Below the pieces are notes generated by a model. The model searched no databases and had not been told where the DNA came from. It worked only from the letters and a program-made list of their open reading frames with translations. Positions 1 through 35,582 of a stretch of 35,582 nucleotides of DNA are shown one piece after another. Positions within the stretch are counted from its first letter, which is position 1; each line of letters opens with the position of its first letter. A program made the translations under genes and the position numbers. The DNA is from Candidatus Poseidoniales archaeon (GTDB taxonomy: Archaea > Thermoplasmatota > Poseidoniia > Poseidoniales > Thalassarchaeaceae): positions 1-35,582 of the forward strand of contig JAPKFG010000005.1 of NCBI GenBank assembly GCA_028821675.1, written 5' to 3'.

Positions 1-1117
1 TTGCACGACCTCGCATGAGAACCCAACCCATCGCAGCACCTGTCATTCCAGTCCAAACTGCATGTCCCGGAATTGAACCAATCCCACGAATCAGAATGGT
101 CAATGGGTTTCCAAAAGTAAGCAAACCTATGTACATCAGATTCTCAAGAATGGCAAATCCTAGTCCCACGGTGAACCCAATTTGGAATCCATGTTTGGGA
201 GATTTTATTTTGGATGCAAAAAACCAGATGGCACCCGCTTTACACAGTTCTTCCCCAATTGGTGCAGAAATCACTGCCATCAATCGCTCCAGGCCCGTCA
301 AGGTGATGTCGGGTGCGAACAATAGGACAAATTCAGGGAAGATCCAACTGTTGATGAACAATGCAGGGAGTGCTGAAAAAATCCCTGCCATCAACCAAGC
401 CTCTGCATCGCGCCTTCGGGTGGGCAACCCAATTCTCTTGGTCGAGTGCGACCACCAACCCATGACTGGGATGCTGAATCCAATGATGATTGTTGGAATT
501 AACAGCAGAACGGCCATAATTTGGGCCCCTGTACCCCCAACGATGAGCATGTACCACAATCCGGATGAACACAATATTGTGACTGTGAAAATAATCCATG
601 CAATTGTACTTGAAGGAACATCCAACACTGAATCATCACGCATCAAATGACGATCCAAACGGGTGGGCATCGGTGTTTGCAGAGAACCAGTATGTGAGGT
701 GATGACGTGGAGTTGTTGACCATTTGAATCCGGCACTGCTCTTTCAAGCAAAACGGCTCGAGGACGCCGCATCGCAATAACCCCCAGCATCACTGGAATG
801 GCGCAAATCAAGGATACAACACCGTACAGCGGATCGCCGTATATGGCACTCATCCACCCATCTAAGATGAAAATTTCAAACAAAAATAGGAGAATAACCA
901 AGCCGACGATTCTCCCATACATCCGCCAAGGACGACTTGGTCTGGCCATTTGCAGATTGGACGGAGGTGGAGTCAATGGCACTGGCTCAGGGTGGATCAA
1001 CATCATTCCTTGAGGGACGGCCATTGTCGGAATTTGTGTTGGTGCAACAGGATTGCCGATAAAATGAGGACTTTGTGGCGTCCCCGGTTGCATGATTGAC
1101 GCTGTAAGAGGTAGCAT
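1..1117 (-). CDS. PrsW-like intramembrane metalloprotease, C-terminus cut by the window start
   Basis: Minus-strand frame read by hand (ATG at 1117, open to base 1, so not in the ORF track). Contains ...MAVISAPIGEELCKAGAIWFFASK... and ...GFTVGLGFAILENLMYIG..., matching the PrsW EExxK and FAxxEN motifs, plus several hydrophobic segments. Confidence 0.8.
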   Translation of the reverse strand, partial: MLPLTASIMQPGTPQSPHFIGNPVAPTQIPTMAVPQGMMLIHPEPVPLTPPPSNLQMARPSRPWRMYGRIVGLVILLFLFEIFILDGWMSAIYGDPLYGVVSLICAIPVMLGVIAMRRPRAVLLERAVPDSNGQQLHVITSHTGSLQTPMPTRLDRHLMRDDSVLDVPSSTIAWIIFTVTILCSSGLWYMLIVGGTGAQIMAVLLLIPTIIIGFSIPVMGWWSHSTKRIGLPTRRRDAEAWLMAGIFSALPALFINSWIFPEFVLLFAPDITLTGLERLMAVISAPIGEELCKAGAIWFFASKIKSPKHGFQIGFTVGLGFAILENLMYIGLLTFGNPLTILIRGIGSIPGHAVWTGMTGAAMGWVLMRGRA

Positions 1118-1227
1118 TTGAGGGTCCCGCTCAGTTCGCCCATCATTCAGGCGGCAGTGCCGCGAGCATCAAGTCATCATCACAGCAGGAAATCAAGCGA
1201 AGTGTTTCTTACTCAAGAGTTCTCTGC

Positions 1228-1437
1228 TCAATTCCCCAGCAATCCACCGCATTCAGTGCAGTAAATCTCACTGCGGGAATCATCTCTCTTCATCACCCAT
1301 CGACCACAATGTGGGCAAGGGGGTAAGCCGTGGCCGCTGTTTGGCTCTAACTTTCTCCGCCGCCACCTGCGAATGATCGGGATACGAGGCCAACCTCGCT
1401 TAGGTTTCCTGACCTTCGGCATGGCCCTGCCGTTCAA
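1228..1437 (-). CDS. small basic zinc-ribbon protein
   Basis: 69 aa; CPHCG...CTECGG paired CxxC motifs after an Arg/Lys-rich N-terminus. Confidence 0.5.
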   Translation of the reverse strand: MNGRAMPKVRKPKRGWPRIPIIRRWRRRKLEPNSGHGLPPCPHCGRWVMKRDDSRSEIYCTECGGLLGN

Positions 1438-1464
1438 CGCGTCATCTTTACGGTTTACGACGAA

Positions 1465-4116
1465 TCAGTTATGATTCCCGCCCCAATCTGCTTCTACGCT
1501 GAGGGCTTTAGACCTAATTGGGATGATTTTTCGGTAGACTGCCTCGGGTGCTCTTACTTCACCTTCGACTGTCAGCAGTGCCGCCAAGGGGATGCCGAAG
1601 TGAGTTTCATTCTCGACAAGAAGCGGTTCAAGGATGTCCCAATCAGCCGGCGTGAGTTCAGTGAAGTCACCACCGTTGAGTTGGCTGGAACTGACGCGAC
1701 CGTACGGGTCCCGAACGTAGATTGCGCCGCCACTGGACAGGCTGAACAGATTTCCACCTGGATACGGCGTTTCCATCGCATGAAGTTCTCCTTTGTCATC
1801 GTACTCGATTCCATTGATGATGACAAATCCTCCTCCATTTAGGGGATCTCCGGCCATGAATGACTCCGCGAGATAATCCAAGGCTGTTCCGTTAATCACC
1901 AACTTCGGGCTGCCGACACTGTTGATCATGGGCCGACCTGCCGCATTGCCGCGGATGAACAGTTTGCCACCCTTGGCCCCATATCCGTAACACTGGCCCA
2001 CGTCACCATGGACTACGGTGGTTCCTGCGTTGTGGATTTGACCAATCTGATCCTGTCCATTGCCGTGCATGTGTATGGTCATCCCATCGTTGCCACTGGC
2101 GAGATAATCACCAATACTTCCGTAGACATCGATTCGTACATCTCCTGTATTCATACCGAATCCATTTCCGATGAAGCGATGACCCTGACATAGAATCACA
2201 TGGAAATTACGCCAACCGTGTTGATGCAGACCAATGAGTTCGCGTGCGAGGCTCTCTTGTCCTTCGATTGGAAAAGGTCGAGCATCGATGACAATGGCCT
2301 GTTCAGCATTTTCTGGATCCGGTCTGTGACCTGGAACCTTTTGTGCGACAAAGTGTGAACAAGGTGCAGAACCACTGCCCATCAATATCTCTACCAAGGC
2401 ATCTTCGACATGATCCAACCACCGACTTCGGCGTAACTTTCCGGTCGCATAGTAGCGATCTAGAAGCAATTGTAGACATGTGATTGCTTCGCTACGACTG
2501 ATCTGTTGAGAATAGGTGTGGATTTCGGATAACATGGTCTTGGCTGCAGCCCAGTCCATCATCTGAAGGGCTTCGACACAGGCTTCGTATCGAGCCATTG
2601 CATCACCTTCTTCAGGCCAATTGACCTCACAGGTCATTGCTGAATCCATGATTGTGAAATCACCATCGGGGTGGGTGTTGACCAAACCACCGAACTTGTC
2701 GGTCATCACCAATTCAAAACCTCCATCCTCTTGCTTAGTCACATCGAACAGGAATGCACCGCCGTCGGTATAGGACCCTCCACGGGCATTCCAATAGCGA
2801 TCGCATCGACGCCAGAATCGACTGTCTTCAGCGGATAGACTTTCCATAACCGCATCAATCACTTGTTTCTCACTGGCGCAGAATGCAATCCCTACCTCGC
2901 CACGTTGGTAGGCGAATACTTGCGGTCTAAGCATACTGGTATCGGTGATTCCAATTAGGCGATGATGGCCTTTGCCAGCACCCTGAGCGATAATGAAGAA
3001 CCAAGGCCCATCCGGAGAGCCATGAATGTGCGTCTGTTGAATCGCTTCATACACCTTCTGTTTCTCTTCGGGCAACATGATGAAGTCGAGTTCACTGGTC
3101 GGGGCCAATGATTCAATCAGATATTCCATCGGATAGCCATAGACGCGATGATGTAAGTCGAATCCGAGCGCTGCAACTTCTGTATCTGTGAAGAACAAAG
3201 GTTCCATTCCGCGCTGAGCGAGATAGTCCTTGACAGAGACGTAGTTACTGAAATCCCCATTATGGACCAGCGCCACATCGATGCCTTGTCCAAAGGGATG
3301 CGCTCCACCAGGGTGAGTGACTCGACCGCGTGTGGGGTATCTGTGGTGCCCAATCCATACGTGAGAGGTGAACTCATCCAGACAGTAGTACTTGATGACA
3401 TCTTCAGCGTAGCCGACAATTTTGAGAATCAACATATCTCGGCCATGACTGAGGACAAATGCATCGGCACGCCCATCATGGGCATAGAATTCTAAATTGA
3501 GTTTGTGCGTATTTCGATACACATATTCGGAGTTGATAGCTTCCTCATCGTTGAAGTCACCCGGATTCATTCCAGTTTCCTTGAACATGTCAGCAATTCC
3601 AGATTCTGTCGGCCGAACCCAATAACAGGTCACATCAGGTGGGCAGACTTCCAAGGCAGGCAGACTCTTCCAATCTTCCAACACTGGGAGATCGAACGTA
3701 TGGACGACATCGAAGACAGAATCTATGTATTTCTCTTCCACTTCCTCGCGGAAGCCATCGTTCACCCAAGCAATGGCAATCAGGTAGGCATCCTCTAGAA
3801 CATCTTGTGTGGTACCGAACTGAGCGGGATCTAACCCGACCATAGCCACGCCTCCGCCTTTCCCATTGCCGCGGTTTCTCATTTGCTCCAGAGATTTGAA
3901 CAAGTGTCTTCCTGCAATCGGAATTTCACTGGCCAGACCAATAACTCCACAGCCACCTTCGGCTGCATCTGCATCATTCATCTCAATCTTTGGCAGCGAA
4001 TTTGTCAGTAATCTACGTGCTTGGACAATCGCTTCTGGGTTTGCGGGTACATCGCCTCGTGGTCTTCCGACCACATCGAGGTATTCCTTCGGTGTTCCGG
4101 GTAAATTCGCATGCAT
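1465..4116 (-). CDS. glutamate synthase-like protein: class II glutamine amidotransferase domain fused to GXGXG domain
   Basis: 883 aa; EGGCGVIG Ntn-type Cys after about 55 residues, VALVHNGDFSNY, WIGHHRYPTRG; C-terminal GXGXG beta-helix pattern (MHGNGQDQIGQIHNAGTTVVHGDVGQCYGYGAKGG). Starts within TGATG of the upstream ORF. Confidence 0.88.
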   Translation of the reverse strand: MHANLPGTPKEYLDVVGRPRGDVPANPEAIVQARRLLTNSLPKIEMNDADAAEGGCGVIGLASEIPIAGRHLFKSLEQMRNRGNGKGGGVAMVGLDPAQFGTTQDVLEDAYLIAIAWVNDGFREEVEEKYIDSVFDVVHTFDLPVLEDWKSLPALEVCPPDVTCYWVRPTESGIADMFKETGMNPGDFNDEEAINSEYVYRNTHKLNLEFYAHDGRADAFVLSHGRDMLILKIVGYAEDVIKYYCLDEFTSHVWIGHHRYPTRGRVTHPGGAHPFGQGIDVALVHNGDFSNYVSVKDYLAQRGMEPLFFTDTEVAALGFDLHHRVYGYPMEYLIESLAPTSELDFIMLPEEKQKVYEAIQQTHIHGSPDGPWFFIIAQGAGKGHHRLIGITDTSMLRPQVFAYQRGEVGIAFCASEKQVIDAVMESLSAEDSRFWRRCDRYWNARGGSYTDGGAFLFDVTKQEDGGFELVMTDKFGGLVNTHPDGDFTIMDSAMTCEVNWPEEGDAMARYEACVEALQMMDWAAAKTMLSEIHTYSQQISRSEAITCLQLLLDRYYATGKLRRSRWLDHVEDALVEILMGSGSAPCSHFVAQKVPGHRPDPENAEQAIVIDARPFPIEGQESLARELIGLHQHGWRNFHVILCQGHRFIGNGFGMNTGDVRIDVYGSIGDYLASGNDGMTIHMHGNGQDQIGQIHNAGTTVVHGDVGQCYGYGAKGGKLFIRGNAAGRPMINSVGSPKLVINGTALDYLAESFMAGDPLNGGGFVIINGIEYDDKGELHAMETPYPGGNLFSLSSGGAIYVRDPYGRVSSSQLNGGDFTELTPADWDILEPLLVENETHFGIPLAALLTVEGEVRAPEAVYRKIIPIRSKALSVEADWGGNHN

Positions 4117-5447
4117 CAGGCCTCACCTCCAGCAATGTATCGCAATAGATCGGTCCGTCCACGCAATTCTCCGATATTGGACAAACCAAGTTGACGAAGA
4201 ATTTCCTTCATTCGCTTGGCCAAGGCGGTGTAATACTTGTCCAATCGGTCCGCACCCCATGCCTGCTGAACCCATTCTTGAAGTTCTGTATCTGTGGTGG
4301 TCAAACCCCATGGACAACCGCGTCCACTCGGTCCACCCTCACAGTTGGAACAACGGGTGCAACCCATGGCGACCAAATCACTGGTCCCAAGAACACAACC
4401 ATCAGCGCCCAATGCGATTGCTTTGGCCATATCATCGGCTGTTCTAACACCTCCACTCGCAATCAAGGTGACATTGTCCCGTATTCCTTCCATTTGCATG
4501 AATTTGTGAACCTTGGGAATCGCTAATTCAATCGGCATGGCTATGTTCTTCTTGGCAATCTCTGGAGCAGCGCCAGTGCCTCCAAATCCTCCATCGAGAT
4601 GAATGATGTGAGCCCCAGCATAGTAGGAACCAACAGCAACCATGTCCACATCGTGAGGTGTGCTGACCTTGACCGACATCATCGCAGTGGGATTGATGGT
4701 TTTGACCCAATCCAGATGCTTCATGTGATCTTCAACAGAATAGGTCGAGTGAAAGGGGAAGGGGCTGAACAAACTGACAAACGGGACGCTACCCCGCATC
4801 TTGGCCACCTCTTCTCCAGCCTTCGTCGCCAGAAGGTGTCCACCCAGTCCCGGCTTTGCACCTTGTGCATACTTGAATTCGATAATCGGTGCAGCTTGAA
4901 TTGACTTCTCCTCGACACCAAAGTATCCTGTGGCAACCTGTGTGATGACATTGTCTGCACACTCATACAGTTCGGATGGATAACCTCCTTCACCCGTTGA
5001 CATCAGTGTATTCCACTTCTTGGCATTGAGGGCACGCGACATCATCACATTGACTGAGACTGAACCGTAGGACATGCCACCGCCATACCACGGTACATCG
5101 ATGGTTCGCTTGTTTCGCTCATCTCCACGTCGATTCAACTCAAGCGTGATATCGACTTCGGCATCTGCAGCAAGTTGTTGTTCTTCGGGTAATTCCTTGA
5201 ACGCCAATCTGTCAAAACCACCGCCACTTTTCCCCGTTTTGTAGTTAAGGTGATCTGGACATTCTCCGGTTTCAGCCATGTACCATGCGCTGGCAATCAA
5301 TTCGTCAGTCCATCGTGCATCACCCAGAGCGGTGGGCAATTCATAGGGCGTGTCAGGGAAGGCACGCTGATGAAATCCATCATGCATCAGGTGTTGCGTT
5401 TTTTCCAACAACTTCGGGCTCGGCTTTGGCCATTCCTTCTTCGCCAT
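4116..5447 (-). CDS. FMN-binding glutamate synthase domain protein with Fe-S cysteines
   Basis: 443 aa; MSYGSVSVNVMMSRAL, IIHLDGGFGGTGAAPE, IASGGVRTADDMAKAIALGADGC, then CTRCSNCEGGPSGRGCPWG cluster motif. Confidence 0.9.
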   Translation of the reverse strand: MAKKEWPKPSPKLLEKTQHLMHDGFHQRAFPDTPYELPTALGDARWTDELIASAWYMAETGECPDHLNYKTGKSGGGFDRLAFKELPEEQQLAADAEVDITLELNRRGDERNKRTIDVPWYGGGMSYGSVSVNVMMSRALNAKKWNTLMSTGEGGYPSELYECADNVITQVATGYFGVEEKSIQAAPIIEFKYAQGAKPGLGGHLLATKAGEEVAKMRGSVPFVSLFSPFPFHSTYSVEDHMKHLDWVKTINPTAMMSVKVSTPHDVDMVAVGSYYAGAHIIHLDGGFGGTGAAPEIAKKNIAMPIELAIPKVHKFMQMEGIRDNVTLIASGGVRTADDMAKAIALGADGCVLGTSDLVAMGCTRCSNCEGGPSGRGCPWGLTTTDTELQEWVQQAWGADRLDKYYTALAKRMKEILRQLGLSNIGELRGRTDLLRYIAGGEA

Positions 5448-6949
5448 TAGTGCTCACCTCCAGGGAATCCTTCGATATCACCGAAGGCTTCTGCCTCCAA
5501 GTGACCACACCACATAGCTCGACCAGTCTCCCCTCGAAGACGTCGAACTTCGCGAATACCCATGGCCCCTAGAATTTCTAGCAGTTGGTCACGCCATGAG
5601 CAAGACAGATTGATAATTCGTTGCACGCCCCATCCTTTGTCTAAATTTGAAGGCAATTTGACCGCCGCAGCACCGCGGGTTTTGGTGTCTCCAGTCAAGC
5701 GCGCCTGCATGGCTATGAGAAGTGGATAATCTAGGCCCACTGCGTCCATTCCGGTGATGATGGCCTTGGGCAGATGATCCGCACCCGCAATGCCACCGGT
5801 TCCAATCAGCGTGACCTCATCTCGGCAACCTTTGTCGACCAAGGCGAAGTGTGCTTCTTGGTAGAGATCCATAACAAATCGTCCATCGTCAGCCACACCA
5901 TGGTGGTCGGTGATTAGATGGATGATGGAGACTCCATTGTCGACCATTTCCATTAGCGTACTCATCCAATCCCCAGCCAATGGCAACTGGATAGAGACTA
6001 GCAGTGGGTGTTCCTTGACTTGATTCCAGGCCGTCAAGTTCCACGAGGACATCTCTACCATTCGGGTTCCCTTGGCATGACTTTCGATATTGCCGATTTG
6101 TCCTGGTGCGATGATTGGCACCACATGTGGACCGGCAAGACCCTGATTGGTGACAGTATTCTCAGGAAGAAACAGCAGTGTGTCCACCTTGTCTGCGGCC
6201 TCTGCTAGAATCTCCGGTACGATTCCAGTGGCCACCGAATCGGGCGGAGGGGAATAGAAGAAGGGAACTTGGATGGTCATCATCTTGGGGGCTTCCAACA
6301 AGCCGCCATCTGCACCGAACTTGAGGCGCATTGGTTTGGATCCTAGATCGACACTGGTTCCGATTAGTTCACGGCCATGAATCCCATCACGACTGGGCCG
6401 AACAATCTCCGACATATCGGTGAACATCTGGTCGAAACCCGGGCCTCCAAATCGCCCACGATAACCTTGGCCGCGAACCGGAACGGACCCTTTTCGAGAT
6501 TCTTCATCGATAGTTGCAATATGTTTGCTTGTGAGATAAGAATCACCTAATTCGGCAAGTTCCTTGTTGTGAGTGACCGTGACAAACTCCGGATGTTGTA
6601 CTTCACATCGAAGACAACCGACACAAAGATCTGGACGAGGTGCAAATCCACCCACTGGGCCACTGAACACACCATATGTACAGGGTCGACTGAAGACGAC
6701 ATCCCAGTGCCCGAAATATTTGAAGAACTCCTTGAAGAGCAGTTTGGCCAATCCAATTTTTCCAACCTTCACATTGAACCGGCGTGGGTACTTATTGCGA
6801 TTTTCAGTTTCCACTGCATCGATGTTGTATCGATGGTAGGTGTCCGCAAGTTTTCGATTCAATCGAGCCTGCTCTGCGACTGGCAATTGTATTGTCACTG
6901 ACCCCTCGACCATGTTATCACTTGTCTCTTGAAAATCCGCCGCTAGCAT
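5447..6949 (-). CDS. divergent glutamate synthase-related FMN-barrel paralog with N-terminal CxxCxxC motif
   Basis: 500 aa; CVGCLRCEVQHPEF near the N-terminus; TIM-barrel-like segments (GVSIIHLITDHHGVADDG, VTLIGTGGIAGADHLPKAIITGMDAVGLDYP) similar to the downstream 443-aa protein. TAATG overlap with the next gene. Confidence 0.75.
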   Translation of the reverse strand: MLAADFQETSDNMVEGSVTIQLPVAEQARLNRKLADTYHRYNIDAVETENRNKYPRRFNVKVGKIGLAKLLFKEFFKYFGHWDVVFSRPCTYGVFSGPVGGFAPRPDLCVGCLRCEVQHPEFVTVTHNKELAELGDSYLTSKHIATIDEESRKGSVPVRGQGYRGRFGGPGFDQMFTDMSEIVRPSRDGIHGRELIGTSVDLGSKPMRLKFGADGGLLEAPKMMTIQVPFFYSPPPDSVATGIVPEILAEAADKVDTLLFLPENTVTNQGLAGPHVVPIIAPGQIGNIESHAKGTRMVEMSSWNLTAWNQVKEHPLLVSIQLPLAGDWMSTLMEMVDNGVSIIHLITDHHGVADDGRFVMDLYQEAHFALVDKGCRDEVTLIGTGGIAGADHLPKAIITGMDAVGLDYPLLIAMQARLTGDTKTRGAAAVKLPSNLDKGWGVQRIINLSCSWRDQLLEILGAMGIREVRRLRGETGRAMWCGHLEAEAFGDIEGFPGGEH

Positions 6950-6955
6950 TGCCGC

Positions 6956-6970
6956 GCCCCCTACGGGGGC
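6956..6970 (-). promoter_or_regulatory. 5'-leader hairpin GCCCCC-GTA-GGGGGC (minus strand) just upstream of the 500-aa ORF start
   Basis: Perfect 6-bp inverted repeat with 3-nt loop, 6 nt before the ATG at 6949. Confidence 0.7.
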
Positions 6971-7046
6971 ACGGGTTTGGACGACCCTTCTTAATCATTC
7001 ATAATCCGCAAGGCTCATTTTCACAATAAAAAACGAACATTCTGGG

Positions 7047-7093
7047 CATTCGAACAGAAATTAACATTTTTATTATTCATTTGAACAGAAATA
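7047..7093. repeat. two copies of CATTYGAACAGAAAT spaced 31 bp in an AT-rich intergenic region
   Basis: CATTCGAACAGAAATT at 7047-7062 and CATTTGAACAGAAATA at 7078-7093. Confidence 0.7.
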
Positions 7094-7118
7094 TTGAATT
7101 TTATGGAACATTCGGAAT

Positions 7119-8597
7119 TCACTCTGATTCACCTATTGAAACCCAAGCATGACTGGGAGTTGAATCGATCCAACTTCGGCCATCCCACTTCAAACGGGCG
7201 AGCCGGTGGAAAACCCAGCCGGTCATCCATAGTGAAGGCATACTCATGATGAGCGAGGTTGTCACCAAATCGTCAAGACTGTATTCCACGGTGATGTGAA
7301 CTTCAACAACTCCTTGTGCAGTATCGTTGAGGTGGACAATGGCCAAATGCCACAGTTCAGGTTCCTCGATTAAGAATGAATGAGTCTCACCCGGTGATAC
7401 CGTAATTGCTTGACCTTCGAGTTTATCCCATTGAATATCCCCTTCTCCCATCGATTTGGCGGCTTGTTCCAATTCAATGATGACAACATGGACGGGCTCT
7501 TCTTCATCCATATTTGTTAGAATGAATGTCGCATAATCTCCATCCTCCATCTCTTGGATGATATCATGATTTGAATCTCCAGGGCCCAATCGCATAGACG
7601 CTCGCTCATCCAAGGTCTCCGCCTGATAGGTCATGGCCGCCATCAATATTCCAACCATCAGCAGCACGACGATGCCTTCAACCACAGCATGACGACTCGC
7701 TTTTAGTCGGGTGAAACCCTTGAATGTGGCACCAAATCCATTGCGTAATCTCGGTTGAATGTGATGGATGAACAGCGCACCAACTCCACCAATAAGAATG
7801 CCCAAAGGAATGTCGACAATCCAATGAATTCCAAGGTACAGAATCGAGAAGGCGAACAAGACGGTATTCCAGAAGATGAATTGATGGTATCGTCGGTGTT
7901 TCCAATCCTTGAGTTCAATGCCCTTTTCACGCATATGCAACCAGTTTAGAGCCAATATTCCAAAGGGAATTGCAATGTGCAGGCTCGGCACAGAATTGTC
8001 GAGTGGATCATGGCTGGCATAGAAAACGGCGTACCACGAATCCTGATACAGCAAGGAATCCATTCCGGGGATGTAGGTACTGGTGACTTCGACATTGAAG
8101 AACAAGTAATACGGAACCGCAAGTGCGTAGATTAGAAGATAGTTCAGCGTTACTTTGTCGGTCAAATCTCTTTCGCCGGTATACATGTAGTAAATCGTTG
8201 TGACATAGATTAGGAAGAGATAGATGAATAGATAATGGAAATTGAGAATTTCAGTAAACATCGCATGCTCAAATGTGTTCTGAATCCACAGTACGAATTC
8301 ACCTTCAAATCCATGGACCCAATCTGTGTAATGTCCAGTGCTGGTTTTGATGGGTTCATTGAGTTTATCAGTTAATTTCTTCCATACAATGATGAGCAGA
8401 TATCCGCTGATATGCAGGTAGTATCTATGTTTCTTAACTTCTGAATAGACACGATTCATCGGCACCCTGGTATCTGTCTGGTTTCGAGTAAAGTACCAGC
8501 ACAACAGTGGCGTGAGAACGAGGATGATGGACATCATGGTCCAATAAGGGCCGTATGGGACATCCATGGACGCGTGCCTTGCCACCCCGTTCATCAT
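7119..8597 (-). CDS. PAP2-superfamily integral membrane phosphatase/transferase-like protein
   Basis: SVPSLHIAIPFGI and LGIHWIVDIPLGILIGG match the PAP2 SxxH and HxxxD motifs; many TM segments. The track start at 8669 lies inside a tRNA gene, so an internal start (8597, 8594 or 8567) is preferred. Confidence 0.8.
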   Translation of the reverse strand: MMNGVARHASMDVPYGPYWTMMSIILVLTPLLCWYFTRNQTDTRVPMNRVYSEVKKHRYYLHISGYLLIIVWKKLTDKLNEPIKTSTGHYTDWVHGFEGEFVLWIQNTFEHAMFTEILNFHYLFIYLFLIYVTTIYYMYTGERDLTDKVTLNYLLIYALAVPYYLFFNVEVTSTYIPGMDSLLYQDSWYAVFYASHDPLDNSVPSLHIAIPFGILALNWLHMREKGIELKDWKHRRYHQFIFWNTVLFAFSILYLGIHWIVDIPLGILIGGVGALFIHHIQPRLRNGFGATFKGFTRLKASRHAVVEGIVVLLMVGILMAAMTYQAETLDERASMRLGPGDSNHDIIQEMEDGDYATFILTNMDEEEPVHVVIIELEQAAKSMGEGDIQWDKLEGQAITVSPGETHSFLIEEPELWHLAIVHLNDTAQGVVEVHITVEYSLDDLVTTSLIMSMPSLWMTGWVFHRLARLKWDGRSWIDSTPSHAWVSIGESE

Positions 8598-8624
8598 CTC
8601 TCCGCATTCCAGCAGTCGAATAGT

Positions 8625-8700
8625 TGGTGGACGCTGGGGGATTTGAACCCCCGGCCTCTTGAGTGCCACTCAAGCGATCTTCCAGCTGATCTAAGCGCCC
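8625..8700 (-). tRNA. tRNA-Ala(GGC), 3' CCA encoded
   Basis: Minus strand GGGCGCTTAGATCAGCTGGAAGATCGCTTGAGTGGCACTCAAGAGGCCGGGGGTTCAAATCCCCCAGCGTCCACCA; cloverleaf folds, anticodon GGC, G3:U70 present. Confidence 0.95.
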
Positions 8701-8779
8701 ATTTACATCCAAGCAGGCTTGATTGCGCCCCGACGACCAGCCCCGCTCATTTAAGCCTCTCCAACCTGTCACGAAGAGC

Positions 8780-9358
8780 ATGGCGGGCAGTGCTTTTGGT
8801 GACCAATTGACCCGCTATGTGTCAGCGACAGCCACCGCCAGAACTGTGCCGGACACTGCACCAGAAATCCCTGAAGGAATGCTTGAAACAATTTCGACAA
8901 TCGTCTCTGCAGACGAGGCCCCTTTCCTTTCTCACCTCGCGCGCGTGCGCGTGGAATGGCTTGAAATGGAAGCCGACCGACTTGGAAATACTTGCTTTGA
9001 GATGCGACCACACGAGATTGAAGCCCGAAAGCGACAACATCTCCCCCCGGGTCCTGTGACCATCGGACTTCACCCGATTCTTGCCGAGGATGATCTGCTA
9101 TTTTCACATACATTGGCCCACGAATTGCTACATGCGGCAGGAATGACTGAACATGATGAGCGCCACTCAGACTTGGTCAACGTGATTGCACCCAGTCCTA
9201 AATTGTCTGAAAGTCCACTACTGCAAGACATTCGAAACCAAGCCTTGAACCAACAAGAGGTCAAAGATTGGACATGTGGCCATTGCGAATTTGTTTGGGG
9301 TCGAACCACGGTCAAAGCCCCATCTCGATGCCCGAAGTGTGCCCGTCCATTCAAGTGA
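8780..9358 (+). CDS. SprT-like zincin with C-terminal zinc ribbon
   Basis: LAHELLHAAGMTEHDERH (HExxH plus downstream His) and C-terminal CGHC...CPKC. ORF track start is 8723; the Met at 8780 is preferred. Confidence 0.65.
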   Translation: MAGSAFGDQLTRYVSATATARTVPDTAPEIPEGMLETISTIVSADEAPFLSHLARVRVEWLEMEADRLGNTCFEMRPHEIEARKRQHLPPGPVTIGLHPILAEDDLLFSHTLAHELLHAAGMTEHDERHSDLVNVIAPSPKLSESPLLQDIRNQALNQQEVKDWTCGHCEFVWGRTTVKAPSRCPKCARPFK

Positions 9359-9392
9359 ACTTCATGAAGGGCCAGCGACCGCGCTAGGTTAC

Positions 9393-9466
9393 GGGCGATT
9401 AGTGTAGCTTGGATATCACCTTGGATTTCTAATCCGAGAACACGGGTTCGAATCCTGTATCGCCCA
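9393..9466 (+). tRNA. tRNA-Arg(TCT)
   Basis: GGGCGATTAGTGTAGCTTGGATATCACCTTGGATTTCTAATCCGAGAACACGGGTTCGAATCCTGTATCGCCCA; acceptor, anticodon and T stems pair; anticodon TCT. Confidence 0.95.
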
Positions 9467-9495
9467 CTCATCATCTTCGTAGTGACCCGATTTCC

Positions 9496-9517
9496 TCATA
9501 TACGGGGAGTAGGTCGG
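9496..9517 (+). promoter_or_regulatory. promoter-like element TCATATACGGGGAGTAGGTCGG upstream of the eL41-like ORF
   Basis: Nearly identical to 25776-25797 upstream of the uL3 operon; TATA-like core about 25 nt before the ATG at 9526. Confidence 0.65.
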
Positions 9518-9525
9518 CCGGATTG

Positions 9526-9633
9526 ATGAAGCGGGGAAGTCGTGCCTGGAAGAAGGCCGGCAATCAGCGATGGAAGTGGCGTCGCAAGAAACTTCGTCGC
9601 CGCCGAGCTGCCCGCAAGCAGAACAAGCAGTGA
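9526..9633 (+). CDS. rpl41e: ribosomal protein eL41-like peptide
   Basis: 35 aa, below the ORF-track cutoff: MKRGSRAWKKAGNQRWKWRRKKLRRRRAARKQNKQ; C-terminal part resembles the eL41 pattern (KWRxKRxRRLxRKRRK). Confidence 0.65.
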   Translation: MKRGSRAWKKAGNQRWKWRRKKLRRRRAARKQNKQ

Positions 9634-9693
9634 GATGCGCATCGCATCACCGCTCGGTTGAAATATCGTTGCCGTCGGCCGTTGTTTACTCTT

Positions 9694-9766
9694 GGGGGTA
9701 TAGTATAGCCTGGTAGTACTACCGGCTCCAGACCGGTGGAGGGGGGTTCGAATCCCTCTGCCCCCA
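9694..9766 (+). tRNA. tRNA-Trp(CCA), no intron
   Basis: GGGGGTATAGTATAGCCTGGTAGTACTACCGGCTCCAGACCGGTGGAGGGGGGTTCGAATCCCTCTGCCCCCA; anticodon stem ACCGG/CCGGT, anticodon CCA. Confidence 0.94.
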
Positions 9767-9795
9767 CCTCTTCTAGTCGTGTGAGCGTTGGATTC

Positions 9796-12030
9796 ATGGT
9801 ATGTCCGCGCGCACGCGTACACATGGGACCAATGCGTGCACCCCTCGCCATGGTCCTCTCGTTGTTACTGACCTTGCCTATGATTGGCACAATCGCCCCT
9901 CCTACAGATGATGGATTTGAGACTCTCGACGGCGCACAACTCATTCATGCCGATTGGACCACTGATATTCCTGAACACCAACCACTGGTATGGAACACAG
10001 GCCCTTGGTGGACGTGGACCAGTCTGGATGAAGATAGAAATGGCATACATGACAGTCTTCAATGGTCGATTGGAACCGTTTGGGTGGGACTCTCATACGA
10101 CCATACCCCGACGGCTGAAGATGAGGGGCGCTTGACAGATCTCGGATTCACACCCAAGTTGGTAGTCCCGGCCGTAGATGCGATTCTGATTGGTGCTGTT
10201 GATGCTTCCAACGTCACCCAATTGTCTAATATTGATGGTGTTGTGATGGTCGAGCGATATGGTGAGATAGTCTTCTACGGTGATATCCAAACTCCAGCAG
10301 TCAAAGCCCGCAATTCCACAGAATACCCTGAGAGTGCATGGCAATTGGGCGTATCTGGCTATGGCGTCAATATCGCACTGACTGATACGGGTGTGGACAG
10401 TGAACACCCCGGATTGGAAGGTAAGCACATAGCGGGATATGATGCGGTTTGTTTCATGCACACCGATCCAACATGCGCTCCCACTGCGCGTGAAGATGAT
10501 GGTTCGTTTGATCCTGATGATGGTAATCAGCACGGCACTGCTTGCATGGGCATGGCATCTGCTACGGGCCTAGAGGCTGACGGGACTCAATCAGATTACT
10601 ATGGCAGCGCACCGAATGCAACCTTGGTCGATGTGCGAATTGGCACTGATGTTGGCGCAGGTCCCTTCGAGAATTATCTCATTCCGCAAGAATTCTACGA
10701 ATCTGCGATGAACGGCGTCCAGTGGATTATTGACAACCGAGATACGGCTTGGCCCGGTGTGAACGAGTCCATGCATGGTATTGACATCATCTCGTTGTCT
10801 TGGGGCATTACCAGCCATGAGAGTGGTGGTAGCGATGGAGAGGACATGCACAGTCGCATTCTCAACGAAGCCACCGAAGCAGGTGTGACAGTCAGTGTTG
10901 CGGCCGGAAATGATGGGCCTGACAACGATGGACTGTCAGGCATGGGTTCCTCTTCGCTTTCAATCACCGTGGGTGCAACCGACGACAAGAATACCATCGA
11001 TCGAAGTGACGACACGGTCGCTGGCTACTCTTCACGCGGAGAGCGACGAGACAATGGCGATGGCAATCCCGTGAACGAATTGAAGCCAGAAATCTCTGCA
11101 CCTGGTACGAATATTATCCAAGCCGAAGGATGTGTCACAAGTGGTGGCTGCACCAATTTTTTGGGACTCGGTGATGCCAGCGAGAACACCTACACTGGTC
11201 GCGGTTCGGGAACCTCCTATGCGACCCCTTCTGTCACCGGTGTCATCGCTCTGGTTATTGAGGCCAATTCTGATCTTAATCCGATGGCGATTAAAGAGGT
11301 CCTCAAGCAAACTGCAGAGCGCCGAGGGACCGCCTCTAACCCTGACGTTGACCCATATTGGAATCGAGACTTCGGATACGGGATGATCGATGCTCGCGCA
11401 GCCGTCGAACTCGCCTTACATCTCGCCGAGACAAATCAGAGTTCAAGTATTGACTGGACCATTCAGAACCACATGTTGAACGTCACCAATTCGGATGGCA
11501 AGGTCATTATCACCGGACACTCATGGACGCAATCCGATGTCATTTCAGCCGTTCAGTACCGAATTGGTGATGGTGCTTGGAAGGAGGCAACCTACGAAGC
11601 TGTGCCTGAGGAACTAGGCCCCTTGATGCCCTTCAACTGGACCGTGGCGCTCGATTTATTCAGTGTTCCATCTGGAGAGCAGGTTATCGAGGTTCGTGCT
11701 ATTCGAGGCGCTCAGCATTCCTTGCCAGTCCTCGTTGAAGTCACTGGCAGTGACTCATCCTCCTCACAGGGCCTATCGATGCTTGTCGTCATCGGAGGTA
11801 GTCTTGCTCTCATCGCCATCTTTGGTGTTATCATTGGATTTCTCATGATGCGGCAGGGTTCAGCAATGCAGGGTGAAGAAGAGGAAATTTTTGAGGCTGA
11901 ACTTCTACCTGAGGAAGACTTCTCCGCCCTAACGGTTGCTGAATTGAAGAAACGATTGTCTGAACAAGGTTTGTCGGTTTCTGGAAATAAAGCCGAATTG
12001 ATTGACCGATTAATCACTCAAACCGCTTAA
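9796..12030 (+). CDS. secreted, membrane-anchored subtilisin-like serine protease (S8) with C-terminal TM and cytosolic SAP-like domain
   Basis: Catalytic motifs DTGVDSEHPG, NQHGTACMGMA, GTSYATPSVTG; TM LSMLVVIGGSLALIAIFGVIIGFLMM; tail LTVAELKKRLSEQGLSVSGNKAELIDRL. The track start at 9736 overlaps tRNA-Trp; 9796 or 9823 is preferred. Confidence 0.9.
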   Translation: MVCPRARVHMGPMRAPLAMVLSLLLTLPMIGTIAPPTDDGFETLDGAQLIHADWTTDIPEHQPLVWNTGPWWTWTSLDEDRNGIHDSLQWSIGTVWVGLSYDHTPTAEDEGRLTDLGFTPKLVVPAVDAILIGAVDASNVTQLSNIDGVVMVERYGEIVFYGDIQTPAVKARNSTEYPESAWQLGVSGYGVNIALTDTGVDSEHPGLEGKHIAGYDAVCFMHTDPTCAPTAREDDGSFDPDDGNQHGTACMGMASATGLEADGTQSDYYGSAPNATLVDVRIGTDVGAGPFENYLIPQEFYESAMNGVQWIIDNRDTAWPGVNESMHGIDIISLSWGITSHESGGSDGEDMHSRILNEATEAGVTVSVAAGNDGPDNDGLSGMGSSSLSITVGATDDKNTIDRSDDTVAGYSSRGERRDNGDGNPVNELKPEISAPGTNIIQAEGCVTSGGCTNFLGLGDASENTYTGRGSGTSYATPSVTGVIALVIEANSDLNPMAIKEVLKQTAERRGTASNPDVDPYWNRDFGYGMIDARAAVELALHLAETNQSSSIDWTIQNHMLNVTNSDGKVIITGHSWTQSDVISAVQYRIGDGAWKEATYEAVPEELGPLMPFNWTVALDLFSVPSGEQVIEVRAIRGAQHSLPVLVEVTGSDSSSSQGLSMLVVIGGSLALIAIFGVIIGFLMMRQGSAMQGEEEEIFEAELLPEEDFSALTVAELKKRLSEQGLSVSGNKAELIDRLITQTA

Positions 12031-12055
12031 GGGCAAGAGGCTGTTCCGGCCGACC

Positions 12056-13207
12056 ATGGCCGACTTTTCCGACCGCGTACTGGCGATAGAGCCAACGGGC
12101 GTGCGAAAGATGTTCGATATGGCGGGTGACGATGTCATCTCCTTCGGATTGGGTGAGCCTGATTTTCAACCACCTACAGAGGCCATCGATGCCATGTGCC
12201 GTGCGATGCGAGATGGCCACAACAAATACACAACCACCGCCGGATTGCCCGCACTTAGGAAACGGGTTGCCGAAGATTGGGCCTCGGTCCAACCGGGTCT
12301 TGATGAGCGCAACGTGTGTATGACCATGAGTGGGACAAATGCACTTCTCTGCTGTTCTTTGGCTACCCTCAATCCGGGCGACAACATTCTGCTGCCAGAG
12401 CCCTACTTCCCATTGTATGCTCCAGATGCGACCTTGTGTGGCGCTGAACCTCGATTCTATCCCTGCCTGTTCGAACATGAATTCGTCCCGCAGATTGAAA
12501 CCTTGGATACCTTGGTTGATGAGAATACCAAGGCCATCCTCTTCAATTTCCCTAGCAACCCTACAGGGGCGACCATCACAGTTGAGCAACGCGACGAATT
12601 GTTGGATTTCGCCCGTAGACACAATCTGTGGATTATCAGCGATGAAGTATACGATCGTATCATCTACGGTTCCGAACACGTATCGTTTCTAGGAACCGGA
12701 TACGACAAACTTCTGTTGGTCAATTCATTCTCGAAGACATTCGCCATGACCGGTTGGCGAATTGGCTACATTCTTTCGACCAATCTTGAGGCCATGAAGC
12801 AACTTGTCAAGTTGCAATATTATGTGACCGCATGTAGCAATGATGCAATGCAGTACGCCGTTTTAGCGGCCTTTGAGGAGGCCAATGATTATCCAGCTAT
12901 GATGACCAAGGAATTCCTAGCACGTCGCGACCTCATATGTGGGCGCCTGAATGCCATGGACGGTGTTTCTTGCCATGTTCCTGAAGGTGCATTCTATGTA
13001 TTTCCCAAGGTCTATGTTCCTGGGATGAATTCAGAGGAAGTCGCCATCGAATTGCTCAAGGGCGGTGTTCTTTGCTCTCCAGGAACTGCTTTCGGAGAAT
13101 CTGGTGAAGGTCATCTTCGCTTTGCATATACAATTGGTCGCGAAGACATATCACTCGGGATGGACAAGGTTGAGATTGTTCTCAACAAACTCCGAGATGT
13201 TGCCTGA
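12056..13207 (+). CDS. PLP-dependent class I/II aminotransferase
   Basis: 383 aa; ISFGLGEPDFQPP, FNFPSNPTGA, ISDEVYD, NSFSKTFAMTGWRIGY (PLP Lys). Confidence 0.92.
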   Translation: MADFSDRVLAIEPTGVRKMFDMAGDDVISFGLGEPDFQPPTEAIDAMCRAMRDGHNKYTTTAGLPALRKRVAEDWASVQPGLDERNVCMTMSGTNALLCCSLATLNPGDNILLPEPYFPLYAPDATLCGAEPRFYPCLFEHEFVPQIETLDTLVDENTKAILFNFPSNPTGATITVEQRDELLDFARRHNLWIISDEVYDRIIYGSEHVSFLGTGYDKLLLVNSFSKTFAMTGWRIGYILSTNLEAMKQLVKLQYYVTACSNDAMQYAVLAAFEEANDYPAMMTKEFLARRDLICGRLNAMDGVSCHVPEGAFYVFPKVYVPGMNSEEVAIELLKGGVLCSPGTAFGESGEGHLRFAYTIGREDISLGMDKVEIVLNKLRDVA

Positions 13208-13216
13208 GGTGGGCCA

Positions 13217-13840
13217 ATGTCTCTGGGTGCGGATTTGACCCGTCTTATCGCCGGGTTGCTCATTGGAATGATTATTCCTCGCCTTCCCCTCATGTTTTTT
13301 ACACGATTCATCAATATGGAGCGTCATTTGACACCACATCCAGATCCAATCCCTGTCGGCATTCCTCTGATACAGAGACTGTTGCTCATGCGTCGCGTAC
13401 ACGCAATGTGTTGGATCATCGCCGCTTTGCCCTTGATTATGGGCCTCCTAATCATCAAATCTTCACCGGAGCCATTTGCTCTAGGCATAGTTGCCGGTGT
13501 ATCTTGGTTTGTCATTTCTCGGGCAATTCCGCAATACCCGAACAGTGGCTTCGGCATTCTCCCTCTCTCCCTCATTCAAGATATCAACAATCTGCGCGAA
13601 CCAGAAACAGATTGCTGCCAAAGTCAATTGTTGCAATGGGAGGTCCGCGCCATTCGTTGTCTTCATTGCCGCAGCGTGGCCATGAATGTCCCTCGTCCCG
13701 ATTTGGGTCGAATGCGTTCGGATGGGCTACTGATGGGCTCGCTTCGAATTCTTTTGATGGATGGTCGTTCACCCTTCCCACACGACTCAATCGTCGATCA
13801 AGGCGTCGAGTTCCTCGGCGAGGTCACTGAAGAGGAATGA
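13217..13840 (+). CDS. hypothetical membrane protein
   Basis: 207 aa, hydrophobic N-terminal half, follows the aminotransferase closely; CLHC motif in the C-terminal part. Confidence 0.6.
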   Translation: MSLGADLTRLIAGLLIGMIIPRLPLMFFTRFINMERHLTPHPDPIPVGIPLIQRLLLMRRVHAMCWIIAALPLIMGLLIIKSSPEPFALGIVAGVSWFVISRAIPQYPNSGFGILPLSLIQDINNLREPETDCCQSQLLQWEVRAIRCLHCRSVAMNVPRPDLGRMRSDGLLMGSLRILLMDGRSPFPHDSIVDQGVEFLGEVTEEE

Positions 13841-14896
13841 TTCGTCTTCCTCTTCCTCATCTTCAGGAATTTCTTCGATTTCATGGACGTCACTCCCAGT
13901 GCCTTCTGTGGTTTCTCCTGGAGCCGGCAAACCAACCGCTTCTTCCTCATCAGGATACAGATTCACCCAATCCTCCTCGTTGCCAATCAACCATTTCGGT
14001 GGATCTTGTTCACCCCCTCCAAGGACAGCCATCGTGGTGAAAATCGCTAATGGCAAAAGCGACAGTGCCACCAACAGATCGAGGAAACTGGATTCGGGAA
14101 TATCGACGTCTATTGGTAGGATTGCGTTCATGAATCCTCGTTCGACCTCAACATCCTGCCATCTCCCATAATCGAGTCCTAGTCCTTGGAAGGCAATATG
14201 TACGATGAATCGCTCAATTCCCCACAACAGTAAGACAGGGAATAGCCAACCTAGTTTGGTCCGATCGACCAGAATTCGTCTGGCAATTGCGGCGACTCCG
14301 ACGACCTTTGAGGCAAACTTTGGAAAGATTCGCAAACCCACCACCAATCCAGCGAGGTATACTAGTAGAGCCAGTTCGAGTAATCGCCGGTCCTGTAGCC
14401 ATTCGCCGGGGACGAATCTCAGGACCAGAAGGGGCAGCATGATGAGAACAATCTGCAGTGGTGCGGCAAGCAATTGCAGACCACCGTGTACCTCAAGCAA
14501 TGGCCGTCCATTCACCTTCACTTCCTGATGTACGATGCGGGTCACTTTTCCATAAGGTGACTGTGTGAGATTGAGCCGCGCTCTGTCGACCAGGTCCGCA
14601 TCACGCTTTCTTGTGGTCAACCCCAGAATTGCCCACCATCCACCAGCATCAGCCACCCGATTAGGCATGTATCCACCCACGGCCAAACCAAGAATCAATG
14701 AAATGATTCCGTACATCATTGCGGCAGTGATAATCCACGGCAGTAGATTGATCTGCAATGAAAACGTGTATGTGTCCCAATCGACGTCTAGAATGTATGT
14801 GGCCGTAAATGCAAGAATCGGTGCAACGAACACCTGCAATCCGACCACAATGGTCAGCCACATCCGCTCAATCAGCGTACTTTTTCCCAGTGACAA
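13787..14896 (-). CDS. multi-pass membrane protein with acidic C-terminal tail
   Basis: 369 aa, several TM segments, tail EIEEIPEDEEEEDESFLFSDLAEELDALIDD. Confidence 0.75.
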   Translation of the reverse strand: MSLGKSTLIERMWLTIVVGLQVFVAPILAFTATYILDVDWDTYTFSLQINLLPWIITAAMMYGIISLILGLAVGGYMPNRVADAGGWWAILGLTTRKRDADLVDRARLNLTQSPYGKVTRIVHQEVKVNGRPLLEVHGGLQLLAAPLQIVLIMLPLLVLRFVPGEWLQDRRLLELALLVYLAGLVVGLRIFPKFASKVVGVAAIARRILVDRTKLGWLFPVLLLWGIERFIVHIAFQGLGLDYGRWQDVEVERGFMNAILPIDVDIPESSFLDLLVALSLLPLAIFTTMAVLGGGEQDPPKWLIGNEEDWVNLYPDEEEAVGLPAPGETTEGTGSDVHEIEEIPEDEEEEDESFLFSDLAEELDALIDD

Positions 14897-14940
14897 CGGT
14901 ACTGTTGGCCCCTCTGGGTATCAAGAGTGTGTCGGCAGAA

Positions 14941-15024
14941 AAGGTTGGTGAGGATGGGATTGACCCTGCGTCTTGATTCGACCGGAACGGTTTACCCTGT
15001 CTTAGACAGGGTTCAACCAACCTT
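14941..15024. other. structured intergenic element: 9-bp outer stem enclosing several hairpins
   Basis: AAGGTTGGT (14941-14949) pairs with ACCAACCTT (15016-15024); ACCCTGTC-TTA-GACAGGGT (14994-15012) is a perfect 8-bp hairpin; smaller GGG-ATTGA-CCC and ACCG-GAA-CGGT hairpins lie inside. Confidence 0.5.
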
Positions 15025-15059
15025 AAGACCGGCTCGCGATTGGCGAAGTTGTGATTACG

Positions 15060-18000
15060 ATGAAGAATGGCCAAACCACCCTTATGTTCCTCGTACTGTG
15101 TTTTGCCTCTCTCGCTCCAATGCTTGTTCCTCAGGCTGAACTCTCATCGTTTGAAGTTCAGGATACGTCCGGTCGGGATTTAATCGATGTGACGATTGTC
15201 GACATCGGCGTCGGTAATTCATCTGATGCCGCTGAGACTTGGATTCAACCGGGAGGTGACACCATGGATTACCTTCTCCGAGGCACACGATATGCGGCGA
15301 ATATCACCTTCAAGAATGCCGGAACAGGATTCTCCTCGGTTGCTGCCATTGGAACTTTGGAAGCCATTCATCCAATTGGTCACGTCATCCAAACCTGGAC
15401 CTTCAATCTCTCTCTTGCCGGTGGCCAACAGGATGTTCAAATCATTGAGTGGGTGCCCAATGCTGCACACAGCATCGTCGATGACGATGGGACGTTACAT
15501 GGTGGCATCATCTTCCGCGGTACGATTCAAACCACTGTCTCGGGTTTGGAGAATCCTGATGCGGAAGCAAACAACATCTACGAAGAGCAAGTCCCTATTG
15601 CGTTGTTGCACGATCCTATGGAGGGAACCTACACGTCCAACACCCCTATCTGGCTCCCATTGTCCTACACCGATCGGCAACAGCACACGGTTTATGGTGG
15701 AGGTACAGATTGGCAGACCGACAATTCATCTGCTGCAATAGGCAGCAAACATTGGCGCATTTCGGACCCGGGTGGTGGCAATTACGCTTCAAACACGGTG
15801 GACATGCTGAAATTGGGTTGGATTCCGACCGATGGAAGTTGTAATGATCCAGGGCACGGCATTGGATATGGTAGTATTGACTCGGATATTGAGAACGCCT
15901 ATGGTGTCCCCTTCTGTTGGCTCAACATTCTAGATTCGGATTACCGTTCAGTACATTGGGTGACTCAAGCATGGGGTTCGATGGCTGCAGGGGATGAGAT
16001 GGCCATGGAAGCGCTTCGTGGAATGAATACCATTGAAGAGCTCAACATGACCCAAGCCGGTATCTCAACAGCAGAGAATGATTGGACGCAAGTCATCTGG
16101 AACATGACCGACGTTCACAACGACAATTCTTACACGATTTCTTACTCAAAGATTGCCGATGCTTCAGGTGCAAACTCTGGAATCCACATCGACGATTTCA
16201 TTCTGTTTGCCGTCGAAGTGGTCGATGAATACACCATCACCCTCGATTGTGATGATTTGCTTCCCAACGCCTACGTTGTGATCCCTGCAGACCCCAACCC
16301 CCCATCCTTGTATTGTCATCTCACCAACAATGGATACAGAGAGGTCAATCTAAACATCTACACTGAGGTCTCGAATCAATCTTGGATGAATACCTATCCA
16401 CTCCGAATCGATAGCGACAACATGCTTGATCACGACAATTACGTCACTTTGAATCCTCTGGATGGAGAATCCACCACGTCGTTCTGGGTCAATCTCACTG
16501 TGCCCGAAGGAGCGAACGTTGAGACTCTCAATTGGACGATTTCATTCACGGACGATTACAATAGCCAAACCATGGGAGAGATGGTTCTTCCTGTCTCGGT
16601 TTCCTCTTCGTTTTCAGTTCGTCTGGACCAAGTTACACCTACATATCCAGCATTGACTATGGAGCCCGGTACCACAGGCGATATTCAGGTGAAGGTCAAA
16701 AATACGGGTAATCAATTGGCGGACTGGACACTTGGTGCCTACTTCGATAGCACACTATGGGGTGCACCCAACCTTGAATGGTACGAGGATTGGGATGGTG
16801 ATGGCAATGAAACACAACTGATGCAGATGTCCCTTGTCAAGGGCGAGGAGCGATTTGTTACTGCTCGCTTCCACGCGCCTGTACAAAATCCACCTGGGAT
16901 GGTTGAAATTTCCCTATTCGTTCAGGGTGTTGCTCCCGCTAATGCACAATCGGTTGAGAGAATTTACATCGATATTCCTGCGGTACAGGATGTCACGGTT
17001 TCCGCCTATGAATCGTCGATGACCGCATTGGCGGACGGCAATCTACGAACCATGTCCGTCACAATACGAAATGAAGGTAATTCGGCCGAGATTTTCGATC
17101 TGTCACTCAACGCAGACTGGCATATCGGTGCATCTCTGGCGACTCAAGTCACTGAGCTAATCGAGCCATTCGGCCAAGAGGTTGACATTACAGTCATCAT
17201 GCAGATGCCACAGGGCCTGATGCCGAATTTCTATCCAATCACGGTGACTGCTACTTCACAGACAGATTCAACTTACAGTGAAAATGGCCTATTCACCCTT
17301 GAAGTTCCAACGACATACATTGTTGAAGTTGAGGACAAGGATCTCACGGGTCAATCCTTTTCAGCGGGCGTCGAAGCGCGAACGATGAATTTTGAGATTT
17401 TCAACCACGGCAACGAGATCGATGCCTTCAACATTGGATTGCAGATGGATGACGGTGTCATCGCTGAGATTTCTAGTGGTGCCACGGATGCCCGTACCAT
17501 CTACATCGAACCTCAAACCTCGACCAATGTCACCCTGAGTTATTCATTCTCCTCTGGAGTTCAAGGCATGAAAGAACTCATTGTCACAGCCACCAGCGTC
17601 AAAGGAATTGACGACGGACAGACGGTCACATCTTCAGGTGTTGCCAATTTCCAAGTCGGTTCTCTGGGTTGGATTCGACTGACCAATGGACCATTGGTTC
17701 ACATCACGGAACCTGGTCCACACATGCTGTCTGTGGAAGTCCACAATCAGCACCCAAATGCGAATCAAGAGATTCATCTCAGTGTAACCGTGAATGATGA
17801 TGCGGTATGGAACTTGAAATCCGTCCGTGTGGTCACTGCCGATCGTCAATTTGAACTGGCCCCTGATGCAAAGCGCATCATCAATATCGAAGTCTATGTT
17901 ACTGAGCAAAATCTCATTAATTTCATTGAAGATTCAATGATTTTCACTGCAACACTGAAGGTTGACGCAACCGATGACAACACAGAGATTTCGATGGATT

Positions 18001-18458
18001 TCACTGCCGATCGATACATATCAGCAGCCGATTCTGATGAATCTGGTAGTTTTGGCGCAATCGCAAAGAATATCGCATACTGGGCGGCTGGACTCCTTTT
18101 CATTCTCGCTCTCGGCGTCGTCTTGGTGAAGATTCTCATTTCCACGGAGCATGAGGATGAAATTTCGTCTCTAGGTGGTTATGAGTCCAGTTTGGGTCTG
18201 CCAGATGCACCTACGCTCCCAGATGCACCGACTCTTCCCAGTGCAGATACAACGGCCAATTCGATGTACGGAGGCGCACAAGAGTTGTTCGCACAACCGG
18301 TGATGCCCACGCCACCAACCCCTGAACCATCCACGTTAGAACCGGCAGCAGCCCCATCTGGTCCTCTATTACCGGCCACAGGACTGCCTGAAGGATGGAC
18401 CATGGAGCAATGGGAACACTACGGAGAAGAGTATCTTCGCCGCCAAGGCGATGCATGA
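15060..18458 (+). CDS. large secreted/cell-surface protein with repeated beta-sandwich (NEW3/CARDB-like) domains and C-terminal TM
   Basis: Signal peptide MKNGQTTLMFLVLCFASLAPML; repeated NxGN/VxxxNxG segments; TM AYWAAGLLFILALGVVLVKI; C-terminal GLPEGWTMEQWEHYGEEYLRRQ. Track start 15051 is an alternative. Confidence 0.8.
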   Translation: MKNGQTTLMFLVLCFASLAPMLVPQAELSSFEVQDTSGRDLIDVTIVDIGVGNSSDAAETWIQPGGDTMDYLLRGTRYAANITFKNAGTGFSSVAAIGTLEAIHPIGHVIQTWTFNLSLAGGQQDVQIIEWVPNAAHSIVDDDGTLHGGIIFRGTIQTTVSGLENPDAEANNIYEEQVPIALLHDPMEGTYTSNTPIWLPLSYTDRQQHTVYGGGTDWQTDNSSAAIGSKHWRISDPGGGNYASNTVDMLKLGWIPTDGSCNDPGHGIGYGSIDSDIENAYGVPFCWLNILDSDYRSVHWVTQAWGSMAAGDEMAMEALRGMNTIEELNMTQAGISTAENDWTQVIWNMTDVHNDNSYTISYSKIADASGANSGIHIDDFILFAVEVVDEYTITLDCDDLLPNAYVVIPADPNPPSLYCHLTNNGYREVNLNIYTEVSNQSWMNTYPLRIDSDNMLDHDNYVTLNPLDGESTTSFWVNLTVPEGANVETLNWTISFTDDYNSQTMGEMVLPVSVSSSFSVRLDQVTPTYPALTMEPGTTGDIQVKVKNTGNQLADWTLGAYFDSTLWGAPNLEWYEDWDGDGNETQLMQMSLVKGEERFVTARFHAPVQNPPGMVEISLFVQGVAPANAQSVERIYIDIPAVQDVTVSAYESSMTALADGNLRTMSVTIRNEGNSAEIFDLSLNADWHIGASLATQVTELIEPFGQEVDITVIMQMPQGLMPNFYPITVTATSQTDSTYSENGLFTLEVPTTYIVEVEDKDLTGQSFSAGVEARTMNFEIFNHGNEIDAFNIGLQMDDGVIAEISSGATDARTIYIEPQTSTNVTLSYSFSSGVQGMKELIVTATSVKGIDDGQTVTSSGVANFQVGSLGWIRLTNGPLVHITEPGPHMLSVEVHNQHPNANQEIHLSVTVNDDAVWNLKSVRVVTADRQFELAPDAKRIINIEVYVTEQNLINFIEDSMIFTATLKVDATDDNTEISMDFTADRYISAADSDESGSFGAIAKNIAYWAAGLLFILALGVVLVKILISTEHEDEISSLGGYESSLGLPDAPTLPDAPTLPSADTTANSMYGGAQELFAQPVMPTPPTPEPSTLEPAAAPSGPLLPATGLPEGWTMEQWEHYGEEYLRRQGDA

Positions 18459-18500
18459 TTCTTCTCGGCGGCTTTATGAAGGCATCCTTGGTGGGCTGGT

Positions 18501-18515
18501 CGCCCCGTAGGGGCG
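18501..18515 (+). promoter_or_regulatory. 5'-leader hairpin CGCCCC-GTA-GGGGCG upstream of the thermosome gene
   Basis: Perfect 6-bp inverted repeat with GTA loop, 21 nt before the ATG at 18537. Confidence 0.7.
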
Positions 18516-18536
18516 TAACACAGGTGGTAATGGAAA

Positions 18537-20153
18537 ATGTCTGGAAATATATTCATACTGAAGGAAGGTACCAACCGCACACGCGGAAGGGGCGCTCAAA
18601 GCAACAACATCGCGGCTGCAAAAGCCGTCGCTGATGCCGTTCGGACCACATTGGGTCCCAAAGGCATGGACAAGATGCTTGTCGATAGCATGGGAGACGT
18701 CGTCATAACAAACGATGGTGCAACCATTCTCAAGGAAATGGATATTGTTGAACCCGCAGCTAAGATGATTATTGAGGTTGCCAAGACCCAAGAGCAACAC
18801 TGCTTCGATGGAACAACGACAGCTGTTGTATTGGCGGGTGAATTGCTCAAGAGAAGTGAAGACCTCATCGATCAGAATGTTCATCCAACCGTTATTTGTG
18901 AAGGATTTCGTTTGGCATCAGATAAGGCAATCGAACTCCTAGATGGTCACGCCATTGATGTTGATGAATTAACACTTCACGAAGTAGCGAAAACGGCCCT
19001 CACTGGAAAGTCTGCTGGTGCTGTCAAGGAATTCCTCGCTGACATTTCCGTTGATGCGGTTCAAGCGGTCGCTCGTGAAGAAGACGGAGAAGTCCACGTT
19101 GACCTCGGCGATATAAAGATCGAGAAGAAGCAGGGTGGTTCGATTCGTGATAGTACATTGGTCGATGGAATTATTCTCGACAAGGAACGTGTACACAGTG
19201 GGATGCCTCGCAGCGTCTCCGGGGCCAAAATTGCCCTCATCAATTCAGCCATTGAAGTGAAGAAGACCGAGGTCGATGCCAAGATTCAGATTACGGATCC
19301 AAGTATGTTGGCTCAATTCCTCGATGAGGAAGAGAATTATCTTCGTGGTTTGGTCGAAAAGATTCAGGCAGCAGGTGCAAATGTCGTCGTTTGTCAGAAA
19401 GGTATCGATGAACTTGCACAGCATTACATGTCCAAAGCCGGTTTGTTCGCCGTTCGCCGTGCTAAGAAATCAGATATGGAGGCTCTATCCAAGGCAACAA
19501 GCGCTCGAATCGTCACCAACATCGATGATTTGGGTGGCGATGATTTGGGTGAGGCGGCCAAGGTCGAAGAGCGTAAGATTGGCGAGTCCGATATGGTCTT
19601 CGTGACCGGCTGTCCACAAGCCAAGAGCGTCAGTGTCTTGCTCCGTGGTGGCACAGAGCACGTTGTCGATGAAATTCGTCGTGCATTTGACGATGCAATT
19701 GGCGTTGTTAGTGTGGCTCGCGAGGATGGTGCAGTGCTGACTGGCGGTGGTTCTGTTCTTGCATCCCTTTCCAGAGATTTACGAGCGTATGCTGAAGGCA
19801 TCGGAGGCCGCGAACAGATGGCCATTGAGGCATTTGCAGGCGCTCTCGAAGTGATTCCAAGAACACTTGCAGAGAATGCAGGTCTTGATCCAGTCAATAC
19901 GATTATCGAACTTCGAAAAGCCCACGCAGAAGGCAAGTCTACCTACGGTGTCAATGTCTATGAAGGTGGGGTCATGGATATGCTAGAAGCCAATGTCCTC
20001 GAACCGGTCCGTGTGGTTGACCAAGCCATTCAATCTGCCACCGAAACTGCTGTCATGATTCTTCGAATCGACGATGTCATCTCAAGTCGTGCTGGTGGCA
20101 GCGGTGCTATGCCTGATATGGGTGGCATGGACATGGGCGGCATGGGCTTCTGA
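18537..20153 (+). CDS. thermosome subunit (group II chaperonin)
   Basis: 538 aa; [57 protein letters not shown]-rich C-terminus [11 protein letters not shown]. Confidence 0.97.
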
Positions 20154-20216
20154 GCGCCAGCATGCTCTCTTCCACCCCCATAGGTTGAAGAATCGAATTC
20201 AGGTGGACTGACTGTT

Positions 20217-20231
20217 CAGCCCGTAGGGCTG
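20217..20231 (+). promoter_or_regulatory. 5'-leader hairpin CAGCCC-GTA-GGGCTG upstream of the ferredoxin-flavodoxin fusion gene
   Basis: Perfect 6-bp inverted repeat with GTA loop, 16 nt before the ATG at 20248. Confidence 0.7.
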
Positions 20232-20247
20232 GTGTGGTGTTCACTAC

Positions 20248-22176
20248 ATGAGTGCGGTCGTCAAAGTTTGGATTGATGAGGGCTGTATCGTCTGTGATGC
20301 TTGCGAAAACATTTGCCCCGAAGTCTTCCACGTCGAAGATGACACCTGTGTCATTGTCGATGGCGTGAATCCCAATGAATGGGGTGATGATATCATCGAG
20401 GCCGCAGAAGCTTGCCCTGTCGATGTCATCCTGTACGAAGTTGCAGGCGGTGACGAACCTACTACTGAAGAGGCTGCACCAGCAGTCGTAAATGAAGCAG
20501 CGCCCGCTGCCTCAGTAGAAGTTGCGGCGGCAGAAGTCGCATCCTCGGAATCCTCAGGCGATGGTGGATTGGATGAAATCCTGGCAGGAGATCGCGATTT
20601 GCACATTCTCTTTGGCAGTCAATCTGGTAACTCGGAAGGACTCTGTACTCTCATTTCAAAGAAAGCGGCTGCCTATGGTTTGGTTGGCCATGTTCACGAC
20701 ATGGACGGCTTCAATCTCGGCAGTATGTCTGGCATGAAACGGATTCTCATCGTCTGCTCGACATGGGGAGAAGGTGAACAGCCGGACAATGCTGAGGCAC
20801 TGTTCAATGAAGCCAAGGTCTCGTCCAAGATTCTCTCGAACAATCACTTCTCAGTCTGTGCACTGGGTGACACTTCCTACGAATTCTATTGCCAATCTGG
20901 CAAGGAATGGGACGAGATTCTTGAGAAGATTGGTGGAACTCGTATTCACGACCGTGTAGATTGCGATGTGGATTATGACGTCCCCGCCGCTGCTTGGATG
21001 GCCGACGCATTGTCTCGCATCGCGTGTGTTGATGATTCGGGAACATTCCACGAAGATTGTGTTGCTGAGATGTCGGCCCATGCTGCCGGCGATTCTGCAG
21101 CGGGTGGCAGTGGTGATGTTGCTACAGTGGTCATGCCCGAAATCCAATTGGTCGCGAGTATTTTCCGATACAATGCTGACACAGGTGAAACCGGTGTCGA
21201 TGCTTGGGCCTGCGCGGTCCCCGGGCATCACAGTGTACTCGATCTGCTTCGAACTCTCAAGGCAACACAGGATGGAACGCTGACATTCCGAGATGGTGCT
21301 GCCGATGATCCGACAACCGGTGTTTGTGTCAATGGGCGCCTTGTACTGCCGGGCCTCACGCGACTTTGCGATGTTGTCCGAGACAAGGGCGAAGGTGCAC
21401 AGATTCGTATCGAACCGATTGCAGCATACGATGTGATTCGTGATCTGATTGTTGATTACAGCTCATACGACAATCTCCGTACTGCATCCAAACCATGGTT
21501 CGTGGGAGGCCAACGTGAAGGAATCTATGCTGGAAAGTCGGTCATCGGTACGATGGACACTGTTGTCGCGACTGAATTGCATGTATCTAATGAAATTGCG
21601 AGCCCTCAACTATTGCACGCTGCTAGCGATGCTGTCCCCTACAATCGATCCTACATGGGGCCTGCTGTGGTCACTCATCTGTGGAACCGTTCATGCGACC
21701 CGAGAATCTCTGACAAATCACGTAAGGCAATCATTGAGAGTTTGGCGGGAACTAATGGCGTCAAGGCCGAGACAGACATGGCCAGCATACATCGACAAGG
21801 AACGATGGGTTCGACTGCTGCGAAATCTGTTCTGCAAGCCAAGACTGCAGTACTTGCTCACGATGGATACAATGGACGTCATGGCAAACATGTCTGGTGG
21901 TACACCTGGTCAATCAAGAGCAGTGGAAAGGTGAATGAAACCACACTCTATCGAACCGTTCTTGGACCGATGGGATTGGTCAACAATGCCCTATCAGGAG
22001 TTTCCGCGCGGATGATCTTCGGTTTCACAAGAACTGGCCGTCCAATGTTTAACGAGTTGTTGGGAATGCTCGCTCCACCTGCAGGAATTGGCAAGATGCC
22101 CAAGCAGTTCAATTCCTCCGTAGAGAATCACCATGAGGTGGTTTCAATCTTCAATGAAATGGACGGTCGATTCTGA
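20248..22176 (+). CDS. ferredoxin - flavodoxin - degenerate SdhB/FrdB-like fusion protein
   Basis: 642 aa; N-terminal CIVCDACENICPEVF; flavodoxin-like LHILFGSQSGNSEG...CSTWGEGEQPDNAE...ALGDTSYEFYCQSG; then SdhB-like landmarks (VLDLLRTLKATQDGTLTFRD, VNGRLVLPGLT, RIEPIAAYDVIRDLIVDYSSYDNL, YMGPAVVTHLWNRSCDPR). Confidence 0.8.
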   Translation: MSAVVKVWIDEGCIVCDACENICPEVFHVEDDTCVIVDGVNPNEWGDDIIEAAEACPVDVILYEVAGGDEPTTEEAAPAVVNEAAPAASVEVAAAEVASSESSGDGGLDEILAGDRDLHILFGSQSGNSEGLCTLISKKAAAYGLVGHVHDMDGFNLGSMSGMKRILIVCSTWGEGEQPDNAEALFNEAKVSSKILSNNHFSVCALGDTSYEFYCQSGKEWDEILEKIGGTRIHDRVDCDVDYDVPAAAWMADALSRIACVDDSGTFHEDCVAEMSAHAAGDSAAGGSGDVATVVMPEIQLVASIFRYNADTGETGVDAWACAVPGHHSVLDLLRTLKATQDGTLTFRDGAADDPTTGVCVNGRLVLPGLTRLCDVVRDKGEGAQIRIEPIAAYDVIRDLIVDYSSYDNLRTASKPWFVGGQREGIYAGKSVIGTMDTVVATELHVSNEIASPQLLHAASDAVPYNRSYMGPAVVTHLWNRSCDPRISDKSRKAIIESLAGTNGVKAETDMASIHRQGTMGSTAAKSVLQAKTAVLAHDGYNGRHGKHVWWYTWSIKSSGKVNETTLYRTVLGPMGLVNNALSGVSARMIFGFTRTGRPMFNELLGMLAPPAGIGKMPKQFNSSVENHHEVVSIFNEMDGRF

Positions 22177-23036
22177 TGGCAACTCGTTACGCATACCATC
22201 CGGGCAATGTAGCCCACAGCAATGCGATGGAAGTCGCCGATACCATGCCTTTAGCAGCGCATTCACTCGGCATTGAACTGGTTCCCCTTGAAGGCGCAAC
22301 CAGTTGTGGTGCAGGAATTATTCGCCAAGCTAACGCAGATTTGCAAATCGCCCTCAATGCCCGAACATTCGCACAAGCAGAAGCGATGGGACTCGACATC
22401 ATCACCTCTTGTGCAACAACAGCTGCCACATTACACGAAGATCTGATGGCGCTTCGCAATGACAACAGACTGAAGACCAAAATCAATGCAATCCTAGAAC
22501 GCAATTGTGGTTTGACTGTGAGCGGAGATGTCAATGTACACCATCTTCTACACGTGATTGTTGATGAAATTGGAATTGATGTTGTCAAAAATGCACTCAA
22601 GAATCCGTTTGACTTCAACATCGCAGGATACTATGGCCCCAACATTCAGCAAGAGGGGGCATGTGGAGGTGACGATGTCTTTGACCCCGATTATCTTGAA
22701 CAGGTGATTGCGGCCGTTGGTGGCATCCCGGTCGATTGGTCCAGTCGAACACAGAGTGTAGGCGTCCCAGGAATATTCTCAGAAGAAAAAACCGTCATGA
22801 AACAAACTTCCGCAGTCTTGGCTGATGCCAAATCAGAAGGCGCCCAATTGGTGGTCAGTGCTTGCAATCTGTCCCACATGCTGTTGGATGTCTATCAGGG
22901 CAAGGCCGGAAATACAACTGGGCAGGCAACCAAAGTCCCAGCCATCCATTTGACTGAACTTCTGGCATTCGCGTTTGGACATCACATTGATCGACTCGCA
23001 TTACTCAGAACACGCGTGATGGTTATCGGAGATTAG
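22176..23036 (+). CDS. HdrB/SdhE-like (CCG-domain fold) protein lacking most cluster cysteines
   Basis: 286 aa; YHPGNVAHSNAMEV, LGIELVPLEGATSCGAGI, AEAMGLDIITSCATTAATLHED, GYYGPNIQQEG, QLVVSACNLSHMLLD parallel HdrB segments. Overlaps the preceding gene's stop. Confidence 0.78.
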   Translation: MATRYAYHPGNVAHSNAMEVADTMPLAAHSLGIELVPLEGATSCGAGIIRQANADLQIALNARTFAQAEAMGLDIITSCATTAATLHEDLMALRNDNRLKTKINAILERNCGLTVSGDVNVHHLLHVIVDEIGIDVVKNALKNPFDFNIAGYYGPNIQQEGACGGDDVFDPDYLEQVIAAVGGIPVDWSSRTQSVGVPGIFSEEKTVMKQTSAVLADAKSEGAQLVVSACNLSHMLLDVYQGKAGNTTGQATKVPAIHLTELLAFAFGHHIDRLALLRTRVMVIGD

Positions 23037-25676
23037 TCACAGATCCCCGTGCAAAATCCGCACGATTTCTTGTGCTAGATTCACAGAAAGACCTGGGATT
23101 TGAACGATTTCCTCGTCGCTTGCTGTGGACAAGGCTGCCATCGTCGGCCATCTGTCAAGAATGCGAGATGCCAGAGCGGGTCCAATTCCCGGAACCTGTT
23201 CCAGCATTGAACGGGTGATTCCATGGGCTTCGCGCTGCCGAGCTTCTGACAACGGACCTGTTGTAGCATCTAGAATGGGTCCGCAAGAGTCAACATTTCC
23301 ATCTGCTGCAGAATCGGCGGCATCAATTGCCTCATTTTCGGCATCATTACTGACGTGGCCAGGGTGTTCAGCAGCCCTCAATCTCGCCTGAGCATTTTCA
23401 GAGAGGTGCTCCAACATTTTTGATTCTCTGCGAGCCGAGACAGCGATAAATCGTGCAGTTTCCGCCGTATCCGATGAAGTCACAACGGGCAAACCATAGT
23501 CGAATGTCAATGTGGCCAATGCACCCATGATGGCTTGGCCATGAACGGCCCGATGCTGAAACAGGTCACTTCCTTCAAGGATGAGCATGGCCCGAGGCGC
23601 CGCGCTAACCAATCTAGTTGCTTGTTCGAGCAGCCGACCATCCAGCAGACTGTCGACAAAATCTCGAGTTCCTTTGCGCTCGATTAGAATCCTGTCACTT
23701 ATCTTCACATCACCAACTGGAAGACTGACCACCTCTACGGTCAATCCTTCTTGTCGTAATCGAGCCGCCAGCGCACTTTTTTCTTCACGATGATCAATCG
23801 ACACGATAACTCCGTCTCCGTCAGGAATGTGGGCATCTGCATTGATGGATTGTAGCAACATCTCTGCTTCGATGACAGGCGCTTCAACAATCAGACGATT
23901 AGATGCCGTTTCTGAGGGATATGCATCGAGTCCAATCTGGCCGGTAGGCCTCATTTTTCTCGCGATATCTTTGGGTTCTGGTGCCTCTTCCACAGTGGGT
24001 TCGATTAGAATCACAGTTGGAGCCACAGAATCGTCGAGTTCTGGCGCCAATCGTTCGGATTCTGTCCGCAGAAAATCGGCGGCAGACGTACCATCATCCA
24101 GAGAAAATGCATCGAGATGCGATCCTTCTGTACGAATCGGTGCACCCCCTCGTTTTCTTCTCACCTGTTGAATTGAGCGAAACATTCGCTCTTCTCGGAA
24201 CTTGGCGGCGGCCAGTGCACCTTCGTCGCGGGTATCCTTGGCAATCAAGCGGTGGACCGTTCCAGCTCTCTGCCTACCCGTGCGGCCCCTGCGTTGAATC
24301 GTCCGAATCTCACTTCCTGTTGGTTCGTATGAAATCACTAAATCGGCATTGGGTACATCCAACCCCTCCTCGCCGACACTGGTAGCAACCAAAACGTTGG
24401 CTTGGCCAGAACGAAAAGCATCCAGACTCTCCAGTTGCTCTTTCTGACTCATTCCCGATGACCCCTCGCGACTGGCTTGCCCGACGAAGCGCTGAGGAAT
24501 TGCCCCCTCAATCCCCTCAAGAATCCTACAAATCTCTTCGACCGTATCTCTGAAATTGGCAAACACGATGATTCGACTTTCTGGACTTTCCTTGAATTGT
24601 CTTCTGACCATGCGCCGAACCATCGTCACCTTACTGTGAACCTCTTGCATTTCTGCTAGCGTTTCCTTGAGTTGATGGATGCGTGGATCAGCTGCGAATT
24701 CCTTGGTTGATTTCTTCACTTCCTTTCCATCTTGTCCCATCCTAGACAGGTACTCTCTACTGGCGGCTACACCTTGACAAAGAAGATACGATATAAGATT
24801 GTTCAATCTCAGGGCAATTCCATTGTCCTTCGCTGCTCTATAGCCAATTGATTCCCCATTCCCAATCGACACGGAAATGCGTCCTTGCGCTTCTTGTAAT
24901 CCTCCTGCTGTAATGTGTCCTTGGCGTGTGTAAAAGCCGAGTCTTCTCAGTCGATCAACGATTCTCTCAAGCCAGATTTTCAGTGGTTCAGCCAACAATC
25001 TCAATTCATCGGGTACTTCGACGACAACATCGTTGACTTCTAGCCCAGTCGCGTAGGGTTCTAAGAGCGAATCTCCAGAAGGTCGGGCGTGTATGTTCAC
25101 AATCTGCAATCGTTCGCATACTTCGTGGATATCAGCCTCAATATGACCCGGGCTTGCTGTGGCAGCGATGACCAAGCCACCGGGTTGTTGCTCTGCGAAC
25201 AAATCTCCGACTTGTGCCATAGCGTGATTTCCAGTGGCCCGATGTGCCTCATCGACAATTAGCAAGGCGACATCATCGAGACGAGTTACACCATTCTGCA
25301 CATCATTGCGAACAACCTGAGGGGTAGCGACAACAATCTTGGCTGATTCCCATATTGCCTGCCGTTTCTTTGGCGGAACCGCGCCCGTCAATGCCACAAT
25401 TTCCTGATTTTCCGGAAGGGCGAGCAGATTCTTCAAATCCGAGAGATGTTGATTGACCAAGGCATTGGTTGGGGCCAGCATAATACCTCGTCCTCCAGGG
25501 TCTCGGAGTCTTTCGGCGAGAACCATGACTTCAATCGGTGTCTTTCCCATTCCAGTTGGTAGTACCAACAAAGTCGATGCACTGAGGCAATGATCCAGTG
25601 CTGAGAGTTGATATGCTCGAGCCTCAATCGTCCCTTCGACGAGTAAGTCGTGACGTATCATAGCAGACATGGCCAT
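23037..25676 (-). CDS. hef: Hef-like DNA repair helicase/nuclease (SF2 helicase + ERCC4 nuclease + HhH)
   Basis: 879 aa; LPTGMGKT, VDEAHRATG, ATASPG, QRRGRTGRQ; nuclease VSIDHREE...LPVGDVKISDRILIERKGTRDFVDSLLDGRL (GDx(n)ERKx3D); C-terminal HhH VPGIGPALASRILDRW. Confidence 0.95.
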   Translation of the reverse strand: MAMSAMIRHDLLVEGTIEARAYQLSALDHCLSASTLLVLPTGMGKTPIEVMVLAERLRDPGGRGIMLAPTNALVNQHLSDLKNLLALPENQEIVALTGAVPPKKRQAIWESAKIVVATPQVVRNDVQNGVTRLDDVALLIVDEAHRATGNHAMAQVGDLFAEQQPGGLVIAATASPGHIEADIHEVCERLQIVNIHARPSGDSLLEPYATGLEVNDVVVEVPDELRLLAEPLKIWLERIVDRLRRLGFYTRQGHITAGGLQEAQGRISVSIGNGESIGYRAAKDNGIALRLNNLISYLLCQGVAASREYLSRMGQDGKEVKKSTKEFAADPRIHQLKETLAEMQEVHSKVTMVRRMVRRQFKESPESRIIVFANFRDTVEEICRILEGIEGAIPQRFVGQASREGSSGMSQKEQLESLDAFRSGQANVLVATSVGEEGLDVPNADLVISYEPTGSEIRTIQRRGRTGRQRAGTVHRLIAKDTRDEGALAAAKFREERMFRSIQQVRRKRGGAPIRTEGSHLDAFSLDDGTSAADFLRTESERLAPELDDSVAPTVILIEPTVEEAPEPKDIARKMRPTGQIGLDAYPSETASNRLIVEAPVIEAEMLLQSINADAHIPDGDGVIVSIDHREEKSALAARLRQEGLTVEVVSLPVGDVKISDRILIERKGTRDFVDSLLDGRLLEQATRLVSAAPRAMLILEGSDLFQHRAVHGQAIMGALATLTFDYGLPVVTSSDTAETARFIAVSARRESKMLEHLSENAQARLRAAEHPGHVSNDAENEAIDAADSAADGNVDSCGPILDATTGPLSEARQREAHGITRSMLEQVPGIGPALASRILDRWPTMAALSTASDEEIVQIPGLSVNLAQEIVRILHGDL

Positions 25677-25736
25677 CCTCCGTTTACGCCGAGGTTCTTA
25701 GGCAAATCGCCTGAACAAACCGCATCACGTCGTGCT

Positions 25737-25762
25737 GGAGGGCCCCCTTTAGGGGGTCCTCT
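25737..25762. promoter_or_regulatory. strong GC hairpin in the divergent intergenic region between hef and the uL3 operon
   Basis: GAGGGCCCCC-TTTA-GGGGGTCCTC, about 10 bp with one G-T pair. Confidence 0.55.
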
Positions 25763-25775
25763 CCAACCGAGCCGT

Positions 25776-25797
25776 TCATATACGGGAGGTAGGTCGC
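25776..25797 (+). promoter_or_regulatory. promoter-like element TCATATACGGGAGGTAGGTCGC of the ribosomal operon
   Basis: 20 of 22 or nearly so identical to 9496-9517 upstream of eL41; TATA-like core. Confidence 0.65.
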
Positions 25798-25799
25798 AG

Positions 25800-25968
25800 G
25801 GCCGCTCAACACTGAGCGTCCAGACACCACCGGGCAATGCAGCAGTACCCCACAAAACCACAGATTTCACTTGTGAATCTTGGTCAGGTGTCACGGTCGC
25901 TCCTGAAGTGACGAGCCGGAGTACTATCGCTTCGGCGATATTTACTCTGAAAAACTGGAGGAATCCAA
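25800..25968 (+). promoter_or_regulatory. putative structured 5' leader of the uL3 operon
   Basis: About 165 nt with no convincing ORF; TATCGC-TTCG-GCGATA hairpin at 25925-25940 and AGATTTCAC/GTGAATCT inverted repeat. Confidence 0.45.
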
Positions 25969-26988
25969 ATGGCCAATACCACGCATCGCCCAAAGAAGGG
26001 TAGCATGGGCTTTGGCCCGCGAAAGCGAGCCAACAGACCCTTTGGTCGTGTCAAGAGTTGGCCCGATACTGATGCAGACGAAGTTCGAGTTCAGGGTTTC
26101 GCTGGATGGAAAGCAGGAATGACGCACGTATTGATGCGTGATCTCAACCCTGGCAGTCCAAGTGCTGGTTCAGAAGTACGCAAAGCCGTCACCGTTGTCG
26201 AAGTTCCTCCCATGATTGTTCTCGCCGTTCGAGGATACAAGATGACACCGTACGGCAAGCAGACTGCAGGAGAGGTGTGGGCTGACGCTGAGAAACTCAG
26301 CGACGCCCTTCCAAACCTCCCCCGTCGAATGCCTGAGCGCAAGGATCATGATTCCAAGGCTCACCTTGACAAGCTTCGTGAATCCAACTTGTCCGAAGTT
26401 CGTCTCATCGTCGCATCACAACCTGAGAAAATCTCCGCTGTGAGTAGCAAGACTCCTCAGATTATGGAAATGGGCATGACCGGTGGTGACAATGCTGCAC
26501 AGTTGGACTGGGCATCGGAGAAACTTGGTGAAGAGTTGACCATTGAGGATGTTTTCGTCTCTGGTTCAGACATCGATGTCATCGGCGTGACCAAGGGATA
26601 TGGGAATCAGGGTGTTGTTCGCCGATTCGGTGTCAAGTTACTTTCTCACAAGAACTCAAAGCGTCGACGTCAGATTGGTAACATGGGTGACTTCGGTACA
26701 GCATATGTTCGCAAGACCATTCGTCAGGCGGGTCAGACTGGATACCATCAGCGAACGGAATACAACAAGCGAATTCTTCGAATCTCTGGAGAAGAAGAGA
26801 GTCAGATTACACCCGCCGGCGGATTCCTCCACTATGGTGAAATTCATAATCACTACATGATTGTCCAAGGCAGTCTGCCAGGGCCAGCAAAGCGATTGAT
26901 TCGATTCCGTGATGCATCACGTCAACGAAATGAGCAGCATCCAATCGACATTACATACGTCAGCACGGCGTCCAAGCAGGGGGTGTGA
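25969..26988 (+). CDS. rpl3: ribosomal protein uL3
   Basis: 339 aa; RPKKGSMGFGPRKRA, GWKAGMTHV, first gene of the archaeal ribosomal cluster. Confidence 0.97.
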   Translation: MANTTHRPKKGSMGFGPRKRANRPFGRVKSWPDTDADEVRVQGFAGWKAGMTHVLMRDLNPGSPSAGSEVRKAVTVVEVPPMIVLAVRGYKMTPYGKQTAGEVWADAEKLSDALPNLPRRMPERKDHDSKAHLDKLRESNLSEVRLIVASQPEKISAVSSKTPQIMEMGMTGGDNAAQLDWASEKLGEELTIEDVFVSGSDIDVIGVTKGYGNQGVVRRFGVKLLSHKNSKRRRQIGNMGDFGTAYVRKTIRQAGQTGYHQRTEYNKRILRISGEEESQITPAGGFLHYGEIHNHYMIVQGSLPGPAKRLIRFRDASRQRNEQHPIDITYVSTASKQGV

Positions 26989-26992
26989 TTGA

Positions 26993-27856
26993 ATGAAGGT
27001 CAAGACCTACGAACTCACGAACACCATCGAAGTCGAGGAACTCGAAGCTGGTATCATCATCGATTACAGCATCGAGGCAGCAGACGGCAAGAACGTCAAA
27101 CTACCAGGTGCATTTGAGAGTGATTACCGACCCGATCTCATCCGACGCGCTGTCCATTCATCACGCGCAAACCGACGCCAATCGTACGGCCACCGCGAAC
27201 ACGTTGGGAAGCGTGCCCCTCAACCCGGAATGAAGCATTCGGTGGAATGGTGGGGCAAGGGTCGTGGTGTCAGCCGTATCATGCGAAAGACCGGTGCACG
27301 TACCGGTGCTCAAAACCCACACACACGCGGTGGACGTCGCGCGCACGGACCCATGGTTCAGAAGGAGTGGGCACAGAAACTCAACACCAAGGAATCCAAT
27401 GCTGCCCGCGACTCTGCGATTGCAGCAACCGCAGATGCAGATAAGGTCGCTGCCCGCGGCCACCAATTCAGTGACAATGTCCGTTTCCCAATCGTCCTTG
27501 GAGGTTATTCCGAGGATGGTGAAAACTACGATGTCGAGAATCTACCTCTTGAGAAGGCCACCAAGAAATTCATCGCAATGATGGATAGCATTGGTATTGG
27601 AGAGGACCTAACTCGAGCCAACAATGGACGCAACATCCGTGCCGGCAAAGGCAAGATGCGCGGCCGTCGACGTCGGACCCCACGAAGCATACTCTTGGTC
27701 GTTGCACAGCGCGACGCCCTCGCCAAGGCAGCACGCAATGTCCCTGGAGTGGACGTTGCTGTCGCCAAGGACCTCTGCGCCGAGGATTTGGCGCCTGGTG
27801 GTGACGCAGGCCGTCTCACTGTCTGGACGAAGTCGGCCATCTCGGCATTGGAGTGA
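26993..27856 (+). CDS. rpl4: ribosomal protein uL4
   Basis: 287 aa; GKRAPQPGMKHSVEWWGKGRGVSRIM, GAQNPHTRGGRRAHGP; gene order. Confidence 0.96.
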   Translation: MKVKTYELTNTIEVEELEAGIIIDYSIEAADGKNVKLPGAFESDYRPDLIRRAVHSSRANRRQSYGHREHVGKRAPQPGMKHSVEWWGKGRGVSRIMRKTGARTGAQNPHTRGGRRAHGPMVQKEWAQKLNTKESNAARDSAIAATADADKVAARGHQFSDNVRFPIVLGGYSEDGENYDVENLPLEKATKKFIAMMDSIGIGEDLTRANNGRNIRAGKGKMRGRRRRTPRSILLVVAQRDALAKAARNVPGVDVAVAKDLCAEDLAPGGDAGRLTVWTKSAISALE

Positions 27857-27861
27857 TTGAA

Positions 27862-28149
27862 ATGGATCCATACAAAATTCTCCTCATGCCTTGGATTACC
27901 GAAAAATCTCTCGAAGCCCGTCGTGTTGCGTCTGAAGATATTGGCTATGCAGAGAACAACAACCGTTTGGAGTTCATTGTTCAACGCGAGGCAAACAAGG
28001 CAGACATCAAGGCTGCTGTTGAGGATCTCTTCGATGTCAAAGTGGCCAAGGTCAACACTCGAATCTGCAAGGAAGGCAAGCATGCCAGCGTCAAACTCGC
28101 CGAGGGTTATGATGCCGAAGAGACAGCATTGAAGCTGGGAGCATTCTGA
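27862..28149 (+). CDS. rpl23: ribosomal protein uL23
   Basis: MDPYKILLMPWITEKSLEA...NRLEFIVQREANKADIKAAVEDLFDVKVAKVNT; gene order. Track start 27853 is an alternative. Confidence 0.96.
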   Translation: MDPYKILLMPWITEKSLEARRVASEDIGYAENNNRLEFIVQREANKADIKAAVEDLFDVKVAKVNTRICKEGKHASVKLAEGYDAEETALKLGAF

Positions 28150-28164
28150 TTGGAGGTGTGATGT

Positions 28165-28884
28165 ATGGGCAAGCGAATTCGTGCACAGCGTCGTGGTTCT
28201 TCACCCAAGAATCGTGTAAACAGCCATCGATTCCCTGGTGCAAACCGTCTCCCGCGTAAGGATGATGATGTGGCCGAAGTTGTGGATATGATTCACAGCC
28301 CAGTACACACGGGTCCTCTGGCCAAGTTGAAGTTTGACGATGGGACCACGGGTCATGTCGCAGCGACAGAAGGTATGTTCGTCGGTCAGAAGGTCGCTTT
28401 CGGAGAGAAAGTTAGCCTACGGCCCGGCAACGTGACCACTCTTGCCCATATTCCTGAAGGAACTGCCATTTGCAATGTCGAATGTCGACCCGGTGACGGC
28501 GGAAAATTCGCTCGCTCAGGTGGCAACAATGCAATGCTTGAAACTCGAATGGGTGACAGAGTTCGCGTTCGATTGCCGAGTGGTAATCTCAAGGATCTTC
28601 CTGCCAAGTGTCGAGCCACCATCGGTGTTCTCGCAGGACACGGGCGCACTGAGAAACCTCTGATGAAGGCCGGTGCGGCATTCTATCGCGCAAAAGCGCG
28701 AGGCAAACCCTACCCTACTGTCAGTGGAGTGGCGATGAATCCCGTCGACCACCCTCATGGCGGTGGAAACCATCAGGCCGTCCACGGTCCAAACAGCGTT
28801 TCCCGAAACGCACCACCAGGCCAGAAGGTCGGGAACATCGCCCCCAGCCGCACGGGACGCGGCCGAGGCAAGAGAAAGGAGTGA
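28165..28884 (+). CDS. rpl2: ribosomal protein uL2
   Basis: GKRIRAQRRGS; VSGVAMNPVDHPHGGGNHQ. Confidence 0.97.
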   Translation: MGKRIRAQRRGSSPKNRVNSHRFPGANRLPRKDDDVAEVVDMIHSPVHTGPLAKLKFDDGTTGHVAATEGMFVGQKVAFGEKVSLRPGNVTTLAHIPEGTAICNVECRPGDGGKFARSGGNNAMLETRMGDRVRVRLPSGNLKDLPAKCRATIGVLAGHGRTEKPLMKAGAAFYRAKARGKPYPTVSGVAMNPVDHPHGGGNHQAVHGPNSVSRNAPPGQKVGNIAPSRTGRGRGKRKE

Positions 28885-28890
28885 TTCTGA

Positions 28891-29412
28891 ATGGCACGTC
28901 GTAAGAAGGTCATACGTACTCCCAAGGCAGCACGCCGTGCCGCGCGCAAGCGTCGTTCGGGTGTCTCAGAACGTCGCAAGAAGGTGTTCACCTATCGTGG
29001 TCTGACGGTTGAGGAACTTCAGGCACTCCCAATGTTTGCTCCCGAAGATGATCCAGATGTACTATCTGTGGAGTCCATCATGCCTGCGCGTGCGCGTCGC
29101 AGTATGTCACGTGGATATGCAGCAGGGATCACCAATGGCGGCGCGAATCTAGAAGAAGCACATTTCATCAATCGTCTTAGAGAAAATCCTGACAAGAAGG
29201 CCAAGACCCACTGTCGTTCACTCTACATTCTACCCGAGATGGTCGGCCGAACTCTTGGCGTCCATGATGGACGCTCTTTCAAGATGGTCGAAATCTTGCC
29301 CGAGATGATTGGACATGCTCTTGGTGAATACGCGTCAACCCGACGCAGTGTAACACACACTGGCCCGGGTGTAGGTGCAACCCGGTCCAGTAAGCACGTG
29401 GCCCTGAAGTGA
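28891..29412 (+). CDS. rps19: ribosomal protein uS19
   Basis: FTYRGLTVEELQALP; TLGVHDGRSFKMVEILPEMIGHALGEYASTRR. Confidence 0.96.
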   Translation: MARRKKVIRTPKAARRAARKRRSGVSERRKKVFTYRGLTVEELQALPMFAPEDDPDVLSVESIMPARARRSMSRGYAAGITNGGANLEEAHFINRLRENPDKKAKTHCRSLYILPEMVGRTLGVHDGRSFKMVEILPEMIGHALGEYASTRRSVTHTGPGVGATRSSKHVALK

Positions 29413-29422
29413 GGTGAAAAGA

Positions 29423-29959
29423 ATGAGTCGAGATCTTTCCAAACCCCAATCCGGATACACACAATTGCTGAAAGGCAGCCGATTAGCGGTTGCCCGCGCT
29501 GTGAATCGAGATATTCACCACAAGCACTGCTACCAGATTGCACGCGCTGTGAAGGGCATGTATGCAGGTGACGCCGTATCGTATCTTGAGAAGGTTGTCA
29601 AGCAGGAAGTCGCCATTCCATACAAGCGCAGAAGTCGCGCAGGAAAGGGTGGCAACACAATGGCTGGGCACCGCAAGGGCAAGATGGGTCCCGGTCGTTA
29701 CCCACACAACGCATCAATTGCCTTCATCAAACTCATCGAGAGTGCCATGGACAACGCACGTCAGCATCACGAAGACATCGATGCGGAAGACATGGTCATC
29801 ACACACTTGGCTGCACACCGTGGTCAAGTCAGCAAGGCAATGCGCCCCCGTGCACGTGGGCGCGCGACCCCAAGTAACCACTATCAAGTCAATCTCGAGA
29901 TTTTCCTTGAGGACATGTCAGCGGATGCTGATGAAGACGAAGAGGAGGATGATTACTGA
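29423..29959 (+). CDS. rpl22: ribosomal protein uL22
   Basis: AVKGMYAGDAVSYLEKVV...AHRGQVSKAMRPRARGRATPSNHYQVNLEIFL; gene order. Track start 29414 is an alternative. Confidence 0.95.
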   Translation: MSRDLSKPQSGYTQLLKGSRLAVARAVNRDIHHKHCYQIARAVKGMYAGDAVSYLEKVVKQEVAIPYKRRSRAGKGGNTMAGHRKGKMGPGRYPHNASIAFIKLIESAMDNARQHHEDIDAEDMVITHLAAHRGQVSKAMRPRARGRATPSNHYQVNLEIFLEDMSADADEDEEEDDY

Positions 29960-31122
29960 TGTCACATAACAGTACCATTCGTAAATTCATCGACCGCAAC
30001 GTCGAACGTCATTTGGTCCGCGAATTCCTCTTGTCCAAGACTGAGCGAGCAGGCTTCGGTGGCCTTGATTTCCAGCGTACTCCAGAGGGTACGAAGGTGA
30101 CTCTTTCGGCGGAGCGCGTGGGTATGGTCATTGGTAGAAAGGGCAAGATCATCAACGAATTACAGCGCCGCCTCCAAGATTTCAATCTTATTAATCCACG
30201 ACTTGAAGTTGCAGAGATTGAGATTCCTGAACTCAATGCTCAGGTGATGGCAAGCAAGCTTGCCAGTGCACTTGAGCGTGGGTGGTACTTCCGTCGTGCA
30301 GGACACTCCACCCTACTCAATATCATGGATAAAGGTGCCAAGGGTTGCCTTGTTGTATTGAGTGGGAAACTCACTGGCAGCCGAAATCGAACCCAGAAGT
30401 TCCAAGCGGGTCACATCAAATATTGTGGTGACACTGCACTCCAGTTCATGGATATTGGAAAGTCTGTCTGTGTCAAGAAACTCGGAACCATTGGTTGCAC
30501 AGTTGCTATCATGCGCCCGGGCAGCAAGTTGCCACACGAAATCGAAATCAAATCCCGTCATGAAGTGGGTCTTTCTCCACTTATTGACGCAATCCCCATC
30601 AAGGAAGTAAGCGAAGATTTGCCTGAACCCATTGTCGAAGAGGTTCCCGAGGGAGAAATCCTTGAGGAAGCCATCGATGAAGATCCTGAAGCAGAAGGCG
30701 TTGTTGAAGTCGCAGTTGAAGCGGTCAAAGATGTCGCAGGTGAAGTTGTTGAAGGCGTTGTTGATGTTGCTGGTGAGGTCGTTGAAGCGGTCAAAGAAAC
30801 CGGTGGCGCTGCAATTGATGCAGTCAAAGATGTCGCAGGTGAAGTTGTAGAAGCCGCAGCAGAGGTTGTTGAAGAACTTGCAGAGGGCGATGTAATTGGT
30901 GCAGCATCTGAAGTCGTCGAAGGCGTCGTAGAAGTTACCGAAGCCGCCGTTGAAGGCGCTATAGACACCGCTAAAGAGGTCGTGGAAGGAGTTGTTGAAG
31001 TGGCCACAGAGGTCGTTGATTCTGCCAAAGATATCGCTAGTGAAGTTGTTGAAGGCGTCAAGGATGTTGTTGAAGAGATCCTTGACCACGATTCTGAATC
31101 TGAAGAGGAGGCGACCGAATGA
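29959..31122 (+). CDS. rps3: ribosomal protein uS3 with long C-terminal repeat extension
   Basis: KH domain (GMVIGRKGKIINELQRRLQ) and S3 C-domain (GHIKYCGDTALQFMDIGKSVCVKKLGTIGCTVAIMRPG); then about 170 residues of acidic/hydrophobic repeats. Confidence 0.95.
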   Translation: MSHNSTIRKFIDRNVERHLVREFLLSKTERAGFGGLDFQRTPEGTKVTLSAERVGMVIGRKGKIINELQRRLQDFNLINPRLEVAEIEIPELNAQVMASKLASALERGWYFRRAGHSTLLNIMDKGAKGCLVVLSGKLTGSRNRTQKFQAGHIKYCGDTALQFMDIGKSVCVKKLGTIGCTVAIMRPGSKLPHEIEIKSRHEVGLSPLIDAIPIKEVSEDLPEPIVEEVPEGEILEEAIDEDPEAEGVVEVAVEAVKDVAGEVVEGVVDVAGEVVEAVKETGGAAIDAVKDVAGEVVEAAAEVVEELAEGDVIGAASEVVEGVVEVTEAAVEGAIDTAKEVVEGVVEVATEVVDSAKDIASEVVEGVKDVVEEILDHDSESEEEATE

Positions 31123-31319
31123 CCCATGTCAAGTCCCGTGATATCGACAATATGTCGGATGAAGCACGCGAATCTCGCTTGCTCGAACTCCGAGAAGATT
31201 TACTCCAGTTGCGCGCACAGCAAGCACTGGGCGGTTCCGCTTCCAATCTAGGTGCATACAAGGCGACTCGTCGCTCAATTGCGCGCCTGTTGACGAAAAT
31301 GAATGAAAACAAGGAGTGA
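31119..31319 (+). CDS. rpl29: ribosomal protein uL29
   Basis: 66 aa; LLELREDLLQLRAQQALGG...RRSIARLLT; gene order. Confidence 0.93.
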   Translation: MTHVKSRDIDNMSDEARESRLLELREDLLQLRAQQALGGSASNLGAYKATRRSIARLLTKMNENKE

Positions 31320-31326
31320 TCACTGA

Positions 31327-31626
31327 ATGGCCGCAATCTGTAATCTGTGTGGGCTCCCCGATGAACTGTGTATTTGTCAAGAAATCGCTAAGGAACAACA
31401 GAAAGCAATCATCAGTACAGTACGAAGGAGGTATGGGAAAATGGTAACAATCGTAGAAGGTATCGACGATACCGCGATCGACATCAACCAACTCGCAAAG
31501 ATTCTGAAGAGTGCATGCGCCAGTGGCGGCACCGTCAAGGGTCGTACAATCGAACTCCAGGGTGAGCACAAGAAGCGTGCTGCTCAGATTCTGAAGAAGA
31601 ATGGATATCAAGTGGAGGTGCGCTGA
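31327..31626 (+). CDS. translation initiation factor aIF1 (SUI1 family)
   Basis: CNLCGLPDELCIC N-terminus; MVTIVEGIDDTAIDINQLAKILKSACASGGTVKGRTIELQGEHKKRA. Confidence 0.95.
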   Translation: MAAICNLCGLPDELCICQEIAKEQQKAIISTVRRRYGKMVTIVEGIDDTAIDINQLAKILKSACASGGTVKGRTIELQGEHKKRAAQILKKNGYQVEVR

Positions 31627-31887
31627 ATGAGTGATAGTATCCACATGCCATTCCTAGCCCGGAACCTGACGGTCCAGGCTTCTCCCGATTCGGACCTCAT
31701 CGGCCTGTCGGGAACTGTGGTCGGCGAGACACGTCGTACCATCGCTGTCGACGTTGGGGGGCAAACCAAGACCCTCGCAAAGAACGTTATCGACTTCACC
31801 CTCGACAACGAGGAAGAAATCATCCAAGGCGCCATGGTGTGTCAGCGTCCTGAAGACAGGATTCACCGAAATTACCGGAGGAATTGA
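31627..31887 (+). CDS. rnp1: RNase P protein component 1 (Rpp29)
   Basis: 86 aa; LIGLSGTVVGETRRTIAVDV...KNVIDFTL; located between aIF1 and uS17 as in many archaea. Confidence 0.88.
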   Translation: MSDSIHMPFLARNLTVQASPDSDLIGLSGTVVGETRRTIAVDVGGQTKTLAKNVIDFTLDNEEEIIQGAMVCQRPEDRIHRNYRRN

Positions 31888-32222
31888 ACATGAGAGATAT
31901 TGGAGTTGACATCAACGAACCCCTAGGTGAATGGGATGGGGACGAAAACTGCCCATTCTACGGTTCTCTGCGCTTGCGTGGTCAGATTATCGAAGGTACA
32001 ATTGCCAAGGTTGGCATGCAGAATTCTATCATCGTCGAGCGCGAACACATCCGTTACATGCAGAAGTTCGAGCGCTACGAAAAGCGCACACGTCGATATG
32101 CTGCTCACCTTCCTTCGTGTATTGGAGAAGTGAATGTTGGAGACAATGTCCGAATCATGGAATGCCGACCTCTATCCAAGACTGTTACATTCTGTGTCAT
32201 TGAAACGGAGGCGAGTGCATGA
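31884..32222 (+). CDS. rps17: ribosomal protein uS17
   Basis: CPFYGSLRLRGQIIEGTIAKVGMQNSIIVEREHIRYMQKFERYEKRTRR. Confidence 0.96.
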   Translation: MNMRDIGVDINEPLGEWDGDENCPFYGSLRLRGQIIEGTIAKVGMQNSIIVEREHIRYMQKFERYEKRTRRYAAHLPSCIGEVNVGDNVRIMECRPLSKTVTFCVIETEASA

Positions 32223-32617
32223 GAGGTATTTCATCCAGGGTGACCCGTGGTCTACCAACTGCGGCTCGTATCCAGTGTGTAGACAACACCGGCGCAAAGG
32301 TTGTCCAACTGATTTCAGTACTCAACACAGGTGGAACTGCACGCCGATATCCAGCAGGTGGTGTAGGTGACTTGATCGTTGTGACCGTCAAAAAAGGTAC
32401 ACCTGAAACCCGCCGACAAATATTCCACGCAGTCATTGTTCGACAAAGGCGCCCATTCCTTCGGTCAGATGGAACATGGGTTCAGTTCGAAGACAATGCC
32501 TGTGTTCTCGTCAACGAGCGCGGAGAAGTTCGCGGCTCGGATATCAAGGGACCTGTGAGCCGCGAAGCTGCGGAACGTTGGCCCCGAATCGCTGCAACGG
32601 CGAAACAAATCGTGTGA
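32219..32617 (+). CDS. rpl14: ribosomal protein uL14
   Basis: IQCVDNTGAKVVQLISV...VGDLIVVTVKKGTPETRRQIFHAVIVRQR. Confidence 0.97.
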   Translation: MRGISSRVTRGLPTAARIQCVDNTGAKVVQLISVLNTGGTARRYPAGGVGDLIVVTVKKGTPETRRQIFHAVIVRQRRPFLRSDGTWVQFEDNACVLVNERGEVRGSDIKGPVSREAAERWPRIAATAKQIV

Positions 32618-32627
32618 GGTGTATAGA

Positions 32628-33053
32628 ATGGTCAGTAAGTCTCCAAACAAGCAGCGAAAGGCTGCTGCAAATGCACCATTGCATACCCAGCGCAAGCGTC
32701 TACGCGCGCGATGCCTTGATCCGAACTACATCAACATTCGAAATGTGACAATTCGCGTCGGCGATGAAGTTGAAATTCACCGCGGTGACTTCGGTCACCC
32801 CAATTCACAGAAGGGCGACAAGGGCAAGCGCCATGGTGAAGCACGAGGCAAATCTGGTCTTCGAGCAACCGTTGCCAGCATCGATCCGGGTGCGGGTAAC
32901 GTATTCGTTGAGGGCCTTACACATTCCAAGGCTGATGGGAAGGAAGAGGGCATCCCTGTCCACTCATCCAATGTCGTCGTCGTCAAGGTCGATGACAGCG
33001 ACCCCATTCGCTTGAAGAAATTACAATCACGTAACGGAGGCGATGACGAATGA
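32628..33053 (+). CDS. rpl24: ribosomal protein uL24
   Basis: SPNKQRKAAANAPLHTQRKRLRARCLDP...RVGDEVEIHRGDFG. Track start 32619 is an alternative. Confidence 0.95.
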   Translation: MVSKSPNKQRKAAANAPLHTQRKRLRARCLDPNYINIRNVTIRVGDEVEIHRGDFGHPNSQKGDKGKRHGEARGKSGLRATVASIDPGAGNVFVEGLTHSKADGKEEGIPVHSSNVVVVKVDDSDPIRLKKLQSRNGGDDE

Positions 33054-33748
33054 GTTCCAGCCACATGAAGCGATTGGCCATGCCACGAAGCTGGCCATTG
33101 ACCCGCAAGACGGATATCTGGATTTCTCGGCCTCGTCCGAGTGGCCATCCCATTGAGCGATGCATGGCACTCGGTGTTGTGCTTCGTGACGTTCTCGGTG
33201 TAGCCAAGTCCATGAGAGAAGCCAAACGCGCACTGGCGACTCGTCGTATTCTCGTCGATGGTCGAGTGACCACAGACATGCGTCGTGGTGTCGGTGTCAT
33301 GGATGTTCTGACCGTGGGTGATGAGCACTACCGCTGCGTATTGGACACCAATGGCAAACTCCGTTACGCTTCAATTTCAGCTAAGGAAGCTGCACTCAAG
33401 TTGTGCCGTATCGATGGAAAAACCACCATCAAAGGTGGCGTAACTCAACTCAATCTCCACGATGGTCGCAACATCAACGTCAAGGATGCGAACAAGTACA
33501 ACACCATGGATACCCTGGTTCTTGCCGTTGATTCTCAGAAGATTAAGAAGCATCACAAATTCACATCTGGTGCAAACTGCTACCTGATTGGTGGCAGTCA
33601 CATCGGCAGCACAGCCACGATGAGCGAATACGTTGTCAAGCGTTCAAGCAAAGACAACGAGGTCCTATTCGGCGACTTCGGCACCATTGTTGATCACGTA
33701 TTCGTGGTTGCTGATGCCAGCCTACCATTGGATGAGGTGAACGCATGA
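33050..33748 (+). CDS. rps4e: ribosomal protein eS4
   Basis: HMKRLAMPRSWPLTRKTDIWISRPRPSGHPIERCMALGVVLRDVL. Confidence 0.96.
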   Translation: MSSSHMKRLAMPRSWPLTRKTDIWISRPRPSGHPIERCMALGVVLRDVLGVAKSMREAKRALATRRILVDGRVTTDMRRGVGVMDVLTVGDEHYRCVLDTNGKLRYASISAKEAALKLCRIDGKTTIKGGVTQLNLHDGRNINVKDANKYNTMDTLVLAVDSQKIKKHHKFTSGANCYLIGGSHIGSTATMSEYVVKRSSKDNEVLFGDFGTIVDHVFVVADASLPLDEVNA

Positions 33749-34272
33749 GTGAAATGAACAATCCAATGCTAATCCCGCGGATTACCAAGGTAACCGTGAA
33801 CATCGGTGTTGGTGAAGGCGGCAATCGCCTTCTGTTGGCAGAGCGTGTTCTCGGCTTGATTTCAGGTCTTGACCCAGTTCGCACCATCTCCAAGAAGACA
33901 AATCGTGATTTGGGAACCCGTGAAGGGGCCCCGATTGGATGCAAGGTGACCCTGCGTGGAACCGAGCACGTAGACAAATTCCTCAAGGACGCCTTCTGGT
34001 GTCGTGAGAACACATTGCCCGCTTACAACTGGGATGCTTCAGGCAACTTGTCTTTCGGAATTCGAGACTACACTGACTTCCCTGAGATGAAGTATGACCC
34101 GGAGATTGGCATTTTCGGCATGGACGTCAACGTCGTGCTAGAGCGCCCTGGTCACCGAGTCAGTCGTCGTCGGCGTCGAAAGGCGAGGGTCGGCATCTCT
34201 CATCGCGTAACTCGCGAGGAGAGTCTAGAGTGGTTCAAGGGTCGATTTGACCTTACTGTATTGGAGGAGTGA
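33745..34272 (+). CDS. rpl5: ribosomal protein uL5
   Basis: NPMLIPRITKVTVNIGVGEGGNRLLLAERVLGLISG; GREGAPIGCKVTLRG-like region. Confidence 0.96.
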   Translation: MSEMNNPMLIPRITKVTVNIGVGEGGNRLLLAERVLGLISGLDPVRTISKKTNRDLGTREGAPIGCKVTLRGTEHVDKFLKDAFWCRENTLPAYNWDASGNLSFGIRDYTDFPEMKYDPEIGIFGMDVNVVLERPGHRVSRRRRRKARVGISHRVTREESLEWFKGRFDLTVLEE

Positions 34273-34275
34273 AGC

Positions 34276-34428
34276 ATGGCACGAGATCACGGAGAGAAGA
34301 TTGGCCGAACTGTCGGCTGTCGTCGGTGTGGCCGCAAGCGCGGTATGATTCGTCGACATGGACTTCGTCTATGCCGCCAGTGTTTCCGGGACGTAGCCCC
34401 CCGAATTGGCTTTAAGAAATTTAGTTGA
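34276..34428 (+). CDS. rps14: ribosomal protein uS14 (zinc-binding form)
   Basis: 50 aa, below the ORF-track cutoff: [50 protein letters not shown]; CxxC...CxxC; between uL5 and uS8. Confidence 0.95.
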
Positions 34429-34440
34429 GGTGATGAAGAG

Positions 34441-34830
34441 ATGCAATTTGATCCCCTAAGTGACGCCTTTGTGCGAATCTACAATGCAGAACAAGCCGGC
34501 CATTACGAGGTTTCTCTTTCGCCGGCGAGCAAACTACTCGATAACATGTTGAAGATAATGCAGATTTCTGGGTACGTGGGTGAATACGAACGCGTATCCA
34601 ATGGACGCGGTGATGAATTCCGTGTTGAACTGGTTGGCGCCATCAACCGCTGTGGTGTGATTAAGCCACGACACAGTGTAAAGCGCGCTGAGTTCGACAA
34701 GTGGGAATCCCGTTACCTTCCAGCACGAGACTTCGGTCTACTGATTCTGACCACCAATCAAGGTGTCATGCATCATTACGACGCGAAAGAGGAGAAGATT
34801 GGTGGCCGTTTGTTGGCCTACATCTATTGA
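34441..34830 (+). CDS. rps8: ribosomal protein uS8
   Basis: DPLSDAFVRIYNAEQAG...DFGLLILTTNQGVMHHYDAKEEKIGGRLLAYIY. Confidence 0.96.
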   Translation: MQFDPLSDAFVRIYNAEQAGHYEVSLSPASKLLDNMLKIMQISGYVGEYERVSNGRGDEFRVELVGAINRCGVIKPRHSVKRAEFDKWESRYLPARDFGLLILTTNQGVMHHYDAKEEKIGGRLLAYIY

Positions 34831-34839
34831 GGTGATGAA

Positions 34840-35388
34840 ATGGTAAAGTTGGATCATATCAAGCACGTCATTGAACTCTCCGATGGTGTTGGCGCTGGAA
34901 TTGACGAAGGCACAGTCACTATCTCCAAGGATGGCACATCCCTTTCGCGTGAGTTCATTCATTCACGTGTCAGTGTTTCGATGAACGATGGCAATCTCGA
35001 GGTATTTTGTGACCTGCCACGCCGAAAGGAGAAGGCACTTGCAGGAACATGGGCCGCCCATCTTCGTAACATGAACAAGGGACTTTCAGAAGGTTTTGAA
35101 TATCGATTGAAGGCGGTATATTCTCACTTCCCAATGACCCTCAAGGTCCAAGGTTCCATTCTCACAATCACCAATCTCTTCGGGGAACGTATCCCGCGAA
35201 AGGCAGAACTGCCATGGACACCCGCTGAGGTGACAGTCAAGGTCGAGAATAAGACCGAGGTTGTTGTCACTGGCGCTGACAAAGAGAAGGTCGGACAGAC
35301 CAGTGCGAACATCGAACGCGCGTGCCGCATCCGTGGCCGAGATCGTCGAGTGTTCCAAGATGGCGTCTACATCGTCCAGAAGGCATGA
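34840..35388 (+). CDS. rpl6: ribosomal protein uL6
   Basis: 182 aa; MTLKVQGSILTITNLFGERIPRKAELP...VVTGADKEKVGQTSANIERACRIRGRDRRVFQDGVYIV. Confidence 0.96.
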   Translation: MVKLDHIKHVIELSDGVGAGIDEGTVTISKDGTSLSREFIHSRVSVSMNDGNLEVFCDLPRRKEKALAGTWAAHLRNMNKGLSEGFEYRLKAVYSHFPMTLKVQGSILTITNLFGERIPRKAELPWTPAEVTVKVENKTEVVVTGADKEKVGQTSANIERACRIRGRDRRVFQDGVYIVQKA

Positions 35389-35401
35389 AGGAGGAATCGG
35401 A

Positions 35402-35582
35402 ATGAGTGAATTATCTGACTTGACCGTTGCCCAACTCAAGGAACTTCTCAAGGAAGCAGGCTTGCCTGTGTCCGGGAAGAAGGCCGACCTCATCGTCCGA
35501 CTTGAAGAAGCCGAAGAACACGATGACGACATTGAAGAAGACATCGTAGAAGAAGACGATGATTTCGATGACTTTGATGACG
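35402..35582 (+). CDS. SAP-domain N-terminus of an ORF cut by the window end; possibly an N-terminally extended eL32 by position
   Basis: MSELSDLTVAQLKELLKEAGLPVSGKKADLIVRLEEAEEHDDDIEEDIVEEDDDFDDFDD...; SAP pattern followed by a strongly acidic linker. Confidence 0.7.
   Translation, partial: MSELSDLTVAQLKELLKEAGLPVSGKKADLIVRLEEAEEHDDDIEEDIVEEDDDFDDFDD

Follow-up and report, generated by a model that had tools for sequence, protein, structure and literature searches.

The question raised by this locus is why, within the window (the whole stretch of 35,582 nt analysed here, one contig of a 1.6-Mb MAG that is 91% complete), the small gene of ribosomal protein eL41 and the ribosomal operon headed by uL3 are preceded by almost the same 22 bp. 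An initial annotation had read this as an element of a ribosomal-protein regulon, with a regulator or initiation factor recognizing its part downstream of the TATA-like core. Poseidoniales are uncultured archaea abundant in the surface ocean, and the coordination of ribosome production in archaea is, to our knowledge, poorly understood. The analysis described below indicates that the element is real and is a growth-class core promoter found across the order.

Both copies are present where they had been placed, at 9496-9517 (eL41) and 25776-25797 (uL3), and direct comparison gave 19 identical bases out of 22. The pattern TCATATACGGGNNGTAGGTCG occurs at 9496-9516 and 25776-25796, the sole matches in the window when up to three mismatches are allowed, with none in 100 dinucleotide shuffles of the window at the same tolerance. 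Scanned with a PWM made from order-wide sites, the two copies reached 44.7 and 39.5 bits, and the runner-up only 7.3. The eL41 promoter spans 9488..9516 on the forward strand (CG at 9488-9489, TCATATA at 9496-9502, GGGG at 9504-9507, and GTCG at 9513-9516), and its predicted transcription start falls at 9524..9526 (+), 28-30 nt past the TATA start, a position taken from the TATA peak that leaderless genes show at -28/-29 in a relative (G002, see below). The gene itself (9526..9633, +) codes for a Lys/Arg-rich product of 35 aa identified by eye only, with no match in Pfam, and orthologous ORFs lie behind the same element in L014, L018, L038, and G002; its mRNA is predicted to be essentially leaderless. 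The uL3 operon promoter covers 25768..25796 (+), with CGA at 25768-25770, TCATATA at 25776-25782, GGG at 25784-25786, and GTCG at 25793-25796, and is followed by a predicted mRNA leader of 165 nt (25804..25968, +) and by uL3, first gene of the operon (25969..26988, +; Pfam PF00297, E 2.8e-87), whose closest named relatives are Candidatus Thalassarchaeaceae and other Poseidoniales (Marine Group II) MAGs, with identities up to 94%. Measured from the first T of TCATATA, the ATG is 30 nt away at eL41 (9496 to 9526) and 193 nt away at uL3 (25776 to 25969), close to the approximately 25 and 190 nt first proposed.

Within the MAG as a whole, the 17-base pattern TCATATACGGGNNGTAGGTCG gave eight sites with up to three mismatches and none for the reversed control, while a looser pattern, TCATATANGGGNNGNNGGTCG, gave 30 sites versus nine in the control. 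The 13 sites that need at most two mismatches all stand before a growth gene or 23S rRNA, namely eL41, uL3, uL16, eL15, eL42, uS13, uL11, eS8, 23S rRNA, ndk, FKBP, a Csl4-like gene, and H+-PPase. Sites with three mismatches are found before eS6, eL21, eS19, eL40, uS15, eL18, eL37, eS1, Rpo7, and DnaG, intermixed with likely chance sites. Of the genes after these sites, Pfam supports uL3, uL16, eL15, eL42, uL11, FKBP, ndk, eS8, eS6, eL21, eS19, uS13, uS15, H+-PPase, and a Toprim protein read as DnaG, 23S rRNA was identified by Rfam, and eL41, eL37, eL40, eL18, eS1, Rpo7, and Csl4 were named by eye. In both families, what the uL11 gene behind the element (L007; G002:C1:409586-409868) encodes resembles the C-terminal, RNA-binding half of the protein only.

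The same picture is seen among relatives. Of 116 Poseidoniales genomes, 101 have the pattern with at most one mismatch (reversed control, zero), and among the order-wide loci listed about 28 of 30 lie before uL3, uS13, eS19, eL41, uL16, eS8, Sec61beta, or 23S rRNA. Several small-genome genera of the same family have few or no strict matches. The element was absent from the five genomes scanned of the sister order, and the other classes of the phylum that we scanned gave matches at control level only, which rules out a phylum-wide element. In G002, a single-contig relative from the other family (~2.0 Mb read), the PWM ranked highest uL3, 23S, eS19, uS13, eL41, 16S, eL15, eL21, ndk, eS1, eL18, and Sec61beta, followed by a tier with eL37, uL11, eL40, uS12, and several tRNA genes; eL42, EF-2, and uL16 carry there only a partial element, and tRNA promoters are mixed or intermediate in class features. 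The PWM was kept fixed, iterated refinement having drifted into the flanks and weaker promoters. The 16S (L116:3482-4951) and 23S (L142:1-507) rRNA genes of G002 are unlinked, each with its own copy upstream. Overall, the element precedes many functionally related but unlinked genes, many ribosomal ones among them, and is kept in orthologous promoters of distant relatives from two families, as the initial annotation had anticipated for a regulon. Its restriction to ribosomal proteins did not hold, with 16S and 23S rRNA, some tRNAs, RNA polymerase subunits, ndk, FKBP, and Sec61beta also included. A single, rigidly spaced promoter sequence common to these genes suggests that Poseidoniales may switch their protein-making machinery as a set.

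The architecture of these promoters is best described with columns counted from the TATA start. The consensus, CG-N6-TCATATA-N-GGG-NNG-NN-RGTCG, extends further upstream than had been noticed, with CCGA at -9 to -6 in uL3 promoters. Single-base exceptions aside, TCAWATA...GTCG is kept in all 52 uL3 promoters examined, where conservation starts sharply at -9 and continues through column 20; the conserved leader begins at +28. Ordinary promoters were modeled in 703 upstream regions of G002 by EM seeded with a bare TATA box. They show CG at -8/-7, T-TSAWRA, a weak WSG/TSG at columns 18-20, RR at 24/25, and a pyrimidine at 27, and in leaderless genes the TATA peak lies 28/29 nt before the ATG, from which we infer a start 28 nt past the TATA start in element promoters. 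These ordinary promoters (G002, L073-L172) are themselves unusual in their CG-N6-TSAWRA form with the weak TSG some 10 nt on, and many of the genes are leaderless. On top of this framework, growth-class promoters have a G-tract at 7-10 and a G at 17; their TCG at 18-20 is firm, and column 27 is T. Upstream of TATA, the conserved CG at -8/-7 is accompanied by weaker positions at -5, -4, and -1 and departs from the usual A-rich form. The gap between TATA and GTCG is rigid: 16 pairs in G002 share one gap with zero to four at any other, and among the order-wide matches listed one gap accounts for 44 of 149 and the second most frequent for 16. One spacing dominates, rather than the variable spacing or orientation of a site separable from the core promoter, and this fits a single protein-DNA assembly.

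How far the class stands apart from other promoters was assessed in two ways. The count of class features had a median of 10 in the growth class versus about four in the others, the growth set being partly chosen by motif. Since a set picked by motif is biased, a cross-family design was adopted in which genes picked by motif in the MAG were followed to their G002 orthologues (n=21, two genes resembling chance hits retained). Sites were chosen, equally for test and background, with a masked PWM still containing columns 18-20. Both blocks, defined as at least three G in columns 7-10 plus GTSG at 17-20, were present in 14 of the 21 orthologues and in 12 of 384 other promoters (odds ratio 62, p=3e-14). 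In the other promoters the class features occurred at the expectation for independent columns, save for a slight excess at the top.

We think it probable that this growth-class core promoter of Poseidoniales is read directly by the pre-initiation complex. The 22-bp identity would then be the promoter part from -28 to -8 relative to the start, with TCATATA as a strong TATA box, the G-tract immediately behind it at about -21 to -18 and GTCG at roughly -11 to -8, provided that transcription begins at column 28; the upstream CG would be placed where TFB reads the BRE. TBP, TFB, and RNA polymerase may read the element directly, TFB contacting both flanks of the TATA box and the melting region, and growth genes would thereby be transcribed with similar strength and respond alike to growth conditions, with the structured leader as a putative second layer of control at uL3. 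It is the rigid spacing and the position of the element that make us favor, from sequence, the pre-initiation complex over a free-standing regulator. In Saccharolobus the N-terminal cyclin fold of TFB sits on DNA at -12 to -14 (PMC8448881), a location that would adjoin GTCG at its predicted position.

Other readings have to be weighed against this one. The chance that the two copies are a fortuitous resemblance or a recent duplication of one promoter is practically nil: only two copies exist in the window, as such an origin would have it, and the conservation throughout the order with a control of zero, together with the 52 of 52 uL3 promoters, refutes it. Less easy to dismiss, and yet rather unlikely, is that the element is nothing more than the ordinary promoter in its strongest form, retained by genes of high expression that are not regulated together. 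General promoters do have CG, TSAWRA, TSG, and RR at the same positions, and tRNA promoters and some growth genes are intermediate; however, other promoters show no enrichment of the G-tract and G17, which are specific to the class, and the feature counts form a separate distribution, with the bias toward motif-chosen genes stated above. The interval between TATA box and start is a frequent binding place of archaeal repressors, so that a dedicated DNA-binding regulator sitting there on GGGNNGNNGGTCG, repressing or activating growth genes, has also been considered. The G-tract and G17 would suit it, as they are specific to the class and other promoters do not have them as a block. Against it, the element is rigidly spaced to the TATA box, has no palindrome or repeat within it, ends in a TSG common to ordinary promoters, and no candidate protein was found, and we regard such a regulator as unlikely. 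Because TSG is a weak part of ordinary promoters in the same genomes, the element appears to be no independent regulator site added downstream of the TATA box.

The element could also be what a second, specialized initiation pair recognizes, a divergent TFB2 and/or TBP2, with ribosome genes using general factors of their own. Most of the more complete Poseidoniales genomes surveyed have a canonical and a divergent TFB, the latter a full TFIIB relative (L174:56-1078, -; G002:C1:1571812-1572327, -) that retains both cyclin repeats as well as the zinc ribbon and, in the two genomes examined, is located near eL40. In several genomes, with members of both families among them, there is also a divergent TBP-like protein (170-180 aa) whose gene neighbors one resembling a metal-dependent hydrolase (L173:1219-1761, -; L177:1329-1844, +). 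That paralogous TBPs and TFBs are used in combination by many archaea, with a degree of promoter specificity (PMC7289017), counts in the same direction. On the other side, nothing that we found links TFB2 or TBP2 to the element promoters, sister-order genomes carry two or three TFBs and yet lack the element, TFB number does not track the element across the genomes surveyed, and TBP2 was not detected by Pfam in the MAG or in G002. We consider this pair quite unlikely, and still more doubtful its full version, two parallel initiation systems in which ribosome, rRNA, and some tRNA genes would be read by the specialized TFB2 and/or TBP2 via the element. If true, it would amount to a division of labor recalling the Pol I/III factors of eukaryotes, except that there is just one archaeal polymerase.

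Among known systems, bacterial stable-RNA and ribosomal promoters have GC-rich discriminators near the start. These might be compared with the Poseidoniales element as GC-rich stretches by the start, common to rRNA and ribosomal protein promoters, but they work with another polymerase and other factors, and what we see here is a specific sequence with rigid spacing, so the parallel would be an analogy only. With the canonical archaeal core promoter of BRE, TATA box, and initiator/proximal element (PMC7289017) the Poseidoniales element would share a TATA-like box ~28 nt before the predicted start, a candidate position for TFB contact upstream, a start-site element, and many leaderless genes; it differs in that the upstream element is CG rather than A-rich and in the G-tract and GTCG between TATA and start, whose full form is limited to growth genes. 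The Sulfolobus UV-inducible hexanucleotide linked to TFB3 (PMC5817253) is likewise a short, non-palindromic element at a fixed distance from the core promoter that marks a functional class, but it lies upstream of the BRE at -44 to -39 in UV-response genes, whereas the Poseidoniales element is downstream of TATA in growth genes. Haloarchaea, with multiple TFBs and TBPs and RosR (PMC4287449), also exert global control that includes ribosomal protein genes, although RosR is an oxidant-responsive protein whose site is a 20-bp palindrome, and we found no common core-promoter element described in that work (PMC4287449). The eukaryotic TCT/TOP classes of ribosomal-protein promoters (PMC6954239) are again a core-promoter variant common to translation genes, with the signal at the start site and not upstream of it as in Poseidoniales. 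A full-text literature search found no description of an element such as ours. The signature can be read from sequence alone, would define a growth regulon of Poseidoniales, and predicts start sites, and within the core promoter it is the stretch from TATA to start that sets one class of genes apart from all others.

The work also brought to light a new structured leader RNA before uL3. Its 165 nt fold better than shuffles (z -3.95), and a consensus fold of 37 aligned relatives has 33 pairs, 18 of them with both sides changed at least once. Per-helix figures cover helices 1-4, which are 96-100% paired and include 11 pairs changed on both sides; compensatory changes from GACAC/GTGTC to GTCGC/GCGAC are seen in L241 and L250. 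A search of Rfam at E up to 10 gave no match, and the covarying helices indicate that the leader is probably a conserved structured RNA of Poseidoniales, new in being absent from Rfam. Mimicry of rRNA was rejected, the leader having no words in common with 16S/23S rRNA above chance. As a guess, the invariant 5' CUC might pair with the GAG of a Shine-Dalgarno-like GGAGG, an arrangement that would suit translational feedback.

Two tRNA genes of the window deserve a mention. A tRNA-Trp gene (9694..9768, +) closely follows eL41, ~60 nt past it, within 9526-9768, and the order is the same in G002, where the tRNA gene was not found to have a promoter of its own; an mRNA-tRNA cotranscript is possible. 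A weak class-like site, with 7.3 bits only in the PWM scan, lies at 8734..8754 (-) upstream of tRNA-Ala GGC (8625-8700, -), and the tRNA-Ala of G002 likewise has a weak class-like site upstream.

Follow-up and report, generated by a model that had tools for sequence, protein, structure and literature searches.

An SdhB fold without iron–sulfur ligands, fused to a flavodoxin and often a ferredoxin domain, is conserved in Poseidoniales

The window analysed here is a stretch of 35,582 nucleotides from a Candidatus Poseidoniales archaeon (contig JAPKFG010000005.1). It encodes a 642-residue protein in which a ferredoxin, a flavodoxin and an SdhB-like part follow one another, as an earlier sequence-only reading had stated and as the ORF and its Pfam domains confirm; the SdhB landmarks and the replaced cluster motifs quoted in that reading were all found in the sequence. 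We refer to the SdhB-like part as SdhB*, to the HdrB/SdhE-like neighbour as SdhE* and to an SdhA-family protein encoded at another locus as SdhA*. The features are as follows, in window coordinates except for the last.

20248–22176, + strand: ferredoxin–flavodoxin–SdhB* (Fd-Fld-SdhB*) fusion protein, 642 aa (ORF, Pfam, NCBIfam)
20272–20430, + strand: single-cluster [4Fe-4S] ferredoxin domain, residues 9–61 (Fer4_13, alignment)
20431–20589, + strand: linker rich in Ala, Glu and Ser, residues 62–114, expected to be flexible (sequence)
20605–20973, + strand: CysJ-like flavodoxin domain, residues 120–242 (Flavodoxin_1, cysJ model, alignment)
20974–21144, + strand: linker from flavodoxin to SdhB*, residues 243–299, starting where the Pfam match stops (Pfam, sequence)
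21145–21891, + strand: SdhB* fold (beta-grasp plus helical domain) without Fe-S cysteine ligands, residues 300–548 (Foldseek, ligand columns)
21892–22173, + strand: C-terminal extension of SdhB*, residues 549–642 (alignment, breakpoint in locus L125)
22174–22178, + strand: TGATG, SdhB* stop and SdhE* start with a 1-base overlap (sequence)
22176–23036, + strand: SdhE*, HdrB/SdhE-like subunit, 286 aa (NF042965, HdrB match in the PDB)
Outside the window, locus L163 (G000:C32:1991-3583): SdhA*, SdhA family, conserved across Poseidoniales

The Pfam matches in the fusion exceed their cut-offs, with 39 bits against 24.5 for Fer4_13 (residues 9–61), 83.5 against 25 for Flavodoxin_1 (residues 120–242) and 42.5 against 27 for Fer2_3 (residues 304–407, E = 7e-11). 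The flavodoxin domain most resembles the FMN domain of CysJ (cysJ model, 9e-36). NCBIfam SdhB models match residues 297–576 (E = 4e-17) yet remain far under their cut-offs, and TIGR00384 scores 50.7, below its cut-off of 88. The gene order thermosome, SdhB*, SdhE*, Hef and ribosomal L3 operon is syntenic throughout Poseidoniales. The TGATG overlap between SdhB* and SdhE* fits translational coupling. At the corresponding junctions of many orthologs (e.g. loci L015 and L115), the sequence reads in frame RF-stop-G.., and the SdhB* stop is followed by a G-rich stretch a few codons 5' of the SdhE* start. These junctions suggest translational coupling and a Shine-Dalgarno site that overlaps the stop.

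By modelling residues 300–642 with AlphaFold2 and comparing the model with the PDB by Foldseek, we found first that the SdhB fold is kept. The pLDDT was ~88 across the first 240 residues, and the best 32 PDB matches were all SdhB/FrdB chains, with TM-scores (target) of up to 0.84 and a best E-value of 1e-12; the model shows the beta-grasp and helical ferredoxin-like domains of SdhB, which upholds the similarity noticed in the sequence-only reading for this region. SdhB* could be aligned to its C-terminus, including the extension past the last cluster, most clearly against SdhB from the SdhA-SdhB-SdhE operons of another Thermoplasmatota family, f6. Second, when 77 Poseidoniales orthologs were aligned to 12 ligand columns set by nine canonical SdhB, cysteine occupied only three of the 924 ligand cells, namely one isolated cysteine in the [2Fe-2S] columns (351, 354, 357, 369) and two in those of the second and third clusters (450, 453, 456, 460, 508, 511, 514, 518). 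S460 and E508 each stand at one former ligand position in all 77 sequences, and C360 (...GVCVNG), the sole cysteine close to the first motif, lies off every ligand column. Third, dN/dS was 0.02–0.06 for SdhB*, 0.02–0.05 for SdhE* and 0.02–0.03 for the adjacent thermosome. Since the ligands are lost in 77/77 orthologs at such a low dN/dS, neither decay nor artefact accounts for their absence, which goes far beyond chance, and a loss confined to a single genome, which the earlier reading had named as the case that would undo it, gives way to a fixed one. Together with the order-wide synteny, these data indicate that the SdhB* gene is functional and old.

The ortholog set combines 47 loci of the GTDB species collection with the matches from a profile search of 390 Thermoplasmatota genomes. 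SdhB* is present in nearly all sampled genomes of two Poseidoniales families, f1, which is Thalassarchaeaceae, and f2, presumably Poseidoniaceae, and its cysteine-less state recurs in dozens of independent assemblies, including the single-contig genome G015. The profile search found no SdhB* in eight genomes of f3 (presumably MGIII), a family of the same class, and in the rest of the phylum outside f1 and f2 it found only canonical-looking SdhB with weak scores. Besides SdhB*, 12 of 12 genomes carry one canonical SdhA–SdhB pair each, and the genome of the window itself encodes a membrane subunit, SdhA and an SdhB with all its cysteines; canonical complexes I and II have been reported for MGII (PMC6336850). 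SdhB* is not a canonical SDH subunit, since it lacks the Fe-S ligands and the genome has a complete SDH at another place. The co-encoded normal succinate dehydrogenase, which the sequence-only reading had not taken into account, makes SdhB* part of what would be an extra, repurposed complex.

The domains fused in front of SdhB* have kept their cofactor sites. The ferredoxin ligands C13, C16, C19 and C57 are conserved in 31/31 Fd domains, and the extra cysteine of the CxxxCP motif, which forms a disulfide in related ferredoxins, varies between orthologs. The FMN loops of the flavodoxin (GSQSGNSE, STWGEGEQPDN and LGDTSYEF) are intact, with the phosphate and isoalloxazine loops kept in all orthologs aligned there, and the domain is predicted to form an intact FMN site. 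SdhB* is preceded by Fd-Fld or Fld-Fld or, in fewer orthologs, by a lone Fld. Some of the lone-Fld cases are assembly fragments. Loss of the ferredoxin is usually coupled with a second flavodoxin in its place. The sequence-only reading, in which SdhB serves as a scaffold and the fused domains supply the redox cofactors, therefore stands as regards the kept fold, the fixed loss and the intact cofactor sites, which may serve a working electron path, but needs correction as regards the ferredoxin, which is optional and often swapped; the constant parts are flavodoxin, SdhB* and SdhE*. In 7/7 Poseidoniales genomes tested the SdhB* fusion is the sole Flavodoxin_1 protein, and no member of this family was found in the two f3 genomes and the one f6 genome tested. 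Proteins of the 2-oxoacid:ferredoxin oxidoreductase (POR) family are encoded in 7/7 Poseidoniales genomes tested and are a plausible source of reduced ferredoxin.

The earlier reading did not cover SdhE* and SdhA*, which have also lost canonical sites. SdhE* matches the NCBIfam SdhE model NF042965 at 1.6e-36, under the cut-off of the model, and HdrB is its best PDB match (1e-30); a joined SdhB*-SdhE* model reaches a TM-score (target) of 0.85–0.88 against HdrB in the PDB, so that SdhE* is an HdrB homolog with the HdrB fold. In canonical SdhE/HdrB proteins, ten cysteines bind two noncubane clusters. The 10-cysteine motif described for E-type SdhE (PMC2680327), with two CX~30CCX~35CXXC sets, is absent from SdhE*. 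None of the Poseidoniales sequences examined retains the second set (S194, V195 and S233, with C230 kept), and SdhE* of the window has lost the first set as well (N11, S43, T82), leaving only C44, C79 and C230. Eight sequences (six f2, two f1), all with Fd-Fld, keep the first set intact (type I), and all others are type II, with N11, S43 or G43, C44 or D44, and T/S/A82. C79 is kept wherever SdhE* is readable, locus L028 being unreadable at two positions, and C79 and C230, equivalent positions of the two halves, are universal in readable sequences. In the tree of SdhE*, built with the trait columns removed, type II forms one clade (support 100/99) that contains the bulk of both families, and a monophyletic f1 or f2 was rejected (AU p = 0.004 and 0.001, respectively). 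The SdhE* tree suggests either that the first set was lost once and lineages exchanged the gene, or that ancient paralogues are involved, and SdhB* gives a less clear tree.

Two observations support pairing of SdhB* with SdhE*. First, the joined model, for which in-frame pairs were used with the TGA read as a residue (a modelling linker that implies no readthrough), gave a pTM of 0.80 and thus places the two proteins in a defined arrangement; the C-terminal extension was poorly predicted. Second, two genomes of one genus, G336 (locus L125) and G067 (L119), have sister-like flanking thermosome, Hef and L3 genes, whereas in G336 the segment from the start of the SdhB* extension through SdhE* is 72–100% identical per 40-column block to another genus. 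The extension and SdhE* were thus swapped in L125 as a single block with the flanks unexchanged, so that they travel together, as expected if they touch.

SdhA*, on contig C32 of the same genome, is distinct from the canonical SdhA of that genome and from aspartate oxidase. Strong-scoring matches to it occur in ~124 of 136 Poseidoniales genomes, the search returning none in about a dozen draft Poseidoniales genomes. Beyond the order, it best matches SdhA from the f6 SdhABE operons (E ~1e-43), and its f3 matches are weaker. In 30/30 aligned SdhA*, the catalytic arginine of SdhA is replaced by L, I or M, and the histidine of HYMMGG and the arginine of HGANRLG are absent; the HPT motif keeps its histidine in 13/30 and its threonine in 0/30, and the histidine for covalent FAD is gone. 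The glycines of the FAD fold and the LYAAGD..SG.HG region are largely kept in the same 30 sequences. SdhA* has a dN/dS of 0.04–0.10 and evolves faster than SdhB*. Substitution patterns show purifying selection on SdhA*, SdhB*, SdhE* and the fused domains. From its common origin and distribution with SdhB*, we infer that SdhA* may bind SdhB*.

E-type SdhABE complexes act as succinate:quinone or 8-methylmenaquinol:fumarate reductases in Wolinella, Campylobacter and Acidianus (PMC2680327). They comprise the same three folds, SdhE likewise adjoins SdhB, and SdhB of the f6 complexes aligns with SdhB* over its full length, C-terminal extension included. By sequence homology, the putative Poseidoniales complex is derived from E-type SdhABE. 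Unlike those enzymes, it has an SdhB* without Fe-S ligand sets, an SdhE* without the 10-cysteine motif and an SdhA* without the dicarboxylate site, encoded at a separate locus, and it has gained flavodoxin and ferredoxin domains. The defining features of SdhABE are thus missing, and the names SdhB, SdhE and SdhA should not be given to these subunits.

Methanogen TfrAB (thiol:fumarate reductase) and HdrBC (heterodisulfide reductase) also combine an SdhB/HdrC-like and an HdrB-like module. A TfrB model matches SdhB* weakly, and HdrB and TfrB hold cysteine-bound clusters whereas nearly all those cysteines are gone from the Poseidoniales counterparts. In mycobacterial EtfD (PDB 9ojn), the CCG domains are altered from HdrB, possibly as an aerobic adaptation according to its authors (PMC13083937), a published precedent in which CCG clusters were remodelled to work aerobically; EtfD is, however, a membrane protein with a linear [3Fe-4S], a noncubane [4Fe-4S] and two cubane clusters. 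CysJ of sulfite reductase has the FMN domain most like the fused flavodoxin and uses it as a shuttle tethered on a linker, but the Poseidoniales fusion lacks the FNR-type FAD/NADPH domain and has the SdhB-fold scaffold. The joined SdhB*-SdhE* model also matched, over its whole length and 633 alignment columns, PDB 3kwl (TM-score (target) 0.69, E = 8e-13), a structural-genomics entry for an uncharacterised protein of Helicobacter pylori (a chain of 514, for which Foldseek lists 498 residues). This single chain, with marginal sequence similarity (E = 0.44) and no fused flavodoxin seen, may be another SdhB-HdrB-type protein related to SdhB*-SdhE*. The sequence-only reading knew of no described protein with this architecture, and in the open-access literature searched we likewise found no paper on it; the passages found in a study of archaeal fusion families (PMC11237513) do not mention it.

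Taking these observations together, we propose, at about an even chance, that a remodelled E-type SdhA*-SdhB*-SdhE* complex is fixed in Poseidoniales and that its Fe-S wire has been replaced by a tethered flavin shuttle. The anatomy of scaffold and shuttle is well supported, and the substrate and electron route are what we infer from it. SdhB* would act as a rigid base to which SdhE*, and perhaps SdhA* too, is bound. Reduced ferredoxin (e.g. from 2-oxoacid:ferredoxin oxidoreductases) would bring electrons into the fused ferredoxin or the first flavodoxin, from which they would pass to the flavodoxin adjoining SdhB*; this domain would swing in the fashion of CysJ-type reductases and hand them to the FAD of SdhA* or into the SdhE* pocket, where an acceptor would be reduced. 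Since SdhE* of most lineages has no obvious redox group, with only C79 and C230 universal, the acceptor may lie outside SdhE*. Where water is poor in iron and life is aerobic, it would be an advantage to shed clusters that are oxygen-labile and costly in iron, and a second flavodoxin in place of the ferredoxin would fit such conditions too. Counted against the shuttle are the separate locus of the SdhA* gene, its faster evolution and the lack of a match to it in a dozen draft genomes. We give somewhat less than an even chance to a fuller statement, that SdhABE was dismantled in steps and rebuilt as a flavin-wired complex with the tethered flavodoxin as its wire, a new substrate and housekeeping-like conservation throughout the order. 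In this reading the SdhB clusters and one SdhE cluster would have been lost first, the other SdhE cluster next and, in some lineages, the ferredoxin last, the extreme form having zero iron.

Other readings of the same data are unlikely to differing degrees. The one that survives best, at rather better than one chance in five, takes SdhA*B*E* for a structural or regulatory assembly whose flavodoxin and ferredoxin sense redox state or iron, or for a platform on which the cell's flavodoxin is docked; this would agree with the loss of canonical sites in all three subunits and with the single flavodoxin protein per genome. However, the FMN and [4Fe-4S] sites are strictly kept, a lost ferredoxin mostly gives way to a second flavodoxin, which points to redox work, and SdhA* retains its FAD-fold motifs.

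We give marginally less credit to SdhE* as a thiol/disulfide-type enzyme fed by the ferredoxin or flavodoxin, in which the noncubane cluster (type I) or C79 and C230 (type II) would turn over a disulfide or some other sulfur compound while SdhB* merely positions the shuttle. SdhE* is clearly HdrB-like, the five cysteines of the first cluster are intact in the six f2 and two f1 type I sequences, and the universal C79 and C230 could form such a site, but flavodoxins normally give single electrons. Moreover, the bridging catalytic cysteines of HdrB, Cys81 and Cys234 (PMC13083937), align with T/S/A82 in type II and with S233 in all sequences.

Far less probable is that other cofactors, e.g. zinc or mononuclear iron, occupy the old cluster sites, such as H8/H14/C44/C79 in f1 SdhE* or D44/C79/H83 in f2 SdhE*: in the type II f1 alignment, two new histidines, H8 and H14, never vary and stand beside the kept C44 and C79, but the residue sets of f1 and f2 are unlike. 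Finally, nothing was found in favour of pseudogene decay or a sequencing artefact, which the ortholog survey across independent assemblies, a dN/dS of ~0.03 and the full synteny throughout Poseidoniales rule out.

Fe-S chains are commonly regarded as irreplaceable in complex II-type enzymes, and SdhB* lacks the entire chain under strong selection, with flavin carriers added to it, in archaea that rank among the most abundant of surface seawater. This suggests that flavins have taken over from a respiratory electron wire in a way hitherto undescribed. If the flavin-shuttle model is true, the complex shows in practice how a respiratory-type complex can be rid of iron, and the type I, type II and double-flavodoxin forms are living intermediates, so that both the sequence of losses and what each stage does can be tested directly. 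The case for a wider novelty is credible, provided that flavin-shuttle function is shown. SdhB, HdrB/SdhE and SdhA annotations are misleading for these genes.

Some minor features of the region were also recorded. In a single assembly (L038:5965-8955), one ORF spans Fld-Fld-SdhB*-SdhE* without the conserved SdhB* tail; this may be an assembly deletion and carries no weight as evidence. SdhE* adjoins a Hef-type helicase-nuclease gene (23037–25676, − strand). In L013, L023 and L040 we found no more of it than a ~590-aa ORF that corresponds to the helicase part, and L120 and L124 have it divided between two ORFs. Upstream of the thermosome, positions 15051–18458 (+ strand) encode a large protein with a weak CARDB match marginally below the Pfam cut-off, syntenic and diverged (~30% identity) across Poseidoniales.
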